A stretch of DNA of 55,759 bases from an uncultured Bacilli bacterium (GTDB taxonomy: Bacteria > Bacillota_I > Bacilli_A > RF39 > UBA660). How positions within the stretch are numbered: position 1 is the stretch's first letter; every line of letters begins with the position of its first letter. The translations under genes and the position numbers were made by a program. Below the pieces are notes generated by a model. That model was not told the origin of the DNA and did not search any database. It was given only the letters and a program-made list of their open reading frames with translations. The stretch is from assembly GCA_944332025.1 (NCBI GenBank), contig CALVJB010000004.1, positions 1 through 55,759 on the forward strand. Direction: 5' to 3'. This document shows, one piece after another, positions 1-55,759 of the stretch.

Positions 1-76
1 CCATCTCGCAATTTAAGTATATCATATTTCTTTAGTTTTGTGTCAACTAATTATTTATTTATGGCTGAGTAGTAAC

Positions 77-103
77 AAAAATACTATTCTTGACAGTATT
101 TTT
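77..103 (-). terminator. Rho-independent terminator, originally of the J-domain gene
   Basis: A 9-bp stem (arms 77-85 and 95-103) with a 9-base loop and A/T-rich flanks can act on either strand. On the minus strand it would follow the J-domain gene directly if the insertion sequence were removed, so the element now separates that gene from its terminator. Confidence 0.55.
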
Positions 104-110
104 TATAAAG

Positions 111-131
111 TAGAGTTGTTCGGAAATTAAA
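111..131 (+). repeat. IS left terminal inverted repeat
   Basis: Twenty-one bases identical to the reverse complement of 1102-1122, including the flanking TA. The transposase promoter -35 box lies inside this repeat. Confidence 0.9.
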
Positions 132-144
132 AATGTGGTATAAT
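116..144 (+). promoter_or_regulatory. Transposase promoter inside the IS left end
   Basis: TTGTTC at 116-121, a 17-bp spacer, and TATAAT at 139-144 preceded by TGG (an extended -10). Transcription would begin near 150, exactly where the structured leader starts. Confidence 0.65.
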
Positions 145-150
145 TTAAGT

Positions 151-248
151 GCTAGATATGAAAGAAGGAAATTAGAAAGTAGCCTTTATGGAGTAACTTT
201 AATTCATATCTAGCAATTTGAATTTCCTAAGTTATTCCATAAAGGCTA
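151..248 (+). promoter_or_regulatory. IS leader with three interleaved inverted repeats
   Basis: Three segments are each followed by their reverse complement in the same order. Segment A at 151-162 pairs with 203-214 (12 of 12). Segment C at 166-173 pairs with 221-228 (8 of 8). Segment B at 180-199 pairs with 229-248 (19 of 20 plus a G-U). Because the order is A-C-B-A'-C'-B', every stem crosses the others. The RNA must either choose between hairpins or form pseudoknots. The 20-bp B stem ends 16 bases before the transposase ATG, so control of transposase translation, or protection from read-through transcription, is the natural guess. Confidence 0.7.
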
Positions 249-264
249 TTTTAGTGGAATAAAA

Positions 265-1101
265 ATGGGAAAAGAACAGTATTCAGAAGAAAGATTAAAG
301 AAGTTAAATTATACAAAGTTTGTGCGATTATTAGGAGTTGGAAGAGTAATATTTTATGCAATGATAAGAACAATTCAAAAAGAATTAAATAAAAAGCATA
401 AAAATAAAAGAGGAAGAACACCTAAATATGGTGCTAGAGAAATGGTTATAATATTTCTTTTATACATAAAACAATATAATGCAATGGAAGATTATGCTTT
501 TGAATGGGACGTATCTAAAAGCGTTATATGTGAATACATACATTTTGTATTAAATACACTTTTAAAAGATAGAAATTTTACTCTTATGGGTTCTAAATGC
601 ACAAAAAATGAAAATTCTGAAAACAGATTACTAGATGTTACAGAAATCAGAATTCAAAGACCAAAATACAATCAAAAAAGTAAATATTCTGGTAAAAAGA
701 AATATCATACAATGAAAATTCAAATTATTAAAGGAACAGATACAGGCTTTATTTATGAAATACAGATTGGATTAGGTGCAGAGCATGATTTTCACCTTTT
801 TAAGAGGACATTTGAAGGAACTCCCGAAAATGTTACTTACACAGCAGATTTAGGATATGTTGGAATAAATAAGATTCACAATAATAGTAAAATTCCTAAA
901 AAGAAAAGTAAAAATCATCCTCTTACTGAAGATGATATAAACTATAATAAGGATATTGGCTCGACTAGAATATTTATTGAACATACTAATGGTTGGATTA
1001 AAAGGTTTAAGATACTTAGTACTAAATTTAGAAATAATTTAAATTTTTTTGCACCATTTGCTGTTTTGATTTGTGCATTGTATAACTTTTATATTGCTTA
1101 A
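265..1101 (+). CDS. IS5-family-like DDE transposase
   Basis: The 278-residue protein should cut and paste its own element. An N-terminal helical DNA-binding part (about 1-105) is followed by an RNase H-like catalytic domain. The likely catalytic triad is D124 (DVTE), D195 (TADLGY) and E239 (FIEHTNGWIKR), with the SGKKKYHTMK stretch typical of IS5-type and HARBI-like nucleases between the first two. The start is ATG with only a weak GTGGA upstream, which fits low expression, and a long structured leader precedes it. The frame is uninterrupted. The stop lies at the right inverted repeat and the reading frame overlaps the opposing J-domain gene by 4 bases. Confidence 0.9.
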   Translation: MGKEQYSEERLKKLNYTKFVRLLGVGRVIFYAMIRTIQKELNKKHKNKRGRTPKYGAREMVIIFLLYIKQYNAMEDYAFEWDVSKSVICEYIHFVLNTLLKDRNFTLMGSKCTKNENSENRLLDVTEIRIQRPKYNQKSKYSGKKKYHTMKIQIIKGTDTGFIYEIQIGLGAEHDFHLFKRTFEGTPENVTYTADLGYVGINKIHNNSKIPKKKSKNHPLTEDDINYNKDIGSTRIFIEHTNGWIKRFKILSTKFRNNLNFFAPFAVLICALYNFYIA

Positions 1102-1754
1102 TTTAATTTCCGAACAACTCTAGTATGTTTATTAGTATCTTCTATTTTTGATACATTTTCTCTTTCTATAATTTTCTCATACCAATCAGGCATTAAGTCT
1201 AAAAAGTAAAGTGGTTCAAAAAAATATAAAAATGAAAATTTATTATTACTTGGAACTTCTAATTGAAAATCTTCTATAAAAGTTTCAATATTTTGTTTAA
1301 CAAAAGCATTTAATATTTGTGTTTCATTTTTTGCATATTCCATAGTTACAGGTTCTAAAATATGCATTGAAGGTGCTCTAGTTATATTTAATTTTGAAGC
1401 TTTAGCAATGTATGAGTCTAACATATTAAGCCTTGATTTGTTTATTTCAGGCTGTGCTTGATAATACGATTTTACTATTATTTCAGTTAATATTTGTTCT
1501 TTCTTTATTTGTTTATTCTTCTCATATCGTTCTTTTTCTTCTCTATCAGATTTTACTTCTTCATAAAAATTATTGTGTTCTAATATACTATATGCTTCAT
1601 TTATTATTTTTATTTTTTCTTCATATTCTCTAGAGTTTTCTGGATGGGCATCTGGGTGATTTGCAAATACTAAGCTTCTATATATCTTTTTAATATCAAT
1701 CTCTTTTGTTAATTTTTCTATTCCAAATATTTTTTTTGCTTCTTCTAATGTCAT
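1098..1754 (-). CDS. J-domain (DnaJ-like) protein, C-terminus altered by IS insertion
   Basis: N-terminal J domain (about 1-70) with HPD at 33-35 in the form NHPDAHP, which in this family stimulates the ATPase of an Hsp70 partner. The rest (about 70-218) is lysine-rich and unrecognised, without the zinc-finger or client domains of DnaJ, so this is a specialised J protein. The start is placed at the ATG at 1754 because GGGAGGA lies 10 bases before it; the upstream in-frame ATG at 1790 has no site. The last codons and the TAA stop come from the IS right end. Removing the IS with one TA gives an ending two or three codons different, so little is lost. It lies 48 bases after the metallopeptidase-like gene, probably in one operon. 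Confidence 0.8.
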   Translation of the reverse strand: MTLEEAKKIFGIEKLTKEIDIKKIYRSLVFANHPDAHPENSREYEEKIKIINEAYSILEHNNFYEEVKSDREEKERYEKNKQIKKEQILTEIIVKSYYQAQPEINKSRLNMLDSYIAKASKLNITRAPSMHILEPVTMEYAKNETQILNAFVKQNIETFIEDFQLEVPSNNKFSFLYFFEPLYFLDLMPDWYEKIIERENVSKIEDTNKHTRVVRKLN

Positions 1755-1802
1755 AATATTAAATTCCTCCCTTATAGCATTGTATATCATAAAATGATTA
1801 TT

Positions 1803-2777
1803 TTACTGATTAGCATTTGATATTTTGTAATATTTATTATGTGGGATTTTTAAACTAAGCTTTTTTTGTTTAAATCCATCATCACTTAGTCTTTTATAAT
1901 CAGTAGATACTAAAAGACTTTGAATATATTCTTTGACATCTTTATCTTCTTCTTTTTCTGAAAGCCTTTGTAATTCTTCGATTGTTCTTTTTCTAACTTT
2001 ACCTTCTTCATCTTGATAATATTCTATTTGTAATTGTGGAAAACAATTATACCATCCTGGATTTTGTCTGATTAAAAAATCAAAGGCTTCTTCAAAATCC
2101 CAGAAAAAATTATTAAATCTAATATTACTTCTAAAATCACGAAGATAATTGTGATATTGAAGTCTGTTATTAGTAGAAATATTAAGTAGTTTTAGGTCAT
2201 CTTCTTTATTTAGAGTTATATTCATATATTTTATTATTTCTCTAAATAAATCTACTCCTTCCATATTAGCTAGTTTCTCTTCAGAATCAAACTTATAATT
2301 ATCACTATAATAGTCATATTTAAAAATAGGTGCCGTGGTTTCAGCCTCATGTCGTATTAATGTTTCTTTAGCAGCTCTTACAATATTTTTATTTATTACT
2401 CCAGCATTTAAGTCAGTATCATATTTAAAATGTATAAGCTCATGGCAAATATCAAAAAAGACAAGAATATTTCCTTTAAAAATGTTCCATGGTATAGTTT
2501 CATCCAATCTAATCATATTATAATGATAATCTCCGTTAGTGTTGCCGTTAAAATCAACTATTTTTACTTTAGGATCTTTTCCTCTATAATCAGCAAAGTC
2601 CATTTTTATTAGATAGTATCTCATAATCTCTTCAATAAAATTTGTTAATACTTCTTTGAATTCATTATATAAAATAATAGGTTCTATATTATCTTTATTA
2701 GTATAGTGATAAGAAAACACTTTAGATAGTATTTGAAAGTTTTTAGATTCTTTTATTTCTTCAGTTATTAAATCCAC
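1803..2777 (-). CDS. Zincin-like protein with HELIH motif
   Basis: A 324-residue protein without signal peptide or membrane segment. HELIH at 112-116 matches the zinc-binding HExxH of gluzincin metallopeptidases, in the usual setting of hydrophobic residues before it. RHEAE at 142-146 lies at a distance where a third zinc ligand (E144 or E146) is plausible. Nothing else was recognised. The start is GTG, supported by AGGGGAG eight bases upstream. It is the first gene of a probable pair with the J-domain gene. A cytoplasmic protease paired with a chaperone adaptor is an attractive reading but is inference only. Overall family unknown. Confidence 0.6.
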   Translation of the reverse strand: MDLITEEIKESKNFQILSKVFSYHYTNKDNIEPIILYNEFKEVLTNFIEEIMRYYLIKMDFADYRGKDPKVKIVDFNGNTNGDYHYNMIRLDETIPWNIFKGNILVFFDICHELIHFKYDTDLNAGVINKNIVRAAKETLIRHEAETTAPIFKYDYYSDNYKFDSEEKLANMEGVDLFREIIKYMNITLNKEDDLKLLNISTNNRLQYHNYLRDFRSNIRFNNFFWDFEEAFDFLIRQNPGWYNCFPQLQIEYYQDEEGKVRKRTIEELQRLSEKEEDKDVKEYIQSLLVSTDYKRLSDDGFKQKKLSLKIPHNKYYKISNANQ

Positions 2778-2814
2778 TCTCCATCTCCCCTTTAGTGAGG
2801 CTTATTATACTACA

Positions 2815-2845
2815 AAATCAAAAAAAAATCAAGCATAGATGCTTG
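2815..2845 (-). terminator. Terminator of the small membrane peptide gene
   Basis: Stem of 7 bp (2830-2836 with 2839-2845) followed on the minus strand by a long T run. The stem overlaps the stop codon of the 54-residue gene. Confidence 0.7.
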
Positions 2846-2993
2846 TTATGATAATAGTTGCAACTAAAGCGATTAGGAATAGTACTAGACTAGTTACCCA
2901 TACTTTTTTCTGTTTCTTTTTATAACCTAAGATAAATAAAGCGATTAAAGCGATATAAAGAATCGCAAATAAAATAATCATACCAATTCTCAT
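2829..2993 (-). CDS. 54-residue two-helix membrane peptide
   Basis: A short gene with ATG at 2993, GAAGGTG seven bases upstream, and a terminator at its stop. The peptide begins MRIGMIILFAILYIALIALF and has two hydrophobic helices (about 4-23 and 32-52) joined by a basic loop, GYKKKQKK. This predicts a hairpin in the cytoplasmic membrane with the loop inside. No family was recognised. The well-placed ribosome site, terminator and clean membrane pattern argue that it is real and monocistronic. Its role cannot be inferred from its neighbours. Confidence 0.7.
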   Translation of the reverse strand: MRIGMIILFAILYIALIALFILGYKKKQKKVWVTSLVLFLIALVATIIITSIYA

Positions 2994-3112
2994 TAATAAC
3001 ACCTTCTATTCTATAAGTATTATATCAATGTTTTTATAGAGATACAATTATTATTTTTTGTTACTTTAGATTGTTACAGGTGTATATTAATACACTTGGT
3101 AGAAGCATTTTA

Positions 3113-3142
3113 AAAGGAAGAGTTTTTGCTCCTCCTTGGTTT
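3113..3142 (-). terminator. Terminator of DUF4143 ATPase no. 1
   Basis: Stem of 9 bp with one G-U (3114-3122 with 3129-3137) and T-rich tails on both strands, just beyond the stop of the ATPase gene. Confidence 0.65.
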
Positions 3143-3157
3143 TTAATTAGTTTAATT

Positions 3158-4420
3158 TTAATCTTTTAAAGTCCCAATTGATACTACATATATTCCATCA
3201 TCTCGTTTATATGAATAATCTGCCCCTGTTAATACCATTAAAAATGATGGTTCTTTATATTTATCTGTATCTACATTTTCTTTAAATTTAGTTAAATTTG
3301 AAACTGCATCAGGAATTTCTCCTGCTCCTAATTTAATTTCAATTGCTCCCCATTTACCATCAGCTGTTTCTAAAATACAATCTACTTCAAAATTATTTTT
3401 ATCTCTATAATAAGATAATCTTGCATCAATAGCATCAGCATATATCTTTAAATCTCTCATACACATATTTTCAAAGATGAAGCCTGTAAAATTTAAATCA
3501 TTTATTAAATCTTCTCTTTTCAAATTTAATGTTGCTATTACAATGGAAGGATCAACTAATTCTAATTTAGGTGAAACTCTTAAAGGAGTTTTAGATCTTA
3601 AATTAAGATTTGTAGCAGGAATATATTCTAATATATATAGTTTTTCTAAAGTATTTAAATAATCATCTAATGTAGGACGAGAAACTTCACTAGCAAATTC
3701 TCTCTTAACACTTTCTAAAATAGTACTTTTACTTACATTTGTTGATATATTCCTAGAGATACTCTTTAAAACTGCCCTCATTTTTGAAGTGTTTCGGCTG
3801 GCACCATCTACATTTTTTATTTCTTCGTTTAATAAACTTTGAACATAATCTTTAGAAATTTTATATTTATTATCTCCATTAATATTTAAAGATTCAGGCC
3901 ACCCACCTCTTATCATAGCATTGATTAAGCCGTCAAAGTCTAGTTCTGATATTCCTGATATATCATTACCATTTATAATATCATTTAAAGATACACTGCC
4001 ATTAGATTCTAAAGATTCATATAATGACATAGGTCTCATAAGTAATTTTGTAATTCTTCCAGTTCCAGTATGCATAACACTATCTTCCTGTGGTCTAGCA
4101 GAACCAGTTAAAATATATTGTCCTTTTAGTCCTGTATGATCAATATCCATTCTTATAGAATCCCAAAGGGCAGGATACATTTGCCATTCAACAAATAGTC
4201 TTGGCTTTTTCCCTTCTAAAAATAATGATGGTTTAGTTTGATTTGTTTTATCATATTGCATCTTTTTATCAGGATCTTGAAATTCAATATAACTTTTGGC
4301 AAATTGTTTTGCTGTAGTTGATTTTCCGCACCATTTACATCCTTCAATTAAAACTGCTCCCATATATTCAAGTTTGTTTTGTAACATTTTATCTATAATT
4401 CTAGGTAAATATTTTTTCAT
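3158..4420 (-). CDS. DUF4143-type AAA ATPase no. 1
   Basis: A 420-residue P-loop ATPase of the DUF4143 group. The Walker A is EGCKWCGKST (26-35), matching the GxKWxGK form of this group. An ATPase core is followed by a winged-helix-like middle and a C-terminal PD-(D/E)XK-like part (FEVD, then AIEIKLG). The Walker B site reads RLFVEWQ where paralogue no. 2 has LIDEW, so the usual aspartate is replaced by valine. The start is ATG at 4420 with GGGAGG nine bases upstream; the GTG at 4429 abuts that site and is rejected. It is a single gene with its own promoter, three 23-bp repeats upstream and a terminator. Cellular function of the family is not established. Confidence 0.85.
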   Translation of the reverse strand: MKKYLPRIIDKMLQNKLEYMGAVLIEGCKWCGKSTTAKQFAKSYIEFQDPDKKMQYDKTNQTKPSLFLEGKKPRLFVEWQMYPALWDSIRMDIDHTGLKGQYILTGSARPQEDSVMHTGTGRITKLLMRPMSLYESLESNGSVSLNDIINGNDISGISELDFDGLINAMIRGGWPESLNINGDNKYKISKDYVQSLLNEEIKNVDGASRNTSKMRAVLKSISRNISTNVSKSTILESVKREFASEVSRPTLDDYLNTLEKLYILEYIPATNLNLRSKTPLRVSPKLELVDPSIVIATLNLKREDLINDLNFTGFIFENMCMRDLKIYADAIDARLSYYRDKNNFEVDCILETADGKWGAIEIKLGAGEIPDAVSNLTKFKENVDTDKYKEPSFLMVLTGADYSYKRDDGIYVVSIGTLKD

Positions 4421-4442
4421 TAATATCACCCTCCCACATTAG

Positions 4443-4471
4443 ATTACATTATTTTTTTAAGTTTTTGTTAA
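4443..4471 (-). promoter_or_regulatory. Promoter of DUF4143 ATPase no. 1
   Basis: On the minus strand TTAACA (4466-4471), 17-bp spacer, TGTAAT (4443-4448). The three 23-bp repeats end at the -35 box. Confidence 0.55.
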
Positions 4472-4539
4472 GAGTTTATTTTACATTTTGGCTCACTTTC
4501 ATTTTGCATTTTGGCTGTATTTTACTTTATCTTTTGGCT
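4471..4539 (-). repeat. Three 23-bp direct repeats upstream of ATPase no. 1
   Basis: Units 4471-4493, 4494-4516 and 4517-4539. Each ends (plus strand) in TTTTGGCT, at 4486-4493, 4509-4516 and 4532-4539, so the period is exactly 23. The gene-strand consensus is AGCCAAAATGnAAAATnAA. Even spacing by about two helical turns next to the -35 box suggests cooperative binding of a protein, perhaps the ATPase itself. Confidence 0.8.
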
Positions 4540-4551
4540 ATTCAATATTTT

Positions 4552-4938
4552 CTAATTATTAAACCTTAATAAATAACCATCAGGATCTTGAATTAAAAAC
4601 TCTTTATCTAAATATGTTTTACCATTAACATCGTATTCATTTGTCATTATGTCTTTAAAGAATGTTATATTTTTATTAACTAATTCTTGATAATAGTTAT
4701 CTATATCACTTACAGTCATGCTTATATTTATACCCCTACCAAAGGGATACTCTAACTTTCCTGTATTCCAGTTATCATTAATTTCTTCTATCATTAATTG
4801 ATTACCTTCTAATTCTAAAAAGGCAAATTTATCTTCTTTTCTTTCATACATTATTTTAAATCCTAGATTAAGATAAAACTCTTTACTTTTATCTATATTA
4901 GTTACACTTAACTCTGGTATTAATTTGTTAAATTTCAT
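4552..4938 (-). CDS. VOC-superfamily protein (glyoxalase/bleomycin-resistance fold)
   Basis: The 128-residue protein has two beta-alpha-beta-beta-beta modules. The first begins KLIPELSVTNIDKSKEFYLN, and the second begins near ISMTVSDIDNYYQEL and ends in LIQDPDGYLLRF, a classic ending of bleomycin-resistance-type proteins. Members bind metals and small molecules as dimers or sequester bleomycin; the substrate here is unknown. The start has GGAAGGAA upstream. It lies 13 bp upstream of the repeat block of ATPase no. 1 and seems transcribed separately. Assignment to the superfamily is secure, but a resistance role is not. Confidence 0.85.
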   Translation of the reverse strand: MKFNKLIPELSVTNIDKSKEFYLNLGFKIMYERKEDKFAFLELEGNQLMIEEINDNWNTGKLEYPFGRGINISMTVSDIDNYYQELVNKNITFFKDIMTNEYDVNGKTYLDKEFLIQDPDGYLLRFNN

Positions 4939-5037
4939 AATAATTTCCTTCCTTTGTTACAATTATATCATTTACTAGACTATAATAATAACTTATTTTC
5001 TTATTAAGAATAAACTATATTGGAAAGGAGAATTGCT

Positions 5038-5520
<483 letters not shown>

Positions 5521-5544
5521 AAACTCACATTATCGTGAGTTTTT
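5521..5544 (+). terminator. Terminator between the collagen-like gene and tspO
   Basis: Stem ACTCAC/GTGAGT with a T run, directly after the collagen-like stop. The arms also lie at the end of the opposing tspO gene, so it may serve both. Confidence 0.75.
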
Positions 5545-5990
5545 TAGTTTAATAGAAATATACCAATATTAAGGTAAGTTGCAAATAGCAACCATATCAG
5601 ATAAGGAATTTGTAAACAACCACTTATTTTATTATTCTTTAATAATTCTTTAATCATAATTATAACTAATATTAGTAATAAAATTATCCAAAAGAAAGCG
5701 GTAAAGTACATTTTTAAAACAAAGAAAATTATTGGCCAGAAGAAATTTACTAAAAGTTGTAATATGTATATTTGATTTAATTCCTTATCATTTTCATTAT
5801 CTTTGGTAGCAATAAAGTAAGATATTCCCATTAAGATATAAAGTATAGTCCAAACAATAGGAAATGCTATGCTTGGTGGACTTAGTGGTGGTTTTACCAT
5901 ATCCCCGTAATTCATATAACCTGATATAATTAAGCCTACTAATACCCCTCCTACTATTGGCAATAAACTATAAATTATTCTTTTAATCAT
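5544..5990 (-). CDS. tspO: TspO/MBR family membrane protein
   Basis: A 148-residue protein with five hydrophobic helices and the family signatures: KPPLSPPSIAFPIVWTILY after helix 1, QLLVNFFWPIIFF in helix 3, and WLLFATYLN in helix 5. TspO proteins bind porphyrins and other hydrophobic ligands in the membrane and are linked to tetrapyrrole and stress responses. Length is normal for bacterial members. AAGGAGG precedes the ATG. No tetrapyrrole gene lies nearby, so the ligand is open. Confidence 0.93.
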   Translation of the reverse strand: MIKRIIYSLLPIVGGVLVGLIISGYMNYGDMVKPPLSPPSIAFPIVWTILYILMGISYFIATKDNENDKELNQIYILQLLVNFFWPIIFFVLKMYFTAFFWIILLLILVIIMIKELLKNNKISGCLQIPYLIWLLFATYLNIGIFLLN

Positions 5991-6066
5991 AAAGTCCTCC
6001 TTAATATATTTATATGCAACTATTACTTTTTTATAAGTTTTTCATAAAATATATAGAGGTGTATTT

Positions 6067-7158
6067 ATGAGTAAATATAAAGTATGTGTTTATACTATAT
6101 GTTTAAATGAAGAGAAATTTGTTGATAGATGGTATGAGTCTATGAAGGAAGCTGATGAGATTTATGTTCTTGATACAGGTTCTACTGATAATACGGTAGA
6201 AAAACTAAAAGAAAAAGGTGTTCATGTAGAGGTTAAAAAAATAGAGCCTTGGAGATTTGATGTAGCAAGAAATGAGTCTTTAAAATTAGTTCCAGTTGAT
6301 ACTGATATTTGTGTATGTACTGATTTAGATGAAGTATTCTTACCTGGTTGGAGAGATGAGTTAGAGAAAGCTTGGCATGATAATACTACAAGACTTAGAT
6401 ATATTTATAACTGGTATTTAGATGAAAACAATAATCCTATAATAAGTTTTTATTATGAGAAGATTCATAAAAGATTAGGTTATTCTTGGTATCATCCAGT
6501 TCATGAAATATTAAAGTATGATGGAGTTGAAACATATAATGTTACTGATAATATCATTTTAAATCATTATCCTGATAGAACTAAGTCTAGAAGTAGTTAT
6601 CTTCCTTTACTTGAAATGAGTGTTAAAGAAGATCCTAATGATGATAGAAATATGCATTACTTAGGTCGTGAATATATGTATTATGATAAGTATAATGAAG
6701 CGATTGATACTTTGATTAGACATTTGAAATTAAAAAATGCTACTTGGAAAGATGAAAGGTGTGCTTCTATGAGATTTATTGGTAGATGTTATAAGTACTT
6801 AAAAAGATATGATGAAGCGAAGATGTGGCTAGAGAAAGCAATTAAGGAAGCTCCATATTTAAGAGATCCTTATATGGAAATGGCTTTACTTTATTATGAA
6901 TTAGATGATTATGACAATACTATTCATTATGTTAATCTTGCTTTAAATATAAAAAGTCATACTAAGAGCTATATAAATGAGACATTTAGTTTTGGTTATA
7001 CTCCATATGATTTATTAAGTATTTCATACTATAATAAAGGAGAAATAGAAGCTAGTAAAGTATTCTTAGAGAAAGCAATAAAGATAGAGCCAAATGATGA
7101 GAGGCTTAATAATAACTTAAAGATAATTAATGAGAAATTAAAAGAAACTACTGAGTAA
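6067..7158 (+). CDS. Family 2 glycosyltransferase with TPR tail
   Basis: A 363-residue protein. The GT-A domain (about 1-185) starts VCVYTICLNEE, has the nucleotide-sugar motif LDTGSTDNT (35-43) and a DxD-type metal site DLDE (86-89). The C-terminal half (about 195-355) is made of tetratricopeptide-like helices with small-residue patterns such as YNEAIDTLIRHLKL and YDEAKMWLEKAIKEAP. No membrane segment is present. Such cytoplasmic GT2-TPR proteins usually modify cell-surface or protein acceptors; the sugar and target are unknown. AGAGGTG precedes the ATG. It is monocistronic, with a hairpin terminator at the stop. Confidence 0.88.
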   Translation: MSKYKVCVYTICLNEEKFVDRWYESMKEADEIYVLDTGSTDNTVEKLKEKGVHVEVKKIEPWRFDVARNESLKLVPVDTDICVCTDLDEVFLPGWRDELEKAWHDNTTRLRYIYNWYLDENNNPIISFYYEKIHKRLGYSWYHPVHEILKYDGVETYNVTDNIILNHYPDRTKSRSSYLPLLEMSVKEDPNDDRNMHYLGREYMYYDKYNEAIDTLIRHLKLKNATWKDERCASMRFIGRCYKYLKRYDEAKMWLEKAIKEAPYLRDPYMEMALLYYELDDYDNTIHYVNLALNIKSHTKSYINETFSFGYTPYDLLSISYYNKGEIEASKVFLEKAIKIEPNDERLNNNLKIINEKLKETTE

Positions 7159-7175
7159 ATTTTCAGTAGTTTTAA
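7145..7175 (+). terminator. Bidirectional terminator
   Basis: A 10-bp stem (7145-7154 with 7163-7172), T-rich after it on the plus strand, between convergent genes; it covers the stop codon of the glycosyltransferase. Confidence 0.75.
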
Positions 7176-7936
7176 TCTATGAAGTCAAAACCTTTTATTT
7201 TTACCTTACTTCTTCTATATTTATCACGTTTTTCTAAAGGTACAGTTTTACAGATTGACTCAAGTTCCATTTTTAATCTTAATTCTTTATCAGAAATCAT
7301 ATAATCTGGTAAAGACCAATTAACATACTTACCTTGTTTTTCATCATAGACTTGTTTAGGAATTTGATATATCTTATAGTCATGTAAAATATAATCATAG
7401 AAGGTCTCATAGATATTAAATTTTGATGTAGTAATCGTTCTATAAAGTGTACTTTCAACAGAATCATAATTACAAGCCATTACTAAAATATCTTTTAAAA
7501 ATCTATCTCTTCCTATAAAGTTTTCTGTTTCTTTTTTTATGCCTGTAGCATAAGACAAATCAACATATTCATTTATGTCATCCCAAATAGTATATTTACT
7601 TTTATAAACATTGATTAAATATTTTACTAAAGCTAAACGCATTTTTTGTTCTTTGGGATTAACATCATATTCTCTTGTACATAAAACATGTTCCCAATCT
7701 ATTAAATTTTGTAATATCTCATCTTTAGTAAAGTATCTTAATTCATCTTCATCTGGATTAGTATAACTCATGAAAAATGGAAGAACGAATCCACCTGCGT
7801 GAGCAACTCTTGTATAACCATCGACATCAAAAAGTGTTCCTTCAGGGGTAATATAAGTTCCATCATTCCACCACTTTTTATCATTTTTATCTCTTTTTCC
7901 AAATCTTTCAACATAGTTATCATAATAATAAGTCAT
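7172..7936 (-). CDS. Uncharacterised 254-residue protein
   Basis: A soluble protein rich in Tyr, Trp and charged residues, starting MTYYYDNYVERFGKRD. A feature of note is the segment TRVAHAGGFVLPFF near 42-55. No signal peptide, membrane helix or catalytic motif was recognised, nor any known family. GGAGG precedes the ATG, and the gene ends at a shared terminator with the glycosyltransferase. It diverges from the kinase-like gene at 8054; the 117 bp between them hold both promoters. Confidence 0.65.
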   Translation of the reverse strand: MTYYYDNYVERFGKRDKNDKKWWNDGTYITPEGTLFDVDGYTRVAHAGGFVLPFFMSYTNPDEDELRYFTKDEILQNLIDWEHVLCTREYDVNPKEQKMRLALVKYLINVYKSKYTIWDDINEYVDLSYATGIKKETENFIGRDRFLKDILVMACNYDSVESTLYRTITTSKFNIYETFYDYILHDYKIYQIPKQVYDEKQGKYVNWSLPDYMISDKELRLKMELESICKTVPLEKRDKYRRSKVKIKGFDFID

Positions 7937-8053
7937 AGATATTCCTCCAATTAATAAATTAGTTTTATAATATCACATTTTTATATGTTTCACACTAATT
8001 TATTTGCTATTTCCCCATCTTTTCATTATAATAACTAGCATGGAGGAAAGAAT

Positions 8054-8848
8054 ATGAAAGTAAAAGAAGCTTTAGGTATTAATGATTATGACTTTATTTA
8101 TTATGAATTAGATCCTGAACAACAGCCTACTGAAGAAGTAATTAAAACAAGTGAATTTATTGAAAATGACTTTGCTAACTATCTAAAGGAAAATTATCCT
8201 AATTATTATAGTAAAAACATAAGAATTAAGTTTATAAACTGGGGACATATGAAAGTTGTTTATGTCTTAGATAATGGGCATAAAAAACATACTTTATTAA
8301 TGGGACAACCTAATTTAGAATATGGTAAAGTAAAGAGTGAATATGACAACTTAAAAATCCTTAGTAAAAATAATGATGATATAGTTAGTCCCCTACTTTA
8401 TTATGGTAGTCCTAAGTATAATAGAGAAATTTATATGACTCCTTACTATTATCAAGCTAGATGTATAAGTTATTTAGATGAAAAGTTAGGTATTTATGTA
8501 CCTGAACCTGATTATCATTTTGAAGAGTTTATGGAAGTTGATAAATATGTTATTGAAGAAGTTATTACTGCTAAGATAATATCTTTATATAATCAAAATA
8601 CTCATATTGGGCTTGATGAGTTTAATGTTAGTAGTGGTGACTTTATTTTAGAAAGAGGATTTGAAGACAGTAAAAATAATTCTAGTAAGCTCTTTGAAGA
8701 AATGAAGGTAATTGCAGCAAGAAAACTAGTTAATATGTCATTAGATGATTATATAGATTTAATTTATGAAAGACTTGAGAAGTTTAATAGTAAAAATATT
8801 GATAAAGGTATAGAATTAGGCTTTAGTAAAGTCAAAAAAAGAACTTAG
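8054..8848 (+). CDS. Uncharacterised protein with a faint kinase-like pattern
   Basis: A 264-residue soluble protein. The order of elements recalls aminoglycoside phosphotransferase and protein-kinase folds: a beta-rich start with VVYVLDNG and HTLLMGQP, an EYDNLKIL helix, IVSPLLYYGS, then a hinge-like IYMTPYYYQ, and HIGLDEFNVSSGDFILE where a catalytic loop would stand. The classic HxD...N and DFG motifs are not present, so it may be a degenerate kinase-like protein or an unrelated fold. TGGAGG precedes the ATG. Single gene with a terminator. Function unknown. Confidence 0.6.
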   Translation: MKVKEALGINDYDFIYYELDPEQQPTEEVIKTSEFIENDFANYLKENYPNYYSKNIRIKFINWGHMKVVYVLDNGHKKHTLLMGQPNLEYGKVKSEYDNLKILSKNNDDIVSPLLYYGSPKYNREIYMTPYYYQARCISYLDEKLGIYVPEPDYHFEEFMEVDKYVIEEVITAKIISLYNQNTHIGLDEFNVSSGDFILERGFEDSKNNSSKLFEEMKVIAARKLVNMSLDDYIDLIYERLEKFNSKNIDKGIELGFSKVKKRT

Positions 8849-8868
8849 TAATTATCTAAGTTCTATTT
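8840..8868. terminator. Bidirectional terminator
   Basis: A perfect 9-bp stem (8840-8848 with 8856-8864) with T-rich tails on both strands, between the convergent orphan gene and ddl; both stop codons lie in it. Confidence 0.8.
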
Positions 8869-10083
8869 ATTTTGTAGTTTACCTTTCATTCCTTTTAGGC
8901 CATTATGGGCGAATCCTTGTAAGATATTTGTTTTGAATGAATGTGTTTTACTTTCACGTTTTTTATAATCTTTAATAGCAATACTAATCATATCATCTAA
9001 TAGTTCAGTATAATCTTTTCCTTTAGGATCCCATAGATAGAATGCTAGTGAACCTGGTATTGAGTTAATCTCATTAACATATACTTTTTTAGCTTTACTA
9101 TCGATTAACATATCAATACGAGCGTCTCCACTACTTCCAAGGGCTCTAAATACTTTAATAGCAAGTTCTTCTACTTCTTTACTCATTTTATCTGTAAGGT
9201 CTGCTGGTATTTTTCTATCTGCTGAAGCCATTCCTTTAGATCCTTTAAGAGGTGTCATTTTAGCTCCTAGTTTTCCTTTAACTTTACCACTACCAATATA
9301 TTTTTCATCATAAGTTAGAAAGGCGCTTTTAGATAATACTTCTTCAATAACACTTGTTTCCTGATTTTCATAATTACCTAAAACAGAGACATTTACTTCC
9401 ATTAAGTTTTTAATTACTTCTTCTACTACTATCTTACTATCATAGTTAATAGCTTCTTCAATAGCTTTAACTAACTCATCTTTATTGTTTGCAACACCTA
9501 TTCCTACACTACTACCAGTTGTAGCAGGTTTTACAATAACTGGATATTTTATTTTCTCTATCTTTTTAATTACTTCATCAGGATCATTTTTATAATCTGT
9601 ATCATAGAACCATGTATATGCTGGAACTGGAATATCATTAGCTTTAAAGATATCTCTCATATAAGCTTTATCTTGTGATACTACTGCTGAGTAAACATTA
9701 GGTCCAACATAAGGAATACCCACTGTTTGGAAATATCCTTGTAGTACACCATCTTCTACATTAGTACCATGGGTAATTGGAAATATTACATCTAAGTCTG
9801 TAACAATTTTCTTAAATAATCCTTTACTTTGTAATACAAAGGCTCCATCTTTTTTATATAATACGACATTACTTGCATATTTCTTAATTAAATCTAAATC
9901 CCCGTATACTTCAACATCCATTAACATATTACCAGTATACCACTCACCATCTTTAGTTATATAGATAGGAATAATGTCATATTTTTCTTGATTTATTTTA
10001 TTCATGGCTTGAACTGCAGAAATAATACTTACTTCATGTTCAACGGATTCACCACCGAATACAACTCCTAATTTAATTTTCAT
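8863..10083 (-). CDS. ddl: D-alanine-D-alanine ligase
   Basis: This ATP-grasp enzyme joins two D-alanines for peptidoglycan precursors. N-terminal GVVFGGESVEHEVSIISA, the ATP-grasp core (YPVIVKPATTGSSVGIGV), and the C-terminal DARIDMLID and VNEINSIPGS metal-binding segments are all present. The omega-loop has YDEKY, with the Tyr typical of D-Ala-D-Ala rather than D-lactate ligases, so no vancomycin-type resistance is implied. At 406 residues it is longer than the usual 300-360, through a Gly/Lys-rich insertion after the loop and an extra basic C-terminal tail of about 35 residues. It follows murF by 11 bp in one operon, the two enzymes acting in succession. Confidence 0.95.
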   Translation of the reverse strand: MKIKLGVVFGGESVEHEVSIISAVQAMNKINQEKYDIIPIYITKDGEWYTGNMLMDVEVYGDLDLIKKYASNVVLYKKDGAFVLQSKGLFKKIVTDLDVIFPITHGTNVEDGVLQGYFQTVGIPYVGPNVYSAVVSQDKAYMRDIFKANDIPVPAYTWFYDTDYKNDPDEVIKKIEKIKYPVIVKPATTGSSVGIGVANNKDELVKAIEEAINYDSKIVVEEVIKNLMEVNVSVLGNYENQETSVIEEVLSKSAFLTYDEKYIGSGKVKGKLGAKMTPLKGSKGMASADRKIPADLTDKMSKEVEELAIKVFRALGSSGDARIDMLIDSKAKKVYVNEINSIPGSLAFYLWDPKGKDYTELLDDMISIAIKDYKKRESKTHSFKTNILQGFAHNGLKGMKGKLQNK

Positions 10084-10094
10084 TCTATCTCCTC

Positions 10095-11714
10095 CTACTT
10101 TTCATTATATGTATCAGGTAAATCATTTTCAAATAAGGCATAGATTTCTTTCTTTGTTTTTATACCTCTTATAAAATTATATGCTTCTTTAACATCATTG
10201 TAAACAATTAAATTATCCATATTATATTTAGCTTCCCTTAATCCCTCTTTAATTGGTTTAGTTCTCTTCTCACCAATTAGAACTACATAGTCTGCTTTAG
10301 AAATAGTAGCGATTTGTTTACCAAACTCTTTATTAAGTTCTTCTTCTTTATCACCTAACTCTATCATACCTGGTGTTACTACTACTTTTAGTCCTGGCAT
10401 CATAGATAAAACTTCTAAGGCACTCTTAGCACCAACAGGATTTGAGTTATAAGCATCATCTATTTGATAGAAGTAACCCATTTTCTTAAGTTCTAGTCTA
10501 TGTTCTACTTGTTTAACATTTCTAACGGCTTGTTGTAGTTTAGGAATTGATATACCAAATTCACGTCCTAAAGCAAGTCCTGCTAGGATATTATAAACAT
10601 TATGATTTCCTAATAGTTTAGTTTCAAACTCATATTTTTTCTTATCTCCTTTAAAGGTTACATCAAAGGTAGTTCCAACACTAGAACATCTTATATTACT
10701 AGCATGAACATCTACATCTTTTTCGTCTATTCCTATCCAAAGTATTTTACATTTATTTTTTAAATCATAACTTACTTGCTTAGGATCATCTCTATTAAGT
10801 ACTCCTACTCCGTCAAGAGGTAATGATTCAATAAGTTCAAATTTAGTCTTTTGAATATTCTCTTCGCTACCAAAACTTTCTAAGTGAGCAGTTCCAATTC
10901 TTGTTAAGATACCATATTTAGGATGAACTAAATTACATAAATCTTTAATCTCTCCTCTAACATAAGCACCCATTTCAGCGATAAATACTTCTGTAAATTT
11001 ATCTAAGTGATTATTAATAGTAATGATTAATCCATAAGGAGTATTTAAATTACGTGGTGTTGGTAGCGTTGCATATTTAATATTTAATATATCTGCTAGA
11101 ATATTCTTACTACTTGTCTTACCATAACTACCTGTTACACCGATAACTTTTAAGTTAGGCATATTTTTTAACTTCTTAACAGCCATACTCTTGAAATGAT
11201 GATATACATATTTTTCTAAAGTATATTTGTTAATAAAGTTAGCAAGTAAGATTACAAATGTATTTAGATAGGCAAAAAGTATAAAGATAAAGATTAAGAA
11301 ATGACTAATTAATAGATTATCTTTATATATAATAATTAATACTGTTGGTATTAAATGTAATATTGTTGTAGTTGCAATTAATCTTTTAACTCTTGCAGTT
11401 ATTACTAAGGGTTTCTTTACTTGTTCATTCTTTAAATCTGTTCTAAATTTAATAGCATAAACTACATATAGAATAATTGCTATAATATTTAAGACTATAC
11501 TTATAGTATCATCATTAACTAAGAAGACATTAGCGGCTGCTACTATAAGTACTGCTAATAGTTCTAGTGAAAAGAAATTAGAACTATTATTAACAACCCA
11601 TTTAACATAACGGTTGTTTTCATTATATAAGTTTTGTTGTAACATATGTAAACTTTTTTTAGATTTGATGATAATTGCTATGATAGCAACTAAAATTAAA
11701 AGTATTTCAATCAT
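10095..11714 (-). CDS. murF: MurF-type ligase with N-terminal membrane domain
   Basis: The soluble part (from about 185) is a Mur ligase adding D-Ala-D-Ala to the UDP-MurNAc-peptide: P-loop GVTGSYGKTSSKN (192-204), AEMGAYVRGEI, HRLELK, DDAYNSNP and the final FENDLPDTY. Preceding it are about 180 residues with roughly five hydrophobic segments (about 2-16, 48-66, 68-90, 110-130, 135-160), absent from classic MurF (about 450 residues). The enzyme should therefore be anchored at the inner face of the membrane, near the lipid-linked steps. It lies one base after the hydrolase stop and 11 bp before ddl, hence one transcript. Confidence 0.9.
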   Translation of the reverse strand: MIEILLILVAIIAIIIKSKKSLHMLQQNLYNENNRYVKWVVNNSSNFFSLELLAVLIVAAANVFLVNDDTISIVLNIIAIILYVVYAIKFRTDLKNEQVKKPLVITARVKRLIATTTILHLIPTVLIIIYKDNLLISHFLIFIFILFAYLNTFVILLANFINKYTLEKYVYHHFKSMAVKKLKNMPNLKVIGVTGSYGKTSSKNILADILNIKYATLPTPRNLNTPYGLIITINNHLDKFTEVFIAEMGAYVRGEIKDLCNLVHPKYGILTRIGTAHLESFGSEENIQKTKFELIESLPLDGVGVLNRDDPKQVSYDLKNKCKILWIGIDEKDVDVHASNIRCSSVGTTFDVTFKGDKKKYEFETKLLGNHNVYNILAGLALGREFGISIPKLQQAVRNVKQVEHRLELKKMGYFYQIDDAYNSNPVGAKSALEVLSMMPGLKVVVTPGMIELGDKEEELNKEFGKQIATISKADYVVLIGEKRTKPIKEGLREAKYNMDNLIVYNDVKEAYNFIRGIKTKKEIYALFENDLPDTYNEK

Positions 11715-11715
11715 T

Positions 11716-12444
11716 TTATCCCTCCATAAAATTATTTATAATATTTATTACCTGGTTTAAATTCTCAAGATAAGCATAATGCGTTCCAGGTAGAACAATT
11801 AAGGCTCCATCAGTAAGTAATTCTTCTAATAGTTTCGCTTCTTCAAGTGGAGCTGCTTCATCCATCTCTCCCCATACTAGAAGAGTTGGAGCAGTTATCT
11901 TTTTAGCATAATCAGATAAATCCTCATTAACTGTTTTAACTAAGATTTCTCTCATTCTTGGACTTGCATTTTTATAGTCTTCAGAGCCTATATAGTTTTT
12001 AGCAATCTCTGCAATTTTACCCATACCTGGTAATGTTTTTGCTTTCTTTAACATTTTCTCTTTTAGAGTTAGTCCTTTTTTAGTTCTAACACAAGGGGCC
12101 CCAAATAATACTACTCTATCAACTTCATATTTTGAAGCATAAACTATAGCAACTCTACCTCCAAAAGAATGTCCTATTAATGTAGGTTTCTTAATCTTTA
12201 ACTTTTTAACTAACTCATGGACTAGTTCGGCATAATCAGATACTGTCCAAACTTCATCAGGTTCAGCACTTTTTCCGTATCCTGGAAAGTCTAATATTGT
12301 AATATGATATTTACAAGATAGCGGATTACCAAGGGGTTCCATCATCTCAATATTTTGACCCCATCCATGTAGTAAAATAATATCCTTACCTTTAGCGTTA
12401 CCATATTGTATGTAATTTACTTTATCTAGGTTAATCTTTTCCAT
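11716..12444 (-). CDS. Alpha/beta hydrolase
   Basis: A 242-residue hydrolase with a full catalytic triad: S93 in GHSFGG, D195 in WGEMDEAAP and H222 in GTHYAYLE. The oxyanion-side motif LLHGWGQ is at 24-30. No signal peptide, so it is cytoplasmic. It belongs to the large family of esterases and C-C hydrolases, and the substrate cannot be told from sequence. It is the first gene of the operon with murF and ddl, with only one base between it and murF, suggesting a cell-wall or housekeeping role. AGGAGG precedes the ATG. Confidence 0.88.
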   Translation of the reverse strand: MEKINLDKVNYIQYGNAKGKDIILLHGWGQNIEMMEPLGNPLSCKYHITILDFPGYGKSAEPDEVWTVSDYAELVHELVKKLKIKKPTLIGHSFGGRVAIVYASKYEVDRVVLFGAPCVRTKKGLTLKEKMLKKAKTLPGMGKIAEIAKNYIGSEDYKNASPRMREILVKTVNEDLSDYAKKITAPTLLVWGEMDEAAPLEEAKLLEELLTDGALIVLPGTHYAYLENLNQVINIINNFMEG

Positions 12445-12476
12445 ACTTCCTCCTATTAGAAGTATATCACAAAAAG

Positions 12477-12508
12477 AAAAAAGAGTCTTTATATTTTAAC
12501 TCTTTTTT
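12477..12508 (-). terminator. Terminator of the 12511-12945 gene
   Basis: A 10-bp A/T-rich stem ending AGAGT/ACTCT, T run on the minus strand. Nearly the same element recurs at 12990 and 14905. Confidence 0.75.
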
Positions 12509-12510
12509 AT

Positions 12511-12945
12511 TTATTTTGACTTTGATTTAACCATATCTTTTAAAAAGCTATGTACTTCTTCGGCAGTAAGTTCTCTATCTTTTTCTTCACTTACACTACT
12601 AAACATATCATCATGATAATATAATCCTAAAAAAGGAGCATCTTTATCTAAATAGTTTTCTTCATAATAGTTTAATTGAGCATCGCTTAAATTTTCTGGA
12701 ATTGTACAAATAATACTGTCATATACTTCATTATTAACTGTTTCTAGATAAATTATCATGTCTAAATATTTAGTAATTAATCCAGCATTAACCCATATTT
12801 TTATAAAGTCTCCTTTTACTTCTTCATTTTGTAATGGTTCTAAAAACTCTTCAAATAATTCATAGACAAGTTCATTATGTCCTGTTCTTTCATCCTCATT
12901 GCTATAAATGTTACCATCTTTATCAACTGCAACTACTCTTTGCAT
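12511..12945 (-). CDS. Uncharacterised acidic 144-residue protein
   Basis: A small soluble acidic protein starting MQRVVAVDKDGNIYSNEDER, with a central hydrophobic stretch (LITKYLDMIIYLETV) and an acidic second half. No motif or family was recognised. AAGAAGG precedes the ATG. It is flanked on both sides by near-identical terminators, so it is a single-gene unit. It belongs to a run of orphan genes up to 16586 that share terminator sequences. Confidence 0.65.
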   Translation of the reverse strand: MQRVVAVDKDGNIYSNEDERTGHNELVYELFEEFLEPLQNEEVKGDFIKIWVNAGLITKYLDMIIYLETVNNEVYDSIICTIPENLSDAQLNYYEENYLDKDAPFLGLYYHDDMFSSVSEEKDRELTAEEVHSFLKDMVKSKSK

Positions 12946-12989
12946 TATAAAACCTTCTTTCTTATTAATGATATCATAGAAAAAGAAAA

Positions 12990-13010
12990 AAGAGTCTTAT
13001 TTCAACTCTT
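12990..13010 (-). terminator. Terminator of the 13013-13867 gene
   Basis: Stem AAGAGT/ACTCTT with a T-rich minus-strand tail that continues through CTTTTTTCTTTTTC. Second copy of the recurring element of this region. Confidence 0.7.
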
Positions 13011-13012
13011 CT

Positions 13013-13867
13013 TTACAGTCTTTTTGTTTTTTGATAATATGCACCTTCAAAGTGTCTACCATCTTTTTCTTTTGGACCTTCACCATTATTATAAACACTA
13101 TGAGAATAATAATTTGGATTAGTTCTAGTGTTATCAGTATTTATAATATATGTTTCATATTCCTCTGGAGGAAGCTGATAAAGTAATGCGTTATCCATAT
13201 TAATCCTAAAATCATTAGCAGATACTTGTTTAACTGCCTCTGTTTTTTTCCAGAAACTTTCAGAGGCAAAATCAGGATATCTATCATAAGGCCAATCTTT
13301 TCCTGCATGAGCCCCTATATAAATGAAAATATCTTCTTTTTTACTGTTATACATACTTTGTAATGATTCTATAGTCATTTTAGGTAAATAATTATCAATC
13401 ATTGCAGCACTACAATGAGCAGTGGCAGTTACACCGTTTTTTAAGTCACTTGCTACAACAACAGGACAATCTGCAACTGGGAAGCCAACTACTACTCCTG
13501 GAACTTTATCTGTTGTAATTAGAATATCAGCTTCTATATCTAAATCCCAACCGTCTTCGTAAGCTTCTACCATGTCTCTTGTAAGTTCTACTGCTTTGCC
13601 TTTACCATCTTGTTTTGGTATATAAAATTTATATGGGTCAAAAGCATAGTTATTATCTGCGGCAACCTTTTTACGGCATTCTAAAAAGATAGCTTTTCTC
13701 TCATCAAAAGACATTCCATCTTCATAAAAGAGAGCATTAGTTGTCATAATCCCATATTTATTACCGGTGTTTAAGATACGTAGATTTTTAAAGCTAGCCG
13801 GTCCTTGTTTATAAATAGCATAATGTCCTTTTTTTAGAATATTTTCTCTAATATTTAAATTTTCCAT
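13013..13867 (-). CDS. Divergent laccase-domain (YlmD/YfiH-like) protein A
   Basis: A 284-residue protein with the frame of the multicopper polyphenol oxidase/YlmD family, whose studied members act on purine nucleosides. The family TADC and AHAGWRG motifs correspond to VADCPVV (C134) and ATAHCSAAMI (H151), and the family IGP segment to IGAHAGKDWP. Where the first ligand His of QVHG is expected, KQDG (85-88) stands instead, so one of three metal ligands seems lost. C-terminal TNPNYYSHSVYN matches the family end region. Compare the even more altered paralogue at 14921. Activity is doubtful. Start by AAGAAGG before ATG. Confidence 0.7.
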   Translation of the reverse strand: MENLNIRENILKKGHYAIYKQGPASFKNLRILNTGNKYGIMTTNALFYEDGMSFDERKAIFLECRKKVAADNNYAFDPYKFYIPKQDGKGKAVELTRDMVEAYEDGWDLDIEADILITTDKVPGVVVGFPVADCPVVVASDLKNGVTATAHCSAAMIDNYLPKMTIESLQSMYNSKKEDIFIYIGAHAGKDWPYDRYPDFASESFWKKTEAVKQVSANDFRINMDNALLYQLPPEEYETYIINTDNTRTNPNYYSHSVYNNGEGPKEKDGRHFEGAYYQKTKRL

Positions 13868-13928
13868 GTATTTCCTTCTTTCAATAAGTATTCTTTATAC
13901 TGTATGTATTGATTTAGTAAATATGCTA

Positions 13929-14849
13929 CTATCTAATTCTTTTGTTATTTTTAGGGAACAACACATTAAATCCTTCTAATTCAGAGTTATTAACTCTATA
14001 ATTTTCATTATCAAAAATAATATTGTGGTAATAATTAATATCATTATTTTGGAATAATTTATTATCTTTTAAAGGAATACTTGCTTTATAAAAAGCCTCT
14101 CCATATTTTTTAGCATTGTCTTTTGTTAATTCAATATATCCATCTTTCATTATGGTTTTAGCAAAGTCTATGTCTGTTATAAAATATCCTGGATCTGGAG
14201 CTACTTTTAAATTAGTATTTTCTTCTTCTGTGTAATATCTTCCTTCATTACACCGCATAGTTGAAAAGAACTGACGATAGGTTGAGTCTATCAAATATGT
14301 TTTATCTATTACTCTACCATTATCTTGATAAGGAAAAGTAACTGTTCCAAATACATGATTAAATGGATAATTAAAACAGGCAGTTGCACTATTTTTAGTA
14401 ACTTCTATTCCTAAATTTTCTAAAGGCATAATTGTTAGTGCTTGACCAAGTTCACATAAACCATTTAAAGAATTTGTTTTTACATTAATACCTAAGTTCT
14501 CAAAAGACTTTCTAGCATTTTCAACACTATAGTCTAATAGTATCTTAATTTCTTCCTCTGTTAGTCCTTCTTTAAATCCATTATTTTTTATTTCATTGTA
14601 GTGATTTAAAGCTATTTCTAATTTTTTATTATCTATCCTTTTTCTTTCTGGTTCTTGATAAATTATATAACTTTCATTTTCTCCAATTAAATATAGATTA
14701 TAAGCTTCATCTAATTTAATATTAAGTTTTTCACTTAGTTTATAATATCTAGTCCATAAAGTTGATAATAATTGATGTTTTTTATCATTATCTAAATCTT
14801 CATTATAAACTTCCATAATTGTATTTAATATTTCTTTTAGTGTTTCCAT
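13929..14849 (-). CDS. Protein with a possible Cys-His-Asp triad (transglutaminase-like)
   Basis: A 306-residue soluble protein. C132 in NGLCELGQAL, H165 in YPFNHVFGTVTF and D188 in TYLIDSTYRQFF occur in the order and spacing of transglutaminase-like and papain-fold enzymes, where a Cys at a helix start is followed by His and Asp on successive strands. The DSTYRQF ending is especially suggestive. The N-terminal 110 residues are helical and unassigned. No signal peptide. It lies between the two laccase-domain paralogues, so a joint role is possible. Family membership is inferred from motif order only. Confidence 0.55.
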   Translation of the reverse strand: METLKEILNTIMEVYNEDLDNDKKHQLLSTLWTRYYKLSEKLNIKLDEAYNLYLIGENESYIIYQEPERKRIDNKKLEIALNHYNEIKNNGFKEGLTEEEIKILLDYSVENARKSFENLGINVKTNSLNGLCELGQALTIMPLENLGIEVTKNSATACFNYPFNHVFGTVTFPYQDNGRVIDKTYLIDSTYRQFFSTMRCNEGRYYTEEENTNLKVAPDPGYFITDIDFAKTIMKDGYIELTKDNAKKYGEAFYKASIPLKDNKLFQNNDINYYHNIIFDNENYRVNNSELEGFNVLFPKNNKRIR

Positions 14850-14899
14850 AGCATACCTCTTTGTAAATATCTTTCATATTATGATAATAACACAAAAAG

Positions 14900-14922
14900 A
14901 AAAAAGAGTCTATTTCGACTCT
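14900..14922 (-). terminator. Terminator of the 14921-15799 gene
   Basis: Stem AGAGTC/GACTCT (14905-14910 with 14917-14922) then TTTTTTCTTTTTG on the minus strand; third copy of the recurring element. Confidence 0.75.
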
Positions 14923-15799
14923 ATCTTCTTCTAGCAGAACCATAACTATAAACTTTAATATCTTTATTTGCATATGGTTCTTTAGTTTCTTCTAGTAAAG
15001 CAACACCATGCATATAACTACCATTTTGACTATCGTCATGTAAGTATGTACCAGTTTCAGGATCAATTATAAACTTTCCTGGATGAGCTAAATCTGGAAC
15101 CATTCTTGTTCTTTGCAAAGATGGATAAAGGAAATTACCATTAGTATCTGTTGTATAGAAAGAATCTTCACCCCAATTAATATTCTCTTCTTTAATACCG
15201 CTTTCAAGCAATTGTTTTTTTATTGCTTTTAATTGATTAAGATATAAAATGTTTGTGTTTTTATCTCTACGTAATGCTTCATCCCATACTTTTCCATTAT
15301 TTACATATCCTGGTGTAAAGTTTTTATCATTTGGATTAAATAAAGGCAATTCATGAGCGAAAGGTGATACATCAACAATTATATCTTCTGGATTACCACC
15401 AGTAATTTCTGCTATGCTTTTTGGTACTTCAGCATCAATATGAGTACCAGGACAGAAAGTTGAAGTAGCTTCCATAGTTTTAGTGTTCATAGCGACTATA
15501 TTAGCACCATCGTAAATATTAAAACCAATTGCTATTCCAGGTGTATTAGGTGTAACTTTTGGTGTATCAGCATATACATCATAATCATATAAGTTTGCAT
15601 AATTAGATAAATCTTCAGGAGTTAAAACATAAACTGAACCTCTATCCTTAGCTTCTTTTGGTTGTAAAGCCATAAATAGACGATTTAAGTCAAACCCTAC
15701 TTCTTCAGCAATTTTTAATCTGTTAGCTTTTCCTGCTCCTCCTTTAGTATTACCATAAGTATTATTAGTATTAAATACTACAAATTTTAAATTTTCCAT
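14921..15799 (-). CDS. Degenerate laccase-domain protein B (paralogue of A)
   Basis: A 292-residue protein whose middle matches protein A in spacing: PGIAIGFNIYDGANIVA against PGVVVGFPVADCPVVVA, EATSTFCPGTHID against TATAHCSAAMIDN, and NPEDIIVDVSPFAHELP against KKEDIFIYIGAHAGKDWP. Its late LKAIKKQLLESGIKEENI also fits the YlmD family. The ligand positions read YDG and TFC, so both the metal-binding Cys and His are gone. This looks like a pseudo-enzyme or one reshaped for another role. GGGGG precedes ATG. It has a strong promoter that is duplicated before the next gene. Confidence 0.6.
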   Translation of the reverse strand: MENLKFVVFNTNNTYGNTKGGAGKANRLKIAEEVGFDLNRLFMALQPKEAKDRGSVYVLTPEDLSNYANLYDYDVYADTPKVTPNTPGIAIGFNIYDGANIVAMNTKTMEATSTFCPGTHIDAEVPKSIAEITGGNPEDIIVDVSPFAHELPLFNPNDKNFTPGYVNNGKVWDEALRRDKNTNILYLNQLKAIKKQLLESGIKEENINWGEDSFYTTDTNGNFLYPSLQRTRMVPDLAHPGKFIIDPETGTYLHDDSQNGSYMHGVALLEETKEPYANKDIKVYSYGSARRR

Positions 15800-15830
15800 T
15801 CTTTATTCCCCCTTCATTGAATGTAGCCAT

Positions 15831-15859
15831 ATTATATCACTTTTTTGTTACTTTGTCAA
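15831..15859 (-). promoter_or_regulatory. Consensus promoter, copy 1
   Basis: Minus strand TTGACA (15854-15859), 17-bp spacer, TATAAT (15831-15836). It drives the degenerate laccase-domain gene B. About 55 bp of promoter and leader are almost identical to copy 2 at 16617-16645. Confidence 0.85.
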
Positions 15860-15875
15860 ATTTTATACTAACAAA

Positions 15876-15912
15876 AATGATATATGTATTCATTTTACAT
15901 ATATCATTATTA
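15876..15912 (-). terminator. Terminator of the 15939-16586 gene
   Basis: A perfect 13-bp stem (15876-15888 with 15896-15908), T-rich on the minus strand. Confidence 0.75.
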
Positions 15913-15938
15913 TTTTTGATTAATATAGAGAACTTAAT

Positions 15939-16586
15939 TTATTTTCTTTTTGAAATTTCATCAGTAACTTCATTAGCTTCTTGTAATGAATTAGCTACTA
16001 AAGTTTGTACTCCATATGGCATTTGTCCTAATCTATTAATTTTTTGTAGGCTTTCTTTTTCCTTCTTATTTTGTGAAGCATAACTCTCATATTCTTCTAC
16101 CATCATTGAAGGACTTTCAAAGGCACCTTCTAATATAGCACCATGCCCAAATTCATTTTTAGCTTCTCTTAATAATCTTTTTGTCCAGTATTCATCACCC
16201 ATACCTAATGAACTATCATAATTTTCCTTAAAGTTAAAATATGTAGCAATATCTTTATCAGGCATTATTTGTTCTTTTTCTTTACTAGATAAAAGTGGTA
16301 AATCTTCAACTGTTAGGTCTCTAACAGGTACTTGTTCCATATCTTTAATAGATGTAAATACATCCATAATATTATCAGTTTTCTTATTTGTTTCAAGATA
16401 TGGACTAGCTAAATCAAGAGATACGTTACCTCCATTAAGTTCTACAGAACATACTGAAGATGTCAAACCGCTATACATAATAGTGAAAGCATCCTCTTTA
16501 CTAGTGTAAATTGGTCTAAAACCAATTCTTGATAATGTGATCATATCATTATTATATTTTTGTTCATTCAATTCTAAATTTTCCAT
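15939..16586 (-). CDS. Uncharacterised 215-residue protein
   Basis: A soluble protein beginning MENLELNEQKYNNDMITLSR, with mixed alpha/beta pattern, no signal peptide and a lysine-rich end. No known family or motif was recognised. Its promoter, leader and first codons (MENL) are nearly the same as those of the laccase-domain gene B downstream, so the two should be co-regulated although transcribed separately. GGGGGAA precedes the ATG. It directly follows the end of polC. Confidence 0.65.
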   Translation of the reverse strand: MENLELNEQKYNNDMITLSRIGFRPIYTSKEDAFTIMYSGLTSSVCSVELNGGNVSLDLASPYLETNKKTDNIMDVFTSIKDMEQVPVRDLTVEDLPLLSSKEKEQIMPDKDIATYFNFKENYDSSLGMGDEYWTKRLLREAKNEFGHGAILEGAFESPSMMVEEYESYASQNKKEKESLQKINRLGQMPYGVQTLVANSLQEANEVTDEISKRK

Positions 16587-16616
16587 TATTATTCCCCCTT
16601 CATTGAATGTAGCTGT

Positions 16617-16645
16617 ATTATATCACTTCTTTCTTACTTTGTCAA
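16617..16645 (-). promoter_or_regulatory. Consensus promoter, copy 2
   Basis: Minus strand TTGACA (16640-16645), 17-bp spacer, TATAAT (16617-16622), then the same leader (TACATTCAATGAAGGGGGAA) as copy 1. It abuts the polC stop codon. Confidence 0.85.
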
Positions 16646-19600
16646 CTAAAACAGGCTTAACTGATTAGAATCAGGTAATTCGTTAAGGATTCCCATCTCA
16701 GTCATTTTATCTGTTAGTGTCTTTGATACTTTACCACGTTTTTGTAAATCTTCTTTACTTAGGAAAGGTCCGTTTTCACGTGCTTCCACGATGGTTTTTG
16801 CAACTGTTAAACCTAGGCCATCGATAGTTTTAAATGGTGGTATTAAAGTATTTTCACGTTCGGTATCAACAACAAATCTTGTCGCATCACTTTTCTCTAA
16901 AGAAATAGGTGCGAATTTAATACCACGTGCTGTCGCTTCTAGGGCAACATGAAGGGAATCTATGATATTAGACTCTTTATTAGTAACTTCAAAGCCTTTA
17001 GCCATTAAGTCTTCATATCTCGTTTTAATAGCATTATAACCTTTTATCATAGTTTCTATATCATAATCATCTACTCTAATTGAGAAGAAGGCTGCATAGT
17101 AGAATAGTGGTTTATAAACTTTAAACCAAGCGATTCTAATAGCACTCATAACATAGGCACAAGCATGGGCTTTTGGGAACATGTATTTTATTTTATGACA
17201 TGACTCGATATACCATTCTGGAACGTTAGCAGCTTTCATTTCTTCGACCATACCCTTCCATGTTTCAGGGTCTTTAGTCGCCTTACCTTTTCTAACATGT
17301 TCCATTATTTTAAAGGCTCTAATAGGTTTCATGCCCCAGTTCATTAGGTTAACCATGATATCATCACGACATCCTATAACATCTTTAAAAGGAACAATAT
17401 TATTTCTAATTAATTCACTAGCATTTCCTGCCCAAACATCAGTACCGTGTGATAGTCCTGATATTTTAACTAGTTCAGCGAAAGTACTTGGTTTTGTCTC
17501 TACTAACATTTGAATAACAAAACGAGTTCCAAGTTCAGGTAGTCCTAATGTTCCAGTAGGACAAAGAATCTCATCTTCTGTTACTCCTAAGGCTTCAGGA
17601 CTAGAAAGAATTGAGAATATCTTTTTATCATCCATTGGTAGTGTTGTAATATCTATACCAGATAAATCTTGTAACATTCTAAGGACTGTAGGATCATCGT
17701 GACCTAGTATATCTAGTTTTAAAACGTCTTGATCGATGGCATGGTAATCAAAGTGAGTTGTTCGCCAAAGTGATGTATTATCATCTGCAGGATACTGGAA
17801 TGGTGTAAAATCAAAGACATCCATGTATCCTGGTATTACAACGATACCTCCAGGATGTTGCCCTGTTGTTCTTTTAACACCAGTACATCCTTTGGCAAGA
17901 CGCTCAATCTCTGTACTTCTTTTACCAACAATTCCATGTTCTTCAAAGTAACCTCTAACATAACCGTAAGCGGTCTTTTCTGCTACTGTACCGATTGTTC
18001 CTGCTCTATATACATTATCAACTCCGAATAGTACTTTAGTATATTCATGAGCTTTCCATTGATATTCTCCTGAGAAGTTAAGGTCGATATCGGGAACTTT
18101 ATCGGCATTGAAACCTAAGAAGGTTGCAAATGGCATGTCTTGTCCTTCTTTACCTAGAGGCTCGCCACATTTAGGACAAGTCTTATCTTTTAAGTCATAT
18201 CCTGATGGATAATCTTTTCCATAAGGGATGCCCTCTTCATTAATAAATTCTGAATACTTACAGTCTTTATTACGACATAGATAGTGGGCTGGAAGAGGAT
18301 TTACTTCCGTTATTCCCATCATGGTAGCGACGAATGATGAACCAACAGAACCACGGGAACCAACGATATAACCATCATCATTAGAATGCTTAACTAACTT
18401 TTGAGCGATTAAGTAAATAACATCGAAGCCTCCACCTATTACACCACCTAAGTTCTTTTTAAGAGTTTTTTCTAAGTCTTCATCTGTTATTTCAGGGTCA
18501 GTTATTTTAAGATTTTCTTTTATTACTTTCTTTACTTCATCAAAGCCTTTTAAAAGAGTACTATGTAAATTAGAGAATAATTTCTTCTTAAACTCATCTT
18601 CACTTAGATTAGGTTCTTCTCTTTTTAACTTAGCTTCTACGGCTTTAAAAACTCCATCTCCATATAACTCTGTACTAATTCTCTCTTCAATATTATAAGG
18701 AAGTGGTTCTCCATACATATCACTAGCTTTTGTAAAGACTAAGTCAGTAACTGTTTCTACACTTTTATCAATTTTAGGAGAGAAAGGTATTCCTCCTGTT
18801 TCAATAATAACTTCTATAATCTCTGTCATATCAGCGATTTTATTAGGATTATCTATAACTATTAGTTTTCTTGTTTCTTCATCTAAGAATGAGAAGTCTT
18901 CTAACATCTCTGTTGTTGTTCTAAAGTGATTTGATGGAATATTTTTAATACCCCCTCTTGCTAGGGGATGACGTCCTCCGCCTGGTACTTTTTGATTAAC
19001 AATTATTTCTCTATATATTTTATCTTCTCTTGTTAAGTGATGAACATCTCCTGTTGCCACAATTAATTTACCGGCATCAATAGTTGTATTAATTATTTTA
19101 TTGATATTACTAATTACTTCACCTTCATTGGCAAAGTCACCTGTTTCTACTAAGTGAGAATAACATTCAGGTGGTTGTACTTCTACATAGTCATAGAATC
19201 TAATGATATTAGATAGTTCTTCTTCACTCTTACTAGAAGCCTGTTTAAAGACTTCACTTTCATAACAACCACTACCAATTAAAAGTCCTTCTCTATATTC
19301 ATTAATAACACTTCTTGGTATTCTTGGAGTCTTATATAGATAAGTTGTATTGGCAAAAGATACTATTTTAAATAGATTCTTTAGTCCTTTCTTATTTAGA
19401 GCGATGATATTGATATGATTAGTATTACCATATTTATACATCTCTTTAGAATCTACTATATTTGAAAGTTGTTCCATTGTTTCTATATTTCTACTATCTA
19501 GTTTCTCTAACATCTTATATAGAACTAATGCAGTACCTTCAGCATCATAATCTCCTCTATGATGACTCTCTTCATCCCATGGAACATTATATCTTTTAAC

Positions 19601-21259
19601 TAGTGCGGAGAGGCCATGACGAGCATAGTTATTATCTAGGGTTCTTGATAGTTCTAAGGTATCAATAACAGGATTCTTAAACTCACCTAGATTATATTTT
19701 TTATAAGCCATCTCTAAGAATGAAACATCGAACTTAGCATTATGGGCAACCATAGGTAAGTCACCAAACCATTCTATAAACCTTTTAACAGCATTTTCTT
19801 CATTATCTTTATCTTCTAGCATTAAATCTGTTATATTTGTTATCTCTGTTATTTTAGCAGGTAAAGGTCTTCCTGGATTAATTAGTTCATCATAACGTTC
19901 AAATATCTCTCCACCTTTCATCTTAACTGCACCAATTTCAATAATAGAGTCAGCACCACCAGCATTAAAACCAGTTGTTTCAAAGTCAAAAACAACATAA
20001 GTTTGGTCTAGTAATTTACCATCATTAGGTCTAATAACGATATCTACATTATCATCTACCATAACAAGTTCTGTTCCATATAAGGCTTTAAACTTATCTT
20101 TATCATCTTTTCCTTTGTTATAATCTCTTACTAAGTTATAAACATGAGGAAAGGCTTGAACACCATTATGGTCTGTAATTGCAATTGCTTTATGTCCCCA
20201 TTTCATCGCTTGCTTTACTAGTTTTACTTCATCTGCTACTCCATCCATCTGACTCATCATCGTATGGGCATGTAGTTCTACTCTTTTTTCTGTCTCTTCA
20301 TCAGTAATTTCTTCTTCCTCATGCTCTACTGGCATAATATCTCTAGCATTAAGTACTAACTCATCTTTAGAAAAATTATCTATTTTTGTATATCCTCTAA
20401 TCTTAAGCCATGTACCTACTTTTAAAGCTTTACAAAGTCTAGCATACTCTTCATCTTCATTACAAAATACTTTACAAGCGATACTATCTGTTTCATCTGT
20501 TATTTTTAAAGTAATAATCTTAAAATTAGTCTTACTAGACTCAAAATAATCAGTACCAAAGATATATCCTTCTACTGTTACATCATTATCTTCTCCTAGT
20601 AATAAACTCATCTTAATAGGATCACTATCTATAGTCTTACCTAATATACATCCTTCATCAGTACTTTTTCTTCTTCTAGGAGTTCCACTATTATTATAAC
20701 GTTTAGGCTCTTCTTTAATAACATCCCTCTTAATAGGTTCAGGAATAATAACATTAGATAATTCATTACTTATCTCTTCTTCTATTAAATTATCTTCTCT
20801 TAAAATAACAGGTATATAGTCATGAAAGCCTATATTATGATAGAAATTATTTATATCATTACTTATTTCTTTTAATCTATCTTCTTCTTTTTTATTATAA
20901 GCGATAAGTCTTAGAGTATCACTTTCATAAATTAGTGAATCTTTATAAACATCTATTAGTTTTATTTTATCTTTAGATTTTAAGATATCTAAAAAGTAAG
21001 GATAATAATCTAGTAGCATATTATTATCAGGGTTTCTAACTGTAAAGTTATAGGTTAAATCATCTGAAAATAAAGACTTATTCTCTACTAGATTAGATAA
21101 TATGTCTTTAGGTAAATATTTATCAATAGTTATTTTAACTAAAAAGCTTTTATTATTTTTATTAATTACTATTTTATCTAAGCAAGCACTTTTAAAGAAG
21201 TCAAAGTACTCACTATTTAAGTTAATCTTTTTCAAAAATAAATTTAGTTTACTATCCAT
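16646..21259 (-). CDS. polC: DNA polymerase III alpha subunit, gram-positive PolC type
   Basis: The 1537-residue replicative polymerase. Order: a variable N-terminal part, an OB fold (about 215-310), the PHP domain (VELHAHTMMSQMDG at about 327), an inserted 3'-5' proofreading exonuclease (VFDFETTG at about 423), the rest of PHP, a zinc-binding region (CRNKDCKYSE and CPKCGE), then palm and fingers (PDIDLNFSGEYQ, KLDILGHDDPTVL) and a helix-hairpin-helix end. The exonuclease inside PHP defines PolC against DnaE. Slightly longer than the usual 1440. The ribosome site before ATG is weak. It lies 14 bp after the 279-residue gene, so the two are probably co-transcribed. Confidence 0.97.
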   Translation of the reverse strand: MDSKLNLFLKKINLNSEYFDFFKSACLDKIVINKNNKSFLVKITIDKYLPKDILSNLVENKSLFSDDLTYNFTVRNPDNNMLLDYYPYFLDILKSKDKIKLIDVYKDSLIYESDTLRLIAYNKKEEDRLKEISNDINNFYHNIGFHDYIPVILREDNLIEEEISNELSNVIIPEPIKRDVIKEEPKRYNNSGTPRRRKSTDEGCILGKTIDSDPIKMSLLLGEDNDVTVEGYIFGTDYFESSKTNFKIITLKITDETDSIACKVFCNEDEEYARLCKALKVGTWLKIRGYTKIDNFSKDELVLNARDIMPVEHEEEEITDEETEKRVELHAHTMMSQMDGVADEVKLVKQAMKWGHKAIAITDHNGVQAFPHVYNLVRDYNKGKDDKDKFKALYGTELVMVDDNVDIVIRPNDGKLLDQTYVVFDFETTGFNAGGADSIIEIGAVKMKGGEIFERYDELINPGRPLPAKITEITNITDLMLEDKDNEENAVKRFIEWFGDLPMVAHNAKFDVSFLEMAYKKYNLGEFKNPVIDTLELSRTLDNNYARHGLSALVKRYNVPWDEESHHRGDYDAEGTALVLYKMLEKLDSRNIETMEQLSNIVDSKEMYKYGNTNHINIIALNKKGLKNLFKIVSFANTTYLYKTPRIPRSVINEYREGLLIGSGCYESEVFKQASSKSEEELSNIIRFYDYVEVQPPECYSHLVETGDFANEGEVISNINKIINTTIDAGKLIVATGDVHHLTREDKIYREIIVNQKVPGGGRHPLARGGIKNIPSNHFRTTTEMLEDFSFLDEETRKLIVIDNPNKIADMTEIIEVIIETGGIPFSPKIDKSVETVTDLVFTKASDMYGEPLPYNIEERISTELYGDGVFKAVEAKLKREEPNLSEDEFKKKLFSNLHSTLLKGFDEVKKVIKENLKITDPEITDEDLEKTLKKNLGGVIGGGFDVIYLIAQKLVKHSNDDGYIVGSRGSVGSSFVATMMGITEVNPLPAHYLCRNKDCKYSEFINEEGIPYGKDYPSGYDLKDKTCPKCGEPLGKEGQDMPFATFLGFNADKVPDIDLNFSGEYQWKAHEYTKVLFGVDNVYRAGTIGTVAEKTAYGYVRGYFEEHGIVGKRSTEIERLAKGCTGVKRTTGQHPGGIVVIPGYMDVFDFTPFQYPADDNTSLWRTTHFDYHAIDQDVLKLDILGHDDPTVLRMLQDLSGIDITTLPMDDKKIFSILSSPEALGVTEDEILCPTGTLGLPELGTRFVIQMLVETKPSTFAELVKISGLSHGTDVWAGNASELIRNNIVPFKDVIGCRDDIMVNLMNWGMKPIRAFKIMEHVRKGKATKDPETWKGMVEEMKAANVPEWYIESCHKIKYMFPKAHACAYVMSAIRIAWFKVYKPLFYYAAFFSIRVDDYDIETMIKGYNAIKTRYEDLMAKGFEVTNKESNIIDSLHVALEATARGIKFAPISLEKSDATRFVVDTERENTLIPPFKTIDGLGLTVAKTIVEARENGPFLSKEDLQKRGKVSKTLTDKMTEMGILNELPDSNQLSLF

Positions 21260-21273
21260 ACCGCACCACTATC

Positions 21274-22113
21274 CTATATTATTTCTAATTCTTTAATCTT
21301 TAAAATATGTTTTTGATTCTTAATACAAAAGCTAATAAAAGTCTTTAAATCAACAGTTGCTAATCCTCTTTCAAAAGTATATTTATCTAATTCAAAGATA
21401 ATCTTATCTTCCATCATTCTATTTAATATCTCTTCTTTAGAATATCCTAAGTACATAAGAAAGTAAGGATATAGTTGTCTTTTAAGATATTTTAGAGAAC
21501 TATCTCCTCTTAAATAAACACTTTTCTTTAATGTTCTTGATGTTAGTTCATTATCAATAGCAAGTTCAATGATAGCATCAACTATATCTTTATATTCGCT
21601 CTTGTATGTTGCTAGTTCTTTTCTTACAATATGTTCAATGATATTGATGATAGCAAGGGTATAATTATCACTATCAACTCTATTACCCCAAGTAATAGTA
21701 TTTACTCTTCTACTCTTAGGTATTTTCATTCCTATAACATCTAATTTTTTATCAACAACTAAAACATGATATAGTTTAATATCAAATCTAAGTATTTCTT
21801 TTAAGTTTTTATTTAAGTCTTTTTTTATTTTATCCCAAGTATGTAATAATTCTAGGCGATATTTTTCTGTTTCTTCTCTTATTTCTTTATATATATCACT
21901 AGCTTTAACCATATCAAAGATAGTATCATCATCTGGTATATAGTTTTTAGGGTCTTTTAATATTAATTCTTCTTCTTTATATAATTCATTATAACTATGA
22001 CGATAGTTTTTCCACAACTTCTGTTTAAAGCTTTGAATATCAGAAGAAATAGAGGCACTAAATAAAAGATTCCAGATTAAAACATAATCATTTAAAACAA
22101 AGTTTAAATTCAT
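21274..22113 (-). CDS. Uncharacterised 279-residue protein upstream of polC
   Basis: A soluble protein with charged helices (about 25-105), then a beta-rich part with LKEILRFDIKLYHVLVVDKKLDVIGM, and a helical end. No catalytic motif, signal peptide or known family was recognised. GGGGGAA precedes the ATG. It is the first gene of a likely two-gene unit with polC (14 bp apart), so a link to replication or chromosome care is possible but only by position. Confidence 0.65.
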   Translation of the reverse strand: MNLNFVLNDYVLIWNLLFSASISSDIQSFKQKLWKNYRHSYNELYKEEELILKDPKNYIPDDDTIFDMVKASDIYKEIREETEKYRLELLHTWDKIKKDLNKNLKEILRFDIKLYHVLVVDKKLDVIGMKIPKSRRVNTITWGNRVDSDNYTLAIINIIEHIVRKELATYKSEYKDIVDAIIELAIDNELTSRTLKKSVYLRGDSSLKYLKRQLYPYFLMYLGYSKEEILNRMMEDKIIFELDKYTFERGLATVDLKTFISFCIKNQKHILKIKELEII

Positions 22114-22211
22114 TTTCTATTCCCCCTAACTTTTATATTTAAATAAAGTTTATCATAAAATTCACCACAATAAAAGAGAATAGAAAACAAATATTATTAT
22201 TTTCTAGTTCT

Positions 22212-23486
22212 CTATGGTTTTAATGCAGTTATAGGAACAATATATATACCAGTCTCTTTATCTTTTACAACTGATGTAAAATTTCCTGTTATTATGCACA
22301 TGAATTTAGGTTTAGTTATCATATTATCATAGAATTTTAGTAAATCTTTCTTAGCAGTTTCAATAGCATTATATCCTAGTTTTATTTCAACCGCTGCATA
22401 ATCGCCATTAGAAAACTCTAAAATTGAATCAACTTCTAGACCTGTTACATTATCTCTAAAATGATATAGATGTCCACCTAAATATTCTATATATATTCTA
22501 AGGTCCCGTTCTACTAGTGATTCAAAGAGAAACCCAAACGTTTTTAAGTCTTTAAGTAATTTATCAGCATTCATATTTAAAGAGGCACAAGCAAGTGAGG
22601 GGTCTGTTAAGTGTCTTTTTGGTGATTTACCTATTCTCTCTTTAGAACGATAGTTTTCACTATAGGCTTCTTGATTTTCTATTATATGCAATCTATCTAA
22701 TACATCTAGGTAGTCTCTTAAAGTTATTCTGCTTTCAATTAATTCTGATTCATTTTCATAGTTATCTATATCTTTTATAAGTGTTTCATTGCTAACAACT
22801 GTAGATTCATTTCTTGCTAATGATTTAAGGAGCATTCTCATCTTATTTTTATCTCTTTTTTTATCATCATTCATATCTTTATCAAGAATAGATTCTATAT
22901 AACTTTTAGGTATTAATCCTACCTTATCTGCATCTACTTTTATATTACTAGGCCAGCCTCCTCTTACTATTAGGTTAGCAAGTTCTTTTAAAGATGGTAT
23001 TTTTACATTAACATTTTTCTGTTTATCTTCTAGCATTGCTGTTAAGGAAGCATCTCCAGTTGAGTCACCTGATTCATAAAGTGACATAGTATACATCTTT
23101 ATCTTACCAATTCTCCCTGCCCCCGAATGAAATACTTCTTTTTTTCTTTCGTCATTCAATTCTGTTGAGCACGTTAATATATATTTACCTTTCTTAGAAT
23201 CTTCATCACATTTTCTTCTAACTTTATCCCATATTTTAGGTACTAAGTGCCATTCATCTATTAATTCAGGTTGTTCTTCATTTAATATCAGTTCTAAATC
23301 AAGTAATGCTCTTTCTTTAGTTTCATCATCATCTAAATAGACAGCACTTTTAGCATGCTTAGAAGATGTCCATGTTTTTCCACACCATTTAGGTCCTTCA
23401 ACAGATAAGGCACCAAAAACTTTTAAATAGTCATCTAAGTTTTTATCAATTAATCGTGGCATATATTCATCGTTATTAAAGTTCAT
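22212..23486 (-). CDS. DUF4143-type AAA ATPase no. 2
   Basis: A 424-residue paralogue of no. 1. Walker A EGPKWCGKTW (30-39), an intact Walker B-like LIDEWH, a winged-helix-like middle, and a PD-(D/E)XK-like end (LEVDSILE, then AAVEIKLG). The start is ATG at 23486 with AGAGGTGA seven bases before; the longer ATG at 23519 has no site. It is a single gene with its own promoter, preceded by three 23-bp repeats in the same place as those of no. 1 but with a different sequence. The two proteins share fold and motifs but are quite diverged, so a recent duplication is unlikely. Function unknown. Confidence 0.87.
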   Translation of the reverse strand: MNFNNDEYMPRLIDKNLDDYLKVFGALSVEGPKWCGKTWTSSKHAKSAVYLDDDETKERALLDLELILNEEQPELIDEWHLVPKIWDKVRRKCDEDSKKGKYILTCSTELNDERKKEVFHSGAGRIGKIKMYTMSLYESGDSTGDASLTAMLEDKQKNVNVKIPSLKELANLIVRGGWPSNIKVDADKVGLIPKSYIESILDKDMNDDKKRDKNKMRMLLKSLARNESTVVSNETLIKDIDNYENESELIESRITLRDYLDVLDRLHIIENQEAYSENYRSKERIGKSPKRHLTDPSLACASLNMNADKLLKDLKTFGFLFESLVERDLRIYIEYLGGHLYHFRDNVTGLEVDSILEFSNGDYAAVEIKLGYNAIETAKKDLLKFYDNMITKPKFMCIITGNFTSVVKDKETGIYIVPITALKP

Positions 23487-23509
23487 AAAGAAATCACCTC
23501 TATATAGAG

Positions 23510-23538
23510 ATGATAACATATTTTTATGGTTTATTCAA
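23510..23538 (-). promoter_or_regulatory. Promoter of DUF4143 ATPase no. 2
   Basis: Minus strand TTGAAT (23533-23538), 17-bp spacer, TATCAT (23510-23515). The first 23-bp repeat starts two bases from the -35 box. Confidence 0.6.
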
Positions 23539-23540
23539 TA

Positions 23541-23609
23541 TTTGATATACATTTTTTAAGGATTTTGATATGCAAATTTTAAGAGTTTTGATATACAATT
23601 TTTAAAAGT
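23541..23609 (-). repeat. Three 23-bp direct repeats upstream of ATPase no. 2
   Basis: Units 23541-23563, 23564-23586 and 23587-23609, each beginning (plus strand) TTTGATAT. Consensus TTTGATATACAATTTTTAAG. Period exactly 23, as before ATPase no. 1, though the sequence differs. The outermost unit runs into the end of the next gene. Confidence 0.85.
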
Positions 23610-24462
23610 TTGTAATTACATAATATACTCCAAAACCAACTGCAATGATTAAGATTAATGAGAATAAGAACTTTAAGAAACCGATAAACTTTGATGGTTT
23701 AACTTCTTCCTCATCATCACTTTCAAAGTCCTCTTCACTTAAATCAAGGCTCTTAGTATAGAATGATTTATCTATTTCATCTTTTAAAGACATGGTCTTT
23801 TCTTTAACTTTATCTAACTTCTTAGTATCATCTTCTACTTTACTATCTTCTATCTTAGTAGCGATAGGCTTTAACACTTCTTCATTTACATTAGTAGCCA
23901 TTAAATCACTAAGTAAGCTGTTATTGTCATTAGATTCAACTTCTTTTTTATCTATTTCTTCTCTTAACTCTTTAGAAGTAATAGTATGTATTAACTCTTC
24001 AAGTTCCTCTTCATTTTCAATAGGTTTATGTCTTAATTTAGTCTCTTCTTTAAATTTCTCTAAATCTTCTTCACTACTTTCTAAGATGTTATATTTTTCA
24101 TTATGTAGTTTTCTTTTCTTTTCTAGAGAATCTCTTTCTCTTAGTTCTTTCGCTTCTTCTAGAACTTTATTAATATCATAGGTTTTATGTTCATCGTTAT
24201 AAAGAAAATTAAATTCATCTAATTCTTTTCTTTCTTTAGGTTTTTCTATATCTATATCATAATCTTTTATTTGATGATATCCTTCTCTTGTACGATAATT
24301 CTTTTTCGCTGCATTTAACTCAACCGCTTCTATTTTAGATACATCTGTTAGAGTAGTATATTTTTCTAATCTTCCTAAGTCATTATATAAATCTTGATTT
24401 TTTTCTGTTCTACTTCTAACTGTGCTTCTATTTGAATTATCATACCGTTCCATTCTTCCCAT
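23602..24462 (-). CDS. Tail-anchored acidic protein with long charged region
   Basis: A 286-residue protein. About 250 residues are highly charged, helical or disordered and rich in Glu and Lys, followed by one membrane helix (about 262-282, FIGFLKFLFSLILIIAVGFG) and a short end. This predicts a tail-anchored protein with its bulk in the cytoplasm. The start MGRMERYDNSNRSTVRSRTE resembles flexible N-termini of division- or scaffold-type proteins, but no family is recognised. GTAGGTG precedes the ATG. Its stop overlaps the repeats of ATPase no. 2. Confidence 0.65.
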   Translation of the reverse strand: MGRMERYDNSNRSTVRSRTEKNQDLYNDLGRLEKYTTLTDVSKIEAVELNAAKKNYRTREGYHQIKDYDIDIEKPKERKELDEFNFLYNDEHKTYDINKVLEEAKELRERDSLEKKRKLHNEKYNILESSEEDLEKFKEETKLRHKPIENEEELEELIHTITSKELREEIDKKEVESNDNNSLLSDLMATNVNEEVLKPIATKIEDSKVEDDTKKLDKVKEKTMSLKDEIDKSFYTKSLDLSEEDFESDDEEEVKPSKFIGFLKFLFSLILIIAVGFGVYYVITNF

Positions 24463-24520
24463 GATATCACCTACTTTACTATATACTTCAATGATATCAT
24501 ACTATTAAAAAAATTTAAAG

Positions 24521-24549
24521 TAGGCAAAATTATAAAAATAAGATATAAT
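24521..24549 (+). promoter_or_regulatory. Ferredoxin promoter
   Basis: TATAAT at 24544-24549 with a weak -35 (TAGGCA, 24521-24526) and a 17-bp spacer. Confidence 0.4.
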
Positions 24550-24568
24550 TAAAGACGAGGTGAAAAAA

Positions 24569-24787
24569 ATGAAAGTAAAAGTTAATAAAGATGCTTGCAT
24601 AGGATGTGGAGCATGTGCTGCGATATGTGATGAAGTATTTGAAATTAATGATGAAGGATTAAGTGAAGCAAAGGTAGAAGAAGTTAAAGAAGAACTTCAA
24701 GATGAAGTAAGAGATGCTGCTGATTCTTGTCCTACTGGTGCAATTGTGATTGAAGAAGGTCAACAGGAAGAAGAAAAAGCTGCTTAA
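24569..24787 (+). CDS. fer: Monocluster [4Fe-4S] ferredoxin
   Basis: A 72-residue electron carrier. C10, C13 and C16 (CIGCGAC) with C54 (SCPTGAI) bind one [4Fe-4S] cluster; C20 is an extra Cys, as in two-cluster or disulfide-bearing relatives. The rest is acidic, with an EEGQQEEEKAA tail. The start is ATG at 24569 with GAGG eight bases upstream; the GTG at 24560 overlaps that site. It is monocistronic with promoter and terminator. Its partners are not in the window, though the Suf operon at 35282-40344 would supply clusters. Confidence 0.92.
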   Translation: MKVKVNKDACIGCGACAAICDEVFEINDEGLSEAKVEEVKEELQDEVRDAADSCPTGAIVIEEGQQEEEKAA

Positions 24788-24807
24788 TCTTGATAAATGT
24801 ATTTTTA

Positions 24808-24841
24808 GAAGAAGAAGCTTTATTTAATTGCTTCTTTTTTG
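24808..24841 (+). terminator. Ferredoxin terminator
   Basis: Stem GAAGC/GCTTC (24814-24818 with 24830-24834) followed by a run of six T. Confidence 0.75.
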
Positions 24842-24895
24842 TACGATTTCAAGTAATATAAGTTGCTTATTCTAGAAGTAATAATGTAATTAATT

Positions 24896-24923
24896 ACGAT
24901 TTTGGTGTTTACACCAAAATCGT
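24896..24923. repeat. Orphan 13-bp-arm palindrome
   Basis: Perfect arms 24896-24908 and 24911-24923 (ACGATTTTGGTGT and its complement). Neither side has a T run, so it is not a normal terminator; the rluB terminator lies separately at 24941. Size and layout recall the palindrome before ATPase no. 3 at 42810. Possibly an operator or a leftover from a lost gene. Confidence 0.6.
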
Positions 24924-24940
24924 TAAAAGTGAAAAAATAA

Positions 24941-24965
24941 AAGAGCTATCGTGCTCTTATTTTTT
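24941..24965 (-). terminator. Terminator of rluB
   Basis: Stem AAGAGC/GCTCTT (24941-24946 with 24953-24958) with T-rich tails on both strands. Confidence 0.7.
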
Positions 24966-25673
24966 TGCTAAACTATAGACAATTGCTACTTCTTTAGGAG
25001 TTAGTTTTCTATATTCTCCACTCTTTAATCCTTTTAAATCAAAGATAAAAACTCTATCTCTTCTAAGCTTTAAGACAGGAAAACCAACTGCTTCAAACAT
25101 TTTCTTAACTTCATGATTACGTCCTTCATGTATTGTTACTGTGAGCATAGAAGTATTTGTTTTATAATCTGTTTTTCTTAACTTAACTTTAGCTTTCTCA
25201 TAAGAAACACCATCTACTGTTACACCATTTTTAATAGTATTAATGGCATCTCCTTTAATAATACCTTTTACTTTAACTATATATACTTTCTCTACCAAAT
25301 CACTTGGATGCATAAGTATATTTGCAAACTCTCCATCATTAGTAAGTAATAACACTCCTGTTGTATCATAATCAAGTCTACCTACGGGATAGATTCTTTC
25401 ATTACATGGTATTAAGTCAACTACAGTCTTCCTTTCCTTATCATCAGTAACACTAGTAATAATACCTCTTGGTTTATTAAGTAGATAATAAACCTTTTTT
25501 TCTTTTTCTATCTCCTTACCATCTACTTTAATTATATCTTTATTAGTTACTTTAGTACCAAGTTCAGTTACTATTACACCATTTACTGTTACTCTACCTT
25601 CTTTAATTAATTCTTCAGCTTTACGTCTTGATGTAACTCCTGCATTTGCTATTACTTTTTGTAATCTTTCCAT
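24957..25673 (-). CDS. rluB: RluB/RsuA-family rRNA pseudouridine synthase
   Basis: A 238-residue enzyme that isomerises a uridine in ribosomal RNA. An N-terminal S4 RNA-binding domain (1-58, RLQKVIANAGVTSRRKAEEL) is followed by the catalytic domain with D101 in GRLDYDTTG, the nucleophile of the family, and KPRGIITS and HEGRNHEVKKMF. Members act on 23S (RluB) or 16S (RsuA) RNA; length and lysine-poor tail fit RluB but do not decide. It follows pepF by 18 bp. Confidence 0.93.
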   Translation of the reverse strand: MERLQKVIANAGVTSRRKAEELIKEGRVTVNGVIVTELGTKVTNKDIIKVDGKEIEKEKKVYYLLNKPRGIITSVTDDKERKTVVDLIPCNERIYPVGRLDYDTTGVLLLTNDGEFANILMHPSDLVEKVYIVKVKGIIKGDAINTIKNGVTVDGVSYEKAKVKLRKTDYKTNTSMLTVTIHEGRNHEVKKMFEAVGFPVLKLRRDRVFIFDLKGLKSGEYRKLTPKEVAIVYSLAKK

Positions 25674-25691
25674 TATTCATCACTACCTTTT

Positions 25692-27419
25692 TTAAAGTTT
25701 TTCATACTCATTTAATAATTCATTAAAATAGTTCATTGTTTCTATATAGATCTCTTTATTGTCTAAGTTTATTTCTAATACTTCTAAGGCATCTAACGTT
25801 TTCATACTTCCACCAATTGTTAAAAAATGTAAATACTTTTCTAACATATTATTATTTGAATTTATTATATCATTAGATATTTTTAATGCTACTATTGTAC
25901 CAGTTGCATACTGGAAATTATAATATCTATATTGATGAAAAAATAAATGTAGTCTTGTTTGCCATAAGTATTTAACATTATCAGTACTTTCTATAGAAGG
26001 ATGATATTTTTTATATAAGTTATAATAAATATTATTAATTGTATCTGCAGTCAGAGCTTTATTTTTAGATACTATATTGTATAAATTCTCTTCAAATTCT
26101 AAATACATTGTTGAAAAGAAAAGATCTTTTACTAATCCTGACAGTTTTTGTTCTATTAAATATCTTTTCAATGCTTTTGTACTAGCATTTCTTATTAGAT
26201 AATTAAATAGAATATTTTCATTGACTTTAGATGCTATCTCAGATAGAAAAACAGAAAAATGAAAATCTTGATAACTTTGTTTTTCTTTTACCATAATACC
26301 ATTAACGGCATGTCCTAGTTCATGTGATAATACATAAGTACTTTTATAATCATTATTATAATTCATTAGTATCATAGGTTTAACATAGTTACGCCAATGA
26401 TAACTTCCTGTAAATTTATACTTTTTAGGAAAAGCATCTAGAATACCACTTTCTAAGGCTTTTGATAATTTATTAGAATAGTCTCTTCCCATAATAGATA
26501 AAGCATCTTTAACAATATTAATACTTTCTTCAAATGATATTTCTTTATCATAACTATTACTTATATTTAAATCATAGGGATATAGTTTAGATAAATTTAA
26601 ACTTTTTCTTCTTAATTTAAAGTATCTTTCTAATAGATTAATATTACTATTTATTACTTTTTCTAGGTTATTTATAATATTTATGTTTAAATCACTTTCT
26701 GTTAAAACTTGGTCTAGGACAGAAGTATATTTTTTTGACTTAGATATATCTTGACATAATTTTAATCTAAGTTCTAAAAGTCCTGAAATACTTTTATTAA
26801 CCATAGATAAACTATCTGTATAAGCATAAAATGCTAGTTTTCTATCTTCTTTCTTTTTACTAGTTAAAATTTTACTAAAGTTTTGATACGTTACTTTAAT
26901 CTTTTTATTGTTAATATCTATTTCTTTGTAGTTTAATTCAACATTTTTAATAGTTGCATATAAATCATTTATTTTAGATATCATTAAAGTAGCATTTTGA
27001 ATATATTCTTCATTATTGCAATGTTTCTTTAATCTTAATACTTCATATAGATGCATCTTGTAAGCTTTTAATTCTTTATTTTTTTCTAAATATTTATCTA
27101 ATGGTTCATCTATTTCATATATCTTTTCATCGATTATATTTAATATTTTATTTAATTTACTATTTTCCTCATAAACTATATTTTTATATTCTAAATATTT
27201 CTGATTAGACATATCAACATCGTATTTTAAAGTAGTATATGTCTGTAACTTTTCATATCTAAAACTATATTTATAATATTCTTCTAACATAGTACTTAAA
27301 GATAGAGACGTTAAATTATCATTAAATTTATCTAGATCCTTTTTTAATATTTCTAGCTCTTTACAAAAATCATTATCATTTTTAAAAAAATCATCAAAAT
27401 TCCAACTATATTTTTCCAT
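25692..27419 (-). CDS. pepF: Oligoendopeptidase F (M3 family)
   Basis: A 575-residue cytoplasmic zinc peptidase that cuts short peptides. Zinc site H366-E-L-G-H370 with E394 in LSEIASKVNE, and the HQYRYYNFQYATG substrate-loop region near the C-terminus that is typical of PepF. Length agrees with the family (about 600). The Shine-Dalgarno AAAGGAG before the ATG is paired in a small hairpin (TCCTTT/AAAGGA), which could restrain translation. Runs into rluB 18 bp downstream. Confidence 0.95.
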   Translation of the reverse strand: MEKYSWNFDDFFKNDNDFCKELEILKKDLDKFNDNLTSLSLSTMLEEYYKYSFRYEKLQTYTTLKYDVDMSNQKYLEYKNIVYEENSKLNKILNIIDEKIYEIDEPLDKYLEKNKELKAYKMHLYEVLRLKKHCNNEEYIQNATLMISKINDLYATIKNVELNYKEIDINNKKIKVTYQNFSKILTSKKKEDRKLAFYAYTDSLSMVNKSISGLLELRLKLCQDISKSKKYTSVLDQVLTESDLNINIINNLEKVINSNINLLERYFKLRRKSLNLSKLYPYDLNISNSYDKEISFEESINIVKDALSIMGRDYSNKLSKALESGILDAFPKKYKFTGSYHWRNYVKPMILMNYNNDYKSTYVLSHELGHAVNGIMVKEKQSYQDFHFSVFLSEIASKVNENILFNYLIRNASTKALKRYLIEQKLSGLVKDLFFSTMYLEFEENLYNIVSKNKALTADTINNIYYNLYKKYHPSIESTDNVKYLWQTRLHLFFHQYRYYNFQYATGTIVALKISNDIINSNNNMLEKYLHFLTIGGSMKTLDALEVLEINLDNKEIYIETMNYFNELLNEYEKL

Positions 27420-27454
27420 AAATACTTTCTCCTTTAAATAGAAAAAGGATTAAC

Positions 27455-28072
27455 CTATTCTACTTCAACTAATGATAGTTTATTATCTTCATGTACAAAG
27501 ATAAGTGTAGCTTTAGTAGGATAATCCATATCTTCTTTATATTTTAAGGAAACTTCTACTTGATAAGCATTATCATCCGTAAAATCTGTTCCTATAGTAT
27601 ACTCTATATTCTCAACCTTTTCAACAGTTACTTCAGTAACTTCTGGTAATTGTTGTTCTCTATTACCATAAATATCATTTTCTACATACTTATAAACGGT
27701 ATCTTCTGCCTTTTCTAAGAAGTTAGTTTTAGCATTAGTATGAACAAAATCAATACCACCTACATCTGTATTAGCAAGTTTATCATTTAAAGTATAGAAA
27801 TCCATTATAAACATTTTACTAATCTGTTCAACATAAGCTTTTTCATCTACATCTTTCTTACTTAAAATGTCTTTTAGTTCTTGAAATGCCTTTTTATATC
27901 TATCATTTCTTGTAGATTTAAGGGTATATCCATACTCTGCTATTTCATTTTCAACAGTTGCTGTTTTAACTGCTTTAGGTTTTACACTTTCATAAGCGAT
28001 AAAGCCTAGACCTGTGCTTATTAAGATAATCGCTAGTATTAAAATCACTTTTACTTTTTTCTTTAGTCTCAT
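27455..28072 (-). CDS. Membrane-anchored extracytoplasmic protein
   Basis: A 205-residue protein with a basic start, one membrane helix (about 8-27, VKVILILAIILISTGLGFIA) and an outside domain of alpha then beta pattern (EVTEVTVEKVENIEYTIGTD). No lipobox or sortase signal. It begins three bases after the ltaS stop, and its ribosome site lies inside the last codons of ltaS, so it is translationally coupled. It probably assists or regulates lipoteichoic acid synthesis. The family is not recognised. Confidence 0.7.
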   Translation of the reverse strand: MRLKKKVKVILILAIILISTGLGFIAYESVKPKAVKTATVENEIAEYGYTLKSTRNDRYKKAFQELKDILSKKDVDEKAYVEQISKMFIMDFYTLNDKLANTDVGGIDFVHTNAKTNFLEKAEDTVYKYVENDIYGNREQQLPEVTEVTVEKVENIEYTIGTDFTDDNAYQVEVSLKYKEDMDYPTKATLIFVHEDNKLSLVEVE

Positions 28073-28075
28073 AAA

Positions 28076-30145
28076 TTATTCCCCTCTACTTTCTTTAGAT
28101 ACAGTTTCTTCTTCACTATTTGGATTAAATAAATCAAAGACAATCGCTTTATTAGAAACATCTAATAATTTTTCAGCATATTCATTATTTTCTGTTATAT
28201 AATTTTCATCTATTATCTCATCTTTAAGAAGTTTATATTCTCCTTTTTGACTATTATAATACATTAAATTTGTTACCCAGTTTCCATTAGGAAATACTAC
28301 AATGTTATCATCTTTTGTTTCAAATATATCATGACCTAGAGCATATTTATTATAGAAACCTAACATATTGCCAATGGTAGGCATTACATCGTACATTCCC
28401 ATAGTATAGTCAACTTGTCCAGAAACTACACCATCTTTAGTCCAAATTATAAGTGGTACTTTACGATCTAGTTCATAATCAAAACTATCATAATCTACAT
28501 ATGTAGGATCATCTTCAGTTTTTAGATCATCAGTTGCAGGATCATAATTATACATTAAATTAAATTCACTTCTTGGAAGTCTAGCATCATGATCTCCAAA
28601 AATGATTACTGCTGTATTATCTAAAAGTCCTGCTTCTTCCATTTCATTAAAGAACTCTCCTAAAGCTTCATCAGCATAGTGAACTGATTTAAAGTAATTA
28701 CCTAATTTAGTTCCTTCTAAGTAAGGAGCTTCTATCTCTTCTGTTGTACCATCTTCATTAGTTATTGTTGTTTTCATGGTAACTGCAAATTCTCCATATT
28801 TATCTGTATCAGAGAATGGGGTATGATTAGTTAATGTTATTATATAACCATAGTATTTATCATGTTCTTCACTGATTTTCTTTAACTTCTCTACTGATTG
28901 AGCAAAGAATGATTTATCAGATAAACCTAATCCTATAATATTTTCATTATCTACCTCATATGTTTCTTTACTATAGAATTTATCATAACCAAGAGACTCA
29001 TGCATAGCACGTCTATTCCAAAAGTCTCCGTTATTAGCATGCATACTAAAGGTATAATAGCCTTTATCTTTTAGTAGCGATGGAGTTGAGATATAAGTTC
29101 TATCAAAGTAACTTACAAAAGCAGTACCATTTTGAGTAGGCATTAAACTAGTATTATAAGTTAATTCTGTATCACTACTTGTTCCAACACTAACTTGAGA
29201 ATAGAAATTACTAAAGTATAACCCTTCGTTAATTAATTTATTTAAGTTAGGAGTTACTTCTACACCATTAAAGGTTCTATTTATAGCAATTCCTTGTAAA
29301 CTTTCAGCATGAATTACAATGACATTACGTCCTTCAAGAACATTTGTGTATTCATTAGTATAATTTTGCTCATCAGTCCTATCCCCATAATATTCATTAA
29401 ACTCTTTTTTAGCATCATCATAACCAAACATAGCAGATATTTGTGGTCCTATACTTGCAACAATGTCGTTACCTTGATACATGTAAATACCAAATCTCAT
29501 AACTATATATTCTCTATTCCATTGTTTAACAAATCTACTTATCTCAAGGCTTGATAATGATAAGACAAATAGAAGAAGTATAATACCTCCTGCTATGATT
29601 GTATTTTTAAACTTTTTAAATCTCTTTTCTTTAGTATATATCTTATATTGATCTTTTTTTGAAAGTCTGTGGTAGTAATATATAAAGAATATAAGAGGAA
29701 AAATATAAACTAAATCTTTTATCTGTAAAACATTTTCTACGACTGCATCTCCTACTTCTCCTATGTACTGAGTAAGTGATAACATAGATACACTTGCAAA
29801 TGATGTATAAAATGTATAATAAGCAGAGTTTATTGTACATATTGCAGTAAAAATAATTGCCCATACTAATAGATAGACATATCTTTTCTTTCCTTTAAAT
29901 AAATATGAGAAAGAACCTATAATAGTAACAACTGCTATATCTGCTACAATAGGTTTAAAAGATAAATAGTTTTCCATTGTTGGCATAGTAAAGATTCTAA
30001 GGAGTGTTGAGTTTATAACACAAATTAGGACATAGACAAGAAAAAGCTTGTTATCTTTTACATAACTGCTTATAATCTTTTCTTTTTTTATTCTTTTTAT
30101 ATTATTAATAATTTTATCTTTGAAATTACTTAATTTTTTCTTCAT
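28076..30145 (-). CDS. ltaS: LtaS-type lipoteichoic acid synthase (sulfatase family)
   Basis: A 689-residue polytopic enzyme: about five membrane helices (30-200), then a large extracytoplasmic sulfatase-fold domain. E281 in VIHAESLQG and T322 in SVGTSSDTELTYN are the expected metal-binding residue and catalytic threonine of LtaS, with IIFGDHDARLP and the later metal ligands also present. LtaS moves glycerol-phosphate from phosphatidylglycerol onto the growing chain outside the cell. Slightly longer than the usual 650. It is coupled to the 205-residue protein downstream. The subfamily (LtaS, LtaP or Yqg-type) is not settled. Confidence 0.9.
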   Translation of the reverse strand: MKKKLSNFKDKIINNIKRIKKEKIISSYVKDNKLFLVYVLICVINSTLLRIFTMPTMENYLSFKPIVADIAVVTIIGSFSYLFKGKKRYVYLLVWAIIFTAICTINSAYYTFYTSFASVSMLSLTQYIGEVGDAVVENVLQIKDLVYIFPLIFFIYYYHRLSKKDQYKIYTKEKRFKKFKNTIIAGGIILLLFVLSLSSLEISRFVKQWNREYIVMRFGIYMYQGNDIVASIGPQISAMFGYDDAKKEFNEYYGDRTDEQNYTNEYTNVLEGRNVIVIHAESLQGIAINRTFNGVEVTPNLNKLINEGLYFSNFYSQVSVGTSSDTELTYNTSLMPTQNGTAFVSYFDRTYISTPSLLKDKGYYTFSMHANNGDFWNRRAMHESLGYDKFYSKETYEVDNENIIGLGLSDKSFFAQSVEKLKKISEEHDKYYGYIITLTNHTPFSDTDKYGEFAVTMKTTITNEDGTTEEIEAPYLEGTKLGNYFKSVHYADEALGEFFNEMEEAGLLDNTAVIIFGDHDARLPRSEFNLMYNYDPATDDLKTEDDPTYVDYDSFDYELDRKVPLIIWTKDGVVSGQVDYTMGMYDVMPTIGNMLGFYNKYALGHDIFETKDDNIVVFPNGNWVTNLMYYNSQKGEYKLLKDEIIDENYITENNEYAEKLLDVSNKAIVFDLFNPNSEEETVSKESRGE

Positions 30146-30176
30146 AATTACCTCACTTCCTAGACATTATATCATT

Positions 30177-30758
30177 TTACTTAGTATTTTTCAATTTACT
30201 ATATCTAATATGACAAAAATGATAGATTACTTTGTAAAGTATTAGAATTATAAAGATAATCTCGCTAAATAGAACTATTACGAACATGTTATCATGTTGA
30301 TAAATATTAGCAGTGTTTGTTAATGAGGTATTATTACTAATCGCTAAGGAAATAAAGTTTGTAAATAAATATAGATGAATAAATGTTAGAGTGTAAGTAA
30401 TAATTTTATTTAATTTAGTTATATTATTTTTTATTGTAGTATATATTAATATAATTAAAGATATTATAACTGTTAAAATATAAAAGATAATATTAGGAAA
30501 ATAGAAACATCTCATTAAGGTTTTTATTATTTCGCTTAGAACAGTTACTATATCATCAAAGAAATAGAAGACTAATAAAGAGAAAAAGAATATTATAAGA
30601 GCGATTAATGCTATTTTTACTTTCTTATTTTGTCTTTTTTCATTATATAAGAAAAATACATAGAGAATAATAAAGATTAAAAGTATCTCTATTGTAAGAA
30701 AAGATTGAAATGGTAGAGTTATAAATGTTAGTAATTGTTCTATTATACTTAAATCCAT
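30177..30758 (-). CDS. Five-helix membrane protein in the sortase operon
   Basis: A 193-residue, very hydrophobic protein with about five membrane helices (roughly 18-36, 48-66, 84-106, 113-135 and 155-180) and a basic C-terminus. No domain recognised. It begins 17 bp after the sortase stop with AAGGAG upstream, so it is the third gene of the adhesin-sortase unit. A role in export or surface assembly is likely from position only. Confidence 0.65.
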   Translation of the reverse strand: MDLSIIEQLLTFITLPFQSFLTIEILLIFIILYVFFLYNEKRQNKKVKIALIALIIFFFSLLVFYFFDDIVTVLSEIIKTLMRCFYFPNIIFYILTVIISLIILIYTTIKNNITKLNKIITYTLTFIHLYLFTNFISLAISNNTSLTNTANIYQHDNMFVIVLFSEIIFIILILYKVIYHFCHIRYSKLKNTK

Positions 30759-30775
30759 ATTTATTCTCCTTTATC

Positions 30776-31426
30776 TTAAACTTCTTCAAATATATATATT
30801 GTTTGATTATAATCATCATTATGAGTACAAGTGATTAGGGTTAATGTTTTTTTAGTAGGGTCTCTATATATTGCTACTTGCCCTGTTTTAGGTTGATTAT
30901 AGACTTTTGTTAATTTATAAGTGTAGTCTTTCGCTTTATAACTAACTGTCGCTTTATCACCTAGTTCTAGTTTATATAACTTATCGAAGAAAGAAATATA
31001 AGCAGTTCCAGAATGAGCCATAAGTATAAAATTACCTTTTTCTTTATCAGGATATGATGATTCTTTAGCAATAGTAATGTTATATTCTATGTTATTATAT
31101 TTAGAATCTTTAGAAACAAAACCTCTTTTTAATTTTATTTTAGGTATTGATAACTGTCCTATATATGAATAATTTGCTTTTTTGTCATTTTCTTCTGCTA
31201 TTTGGTTATCTTGCACAGTTACTTCTAGATTTTCAGTGTTTATATTATTAATAGTTGTGTTTTCCTCATTTATATTTAATTGAAATATTGCTAAACGCAT
31301 TTCTTCAAAAACTTCATCTTTTAATTTTAATATTGGAGTACTTATAAATACTAATATTCCTATTATAAGGAAGAAAAAGCCAACTTTAAAGAGTTGGCTT
31401 TTTATATTATTTTTTCTTTTTTGCAT
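30776..31426 (-). CDS. Sortase with Gln in place of the catalytic-site Arg
   Basis: A 216-residue transpeptidase with an N-terminal membrane helix (about 11-30) and a sortase beta barrel starting near YIGQLSIPKIKL. H138 (LMAHSG) and C200 (LITC) form the catalytic pair. The position where sortases carry a conserved Arg reads Q208 (DDYNQTIYI). It overlaps the adhesin gene by 20 bp in another frame, so the two are translated together. The likely substrate is that adhesin, whose tail has VPNTS. Class is not clear. Confidence 0.88.
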   Translation of the reverse strand: MQKRKNNIKSQLFKVGFFFLIIGILVFISTPILKLKDEVFEEMRLAIFQLNINEENTTINNINTENLEVTVQDNQIAEENDKKANYSYIGQLSIPKIKLKRGFVSKDSKYNNIEYNITIAKESSYPDKEKGNFILMAHSGTAYISFFDKLYKLELGDKATVSYKAKDYTYKLTKVYNQPKTGQVAIYRDPTKKTLTLITCTHNDDYNQTIYIFEEV

Positions 31427-32960
31427 TAGTAGATTTCATAGCCACAACTATTAAGATTATACCAACTACAATGATGCCAGCACCAATTATGTAAACTATA
31501 TTAGAATCAAGACTTGTATTTGGAACATCGATTGTAGGGGTGTTTTCTATAACTACTTCTGTAGTTTCTCCTTCTGTAATTTCAAATGTTGTTGTTGTAA
31601 CTTCAGCATTGTATCCTTCTGGAATTACTGTTTCTGTAATAGTATATGTTCCTACTGGAAGAGTTAAATCCATATCATTGTTTGTTGTTTCATAACGATA
31701 TACTTCTTTACCTGTTTTATCAGTTATTGATAAAACAGCACCTGTTATTCTTGCTCCTGTTTCAGAGTTTTGTTTACTGATTATTACTCTACCTGTTGGT
31801 ATTTCAAATTCTAATGGTATTTCATCTGTTACGGTATCAGAGGTAATTAATCCTAATAAAGCTCTTTGATATTCACTTGGATTAGACTGAGCCGTATAGA
31901 AATAAGCATTATGAACTGAGAAATTACCAGAAATACTTACTTGTAAATTAATTTTATAGTCTACTACTTCACTCATAGGTATTCTTAGTTTAAACTTTTC
32001 ATTAGGACTAAATGTAGTTTGTTCTACACCATTTTCATTTAATACTGTTATATTTTCATTATTTGTTCTTACAGTATAATTAAGAAAGTTTGAACTATTA
32101 GTACTTGTAATGGTAATTGGTGAAGTTTCAATATATTCATCAGTCATAGTATAAGTAATTGTGCTAGTATCAATATCATCTAAAGTTGGAGTTGTACTAC
32201 TTGGTACATAGTTCATAGCGTTAGTAAGAACTTCTGCTATGTATGGACCATAAGTTGTATTATTAATAATTGCTGTTTTTTCTTCAACAGAAAGATTATT
32301 TATATATGGATGTGCAGCTGGACCACTATAGTCTTCATTTCTACCTGGATCAGTTGGACCTGTAGAATAGCCATTAACAATATCTAGATACCACCATACT
32401 ATAATTTGATTAATATAATATATTAGTGTTCCTTGTTCATCTGATGATACGGTATTTAAAATATTTGTAGGTAATGTATCCCCATTTTCAATTATATAGA
32501 TTAATCCTGGATATTTTACTGCTAAAGCAGGATCAATTACTGATTGATCTTTTTGATAGATTACATCGCCTTCCATTAATAATCTACGATCCATACAATA
32601 GATATTTGCAAGTCTTGTTTCAGTTCCACCATCACCATCATTATCTACCATACCATAAAATGCTCTAGGAGTTGTAACTACTGTATCCTCATAACTTATA
32701 TAATGAGCAAGAGTTCCAGGTCCTCCACTTGCATCAGCTGGTTCCATTACTGATGTAAATGTATTAGGCAATTCTTCTACTACAGCAGCATAACTTTCAT
32801 TAGGGTCAATAAATAAACTTACTATTAACAGAACTCCAATTATACTACAAGAAATAAAAGCTATTTTCTTTATATCATTCATTGCTTTATCAAATTTAGC
32901 TTCACTTTTATTAGCTTTAGTCTTTTTTACTTTAGTTCTTGAACTTATTTTAGAACTCAT
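31407..32960 (-). CDS. Thioester-domain surface adhesin with sorting signal
   Basis: A 517-residue surface protein. A basic start leads to a signal helix (about 34-52) with a cleavage site near SYA-AVV. The next domain has C122 (NIYCMD) and Q185 (INQIIVWWYLD), the pair that forms an internal thioester in TQXA/TIE adhesins for covalent binding to host or other surfaces. After an unassigned middle, a Cna-B/SpaA-type domain (about 394-475, GRVIISKQNSETG to ITEGETTEVVIE) leads to VPNTS, a hydrophobic helix and KKKK: a non-canonical LPxTG signal. The cognate sortase overlaps its 3' end. Confidence 0.85.
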   Translation of the reverse strand: MSSKISSRTKVKKTKANKSEAKFDKAMNDIKKIAFISCSIIGVLLIVSLFIDPNESYAAVVEELPNTFTSVMEPADASGGPGTLAHYISYEDTVVTTPRAFYGMVDNDGDGGTETRLANIYCMDRRLLMEGDVIYQKDQSVIDPALAVKYPGLIYIIENGDTLPTNILNTVSSDEQGTLIYYINQIIVWWYLDIVNGYSTGPTDPGRNEDYSGPAAHPYINNLSVEEKTAIINNTTYGPYIAEVLTNAMNYVPSSTTPTLDDIDTSTITYTMTDEYIETSPITITSTNSSNFLNYTVRTNNENITVLNENGVEQTTFSPNEKFKLRIPMSEVVDYKINLQVSISGNFSVHNAYFYTAQSNPSEYQRALLGLITSDTVTDEIPLEFEIPTGRVIISKQNSETGARITGAVLSITDKTGKEVYRYETTNNDMDLTLPVGTYTITETVIPEGYNAEVTTTTFEITEGETTEVVIENTPTIDVPNTSLDSNIVYIIGAGIIVVGIILIVVAMKSTNAKKKK

Positions 32961-33007
32961 ATAATCACCTTACCTTATACCAAGTATAACAAAGAGAATT
33001 ATTTTTT

Positions 33008-34231
33008 TCAAGAGATTTCAAATATTCCGTCAAGATTAAAATTTGGATTGTCAATATTTGTATATAAACTAGCAAGAATATCTCCTTCTTTTATTTCATC
33101 TCCTATATTCTTTTTAATAACAATTCCAGCATTATAGTCAATATCATCATCTTTATTTTTACGTCCTGCTCCTAGACTTTCACTAAGTTTAGCGATTGAT
33201 AGAGCATTTATATCTTTTAAAATACCACTTTTATTAGCTTTAATATTATAAACTTTAGAATCTATAGAAAGACTATCTATATTTCCATGTTGATATTTAA
33301 CAAATTCTATAAATTTATTTAAGGCTTTACCATTTTCTAAATTTTCTTTTACTTCTTTATTTGCCTCTTCTTCACTTATTCCTTTTCCCATAGATACCAT
33401 CTTAGTAGCAAGATCTATTGATAAAGTTAAAAGTTCTCCTTTAACATTTCCTTTTAATGCTTCAAGTGCTTCTAATACTTCTAATTTATTGCCAATATTA
33501 TGTCCTAAAGGTCTATCCATATTAGATATAACGGTTCTAACTTCTTTTTGATAGTATGTTCCTATTTTAATAAGAAGACTCTCTAATCTTTTAGCTTCTT
33601 CCATTGTTTTAATTAAGGCACCGTTACCAACTTTAATATCTATAACTATTTTATCGGCACCACCTGCTATTTTTTTACTCATAATACTACTTGCTATTAA
33701 AGGAATGGAATTAGTTGTTGCAGTTACATCACGTAGAGCATAAACTTTTTTATCAAGTGGAGCAAGATCTTTAGTTTGACTTGTTATGACAATACCAATT
33801 TCTTTAGCTTGTTTTTTTATTTCTTCTTCACTAAGGTCAACAGTAAAACTAGGAATAGATTCTAATTTATCTATAGTTCCTCCTGTATAACCTAATCCTC
33901 TACCACTCATTTTAATAACGGGAACATTACAGCTTGCAACAAGAGGAGCGATTATTAGAGTAGTTTTATCTCCAACACCACCAGTTGAGTGTTTATCTAC
34001 TTTTATTTCATCTATAAAACTTAAGTCTAGGATATCTCCACTTTTAATAAAAATGTCAGTAAGAGCGAATACTTCACTATCACTCATATCATTAATACAA
34101 ATAGCCATGAGGAAAGCGCTCATTTGATAATCTTTAACCTCATTATTTAAGTAACCCATAAAGATTGTTTCTAACTCTTCTTTAGTTAGTTCATATTTGT
34201 TAGCTTTCTTATTAATTATATCTAATATCAT
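33008..34231 (-). CDS. pdp: Pyrimidine-nucleoside phosphorylase
   Basis: A 407-residue salvage enzyme that splits thymidine, uridine and deoxyuridine with phosphate. The signature SGRGLGYTGGTIDKLESIP is present, with phosphate-binding KHSTGGVGDKT and LRDVTATTNSIPLIASSIMSKK. Length is slightly below the usual 430. It may be deoA rather than pdp; sequence alone does not separate them. The start is ATG at 34231 with AGGTG six bases before; the GTG at 34240 overlaps that site. No other nucleoside gene is adjacent. Confidence 0.93.
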   Translation of the reverse strand: MILDIINKKANKYELTKEELETIFMGYLNNEVKDYQMSAFLMAICINDMSDSEVFALTDIFIKSGDILDLSFIDEIKVDKHSTGGVGDKTTLIIAPLVASCNVPVIKMSGRGLGYTGGTIDKLESIPSFTVDLSEEEIKKQAKEIGIVITSQTKDLAPLDKKVYALRDVTATTNSIPLIASSIMSKKIAGGADKIVIDIKVGNGALIKTMEEAKRLESLLIKIGTYYQKEVRTVISNMDRPLGHNIGNKLEVLEALEALKGNVKGELLTLSIDLATKMVSMGKGISEEEANKEVKENLENGKALNKFIEFVKYQHGNIDSLSIDSKVYNIKANKSGILKDINALSIAKLSESLGAGRKNKDDDIDYNAGIVIKKNIGDEIKEGDILASLYTNIDNPNFNLDGIFEIS

Positions 34232-34317
34232 TATCATCACCTAATTTAATAATAGTTAAAAAGATCTATAATTACAAGTGACTTCACAATATTTTACATT
34301 TCCTTAGTAATAGAAAA

Positions 34318-34342
34318 AGAGATTAGTCAACTAACCTCTTAT
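34318..34342 (-). terminator. Terminator of the Xre-type regulator
   Basis: A 9-bp stem with one G-U (34318-34326 with 34331-34339) and minus-strand T run, overlapping the regulator stop codon. Confidence 0.7.
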
Positions 34343-34679
34343 TAATAAGCTCAAGAGCCTTTTTAGGATCATCTATTATCATTTGATGAAGAGATTCTAT
34401 TTCTCTTAGTCCTTTGATAAACTCTATTTCTTCTTCAGCCATAGTGACAACTTTCTTATTCTTACCCCTTGGCTTAACAGGTTCATCATATCCTAATAGA
34501 TAATCTACATCTACATCTAGAACCTTTCCTAATTTAGTTAATGTGTCTAGAGTTGGGACTCTTGTGCCGTTTTCATAACAACAAATACTTACTTTTGTAA
34601 CATTTACACGCTCGCCCAACTCGCGTTGCGTTAATCCATTTGAGATACGCAACTCTTTTAAACGTTTACTTAAAAGCAT
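34323..34679 (-). CDS. Xre-family transcriptional regulator
   Basis: A 118-residue DNA-binding protein. A helix-turn-helix of Cro/CI type spans about 5-60 (RLKELRISNGLTQRELGERVNVTKVSICCYENGTRVP), followed by a basic linker and a helical tail (80-118) that may serve dimerisation. AAGGAG precedes ATG. A perfect 11-bp palindrome, GTTTAGTAAAC at 34702-34712, lies between its -10 box and the ribosome site and is a good candidate for self-repression. Its targets are unknown; ssb is transcribed from the same side just upstream. Confidence 0.88.
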   Translation of the reverse strand: MLLSKRLKELRISNGLTQRELGERVNVTKVSICCYENGTRVPTLDTLTKLGKVLDVDVDYLLGYDEPVKPRGKNKKVVTMAEEEIEFIKGLREIESLHQMIIDDPKKALELINKRLVD

Positions 34680-34701
34680 ATTTGTCTCTCCTTAATTAAT
34701 T

Positions 34702-34712
34702 GTTTACTAAAC
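34702..34712 (-). promoter_or_regulatory. Candidate operator of the Xre regulator
   Basis: Palindrome GTTTAGTAAAC just after a promoter-like TTGACT, 17 bp, TTATAG on the minus strand. Confidence 0.4.
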
Positions 34713-34780
34713 TATAAATCTTTTTGATAGCAAAAGTCAACACTTATTGACAAATTATTGAAAAATAAGCTCAAAAGTGA

Positions 34781-35128
34781 CTAATTATCAGTATTTTTGA
34801 CATCGTTTTTCTTCTTGTTTGACAGAAAAGTTACTTTATCTGCAACTACTTCTAGGAAGTATCTAGAGCCTTCTTCTGTCTTAATAATGTTACTTTGTAG
34901 ACGACCTCTCACACCTACAATATCACCTACTGTGCAATATTCTTTAGTTAGTTTAGCTTTTTCTTCCCAAAGAGTACAATTAATAAAATCAGTCTCATAA
35001 ACACCATCCATATTCTTAAAAGAACGTGGGACTGCTAAAGAAAGAGTTCCTACTTTCTTACCAGATTCTGTTTCTTTAATGTCAATATCTTTAGTTAGAC
35101 GGCCTACTAAAATTAAACTATTTAACAT
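34781..35128 (-). CDS. ssb: Short single-stranded DNA-binding protein
   Basis: A 115-residue OB-fold protein: LNSLILVGRLTKDI, TLSLAVPRSFKNMDG and TDFINCTLWEEKA are the usual SSB strands. It lacks the disordered tail and the acidic DDDIPF-type end through which SSB recruits repair enzymes, ending KKNDVKNTDN. It is therefore probably a second, accessory SSB and not the main one, or a PriB-like variant. AAAGGAGG precedes ATG. A repeat-rich, more GC-rich stretch lies upstream. Confidence 0.85.
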   Translation of the reverse strand: MLNSLILVGRLTKDIDIKETESGKKVGTLSLAVPRSFKNMDGVYETDFINCTLWEEKAKLTKEYCTVGDIVGVRGRLQSNIIKTEEGSRYFLEVVADKVTFLSNKKKNDVKNTDN

Positions 35129-35159
35129 GCAATTCCTCCTTTCGAGAGATAAGGTAACA

Positions 35160-35281
35160 CAGTTTTAAGATCCATGCAAAAAGAGAAAATTGCAAATTCG
35201 AGCCAGATTTTCCCTGAATTTTGCAAATTCACCCGGGAAAAATGCAAAATTGACCCTCATTTTTGGGGTCAATTTACAAAA
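35160..35281. repeat. TGCAAATT-rich intergenic stretch between ssb and sufB
   Basis: TGCAAA or TACAAA at 35175, 35191, 35222, 35243 and 35275, with C/G-rich parts (CACCCGGGAAAA) unusual for this genome. Near-palindrome GAATTTTGCAAATTC at 35215-35229. Spacing is uneven (16, 31, 21, 32). A hairpin at 35247-35275 (10-bp arms) may end the suf transcript. The remainder may be control sites for ssb. Confidence 0.5.
35247..35275 (-). terminator. Candidate terminator of the suf operon
   Basis: A 10-bp stem (35247-35256 with 35266-35275) with TTTTGCATTTTT following on the minus strand, a few bases beyond the sufB stop. Confidence 0.5.
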
Positions 35282-36592
35282 TTACAAGTTTTTTTTCAAA
35301 ATTTGATTTAGTTCAACGGCATACTCCATAGGTAGTTCTTTTCTAAACTCTTCTAGGAAACCTAAAACGATTAATTCTTCACAAGATTCTTTAGGTATTC
35401 CTTTACTTTCAAGATAAAAAATATTAGCATCATTTATCTTAGAAACAGTCGCTTCATGTTCAATGGTACTTGTGTTATTAGAGACTATATTTGTAGGTAT
35501 AGTATCACTAATACTATCTTTATCTAGTATTAAAGTGTCGCATTTTATCATAGAGTAGGAGTTAGTGGCATCTTCTTTAATTTTAACATCACCTCTATAA
35601 GTGGCATTACCTCCACTTCTAGCGATACTTTTAGATATTATTTTACTATTTGTATTCTTACCTAGATGAATCATTCTAGCACCAGTATCTTGGATTTGAT
35701 TGTTACTTGCAACAGCGATACTAATACATGTACCTGTAGAATTGTCTCCTTTTAAAATGCAACAAGGATACTTCATAGTTAGTTTACTTCCAATATTACC
35801 ATCAATCCACTCCATAATACCGTTTTCTTCTACTAAAGCTCTTTTAGTAACTAGGTTATAAACATTAAGAGCCCAGTTTTGAATAGTTGTATAACGACAT
35901 TTACTATTCTTTCCAACATAGATTTCGACAACGGCAGCATGAAGTGAAGAAGTAGCATAAGTAGGAGCGGTACATCCTTCTATATAATGAAGCTCACTAT
36001 CATCATCAACAATGATTAAAGTTCTTTCAAATTGTCCCATTCCTTTACTATTTATTCTAAAGTAGCTTTGAAGTGGTCTATCTAATTTAGTATGAGGTGG
36101 TATATAGATAAAACTTCCTCCTGAGAAAACAGAACTATTTAAGGCTGCATATAAATTATCAGTATTTTTAACTATCTTACCAAAATACTTTTTTACAAGA
36201 AGAGGATATTCTTTAATAGCATTATCAATGGATGTAAAGATTACTTTTTTATCTGTAAGTTCTTTAAGCATATTATGATATATTACTTCACTTTCATATT
36301 GAACCCCCATACCAGCCATATATTGTTCGCTTTCAAGTACACCTAATTTATCTAATTCACTTTTAATTGGCTTCATAACTTTAGACCAGTCATCAGTTAA
36401 TTCATCAGTTGCACTCTTATAATAGATAATATCATCAAAGTTAAGTTTAAACTCAGGTCCAAAAGGTAATGTTTTATTCATCTTTTCAAAGTATTCATAT
36501 GATTTTATTCGATAATCTTTTACCCAAGTATCTTCTTTTTTATGAGTTGATATCTTTATTATATTATCTTTAGTTAGTCCTTTAATCTCCAC
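35282..36592 (-). CDS. sufB: Fe-S cluster scaffold SufB
   Basis: A 436-residue scaffold of the SufBCD complex, on which Fe-S clusters are built with sulfur from SufS via SufU. The family segments AALNSSVFSGGSFIYIPPHTKL, LHYIEGCTAP, and the late SNNTSTIEHEATVSKIND are present. The start is GTG, with AAAGGAGGT five bases before; it overlaps the sufU end by 11 bases. Last gene of the Suf operon, as in many Bacillota. Confidence 0.96.
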   Translation of the reverse strand: MEIKGLTKDNIIKISTHKKEDTWVKDYRIKSYEYFEKMNKTLPFGPEFKLNFDDIIYYKSATDELTDDWSKVMKPIKSELDKLGVLESEQYMAGMGVQYESEVIYHNMLKELTDKKVIFTSIDNAIKEYPLLVKKYFGKIVKNTDNLYAALNSSVFSGGSFIYIPPHTKLDRPLQSYFRINSKGMGQFERTLIIVDDDSELHYIEGCTAPTYATSSLHAAVVEIYVGKNSKCRYTTIQNWALNVYNLVTKRALVEENGIMEWIDGNIGSKLTMKYPCCILKGDNSTGTCISIAVASNNQIQDTGARMIHLGKNTNSKIISKSIARSGGNATYRGDVKIKEDATNSYSMIKCDTLILDKDSISDTIPTNIVSNNTSTIEHEATVSKINDANIFYLESKGIPKESCEELIVLGFLEEFRKELPMEYAVELNQILKKNL

Positions 36593-37013
36593 TTTCTACC
36601 TCCTTTAGAATCTTTTTAATTGTATCGACAGGAAGTAAAGCACAGTGTTTTCTATTAGGTTGCATATAGATAGTATCATAGGCCATAAGTTCACCTAATT
36701 TTTCTTCATCATAGTCTTTTTCATCTATTAAATGTTCATAGTTTTCTATTAAATCTTTAACATCACTAACACTCTTTCCTATTATCTTTCTTAAGAAAAT
36801 AGAGGTAGCAGAAGTTGAGATAGCACAAGCTTCTCCATCAAAGTTAGCATCTACTACCTTACCATCTTCTATTTTTAGTTCAATATCGATATTATCAATA
36901 CAAGATTCATTATTAGTATTCGCTTTTTTATATCCAGCTTCTCCTTTTAATCCTTTATGATAAGGATTATTATAATTATCTAATATTACTTCTCTTTTTA
37001 ATTCTCTATCCAT
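36582..37013 (-). CDS. sufU: Sulfur-transfer protein SufU
   Basis: A 143-residue zinc-binding IscU-like protein that accepts sulfur from SufS and passes it to SufB. Ligand cysteines C38 (ESCID), C63 (GEACAISTSATS) and C124 (RKHCALLP) are in place, and the insertion typical of SufU against IscU is present in the middle. AGGAGG precedes ATG. Lies between sufS (11 bp) and sufB (overlap). Confidence 0.95.
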   Translation of the reverse strand: MDRELKREVILDNYNNPYHKGLKGEAGYKKANTNNESCIDNIDIELKIEDGKVVDANFDGEACAISTSATSIFLRKIIGKSVSDVKDLIENYEHLIDEKDYDEEKLGELMAYDTIYMQPNRKHCALLPVDTIKKILKEVESGD

Positions 37014-37024
37014 AAATACTCCTC

Positions 37025-38230
37025 CTATAGTATTACTTTAAATAAATCATCAGACTTTTCTAATGCTTCAACAAGTTTATCTATTTCCTCTTTAGTATTA
37101 TAAAAGTATAAACTAATTCTACAAGTATTTTTAATATTTATTTCATCTTTTAAAATTTTGGCACAGTGATTACCTGCTCTTACACAGATGTTATAGTGAT
37201 CTAAGTAGATAGCAGTATCTTGACTAAATATTCCTTCTAGATTGAATGCTAGGATACCACTATCACTATTTTTATTATATAAAATTACTTTAGTATTACT
37301 TTCTAGTTTAGAAACAAGATATTTCTTTAGTTCCTTTTCATATTCATAAATTTTATTCATACCAATACTTTGTAAGTAATCAATTGCAGCGCCTAGTCCT
37401 ATTACTTCGGCGATAGGAGGAGTTCCTGCTTCAAATCTTGTAGGAATGCTTTTATATTCAACTTCTCCTGTTACTTCAAAGTATTGATTCATGCCACCAC
37501 CATACTCTATAGGCTTCATCTTTTCTAAATATTCTTCTTTAGCATAAAGTACCCCTACTCCTGTTGGTCCTAACATCTTATGACCTGAGAATGTTAAAAA
37601 GTCAATATCATCTTTAATAACATCTGTTTTCATATGAGGAACACTTTGGGCACCGTCTACTACTAATATTATGTTATGTTTATGAGCGATTTTACTTATT
37701 TCATTAATATCTCTTACATCTCCTACTACATTAGTAATACTTGCAATAGAGATTACTTTTGTCTTTTCTGTTATCGAAGTAATTAATGCTTCTAGAGTTA
37801 GTTCATGATTATCATTTAGAGGAATATAACTTATCTTTATATTTTTTATTTTAGATAGTTCTAACCAAGGTAAGACGTTTGAGGCATGTTCACTTTTAGT
37901 AAGTAGGACTTCATCTCCTTCATTTAAATAATCTTTCATAAAACCAAAGACTATCTTATTAAGAGAATCTGTTGCCCCACTAGTAAAAACTATCTCTTTA
38001 CTACTTTTAGCATTTATAAAGTCTTTTACTTTATCTCTAACCTTCTCATATTCTTCACTTGCTTTTAAAGATATTTTATAATCTCCTCTATGAATATTCG
38101 CTCCATAGTTATAGTAATAATCATTCATCGCTTCAACTACACATTTTGGTTTTAGAGTAGTCGCTCCATTATCAAAATATATTATGTTATTGTTTAAAAT
38201 AGGAAAATCTTCACGATTAATAATAATCAC
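37025..38230 (-). CDS. sufS: Cysteine desulfurase SufS
   Basis: A 401-residue PLP enzyme removing sulfur from cysteine. K218 (FSGHKMLGPTG) binds PLP and C356 (RAGNHCA) takes up the sulfur; numbering counts from GTG. The start is unclear. The only in-frame GTG (38230) lies inside the GGGAGGTG ribosome site, and no ATG, GTG or TTG follows until far inside. One of the ATT codons right after (ATTATTATT) at proper spacing may be the true start. The segment DFPILNNNIIYFDNGATT then agrees with the family start. Confidence 0.94.
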   Translation of the reverse strand: MIIINREDFPILNNNIIYFDNGATTLKPKCVVEAMNDYYYNYGANIHRGDYKISLKASEEYEKVRDKVKDFINAKSSKEIVFTSGATDSLNKIVFGFMKDYLNEGDEVLLTKSEHASNVLPWLELSKIKNIKISYIPLNDNHELTLEALITSITEKTKVISIASITNVVGDVRDINEISKIAHKHNIILVVDGAQSVPHMKTDVIKDDIDFLTFSGHKMLGPTGVGVLYAKEEYLEKMKPIEYGGGMNQYFEVTGEVEYKSIPTRFEAGTPPIAEVIGLGAAIDYLQSIGMNKIYEYEKELKKYLVSKLESNTKVILYNKNSDSGILAFNLEGIFSQDTAIYLDHYNICVRAGNHCAKILKDEINIKNTCRISLYFYNTKEEIDKLVEALEKSDDLFKVIL

Positions 38231-38244
38231 CTCCCTTGTGTACT

Positions 38245-38913
38245 TTACTTTCTTCCAAAAATATCTGGTGTACCACCAATAAATTCTATTTTTCCATCAT
38301 TATATACAACAGCTTGACTATCTTTTATGGCATATACTTTGAACTCATTATCTTCTAAAACTCTTTCAAAAAAGTCTTTAGTCCACTTTTTACGGTCTTC
38401 TCTCATGTAATGGGGAATTATATTGAAATCTACTAAGTTGAGTTCTTCATGAGTTTTAGCAAGTTCTTTATCTTGTGGATAACGTTCTTCCCAAAACTTC
38501 TTACTTGTAATTTTCTTGCCAAGAACAATTGAACCTGCTGATGTCCCCATTATAACTTTTGTATTACTTATATTCTTAATTATATCTATAGTATCAGTTT
38601 CTCTAAAAAGCTTTTCTAATAAATGTTGTTTGCCTCCAACTATATAAATTAAATCTGCCATGTTTAGACGTTTATTTATCTCTTCTTTGGTGTATGCTCT
38701 AAAGTTAATAAAATCTATAATACCACCAATATATTTTTCAATGTTAGATAATTCTTTTATTAACCATCTTTTATCTTTTGTACCATCAAGTCCTACATAG
38801 GCTTCATTAATTATAGCAATGTTTATTTCTTTTAGAGGCTTTCCTACTAATTTTTCTACTTCTTTAGCAATTTCGTCAGTAGTAAATCCTTGCGATGCTA
38901 AAACTAATTTCAA
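38245..38913 (-). CDS. Peptidase E-like (S51) protein inside the suf operon
   Basis: A 222-residue serine peptidase of the class-I glutamine amidotransferase-like fold. The nucleophile Ser lies in GTSAGS (about residue 125), with YIVGGKQH before and IPHY (His) after. Peptidase E cuts N-terminal Asp dipeptides; relatives include cyanophycinase. The start is TTG at 38913, seven bases after GAGGAGG; the GTG at 38922 lies in that site. It sits between sufD and sufS, and the sufD stop lies within its ribosome site. A place in the Suf operon is unusual and may be chance. Confidence 0.85.
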   Translation of the reverse strand: MKLVLASQGFTTDEIAKEVEKLVGKPLKEINIAIINEAYVGLDGTKDKRWLIKELSNIEKYIGGIIDFINFRAYTKEEINKRLNMADLIYIVGGKQHLLEKLFRETDTIDIIKNISNTKVIMGTSAGSIVLGKKITSKKFWEERYPQDKELAKTHEELNLVDFNIIPHYMREDRKKWTKDFFERVLEDNEFKVYAIKDSQAVVYNDGKIEFIGGTPDIFGRK

Positions 38914-38918
38914 TGTAA

Positions 38919-39590
38919 TCACCTCCTCGTTACTTTATCTAAAATATTATCAAGTACACTTTCATAATCAATTGGTAGTTCTACCACTTTCATAAAGCCA
39001 TTTAACAATAGATTAAAAGCTTCTTTTTTACTTATTCCCTTTGTTTCTAAATAGAATAATAATTTTTCATCAAAAGGTCCTGTGTAAGCGGAATGATTAG
39101 CAATAGAATCAAATTCATCTATAAAAAGATTTGGTTCTATTAAACTTTTTCCCTCATCTAAATTAATTATTCTACTAGATTGATTACATACTGAACCTAT
39201 CATACCTTTTTTAATATAACCATTAACACTAAACTTTAAATCTCCTTTACCATAACTAATTCCATGACATGTAACATTACTTGTTGTTTCTTTATTTTTA
39301 TGATAAACATTTACTTCATTAGTTATCTTTTTATCAGTAACAGTCATTTCATAAAAGTCTAGTTTAGCATTATTATAGATATTAATATTAACAGTAATAC
39401 TTTCCGTAGTAATATTATAAATAGTTGTAGAGTTTAATATATTGAAATCAACTTTTATATTATTTTTAGTTACAAGATATAGTTTTACATTATCACTTTC
39501 AATATTAATAGTAGTATCTTTATCTAGTTCTAATTTAAAGGTGCCTTCTTTACTAAAACTTTTAGCACTATCTAATAATATATTATTCAT
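38919..39590 (-). CDS. sufD: SufD, short form
   Basis: A SufB-like partner of SufB and SufC. Only about 223 residues (usual 400 or more), with the beta-helix part and the family C-terminus EPNLFIDEFDSIANHSAYTGPFDE and FYLETKGISKKEA. The N-terminal domain of full-length SufD is missing; nothing suggests a frameshift, so this is likely a compact natural form. The start is placed at the ATG at 39590, which overlaps the sufC stop by 8 bases; an upstream ATG at 39614 is possible. The conserved C-terminal His for Fe-S assembly (ANHSA) is kept. Confidence 0.88.
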   Translation of the reverse strand: MNNILLDSAKSFSKEGTFKLELDKDTTINIESDNVKLYLVTKNNIKVDFNILNSTTIYNITTESITVNINIYNNAKLDFYEMTVTDKKITNEVNVYHKNKETTSNVTCHGISYGKGDLKFSVNGYIKKGMIGSVCNQSSRIINLDEGKSLIEPNLFIDEFDSIANHSAYTGPFDEKLLFYLETKGISKKEAFNLLLNGFMKVVELPIDYESVLDNILDKVTRR

Positions 39591-40344
39591 AATTTTCACT
39601 AGGCTCCACTTCATTTACCCCGGTAAAACCTGTTTTTTCTATTTGTTTAGCAAGAGTAATATCTCCTGTTTTAACTATCTTACCATCTTTCATCTCATGA
39701 ACAAAGTCTGGTTTAATTAAATCTAGAACTCTACTATAGTGAGTAATAATTAGAACACTTGTATCTTTATTTTCTTTTAAGTAATCATTAATATTATTTG
39801 CAACTACTTTTAGACTATCTACATCTAATCCACTATCTAATTCATCTAAAATAATAAAACTAGGTGTTAAGACTTTTAGTCCTAAAACTTCATTTTTCTT
39901 TCTTTCTCCTCCTGATAAACCTTTATTAATAGATCTATGCATAGCATCTTTTGGTAGATTTAGGGAGTCTAATTCTTTTTTCATCTTAGTAATAAAAGAA
40001 TATAGATTAGTATCACTACCTCGTTCTTTTAGGGCAGTTCTTAGGGCTTCACTATTACTTACACCATCAATAATAGATGGATCTTGCATAAGTAGGTAAA
40101 TACCTAGTCTTGCTATTTCATCAGTTGTTAAATCATTTAGAGTCTTTCCATTATAAGTAATAGAACCACTTTCTATAACATAATCAGGATGATGCATTAT
40201 TGCTTTTGATAAAGTACTCTTTCCTACTCCATTAGGTCCCATAATAGCATGTATTTCTCCTTTATCAATAGTAAGAGAAAAATCTTTTAAAATCTCTTTA
40301 TCAGTATCTTTTATTTTTACATTTAACTTATCTATTTTAAACAT
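39583..40344 (-). CDS. sufC: SufC ATPase
   Basis: A 253-residue ABC-type ATPase driving the SufBCD scaffold. Walker A GPNGVGKST, signature LSGGERKKNE, Walker B FIILDELDSGLD and the switch His in VLIITHYSR are all present. GGGTG precedes ATG. First gene of the operon. Confidence 0.96.
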   Translation of the reverse strand: MFKIDKLNVKIKDTDKEILKDFSLTIDKGEIHAIMGPNGVGKSTLSKAIMHHPDYVIESGSITYNGKTLNDLTTDEIARLGIYLLMQDPSIIDGVSNSEALRTALKERGSDTNLYSFITKMKKELDSLNLPKDAMHRSINKGLSGGERKKNEVLGLKVLTPSFIILDELDSGLDVDSLKVVANNINDYLKENKDTSVLIITHYSRVLDLIKPDFVHEMKDGKIVKTGDITLAKQIEKTGFTGVNEVEPSENYE

Positions 40345-40365
40345 ATTATCACCCTTTCTAATTGT

Positions 40366-40393
40366 ATGATAAATTATATTATTAAATTGTCAA
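40366..40393 (-). promoter_or_regulatory. suf operon promoter
   Basis: Minus strand TTGACA (40388-40393), 16-bp spacer, TATCAT (40366-40371), about 20 bp before sufC. No riboswitch-like fold was seen in the short leader. Confidence 0.6.
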
Positions 40394-40493
40394 TATTTAT
40401 GTTAAAAGACATGCTTAGTATAACACATAATTGCTTATATTTAAAGGATTTGATAAAATAATAAATAGGAGATATAGAAAGATAGTGGTTTTT

Positions 40494-41153
40494 ATGTATA
40501 ACAAAAAAATGAATAAATTAATGATAGGACAAGCATTGCTTTTTGGACTTGTTATTATCTTTTTTGGAATTATTATTGTTAGAGAAAAAGTACCAAGTTT
40601 AAAGTCTAAAAATGTAGAAGAAGATATCAATACTTATTTTGAAGAGAATTATAATGATTTAGATGTATCTAAAGGAGATTTAAAATATAATAAAGACGAT
40701 AATAGTTATAGCATTACCTATTATGATAAAGATTATAAAGAGTTAAACTTTACTATTACATATTTAAATAATAAGATTACTGATAATTATAAAGATAACT
40801 ATGTAAAAGGAAAAGATGTTCTTAAAAGAGCAAGTAAAGATGTATTAGATAAGTATAAAGATATTTTTTCTAATACTAATTATGAAAATATAAAAGTAGA
40901 GTTTAAAGATTTAGATGAGTATAATAAAGCTGAAGTGGTGGATATTTTAGAAGGTAATATTTATAATACAGGTTATTACTCTGTTAGTTATTATGTTAAA
41001 GTAGATAGTTTAGATGAAGTTTATCTTAATAATTTAATTAATAGTTTTAATACTATTGCTGCTGATAATGGTTTGGTTACAAATAATTATAGTGTTACTT
41101 TTGATAATAATGGTATAATAAAGATAGTTGAAGGAGGAAATTTTAATGAATGA
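40494..41153 (+). CDS. Membrane-anchored extracytoplasmic protein
   Basis: About 219 residues: a basic start (MYNKKMNK), one membrane helix (about 9-29, MIGQALLFGLVIIFFGIIIV), then a hydrophilic outer domain rich in Asp, Asn and Tyr. No family recognised. The start is uncertain: ATG at 40494 has only a weak site, and a GTG nine bases before could also serve. It overlaps the HIT gene by 8 bases (ATGAATGA), so they are translated together. Confidence 0.65.
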   Translation: MYNKKMNKLMIGQALLFGLVIIFFGIIIVREKVPSLKSKNVEEDINTYFEENYNDLDVSKGDLKYNKDDNSYSITYYDKDYKELNFTITYLNNKITDNYKDNYVKGKDVLKRASKDVLDKYKDIFSNTNYENIKVEFKDLDEYNKAEVVDILEGNIYNTGYYSVSYYVKVDSLDEVYLNNLINSFNTIAADNGLVTNNYSVTFDNNGIIKIVEGGNFNE

Positions 41154-41544
41154 TTGTTTATTCTGTAAAATAATTAAAGGAGATATTCCATCTTATAAAG
41201 TCTATGAAGATGATAAAGTATTAGCTTTCTTAGATGTTAATCCTAATAGTGATGGTCATACTTTAGTAATACCTAAAGAACATTATGAAAATTTATTTGA
41301 GACACCTAATGAGTTAATTACTTATATGATAGATACTATTAAGACTCATATTTATCCTATATTAAAAGAGAAACTTAATATTGATGGTTTAACTATTTGT
41401 CAAAATAATTATTATGGACAAGATGTTAAACATTATCATATTCATTTAATACCAAGATATGATAGTGATAGTTTTAAATGTACTTATGATAGTAGTAAAG
41501 TTAGTGATATTAAAGATGTATATGAAAAGTTAAAAACTGAGTAG
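41146..41544 (+). CDS. hit: HIT-family nucleotide-binding hydrolase
   Basis: A 132-residue protein of the histidine-triad family: HYHIHLIPRY with H96, H98 and H100, and the starting CLFCKIIKGDIPSYKVYED with C4 and C7, which bind zinc in many HIT proteins. Family members cleave nucleoside phosphoramidates or dinucleotides such as Ap4A. AAGGAGG precedes the ATG at 41146; the longer frame at 41128 is rejected. Terminator follows directly. Confidence 0.93.
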   Translation: MNDCLFCKIIKGDIPSYKVYEDDKVLAFLDVNPNSDGHTLVIPKEHYENLFETPNELITYMIDTIKTHIYPILKEKLNIDGLTICQNNYYGQDVKHYHIHLIPRYDSDSFKCTYDSSKVSDIKDVYEKLKTE

Positions 41545-41568
41545 AATTTTTTTACTCAGTTTTATTCT
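41533..41568. terminator. Bidirectional terminator
   Basis: An 11-bp stem (41533-41543 with 41553-41563) between the convergent hit and ATPase genes, T-rich on both sides. Confidence 0.8.
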
Positions 41569-42764
41569 TCTAATAAAAAGTCTATAATATTTATTACTTC
41601 TATACCATCTATTTGTTTATTTTTTACATTATCCATTGTTAATATAACTTTCTTATAATTATCATTGATAGCAAGTAAAGACTTCTTTTCTCTTTCTTCT
41701 ACTTTTTCATCTAAAATACTTCTTGATACTTGATAGTATACTCTTTCGTTTGATTTAATGGCAATGAAATCAATTTCAATATTATCATACTTTCCCACAT
41801 AGACTTCATATCCTCTTCTTAGTAATTCTATATAAACTAAGTTTTCATAACTACTGCCACTATCATATGAAGAAGTACCATCTATTACATTTTTTAGACC
41901 ATTATCAACGAAATAATATTTTCCCTGTGTTTTTAATAATTGTTTTCCTTTTAATTCAAATCTAGGTACTCTATAGATGAAATATGCATTCTCTAACATT
42001 TTCAGATAGGCATCTACTGTTTCATTACTAATAGAACTACCATTTTTTTTCATAAACTCGGCAATAGAATTAGGAGTAGTTAAATTACCTATACATGAAG
42101 CCATATATTTTATTAAATTATCTAAAAATACTATATCTTTTATATTGTTTCTACTAATAACATCTTTCTTTAAAACAACCTCTTTTATATCATTTAAATA
42201 GTTAGTCATCAATTCTTCATTATCATTCATGTTAACTAACATTGGCAAACCACCAAATTTTAAGTATTTATCAAATTTTTCAAACTTTTCCTCATTATTT
42301 TTAAATGGGTATTCTTTGATAAACTCTTTAAAAGAGAATGGATATATCTTTATTGTTAAAACTCTACCTGCAAGTAATGTTGTAAGTTCACTTGATAAAA
42401 GATAAGCATTTGATCCTGTTATATAAATATCTGAATTAATATCTACTAATAAAGAATTAACTGCTTTTTCCCATTTATCTACATTTTGTACTTCATCTAA
42501 TAATATATATTTTTTGTTGTTATTTTTTACTTTCTCTTTTATATAGTTATATAAATCTTTATAATCTTTTATATCGTAAAATGTGGCACTTTCAAAATTC
42601 ATATATATTATATCTTCTTCATTTACTTTCTCAGTTATTAGATAGTCTTTATATTGTAATAATAAAGTACTCTTTCCACTTCTTCTTACTCCTGTAATTA
42701 CTTTTATTAAATTTAAGTCTTTCCCTGCTATTAATTGATTTAAGTATTTTTCTCTTACAAGCAT
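41562..42764 (-). CDS. DUF4143-type AAA ATPase no. 3, distant subgroup
   Basis: A 400-residue ATPase with Walker A GVRRSGKST (25-33), Walker B KYILLDEVQNVDKW, sensor-like ITGSNAYLLSSEL, and a C-terminal nuclease-like fold in which IEIDFIAI is followed by YYQVSRS, so the ExK of PD-(D/E)XK is changed. It is unlike no. 1 and no. 2 in Walker A and overall, and typical of the second, more common group. The start is ATG at 42764, seven bases after AGAGGTG. It has a single-gene promoter with a palindrome over its -35 box and no 23-bp repeats. Function unknown. Confidence 0.88.
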   Translation of the reverse strand: MLVREKYLNQLIAGKDLNLIKVITGVRRSGKSTLLLQYKDYLITEKVNEEDIIYMNFESATFYDIKDYKDLYNYIKEKVKNNNKKYILLDEVQNVDKWEKAVNSLLVDINSDIYITGSNAYLLSSELTTLLAGRVLTIKIYPFSFKEFIKEYPFKNNEEKFEKFDKYLKFGGLPMLVNMNDNEELMTNYLNDIKEVVLKKDVISRNNIKDIVFLDNLIKYMASCIGNLTTPNSIAEFMKKNGSSISNETVDAYLKMLENAYFIYRVPRFELKGKQLLKTQGKYYFVDNGLKNVIDGTSSYDSGSSYENLVYIELLRRGYEVYVGKYDNIEIDFIAIKSNERVYYQVSRSILDEKVEEREKKSLLAINDNYKKVILTMDNVKNKQIDGIEVINIIDFLLEE

Positions 42765-42783
42765 AAATATCACCTCTAGTATC

Positions 42784-42811
42784 ATTATACACTTTTTTCA
42801 GTATTTGTCAA
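42784..42811 (-). promoter_or_regulatory. Promoter of ATPase no. 3
   Basis: Minus strand TTGACA (42806-42811), 16-bp spacer, TATAAT (42784-42789). Confidence 0.8.
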
Positions 42812-42839
42812 AGTTTTACGGCTATAACCGTAAAACTTT
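42810..42839 (-). promoter_or_regulatory. Palindromic operator candidate at the ATPase no. 3 promoter
   Basis: Arms of 12 bp (42810-42821, AAAGTTTTACGG, with 42828-42839) and a 6-base centre. It overlaps the -35 box by two bases. It might also end the CmpB-like transcript from the right, but a protein-binding site is more likely given the place. Confidence 0.6.
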
Positions 42840-42867
42840 TTATTTTTCTATTTTTTGCGACTACAAA

Positions 42868-43368
42868 CTATTTTATGAAGAAACTAAAGATGAAATCAGT
42901 AATTATTAAAATTAAAAGAATGATAGAGATAAATTTAGGAATCTTTTCTATGAACTTATCTGTTATAGGTTTTACTACATATAAGAATATTAGACATGCT
43001 GTTCCCCATACTAGGCTTACTTCCAAAGATATATATTTACCAAAGTTATATTTCATGTCAGTATAATTCCAAAAACTTTTATGAAAAATAAACTCTGTTA
43101 AATGTCCCCCTATTAGTTCTATAATTGTTAATATTATTGTAACACTTATAAATAAGATAATTATTTTTTGCCATCTTTTTATTTTTAAATTATTAAATAT
43201 TAATCTTGTTAGAAAAATCATAATAATTACCCCAAAACCATAAATAGGCATCCATGGTCCATAAAAGGGATTACTAGTAAAATCTCCTGTTAATATTAAC
43301 CGTAATATATTTTCATAGATAAATCCTAAAATAGCGAAAAAAAGAAAATTATTTAAATAATAATACAT
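42868..43368 (-). CDS. CmpB-like putative ABC transporter permease family protein
   Basis: A 166-residue membrane protein with about five helices. Typical segments of the Pfam ABC_trans_CmpB family are seen: FYGPWMPIYGFGV, ELIGGHLTEFIFHKSFWNYTD, and GKYISLEVSLVWGTACL. The family name is by similarity; no ABC ATPase is near, and real transport is unproven. GAGTGTG precedes ATG. Confidence 0.8.
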   Translation of the reverse strand: MYYYLNNFLFFAILGFIYENILRLILTGDFTSNPFYGPWMPIYGFGVIIMIFLTRLIFNNLKIKRWQKIIILFISVTIILTIIELIGGHLTEFIFHKSFWNYTDMKYNFGKYISLEVSLVWGTACLIFLYVVKPITDKFIEKIPKFISIILLILIITDFIFSFFIK

Positions 43369-43423
43369 AGTATCACACTCTTTTCTATATTATTATTAAC
43401 AATTTTCTTTATATAATACAAAA

Positions 43424-43449
43424 AGAAACTCTAAAAAAGAGCTTCTTAA
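43424..43449 (-). terminator. Terminator of the 42-residue peptide gene
   Basis: A 9-bp stem with a G-U (43424-43432 with 43438-43446), then TTTTTG on the minus strand. Confidence 0.65.
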
Positions 43450-43578
43450 TTAATAACTCATGCAAGAACCTAAGATGATAGCTAGTAAGATATATAATAC
43501 AATTATAATTAGAAAACTATTTCTTGGTCTTGATGAACAGCAGCTTGTAGTTACTGTTTGATTATTTGAACAAGACAT
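43450..43578 (-). CDS. 42-residue YjcZ-like membrane micropeptide
   Basis: A tiny gene: a Cys/Ser-rich head (MSCSNNQTVTTSCCSSRPRN) and one hydrophobic helix, SFLIIIVLYILLAIILGSC. This is the pattern of the YjcZ-like sporulation micropeptides of Bacillota, which have a short polar start and a FxLIVVLFILLIIVG-type helix. AAAGGAGG precedes ATG; a terminator follows. It lies 22 bp after a second peptide of the same kind. Confidence 0.75.
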   Translation of the reverse strand: MSCSNNQTVTTSCCSSRPRNSFLIIIVLYILLAIILGSCMSY

Positions 43579-43600
43579 TTTTACACCTCCTTTTTATACC

Positions 43601-43681
43601 TTAGCAGACAGCACCTATTATAATAACTAGTAAGATAAATAATACTAATATAATAGCGCTGTTTGAATTACAATTACCCAT
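43601..43681 (-). CDS. 26-residue YjcZ-like micropeptide
   Basis: One of the shortest plausible genes here: MGNCNSNS followed by a single helix, AIILVLFILLVIIIGAVC. The helix matches YjcZ-family spore micropeptides closely. AGGAGG is placed seven bases before ATG (43681). It and the 42-residue gene form a pair, likely co-transcribed. Confidence 0.75.
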   Translation of the reverse strand: MGNCNSNSAIILVLFILLVIIIGAVC

Positions 43682-43762
43682 AACTTAATCCTCCTTTTTT
43701 CTAGTGTTCACATTATTCTATGGTAAATATTAAAAAAGTGTGATAAATTTGCTTTATTTTGT

Positions 43763-43791
43763 TTGCAAGTTAGGTAAGATAATGCTATGAT
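43763..43791 (+). promoter_or_regulatory. prsA promoter
   Basis: TTGCAA (43763-43768), 17-bp spacer, TATGAT (43786-43791), about 30 bp before the start. Confidence 0.65.
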
Positions 43792-43820
43792 ATTTATTGA
43801 ATTGATAAGGAGGAAATTAA

Positions 43821-44819
43821 ATGAAAAAAATAGTTAAAGTGACAGCAAGTGCTCTTGCAATATGCTTACTTGTTACTGGTTGTGGTAATAATGCTGAACT
43901 TAAAGATAATAATACAGTTGTTAAAACTGATGAAGGAAAGATTACAGCAGATCAGTTATATGAAAGTTTAAGAGATAAGTATGGTATTAGTGTTTTAATT
44001 GATATGATTGATCATAAATTATTTGATGAGAAATATGAAACTGATGAGACTGAAGAAGAAACTATTAATGCCCAAATTGAACAAATGAAATCTCAATACA
44101 ATAATGATGATGAGGCTTTTCAAGCTGCTATAAAGCAATATTTAGGTGTTGAAGATGAAGATGAGTTAAGAGATATGTTATCACTTGAATATAAGAGGAA
44201 TTTAGCGATTGAAGATCATGTAAAGAATAGTGTTACTGATGATGAGATCCAAAAATACTATGATGATGAAGTTATCGGTGATATTAAAGTTAGACATATT
44301 TTAATTAAACCTGATACTAATGATGATATGTCTACTGAAGAAAAACAAAAAGCTGAAGATAAAGCTAAGAAAGAAGCAGAAGACTTAATTAAACAATTAG
44401 ATGATGGTGCTGACTTTGAGGAACTTGCTAAAGAATATTCTGATGATACTGGTAGTGCTAGTGATGGTGGTTTAATTGATTACTTCAATAAAGATGATAA
44501 TATGGATGAAGCTTTCTTAAATGCATCAATTGATCTTGAAGAAGGTAAATATACTGAAGAACCTGTTCAATCTAGTTTTGGTTATCATATTATCCTTAAG
44601 TTAGATCAAAAGAAGAAACCTAAACTAAATAAAGTTAAAAATGATATAATAGAGACATTAGCAGAAGAAAAGTTAAATGAAGATGCAGCACTTAGATATA
44701 ATGCTTTAATAGAGATTAGAGAAGAAGCTGGTATTAAGTTTAACGATGATAGCTTAAAGAAAGATTATGATGAGTTAATGCAACAACTATTAGATAGTGT
44801 TAATAGTACTGTTAGCTAG
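43821..44819 (+). CDS. prsA: PrsA-type foldase lipoprotein
   Basis: A 332-residue lipoprotein. Signal peptide with lipobox LVTGC (C21), a SurA-like helical N-part, a parvulin-type peptidyl-prolyl isomerase domain (about 155-255, VRHILIKP ... YSDDTGSASDGGLIDYF ... SSFGYHIILKL), and a helical tail. It helps exported proteins fold at the outer face of the membrane; the adhesin and LtaS are plausible clients. TAAGGAGG precedes ATG, and a strong promoter and terminator define a single unit. Confidence 0.94.
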   Translation: MKKIVKVTASALAICLLVTGCGNNAELKDNNTVVKTDEGKITADQLYESLRDKYGISVLIDMIDHKLFDEKYETDETEEETINAQIEQMKSQYNNDDEAFQAAIKQYLGVEDEDELRDMLSLEYKRNLAIEDHVKNSVTDDEIQKYYDDEVIGDIKVRHILIKPDTNDDMSTEEKQKAEDKAKKEAEDLIKQLDDGADFEELAKEYSDDTGSASDGGLIDYFNKDDNMDEAFLNASIDLEEGKYTEEPVQSSFGYHIILKLDQKKKPKLNKVKNDIIETLAEEKLNEDAALRYNALIEIREEAGIKFNDDSLKKDYDELMQQLLDSVNSTVS

Positions 44820-44840
44820 AAAAGGAAAATTTAATATTTA

Positions 44841-44876
44841 AGAGAAGTACCCAATATTAGTTACTTCTCTTTTTTG
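44841..44876 (+). terminator. prsA terminator
   Basis: A 9-bp stem (44841-44849 with 44862-44870) and a T run. Confidence 0.85.
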
Positions 44877-44933
44877 ACAAAATAATATATTTGCAGTATA
44901 ATATGCGACACAAGAAATGAAAGGGATGAAATA

Positions 44934-45629
44934 ATGAGAAAAGATATAACTCTAGAAACTAAGGAAAGATTAATACCTATTTATGAACAAGTAGAAAAGG
45001 ATTTTATAGAATTTCCTAATATTAAGACTACTGAAGATTTCTTTGCTTGGAGAGATAATATAAAAAAGGAAATAGAAAATAAATATGTGAAAGCTCAAAA
45101 AACATGTGATGATAAGACAAAAAAAATATTACGTAATAAAAAGGTTGAAGAAACGATTCAAGGAAATGAGTCATTAGAAATGCTTTATGCATGGACTAAA
45201 TGTGATAGAATGGTTACTGGTACTAAAGCTTTAATTCGTACTGTTAATGACAGATATGGAATTGAAGATAATGATCATGTAATTAAGGCTAGTGATGTTT
45301 TGCATAATCATCTTAAAGAAAATGGAAAAGCTAATACTGATGATTTGTTTAATCTTTTTCAAATACCAGAACTTAATTTATTAGTAAAGTATCAAAACTA
45401 TGAATTTAAACCTATAACTACGCCTTTTGAATTTGAAAGATTAATATTTAAACAAGATGAATCTCCTTGGCCTGCTCCTTTGTTTATCGCTGCTTTAAAA
45501 GCTTATGGTGTAGAAACTGAAGATTTACTTGCTATAGGAAGAAAATTTATGGTTTTAGGGAAAAATTACATAGAAGCGGTTAAAAATAATTATTCTAATA
45601 CAGAAGAGAAAAAACATACACATAAATAA
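44934..45629 (+). CDS. Uncharacterised 231-residue helical protein
   Basis: A soluble, mostly helical, charged protein starting MRKDITLETKERLIPIYEQ. No signal, membrane segment, catalytic motif or known family was seen. GAAAGGG precedes the ATG; a terminator-like hairpin follows the stop. It sits between prsA and the convergent recX and has its own transcription unit. Confidence 0.65.
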   Translation: MRKDITLETKERLIPIYEQVEKDFIEFPNIKTTEDFFAWRDNIKKEIENKYVKAQKTCDDKTKKILRNKKVEETIQGNESLEMLYAWTKCDRMVTGTKALIRTVNDRYGIEDNDHVIKASDVLHNHLKENGKANTDDLFNLFQIPELNLLVKYQNYEFKPITTPFEFERLIFKQDESPWPAPLFIAALKAYGVETEDLLAIGRKFMVLGKNYIEAVKNNYSNTEEKKHTHK

Positions 45630-45658
45630 AGGAGGTAATGAACTTATCTCCTTTATTC
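45626..45658. terminator. Bidirectional terminator
   Basis: A 9-bp stem (45626-45634 with 45648-45656) between convergent genes, with TTCTTTT after it on the plus strand. Confidence 0.65.
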
Positions 45659-46402
45659 TTTTGGTATATTAAAGCCTAAACTATACATTTTTTGTCTAAG
45701 TTTATATTCTAGTTCTTTACCAGAGTATTTTTTACTTAACTTATTATAATATTTTTCATATTCCTTTTTAGCAATATCATTATTTTCCTCTATATTAGTA
45801 GAGTTTAGTACTTCTTTTATTATATCTTTAGAAAAGCCATTATTAATTAAATCTACTTGTAATTTTTGTTTTAAAACTTTAACACTTTTATTATGATTAG
45901 ATTTTATCTTTTTAGAGATTAACTTCTCTATTTTTTCTTTTTCTAAGAAGTTCGTATACTCTTCTAAAGCTTCAGTATAATCATTAGGCTCTACTCCCTT
46001 TTTATCTAACTCTAAAGCTATTTTTTTAGGACCTTTATTAGTTGTAATAATACTATTATGAACATAACTCTTAGCATAGTTTTTATCATTAATATAGCCT
46101 TGTTTTTCTAAAGTAGTGATAGCAAAGTCTATACTTTCCTTACTATATTTCTTTTCTATTAGTTTTTTTCTTATCTCTTCTTTAGTTTTAATAGTTCTTT
46201 TTAAAGTCTTTAAAGCATCATAATAACTCTCATAGTTTTTATTATCCTTTATTATCTTATTAAGTTCATCTTCTTCAATAGTCTTTGTTATTAGTAGTTC
46301 ATATTTTAATATTATCTCTTCATAAAAGTCATAAGAGTTAAAATTATCTAAATAAATGGTATATAAACCATTAGGTCTTTTCTTAAACTTTTCTATTTTC
46401 AT
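45653..46402 (-). CDS. recX: RecA modulator RecX
   Basis: A 249-residue helical-repeat protein that restrains RecA filaments. Three-helix repeats are visible: ALKTLKRTIKTKEEIRKKLI, SIDFAITTLEKQGYINDKNYAKSYV and KGPKKIALELDKKGV. The N-terminal beta part matches the longer Bacillota form. GAGGAGG precedes ATG. It follows the radical SAM gene by 10 bp. recA itself is not in the window. Confidence 0.88.
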   Translation of the reverse strand: MKIEKFKKRPNGLYTIYLDNFNSYDFYEEIILKYELLITKTIEEDELNKIIKDNKNYESYYDALKTLKRTIKTKEEIRKKLIEKKYSKESIDFAITTLEKQGYINDKNYAKSYVHNSIITTNKGPKKIALELDKKGVEPNDYTEALEEYTNFLEKEKIEKLISKKIKSNHNKSVKVLKQKLQVDLINNGFSKDIIKEVLNSTNIEENNDIAKKEYEKYYNKLSKKYSGKELEYKLRQKMYSLGFNIPKE

Positions 46403-46412
46403 TAGTACCTCC

Positions 46413-47477
46413 TCATTTAATTACTTTATTAAAATGATATAACTGTTTACATAAAGGTCTTTTTCTAGTGCCACTATGTGCTTCTAATTCTTCTAAATTC
46501 TCATAAATATTTGGTGTCTTTATACCAATACTATTAAGTGTCTTTAAATCATATTCTTTAAAAGCTGCACACGGTAAAACTGTTCCATCATACTTTATAA
46601 CTAATTTACTTAACCCTGCTGTACATTTATGAGTATCTTCTCCTTGTAAATGGATTCCTACTCTTAAATTACCTTTGAATTTATCTTTACATCTATTAAA
46701 TATTTCAACAAATTCCTTAAATTCATTTTCTGATAAAGAAAGTAATTCTTCATTAATTTTTCCTCTTCCTTGGGGAACAAAGTTTAAAATACTTAACTCA
46801 TCAAATTCTGCTACATTTAACATTTCAATGATATCCTCTAATTCTTTATAATTAATTTTAGTAGGAATGAAATGAGCATCTGTTTTTAAGCCACTACTTT
46901 TCGCTTTTATCATTGATGTAGTTACTATATCAAATAAGTCTTTAGTCCCCATAATTTTATTATATACATCTTTGTTCCAAGCTTGAAAGTCAAAAACAAT
47001 CTTATCAAGACCACTTTCTTTTAATAGTTTACAGTCATATGATGATAAGTGGTCATATTTTTTTTCATTATATCTTAAATATATTGACATTTGTTTACTA
47101 ATTAACATCTCATATTCTTCTTTAGACATACCTTCTTTAAGATAAGATTTATACTGTTTTCTTAGATTGAACTCTAATATTTCTTTATCCTCTTCTGTCA
47201 TTTTAGTTCTTAATTTTATACCACTAGTAAATAAGATTGTTCTAATATTATTTATCTTACAATATCTAATCATCCTTAACAGGTCAGGATGTAATAGAGG
47301 TTCTCCTCCAGATAAAGATATTTCTTCTATTCCTCCTATACTCATAAAATAATCTATTACTTCTTTAAACTTTTTATAATCAATTATTCTTTTCTTATTA
47401 ATAGATGAACATGAGGAACAGAATAAACAATTATTAGGACAGGTTTCTATTATTTCAAAGCATAAATCATTTAACAT
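46413..47477 (-). CDS. Radical SAM protein with SPASM-like tail
   Basis: A 354-residue enzyme with C13, C17 and C20 (CPNNCLFC) binding the SAM-bound [4Fe-4S] cluster and GGEPLLHP for SAM. A Cys-rich end (CTAGLSKLVIKYDGTVLPCAAF and CKQL) recalls the SPASM/twitch domain for extra clusters. Such proteins mature peptides or enzymes; a substrate peptide was not recognised nearby. An odd helical insert (about 95-130) sits after SxGI. GGGGGAA precedes ATG. It precedes recX in the same unit. Confidence 0.85.
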   Translation of the reverse strand: MLNDLCFEIIETCPNNCLFCSSCSSINKKRIIDYKKFKEVIDYFMSIGGIEEISLSGGEPLLHPDLLRMIRYCKINNIRTILFTSGIKLRTKMTEEDKEILEFNLRKQYKSYLKEGMSKEEYEMLISKQMSIYLRYNEKKYDHLSSYDCKLLKESGLDKIVFDFQAWNKDVYNKIMGTKDLFDIVTTSMIKAKSSGLKTDAHFIPTKINYKELEDIIEMLNVAEFDELSILNFVPQGRGKINEELLSLSENEFKEFVEIFNRCKDKFKGNLRVGIHLQGEDTHKCTAGLSKLVIKYDGTVLPCAAFKEYDLKTLNSIGIKTPNIYENLEELEAHSGTRKRPLCKQLYHFNKVIK

Positions 47478-47532
47478 TATTAATTCCCCCTTATAGTCAT
47501 TTTAGCACATTAAGTAGTTAATTTAAATAATA

Positions 47533-47562
47533 AAACACATACCCGACTGATATGTGTTTCTT
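47533..47562 (-). terminator. rpoZ terminator
   Basis: A 9-bp stem (47533-47541 with 47551-47559), T-rich on the minus strand. Confidence 0.75.
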
Positions 47563-47563
47563 A

Positions 47564-47770
47564 TTAGTTTTCTTTTTCAACTACCTTTAATTTACCCTCT
47601 AAAATTTCTTCTAAAGCTCTACCTATATTTTTACTACATTTATATTGGTTAAGAGCTAGTTGATAGTGTTCATCTTTAGTCATCTCTTTACTACGTCTTG
47701 CAGCGATATGAACTAATTCATACTTAGAACTTACAATATTAAGTAATTTATCAATAGATGGATAATTCAC
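47564..47770 (-). CDS. rpoZ: RNA polymerase omega subunit
   Basis: A 68-residue subunit that helps fold beta-prime. Signature YPSIDKLLNIVSSKYELVHIAARRSKEM, and KNIGRALEEILEGKL near the end. The start is GTG at 47770, placed ten bases after AAGGAG; the GTG at 47779 lies against that site. The usual upstream neighbour gmk is not here, so it is alone. Confidence 0.93.
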   Translation of the reverse strand: MNYPSIDKLLNIVSSKYELVHIAARRSKEMTKDEHYQLALNQYKCSKNIGRALEEILEGKLKVVEKEN

Positions 47771-47869
47771 TTGTATCACACTCCTTATTATTATCTTATA
47801 ATTATAAAGAATATTTTACAAGTGATATGACATAATTAGACATTTTTTAACATGTAAATAAGAATATAT

Positions 47870-48817
47870 TTAAACTTCATAAACTTTATTAAAGTATTCT
47901 TTTATTATGTCTGTTTTAATCTCTTTATTTATTTCTGTATTTTTCCAAGGATCTTCTTCATGAGTAAAATCAATTAACTTGTTTGCCTCCATACTTCCGT
48001 AGCTATCAATAACTTCATTAATTACTTTCTCTAAACCATTTGATATCTTTTTAACATTGTCATCAGTTTTAATTTCATTACTATGATTTTCTTTATATTT
48101 TTGATATACTTCATTTACAACCGGTCCATATGACCATGCCATTATTTTTTCTTTAAAAGCTATTTTTTCAAAAACTTGTAAACTAATGGCTTGGACATAA
48201 TACAATAATTTTTGCAATTTTAAATTAGTTATATATTCAGGGACAATATTATATTCATTTACTAATTTATCAACTTTTTCATTATATATTTTTATAATAT
48301 TTTCTGCTACATCAATTACGTTTTCTTCTTCAAAAGATAATAGTTTTTTATCAAATGTATTTATGTCTATAAGGTCATGTCTTTTCAATGTCATTAATTC
48401 TTGTACTTTATTTAAAGTTGATTTATATAATGAGTCAGTTATGTTATTTTTGTTTTTCAAAAGTAGAAAATACATATTATTAGGATTGTTTGATAATCTC
48501 ATTATAGAATCTACTGCTTCTGTTTGTATTGCTCCTTTTTCAAAACGATGAACAGTTATCTCTCCTACTCCTATAATAGAAGCATACTCTTTTTGAGTTA
48601 AGTCGTATTTTTTTCTTATTTCTTTTATTTCAGTACTTGTTAATAAATTTTTTTGCCTTTTATAAATATTGTATAATCTATTATCATTTTCTATTTCTAT
48701 CTCTCTATTAAATATTTCTTCATCAAATTCATCTACTAAATAATACTCATCATAGGAAATGATTTTATCTTTAACTTGTACTTTAACTTTTCTAACTCTT
48801 AAATTATTATTTTTCAT
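47870..48817 (-). CDS. Panacea-domain (DUF4065) antitoxin with HTH
   Basis: A 315-residue antitoxin. An MqsA-like N-part without the zinc cysteines (about 1-60) leads to an Xre-type helix-turn-helix (62-98, EIRKKYDLTQKEYASIIGV), then the Panacea domain (about 205-305): LKLQKLLYYVQAISLQVF, IMAWSYGPVVNEVYQKY, and FTHEEDPWKNT. Panacea is a known antitoxin domain that pairs with many toxin kinds. It lies 16 bp after an MqsR-like toxin gene. The HTH probably represses the pair through the palindrome at 49190-49213. Confidence 0.88.
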   Translation of the reverse strand: MKNNNLRVRKVKVQVKDKIISYDEYYLVDEFDEEIFNREIEIENDNRLYNIYKRQKNLLTSTEIKEIRKKYDLTQKEYASIIGVGEITVHRFEKGAIQTEAVDSIMRLSNNPNNMYFLLLKNKNNITDSLYKSTLNKVQELMTLKRHDLIDINTFDKKLLSFEEENVIDVAENIIKIYNEKVDKLVNEYNIVPEYITNLKLQKLLYYVQAISLQVFEKIAFKEKIMAWSYGPVVNEVYQKYKENHSNEIKTDDNVKKISNGLEKVINEVIDSYGSMEANKLIDFTHEEDPWKNTEINKEIKTDIIKEYFNKVYEV

Positions 48818-48833
48818 GGTAATTCCCTCCCAA

Positions 48834-49154
48834 TCAATATTCTACTTCATGACAAGATAATATTTTTATCCTATCATAAGTAACTTTACTATCTTTTTTT
48901 ATTTTAACATAGAGAGTTACTCCTGTAATTATCTCTTTCATAAAAATATATACTTTTTCATTAGGCATATCTCTATCTATTTCTGGTCCACTTACTAAAT
49001 CTTCTTCAGTAATAGATTTTAAAAAGTCTTCAATATCATACAAGGTTAGTCCATATTTTCTTCTAGAGTTTCTATTTTTAGCAGTAGGAACAAAATCATA
49101 ATCTTTATTAGTAACTGACTTATGTAATAAAATTATTATTGCTGTAACATCCAA
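48834..49154 (-). CDS. MqsR-like toxin
   Basis: A 106-residue basic protein whose order of elements follows MqsR ribonucleases: KYGLTLYDIEDFLKSITEEDL, then KVYIFMKEIITGVTLYVKIK and a final strand ILSCHEVEY. MqsR cleaves mRNA at GCU-type sites; the catalytic residues here could not be confirmed. The start is TTG with AGGTG eight bases upstream. First gene of the pair, as in mqsRA. Confidence 0.75.
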   Translation of the reverse strand: MDVTAIIILLHKSVTNKDYDFVPTAKNRNSRRKYGLTLYDIEDFLKSITEEDLVSGPEIDRDMPNEKVYIFMKEIITGVTLYVKIKKDSKVTYDRIKILSCHEVEY

Positions 49155-49189
49155 TGTGCATCACCTGAAATTATAATAACATGATATAG

Positions 49190-49213
49190 CAAAATTATCA
49201 ATTGATAATTTTG
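49190..49213 (-). promoter_or_regulatory. 24-bp perfect palindrome: toxin-antitoxin operator
   Basis: CAAAATTATCAA and its complement form a perfect 24-bp palindrome 36 bp before the toxin start. It covers the -35 box TTGATA of the minus-strand promoter (17 bp to TATTAT). It suits binding by the antitoxin HTH dimer. Confidence 0.7.
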
Positions 49214-49228
49214 AATTCAGACATGTAA

Positions 49229-49252
49229 AAGCCAAGATGGTTATCTTGGCTT
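49229..49252 (-). terminator. Terminator of the CotD-like gene
   Basis: A perfect 10-bp stem (49229-49238 with 49243-49252), loop of 4, TTTTAC after it on the minus strand. Confidence 0.7.
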
Positions 49253-49589
49253 AACGGAAGTTACAACATGAACCTTGGTCGATATTGCAGCATACATTTT
49301 CTTCACAACAAGTATATCTAGGGCAATAAGTATGCTTGAAAATGTGATGATTAACTATTCTTGTATGGATTGGACATACATGTGGAACTTGATGAACGAA
49401 GGTTCTATTTATTTGACGTTGTTGTACTGGTTCCATAATTGGAGAGCCTGTATTCATCATTCCCATATTTTGTCCCATACCCATAGTATTACTATTCATA
49501 TTGATATCAATATTCATATCTTGGTCAACAACATTGTTATTACCATCGATAGTAGAATCCATATCAATAGCTTGATTATTAAATAACAT
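49251..49589 (-). CDS. CotD-like spore coat protein
   Basis: A 112-residue protein. An Asn/Met/Asp-rich low-complexity start is followed by HQVPHVCPIHTRIVNHHIFK (66-85), which matches the CotD-family core, and a Cys-rich end (CPRYTCCEENVCCN). Such His/Cys-rich proteins are inner-coat parts in Bacillus. Together with YjcZ-like peptides this suggests sporulation. AGAGGAGG precedes ATG. Confidence 0.8.
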   Translation of the reverse strand: MLFNNQAIDMDSTIDGNNNVVDQDMNIDINMNSNTMGMGQNMGMMNTGSPIMEPVQQRQINRTFVHQVPHVCPIHTRIVNHHIFKHTYCPRYTCCEENVCCNIDQGSCCNFR

Positions 49590-49649
49590 ACACTTTCCTC
49601 CTCTAGTATTAAGATATTCAGTTAGGAAATTTGTGTATAAATTATTTGC

Positions 49650-50957
49650 CTAAAATGGCATTTTAAAATTACCATTTTTCATTTGTTTCATCATTTTTTT
49701 CATACTTTCAAATTGGGTTAATAGTTTATTTACTTCTGATACTGATAATCCACAACCTTTAGCGATTCTTGTTTTACGTGATGCTTTAATAATAGAAGGA
49801 TTTCTTCTTTCTTCTTTAGTCATAGATAATATTATTGCTTCTATATGAGCCATCTGTTTAGGAGGGATATTTACATTAGTTAGTCCCATTTTCTTAGCAC
49901 CTGGTATTAGTTTTATGATATTTTCAAGAGGTCCTAATTTCTTTATTTGTTTTAATGTACTTAAAAAGTCTTCAAGGTCAAACTTACCTTGCTGCATCCT
50001 TTTAGCAGTCTTTTCAGCTTCCTTCTCATCAATGGCAGCTTCTGCTTGTTCAACTAAAGAAACTATATCTCCCATACCTAGAATACGGCCTGCCATACGT
50101 TCTGGGTCAAAAGAATCTAGTCCATCTAGTTTTTCACTTACACCGATGAACTTGATAGGTACATTAGTTAAATGTCTTACTGATAAGGCAACACCACCTT
50201 TAGTATCACCATCTAACTTAGTAAGTATTACTCCTGTTAGTTTTAATTTATCGTTAAAACCTGTAATAACATTAATGGCATCTTGTCCCATCATAGCATC
50301 TATTACAAGTAATGTTTCCTCAGGAGACACTGCTTCTGTAATATTTTCTAATTCATCCATTAAAGCTTCATCTATTTGAAGACGGCCTGCAGTATCGATT
50401 AGGACATAATCATAACCATTTTCTTTAGCATAATTAATAGCATTCTTACTTATTTCTACAGGATTTCCTTTTCCTTCACTATAAACTTCAATATTAAGTT
50501 CTTTACCAAGTTGTTTTAACTGATCAATGGCAGCAGGGCGATAAACATCACAAGCGACCATTAGAGGTTTCTTACTTTTTTTCTTACGTAAGTAATTTGC
50601 AAGTTTTCCTATAGTTGTAGTTTTACCACTACCTTGAAGTCCTACTAACATTAATATTGCAGGGTTTCCTGTTGTATTAAGTGGTGCAGAGTCTCCTCCT
50701 AGTAATTCAGTTAATTCATCTTTTACTATCTTAACAAATAAATCTCCTGGTTTAATACTAGTTCTAACTTCTTCTCCTAAAGCTTTTTCTTTAACATTAT
50801 TAACAAACTCTTTAACTACTTTATAATTTACATCTGCTTCTAGTAAAGCTAGACGTATTTCTTTCATCATATCGCCGATATTATCTTCAGTAATTTTACC
50901 ATAACCTTTTATCTTATGTAGAGCATTTTGTAATCTATCTCCTAAGCTTTCAAACAT
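49650..50957 (-). CDS. ffh: Signal recognition particle protein Ffh
   Basis: A 435-residue GTPase that carries ribosomes with membrane proteins to FtsY. An N domain, the G domain (GLQGSGKTTTIGKLA, DVYRPAAIDQL, DTAGRLQ, TKLDGDTKGG) and a Met-rich M domain (SMTKEERRNPSIIKASRKTRIAKGCG) are complete. The SRP RNA gene and ylxM were not found in the window. GGAAG precedes ATG; the gene has its own unit. Confidence 0.97.
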   Translation of the reverse strand: MFESLGDRLQNALHKIKGYGKITEDNIGDMMKEIRLALLEADVNYKVVKEFVNNVKEKALGEEVRTSIKPGDLFVKIVKDELTELLGGDSAPLNTTGNPAILMLVGLQGSGKTTTIGKLANYLRKKKSKKPLMVACDVYRPAAIDQLKQLGKELNIEVYSEGKGNPVEISKNAINYAKENGYDYVLIDTAGRLQIDEALMDELENITEAVSPEETLLVIDAMMGQDAINVITGFNDKLKLTGVILTKLDGDTKGGVALSVRHLTNVPIKFIGVSEKLDGLDSFDPERMAGRILGMGDIVSLVEQAEAAIDEKEAEKTAKRMQQGKFDLEDFLSTLKQIKKLGPLENIIKLIPGAKKMGLTNVNIPPKQMAHIEAIILSMTKEERRNPSIIKASRKTRIAKGCGLSVSEVNKLLTQFESMKKMMKQMKNGNFKMPF

Positions 50958-51058
50958 CTTGACACTTCCTTTTCTTCTAATATTATAACTGATAAGTATG
51001 AAAAAGTAAAAAGAAAATGATTAAATATCACTTTCTTTATTATTAAAAACTGTTTTGT

Positions 51059-51805
51059 TTAACTTTCTGGTATTTCTATATCTTTTATTTCTCCAAAATT
51101 AGAATAATTAATAGTTATAGTTGTAGTACTTGGTGTTTTATTAATATAGGTAGCATAACTAGATAAATCATAAGTAATTTTGACTACTTCATCTTCTTCA
51201 TTTGTTTCTAGAGTTATCTTATTAGGAATATCAGCGATATCTATATTTGTGTTATTAAGTAGAGAATCTATAGTATTAGTAGTTATCTCATAATTATAAG
51301 AAATATTACCTGTTTCATATTCTGTTTTAGATATTAAAGTAGACATTTCTAAAATTCTTGATATATTACTATCATCAGTAATATTATTAAAATGATATAG
51401 CTCACTTGTTACTTCATATTTATCAGTTGTCTTTATTAAATTAATATTATCATAGATAAAGTAACTAGTAAAAGTATTATTACTTATCATTACTCCTTCT
51501 GTTTTATTATCACTTTTATCTCCTGTAAAGTTTGTTATAATGCCATTAATATTTTCTTCTCTTGTAAAGTGATAATTACCAGTTTCTATTCCATCTAGTT
51601 TATATTCAGTATTAACTTTATTATCATTAGAAGTATCAATATCAGTATTACTATTATAATTTGTTCTTATTAGTGATATTAAAATAAAGAAAAAGATAAA
51701 GTAAAAGATGAAGAAAAGTACTGCTCTTCCTCTTTTACTGTTAGATAAATCTTTAATAAATTTTATATACTTATTTTCTTCCTTTTTCTTTTTTTCTTCT
51801 TTCAC
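51059..51805 (-). CDS. Membrane-anchored protein coupled to fmt
   Basis: A 248-residue protein with a strongly charged head (MKEEKKKKEENKYIKF), one membrane helix (about 29-46) and an Asn/Thr-rich extracytoplasmic beta domain. No family recognised. It starts with GTG overlapping the fmt stop (GTGA), so it is translated with fmt, but nothing suggests a link in function. Confidence 0.65.
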   Translation of the reverse strand: MKEEKKKKEENKYIKFIKDLSNSKRGRAVLFFIFYFIFFFILISLIRTNYNSNTDIDTSNDNKVNTEYKLDGIETGNYHFTREENINGIITNFTGDKSDNKTEGVMISNNTFTSYFIYDNINLIKTTDKYEVTSELYHFNNITDDSNISRILEMSTLISKTEYETGNISYNYEITTNTIDSLLNNTNIDIADIPNKITLETNEEDEVVKITYDLSSYATYINKTPSTTTITINYSNFGEIKDIEIPES

Positions 51806-52740
51806 TTTAATACTACTCCTAACAATTCTTTTTTATCTATTCCGTTTAAAAAGTCTTTTACTAAACATCTTTTCTTACCTTCTATAGCGATATCTGTTAG
51901 TATTATTTCTTTATCACCTGTAACTACTCTAATACCATCTTTTTCAAAGCCTACAATAGTTCCTGGTTCTGTCTTGGCATAATATCTATCACTTAGCCTT
52001 ACATCATATACTTTCATTCTTTTACAGTTTAAGGTTGTATAAGCACCTGGAGTAGGATTTAATGCTCTAACTTTATTATCTACTTCAGTACTAGTCTTAG
52101 TGAAATCTATCTTTTCATCTTCTTTAGTAATGTTATAACCATAAGTAACTTCAGTCTCATCTTGTTTAATAGGATTAATATTACCACTAATTATATTAGG
52201 TAGAGTTTCTAATAGTAAATCTTTACCCATTTCACTTAATCTATCATGTAATGAACCTAGAGTATCTTCTTTTGTTATAACAGTATCACTTTGACTAATA
52301 ATATCTCCTGCATCCATTTTAATGTCCATATACATAATAGTTATACCAGTCTTATCATAACCATCCATAATAGCATGATGAATAGGTGCTCCTCCTCTTA
52401 GTTTAGGTAAAAGAGAAGCATGAACATTAATACATTTATATTTAGGATAATCAAGTAACTCTTTAGGTAGTATTTGCCCATAAGCACAAGTTACTATCAT
52501 ATCTGGTTCATACTTTAATACACTATCATATTCATCTCTTATCTTTACTGGTTGTAATACGGGAATGTTATATAACGCACTAGCTTCTTTTACTGGAGAA
52601 GGTGTCAATATTTGTTTTCTTCCTACCTTTTTATCAGGTTGAGTTACTACTGCCACTACATTATAATTATCGGCAAGAGCATTAAATATTGGAACAGCAA
52701 AGTCAGGTGTACCCATAAATACTATTTTAATATCTTTCAT
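51802..52740 (-). CDS. fmt: Methionyl-tRNA formyltransferase
   Basis: A 312-residue enzyme that formylates initiator Met-tRNA. FMGTPDFAVPIF at the start, the folate-binding CINVHASLLPKLRGGAPIHHAI (with the key HxS and PxxRGxxP) and MDIKMDAGDIISQ are present. AGGAGG precedes ATG. It starts one base after the ART-like gene. The usual def or priA neighbours are not seen. Confidence 0.96.
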   Translation of the reverse strand: MKDIKIVFMGTPDFAVPIFNALADNYNVVAVVTQPDKKVGRKQILTPSPVKEASALYNIPVLQPVKIRDEYDSVLKYEPDMIVTCAYGQILPKELLDYPKYKCINVHASLLPKLRGGAPIHHAIMDGYDKTGITIMYMDIKMDAGDIISQSDTVITKEDTLGSLHDRLSEMGKDLLLETLPNIISGNINPIKQDETEVTYGYNITKEDEKIDFTKTSTEVDNKVRALNPTPGAYTTLNCKRMKVYDVRLSDRYYAKTEPGTIVGFEKDGIRVVTGDKEIILTDIAIEGKKRCLVKDFLNGIDKKELLGVVLK

Positions 52741-52741
52741 G

Positions 52742-53962
52742 TTAACCTCCTAATACATTAATAATTATAGTTAAAGTCATACCTAATGTTATCAATAGAA
52801 GTCCTGTTAAAGCGAAAACACTTGCATTTCCATAACTATAAACATATTTAAAATCATATTGTTTTTCTTCTTGATAATCATCTTGTAAATTAGTATTATC
52901 TTCTACTACTTGTTTTTCATTAAATAAAAATTTATTATTCTTTATTTCTCTATAACTAGGCATAGTTACTATCTTTAAATCTAATGAATTAATATTACTA
53001 TACTTTCTTATAACTGGGTATCTACTATCTAGAATTTTAGATACTAAGATATTTAAATCTATTTTATCTACACTATCAATAATTTCATCAATATTAGGTA
53101 GTGAGTCTTTAGCAAGTTCACTTCTTTTAATAAAGGCAATGCAAGGAAGTGAATCAGATAAATTCAAAGCTTTCCATCTTCTATCAAAAGTTTTAAGAAC
53201 AGTAGTTTCTTCTTTTGTAGTCATATTTACATGCTTACATAAAGATTCTAAATTACTTCTACATTTATTATAATCTTTAAGATAAAAAGCAAATTTACTA
53301 TATTCTTTAAGATACTTATAATATTTACTAAGAGAAGTTAATTCAGCCATATATTCAGGACTTCTAAAAGCATAGAAATATGCCATAGCAGGGGAATCTG
53401 TAATATATAGTGTTTGGTTTTTACTATTTAAATCTTTTGAAATTATATTTTTATAATTATGATGTTCAAATATATAATTTATTCTCTTTAAGTCGTTAAT
53501 TTCTTTTACATCTTTTTTTAATACTAATCCTTCTTCATCTACTTCATCTTTATAATATGAAGGGAAGCTGTGGAAACAATAGCCATTAACAATATATTTA
53601 TTGTAGATATATTTAAGTATTAATTGTTTATTTTCTTTAGTAGTCATTTTTAAATTTATTTTTTTTGAAACAAGTTCTAAAAGTAAAGAGTTATTTTTAA
53701 TAATTAAATCTTGATGATCTTGATAAGTAGTTGCAATAGTATTTAAACGTGCTAAAAATTCGTTATTATAAGTTTCATCAGTAATTATTATTTGATATTT
53801 TATTACTAAGTCCATTATTATTAATAGAGAGTATTGATTATAATTATAAGTTTCCCCATTTATAGAAACATTAGAGACTCTATTTATAGTAGAGTTATTA
53901 TCTAAGACATTATGAAGGATTGTTAATAGTCGTTCATTTTTTAATAATGATTTAAAGTTCAT
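52742..53962 (-). CDS. Tail-anchored protein with a possible ADP-ribosyltransferase-like core
   Basis: A 406-residue protein, cytoplasmic except for a C-terminal helix (about 380-402). In the middle, YCFHSFPSYYKDEVDEEGL (128-146) followed by LYITDSPAMAYFYAF (185-199) matches the order found in PARP-like transferases: His before a turn to GL, then YxTDSxxxAxxYA. E204 or E207 shortly after is a possible third residue. This is a motif-based guess; no family was recognised. It is placed directly before fmt (one base), with a good ribosome site (AAGAAGG). Confidence 0.5.
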   Translation of the reverse strand: MNFKSLLKNERLLTILHNVLDNNSTINRVSNVSINGETYNYNQYSLLIIMDLVIKYQIIITDETYNNEFLARLNTIATTYQDHQDLIIKNNSLLLELVSKKINLKMTTKENKQLILKYIYNKYIVNGYCFHSFPSYYKDEVDEEGLVLKKDVKEINDLKRINYIFEHHNYKNIISKDLNSKNQTLYITDSPAMAYFYAFRSPEYMAELTSLSKYYKYLKEYSKFAFYLKDYNKCRSNLESLCKHVNMTTKEETTVLKTFDRRWKALNLSDSLPCIAFIKRSELAKDSLPNIDEIIDSVDKIDLNILVSKILDSRYPVIRKYSNINSLDLKIVTMPSYREIKNNKFLFNEKQVVEDNTNLQDDYQEEKQYDFKYVYSYGNASVFALTGLLLITLGMTLTIIINVLGG

Positions 53963-54033
53963 AACTATCCAACCTTCTTTCTATTATAGATTATATCAAA
54001 GAAAAAGTACTTTTACAATAAAAGTACTTTATT

Positions 54034-55491
54034 TTATACATATGTGAAATCTGTTACTCCACTATTTGCAATAGTTGAATTAGGTATTGTCCAAGTATCT
54101 CGTGTTACTAATATTTCTGTTATGTTAGTCATACCATTAAACATTGTTCTATAATCTGTTACTTTTGAAGTATCAAAACTTCTTAAATCTAAACTTTTCA
54201 AATTACTACATCCTGCAAACATTTGTGACATAGTAGTAACGTTGGTAGTATCAAAATTACTTAAATCTAATTCTGTTAAACTCCGACAACTGTTAAACAT
54301 ACTAAACATACCTGTAACATTTAAAGTGTCAAACATACTCAAATCTAAAGATATTAATTTTATGCAACCATAAAACATCATGTTCATACTAGTAACATTT
54401 GATGTATTAAAATTTTCTCCAAATGTTATTTTTGTTAAACTCATTGGTGCAGAAGTTGCTGTATTAATAGAAAACATTGAACTCATATTAGTTACATTAG
54501 AAGTATCAAAACCACTTAAATCTAATTCTGTTAAACTAGTTGATCCTGTAAACATCATTATCATATTAGTGACTAAACTAGTATCTAAATAACTTAAATC
54601 AATTGATGTTAGATTAGAAAAACCAAAAAAATATTCACCCATATAATAATTAGCAATTATCTTATCTTGTGCACCTATTGTTACTTTATATGTTCCTGCA
54701 CCTGTTCCATCATCTTCGGCATAGGCAATAACACTTCCATTCTGTTTTTCTGATATATCCCAACTTTCTATTACTCCTTCTGGTATAACTGTATCTCCTT
54801 TTGTTACTATACTTGTTACTTTACTCTTATATTCTGATGAATGAAAATCTGCACTACCTGCTGTTCTCATCATTCTATCTTCCATTGATAAGCCATCTAA
54901 TCCATAGACATTTATTTGTATTGAAAAAGATAAATTTCCTCCATCACCTTGAGGATTATAATCTTCATCTACCCACATTCTTAGTCTATATCTATTACTT
55001 TCACTAGAATTCATACTACTTGTATATAAACTCATCTCTCCTGATGGCCTTCCTGTAAAACTATTTGATGTACTCTCTTCATTATAAGTCTCTGGTGTCA
55101 TTAATTCTTCTTCACCATCATCTGTTAATCTAGTTAGATATAACTTTATATTAGATCCGTCTATCTTCCTATCACTAGTTGTTACATCTTTTGCAGATAT
55201 CTCATAATTAATGTTTACATCTCCACTAATTTGACTACTTACTGTAAAGTCAAAGTACTCTCCTTCTGTTAATCTTACTTTCCCTGTCGCGTCACGAGTT
55301 GGTAAAGCACCTGTTAAACTAATAGTATTATCAGACTCTTCATATGTCATAGTAATAGATCCTGTTGTTATTGAGTTTACTTTAGTTCCTTCTCCTGTAA
55401 ATCTAAAAGCAGCGTATGATACTCCTATTAAAGCTATTACCATTAATAGTATTAATCCTATTATTACTATCTCTTTCTTTGTCTTTTCCAT
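54034..55491 (-). CDS. Surface protein: signal-anchor start and BspA/DUF285 repeats
   Basis: A 485-residue protein. The head (helix about 8-27, then GVSYAAFRFTGEGTKVNSIT) resembles SipW-processed TasA/camelysin-type proteins. Residues about 35-200 are a beta domain. From about 290, repeats of 24 to 26 residues of type LTELDLSGFDTSNVTNMSSM (DUF285/BspA leucine-rich-like) occur five or six times. These are common on surfaces of gut Bacilli. No LPxTG signal or other anchor was seen at the end. AGGAGG precedes ATG. Confidence 0.85.
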   Translation of the reverse strand: MEKTKKEIVIIGLILLMVIALIGVSYAAFRFTGEGTKVNSITTGSITMTYEESDNTISLTGALPTRDATGKVRLTEGEYFDFTVSSQISGDVNINYEISAKDVTTSDRKIDGSNIKLYLTRLTDDGEEELMTPETYNEESTSNSFTGRPSGEMSLYTSSMNSSESNRYRLRMWVDEDYNPQGDGGNLSFSIQINVYGLDGLSMEDRMMRTAGSADFHSSEYKSKVTSIVTKGDTVIPEGVIESWDISEKQNGSVIAYAEDDGTGAGTYKVTIGAQDKIIANYYMGEYFFGFSNLTSIDLSYLDTSLVTNMIMMFTGSTSLTELDLSGFDTSNVTNMSSMFSINTATSAPMSLTKITFGENFNTSNVTSMNMMFYGCIKLISLDLSMFDTLNVTGMFSMFNSCRSLTELDLSNFDTTNVTTMSQMFAGCSNLKSLDLRSFDTSKVTDYRTMFNGMTNITEILVTRDTWTIPNSTIANSGVTDFTYV

Positions 55492-55526
55492 CTTTTACTC
55501 CTCCTCAATTTATTTTTCTCACACTA

Positions 55527-55557
55527 AAAAGAACAGAATATCTCTATCCTGCTCTTA
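55527..55557 (-). terminator. Imperfect hairpin upstream of the surface protein gene
   Basis: Arms AAGAACAGAATAT and CTATCCTGCTCTT pair with a few mismatches, with TTTTTAG after it on the minus strand. It would stop a transcript coming from the right, though no gene is seen there up to the edge. Confidence 0.4.
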
Positions 55558-55759
55558 TATCATAATGAAAGAAAGTAATTATATTACTTAATCTACAAGT
55601 AAAACTGCCTTTTATGCTTAAGGATAAAAACTGCCCCCCCCCAGGTAACATTTAGTAAACGCATTCTTGTCATATTTTTACCTGTAGATTGACGAATTAA
55701 TTTACCCCAAAAATGACGAATTATTTTACCCTGGAAATTAAAATTAGTCATATCTACTT
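55558..55759. other. Right-edge intergenic region with poly-C tract and repeats
   Basis: About 200 bp without a convincing gene. It holds two AAAACTGCC copies, a run of nine C (55634-55642), and the 24-bp repeats from about 55666. A minus-strand frame of 26 codons (MTRMRLLNVTWGG...) has no ribosome site and is not called. Confidence 0.5.
55666..55737. repeat. Three 24-bp direct repeats at the right edge
   Basis: TTTTTACC, AATTTACC and ATTTTACC end at 55682, 55706 and 55730: an exact 24-bp period. Units 2 and 3 share TGACGAATTAnTTTACCC, while unit 1 is weaker (TTGTCATATTTTTACC). The same number of units and almost the same period as the repeats before DUF4143 ATPases no. 1 and no. 2. No such gene is visible within the window. 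Confidence 0.7.

Follow-up and report, generated by a model that had tools for sequence, protein, structure and literature searches.

Is the array of short direct repeats upstream of a DUF4143 ATPase gene a DNA element read by the ATPase itself, and is such an arrangement peculiar to one locus or general for the family? The question is raised by ATPase no. 1, one of three DUF4143 ATPases encoded in the window, i.e., the whole stretch of 55,759 nucleotides analyzed here (Table 1; all positions given without a locus name are those of the window). The original prediction for this region, made without database searches, stated that one sequence recurs at positions 4486, 4509 and 4532 with a period of 23. 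This held: TTTTGGCT is present exactly at these three starts and nowhere else in the window, and its reverse complement has no copy in the 55,759 bases. Read on the gene strand from 4539 to 4471, the units of the no. 1 array are AGCCAAAAGATAAAGTAAAATAC, AGCCAAAATGCAAAATGAAAGTG and AGCCAAAATGTAAAATAAACTCT, each headed by AGCCAAAA, the gene-strand form of TTTTGGCT. The description of the array as three exact 23-bp repeats was overstated, since 14 of the 23 columns are identical in all three units and the exact portion amounts to 8 bp. The statements that the array ends at the -35 box of the ATPase promoter, and that an independent set of repeats precedes ATPase no. 2, were both confirmed; the second array has the same period and another sequence. 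The third ATPase, no. 3, was not mentioned in that prediction and has a palindrome instead of a direct-repeat array. When searched for with one exact pattern only, the no. 1 array is a single copy in the host genome. A Shine-Dalgarno sequence is located between the -10 box and the start codon of ATPase no. 1; GTG 4429 falls within it and is unlikely to be the start.

Table 1. Positions of the DUF4143 ATPase genes of the window and of the repeats and promoter boxes upstream of them.
Feature	Position	Strand	Remarks
ATPase no. 1 (DUF4143; AAA_14 + winged helix + PD-(D/E)XK)	3158..4420	-	GPKWCGK subfamily; PADLOC PDC-S01; start taken as ATG 4420
No. 1 array, three 23-bp direct repeats	4471..4539; units 4517-4539, 4494-4516, 4471-4493	-	core AGCCAAAATGTAAAAT
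-35 box of ATPase no. 1, TTAACA	4466..4471	-	abuts array; ortholog promoters compared
-10 box of ATPase no. 1, TGTAAT	4443..4448	-	17-bp spacer from -35
ATPase no. 2 (DUF4143)	22212..23486	-	GPKWCGK subfamily; 38-40% identical to no. 1
No. 2 array, three 23-bp direct repeats	23541..23612	-	core TGTATATCAAA; sequence unlike no. 1 array
-35 box of ATPase no. 2, TTGAAT	23533..23538	-	
-10 box of ATPase no. 2, TATCAT	23510..23515	-	17-bp spacer
ATPase no. 3 (DUF4143)	41562..42764	-	GVRRSGKS subfamily; nuclease catalytic ExK replaced by QVS
Palindrome AAGTTTTACGG-TTATAG-CCGTAAAACTT	42811..42838	-	abuts -35 TTGACA of ATPase no. 3

The host genome (1.59 Mb, fragmented), which is related to Candidatus Onthousia (nearest named match 97%), encodes 18 DUF4143 ATPases, most of them with their own distinct promoter repeat, and the number of these ATPases in 12 genomes of the same genus ranges from 1 to 22. 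A near set of 130 ATPases from 15 genomes was sorted into three subfamilies, named GPKWCGK, GxRQxGK and GIRRCGKS, and their upstream regions were screened for repeats that are significant (p<=0.01) against dinucleotide shuffles. Direct repeats were detected in 77% of the 43 GPKWCGK regions, with a lag of 23 (30 regions) or 24 (3 regions), and in 53% of the GxRQxGK regions, with a lag of 32 (8) or 33 (13). Inverted repeats were detected in 51% of the GIRRCGKS regions. For 178 upstream regions that served as controls at the same loci, the values are 7% (direct) and 9% (inverted), and several of the controls with lag 23 are the same ATPase arrays lying also upstream of a divergent gene, or belong to an HD_3 gene heading an HD-ATPase operon. 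At two such loci, L103 (2826-4746) and L052, a gene with an HD_3 domain is followed by a DUF4143 ATPase gene, and the 23-bp array precedes the HD gene, not the ATPase gene.

Using the GPKWCGK protein alignment, we collected 80 loci from named genomes, of which 64 are distant (<56% identity). These belong to Clostridia, Bacilli, Bacteroidia, Deltaproteobacteria, Kiritimatiellae and archaea (Methanomassiliicoccales and other Euryarchaeota). Upstream direct repeats with p<=0.01 are present in 59 of the 64, and in 58 the lag is exactly 23. Twelve of 230 other genes at the distant loci also passed, with scattered lags; two of the three that did so at lag 23 proved to be further GPKWCGK ATPases. Distant GxRQxGK genes have direct repeats in 23 of 35 cases, with lags of 32 or 33 only, and distant GIRRCGKS genes have inverted repeats in 15 of 40 cases, against 21 of 200 controls (p 8e-5). 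A minority of the distant GIRRCGKS genes have direct repeats near 40 bp. By this test, a significant palindrome is missing from roughly half of the GIRRCGKS subfamily (51% near and 15 of 40 far have one). These data show that the pattern is general, and that the geometry of the repeats tracks the subfamily: a period of 23 for GPKWCGK, 32 or 33 for GxRQxGK, and usually palindromes for GIRRCGKS. The survey of GxKWxGK homologues for upstream repeats of 20-25 bp that the original prediction had suggested is therefore positive, both here and in the second set described below, and the pattern is wider than predicted, being found in all three DUF4143 subfamilies. Two Methanomassiliicoccales genomes of 1.6 Mb each, G080 and G083, encode about 20 GPKWCGK-type ATPases and 10-16 of each other subfamily, and most of their GPKWCGK ATPases carry private arrays.

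The converse was addressed by scanning all 2.39 Mb of fetched DNA, a sample that is enriched for ATPase genes by design, so that the result concerns specificity within these regions and not in whole genomes. Of 117 strong period-23 segments, 107 are located directly before a DUF4143 ATPase gene. By inspection, the other ten comprise five ATPase arrays with a misread start, one array before a truncated ATPase gene, one HD-ATPase operon, one locus edge and two true orphans at the no. 2 locus. It could be argued that the arrays reflect chance, low sequence complexity or the AT-richness of promoters in general, as the window is 72% A+T and repeats of 8 bp are short. The shuffle and gene controls, the single lag values and the success of the code on held-out proteins (see below) all but exclude this.

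As to which protein reads the arrays, 103 of them were brought into register on a shared 23-bp unit, consisting of a 17-bp core (approximately GCCAAAnTCGGAAnTAAAA) and a 6-bp linker. Near-identical units (GCCAAA.TCGGAAGT.AAA) accompany like proteins in archaea, Bacteroidota, Deltaproteobacteria and Bacillota, and across 61 dereplicated pairs protein similarity is correlated with repeat similarity (Mantel r 0.40; maximum of 2000 permutations 0.21). Partial Mantel values peak at residues 176-215 and 226-270. Among all 274x18 column pairs, the strongest is residue 249 with repeat position 11 (z 10.4; next pair 5.7; maximum of 500 permutations 8.2). Lysine at 249 goes with G at position 11 (15/15), aspartate with C (10/10), and proline, valine, isoleucine or leucine with A (19/21); in addition, R248 pairs with G at repeat position 9 in 12 of 15 cases. 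On a tree built without that region, residue 249 and position 11 both change on nine branches (Fisher p 3e-5). Both window arrays of this type fit the code, no. 1 having R248/P249 with G9/A11 and no. 2 R248/I249 with G9/A11.

The code was then applied, with the profile fixed, to 56 new GPKWCGK proteins that are less than 85% identical to any training protein; many of these are paralogues in two archaeal genomes and some are from viral contigs. As the PADLOC model PDLC04790 with its strict cut-off gave few further GPKWCGK genes, alignment A2 was used instead. Arrays are present upstream of 50 of the 56 (lag 23 in 47, 24 in 3), and 23 of the 27 bases covered by the code were called correctly (binomial 4e-8 at one third): lysine or arginine with G in 14/14, a hydrophobic residue with A in 4/5, and aspartate or glutamate with C in only 5/8. 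These results demonstrate covariation between protein and DNA that holds for proteins not used to derive it. In the GxRQxGK subfamily no significant code was found (n=32; z 5.6, permutation 95% 6.5). Two composite GPKWCGK arrays, at L010 (G000:C43) and L094 (G004:C4), consist of CACGGAAT or ACCGAATG followed by AGTGTYCA in one unbroken 23-bp register.

A regulator private to this one locus is ruled out by the recurrence of the pattern across domains. It could also be supposed that the reader of the arrays is another DNA-binding protein of the host, such as a general regulator, and that this protein governs the ATPase genes. In support of this, some arrays precede other genes, namely GNAT in G003 and G012 and the Ppx-PurA operon in G009, or stand alone in genomes without the cognate ATPase. 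Against it, every paralogue in one genome has its own repeat sequence, the near-identical units described above accompany like proteins in archaea and three bacterial groups, and residue 249 of the ATPase itself predicts the base, also in held-out proteins. We consider this alternative very unlikely, and return to recognition by the ATPase.

The proteins themselves match the Pfam families AAA_14 and DUF4143 over the cut-offs, and their Walker A and B motifs are conserved in 51 homologues. ATPase no. 1 had no relevant match among PDB sequences and none in NCBIfam. The PADLOC PDC-S01 models match no. 1 (3e-58), no. 2 (4e-58) and no. 3 (1e-153), as well as all tested proteins from the three subfamilies; PDC-S01 is thus the same family as the DUF4143 ATPases described here (AAA_14 + DUF4143 in PADLOC). 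It was found by guilt-by-embedding as a single-gene ATPase fused to PD-(D/E)XK, and is reported to rank fourth in abundance among the defence entries of prokaryotes, at close to 40,000 copies (PMC12988326). It is a phage-defence candidate for which the literature gives no tested mechanism or defence activity (PMC12988326).

The PD-(D/E)XK site is intact in the GPKWCGK subfamily (E345, D347, E361 and K363 are invariant in 51 proteins, including no. 1 and no. 2); the same holds for 45 of the 46 GxRQxGK proteins that have an array. In the GIRRCGKS subfamily, which includes no. 3, the catalytic Glu is replaced by Gln in all 83 aligned proteins, and the catalytic Lys is lost in all 83, with Ala, Ser, Thr, Cys or, once, Val in its place. 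Because both residues are substituted throughout, this sizeable fraction of PDC-S01 probably has no nuclease activity, an inference that rests on sequence alone. In 10 of the 13 genomes of the genus there is a GxRQxGK lineage that lacks both an array and the catalytic residues (EVN..IELA or similar). Among the DUF4143 ATPases of the genus, this lineage (L011, G000:C1:30094, and its orthologues) is conserved most widely, and may conceivably have been domesticated.

An AlphaFold2 model of ATPase no. 1, built from 51 sequences, has a pLDDT of 91 and a pTM of 0.91. In this model, residue 249 stands at the N-terminal end of the helix 248-260, which is likely to be the recognition helix of the winged helix. 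Residues 1-299 resemble most closely the archaeal AAA+ ATPases PABY2304 (2qen; Z 15.2, 262 aligned, rmsd 4.9) and SSO1545 (2fna; Z 14.4, 260 aligned, rmsd 4.7), followed by CED-4 and plant resistosomes (Z 11-12, about 250 aligned). Based on these matches, the first 300 residues appear to resemble a STAND/NLR module, having the same nucleotide-binding, helical and winged-helix layout. However, the two archaeal proteins are only about 17% identical, and our results show no function or operator for either. STAND/NLR proteins differ in carrying a death or TIR effector, whereas here there is a nuclease and the winged helix apparently reads DNA. The top Foldseek match was to Cdc6/Orc1 (2qby, E 1.6e-6), but with a low TM-score (0.24). 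Cdc6/Orc1 is an AAA+ protein whose winged helix reads repeated DNA boxes near its own gene. It has an initiator tail, whereas the ATPases studied here have a nuclease domain and many copies per genome, each with a private box. By analogy, a similar working logic is the most that may be suggested, and not membership of that family.

We then considered where the arrays lie with respect to the promoter, using 59 Bacillota GPKWCGK genes with a confident -35/-10 pair. The boxes were scored with our own weight matrix, which is rough, and near orthologues were counted separately. In 46 of the 59 promoters the last 17-bp core occupies one of four adjacent phases, out of 23, relative to the -35 box, showing that array and promoter are phase-locked. 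The last core ends just before the -35 box in 25 of the 59 (offsets -20/-19) and fills the 17-bp spacer between -35 and -10 in 16 (+1 to +4). Because of this phase the -35 and -10 hexamers fall in the 6-bp linkers (6 + 17 = 23). In some GxRQxGK genes (L138, L139), a unit is located between the -10 box and the start codon. In a lineage of 413-aa proteins (L112, L121, L088, L057), the TTGACTAATTTAAYA unit resembles a -35 box, and its final copy apparently acts as the -35.

We propose that a DUF4143 (PDC-S01) ATPase recognises, in a sequence-specific manner, the short repeat array that lies in and immediately upstream of its own promoter. Recognition would be the task of the winged helix that separates the AAA and PD-(D/E)XK domains, and in the GPKWCGK subfamily the first residues of the putative recognition helix, 248 and 249, would read repeat positions 9 and 11. 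Several protomers would bind side by side on successive units, spaced by 23 bp in the GPKWCGK subfamily, by 32-33 bp in the second subfamily, or on a palindrome in the third. The bound protomers would then regulate their own gene, most likely by repressing it; repression is favoured because the operator units overlap the -35/-10 region, so that bound protein would block RNA polymerase. That the winged helix of each ATPase binds the cognate array, and that the gene is autoregulated, probably by repression, is in our view likely, with binding, cooperativity and repression all being inferred, as there are no binding or expression data. The original prediction that the protein's own middle winged helix binds the repeats is supported to the same extent, by the code linking residue 249 with base 11 and by the modelled recognition helix.

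A possible alternative is that the ATPase binds its own array to activate the promoter, or switches with its nucleotide state. A position just upstream of the -35 box is typical of activators, and some STAND proteins activate transcription. The last core has this position in the 25 promoters mentioned above, and STAND proteins are among the structural relatives; where the array stops there, activation is the strongest competing explanation. It does not agree well with the 16 promoters in which a core fills the spacer, nor with the units between -10 and start codon in several GxRQxGK genes. Moreover, TTGACA, a -35 box that seldom depends on an activator, is present in several of the promoters whose spacer is filled. 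Repression remains our preferred reading.

A bolder reading, which we regard as no more than a possibility, is that the array, beyond being an operator, serves as a perch on self-DNA for a STAND-like ATPase-nuclease. The protein would be kept scarce and inactive while its winged helix holds it on the array, and an invasion that disturbs the bound state would release or assemble it. In related NLR proteins the winged helix is the module that locks the protein in the off state. If the perch reading is true, each genome holds many independently specified copies (18 here, and about 20 of one subfamily in each of the two archaeal genomes).

Repeats that occur without such genes had been named in the original prediction as evidence that would refute it, and this was partly met in relatives. 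The no. 1 array is present at one locus in five genomes: G000 and G008 have an ATPase gene behind it, G003 and G012 a GNAT gene, and G009 a Ppx/GppA-PurA pair; three different cargos are thus found beside the array, and homology breaks at the array edge. The no. 2 array stands alone, with the same precise junction, in G001, G003 and G008, and in a tree of the flanks these are interleaved with the ATPase-bearing G000 and G012. A candidate ATPase remnant in G006 proved to be a truncated GNAT gene.

Such alleles would also be expected if the arrays were primarily sites at which a mobile ATPase cassette lands or is excised, the gene being gained or lost beside an array that is recognised. The clean presence or absence of ATPase no. 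2 beside a kept array, the three cargos at the no. 1 array with homology ending at its edge, and the spread in copy number within the genus (1 to 22 per genome) speak for this view. On the other hand, inspection by eye of present and absent alleles at a few loci revealed sharp array-edge junctions but no terminal repeats or target duplications, nor any array beyond the other end of the gene. Furthermore, the L017 family is cleanly absent with no operator left, the phase lock to the promoter and the subfamily geometry suit regulation, and the same alleles are explicable by ordinary recombination and relic operators. A mobile cassette is therefore unlikely. Relic operators left after recombination are the simplest account of the orphan arrays, although targeted gain or loss beside the array is not excluded. 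Because several relatives retain an array but no ATPase at two loci, an array may be able to outlive its reader or serve some other use. At L163 (3118-5418), a Ppx/GppA-like gene and a divergent adenylosuccinate synthetase gene lie beside an array that elsewhere serves the window ATPase; these two genes might form a nucleotide-based defence pair.

What was known already is the protein family and its label as a candidate defence system, whose anti-phage activity is untested. In the literature we searched, no description was found of an upstream array, DNA recognition, autoregulation or a residue-base code for DUF4143/PDC-S01; preprints, many subscription papers and the primary guilt-by-embedding paper were outside this search, and novelty is unproven. 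The suggestion of an undescribed ATPase-plus-iteron module is thus supported, but for a protein family already listed as defence candidate PDC-S01. Private repeat arrays before DUF4143 ATPases, in the style of autoregulated DNA-binding proteins, represent an apparently undescribed general pattern. Controllers of toxin-antitoxin and restriction-modification systems, and plasmid iterons, are familiar examples in which a protein binds repeats in its own promoter. In contrast to those, reader and effector are combined here in one ATPase-nuclease gene, and the residue-base code spans domains of life. For PDC-S01, a putative DNA target can now be read from the genome copy by copy, and the code could be used to swap specificity. 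The family also obtains a domain map, with the winged helix as the predicted DNA reader and a tail that is an intact or a dead nuclease depending on the subfamily, and annotation gains a cis signature that separates the three subfamilies.

Finally, a collagen-like protein with GPTGPTG repeats is encoded at 5020-5520 of the window, and has many partial internal matches in relatives, which may point to length variation.
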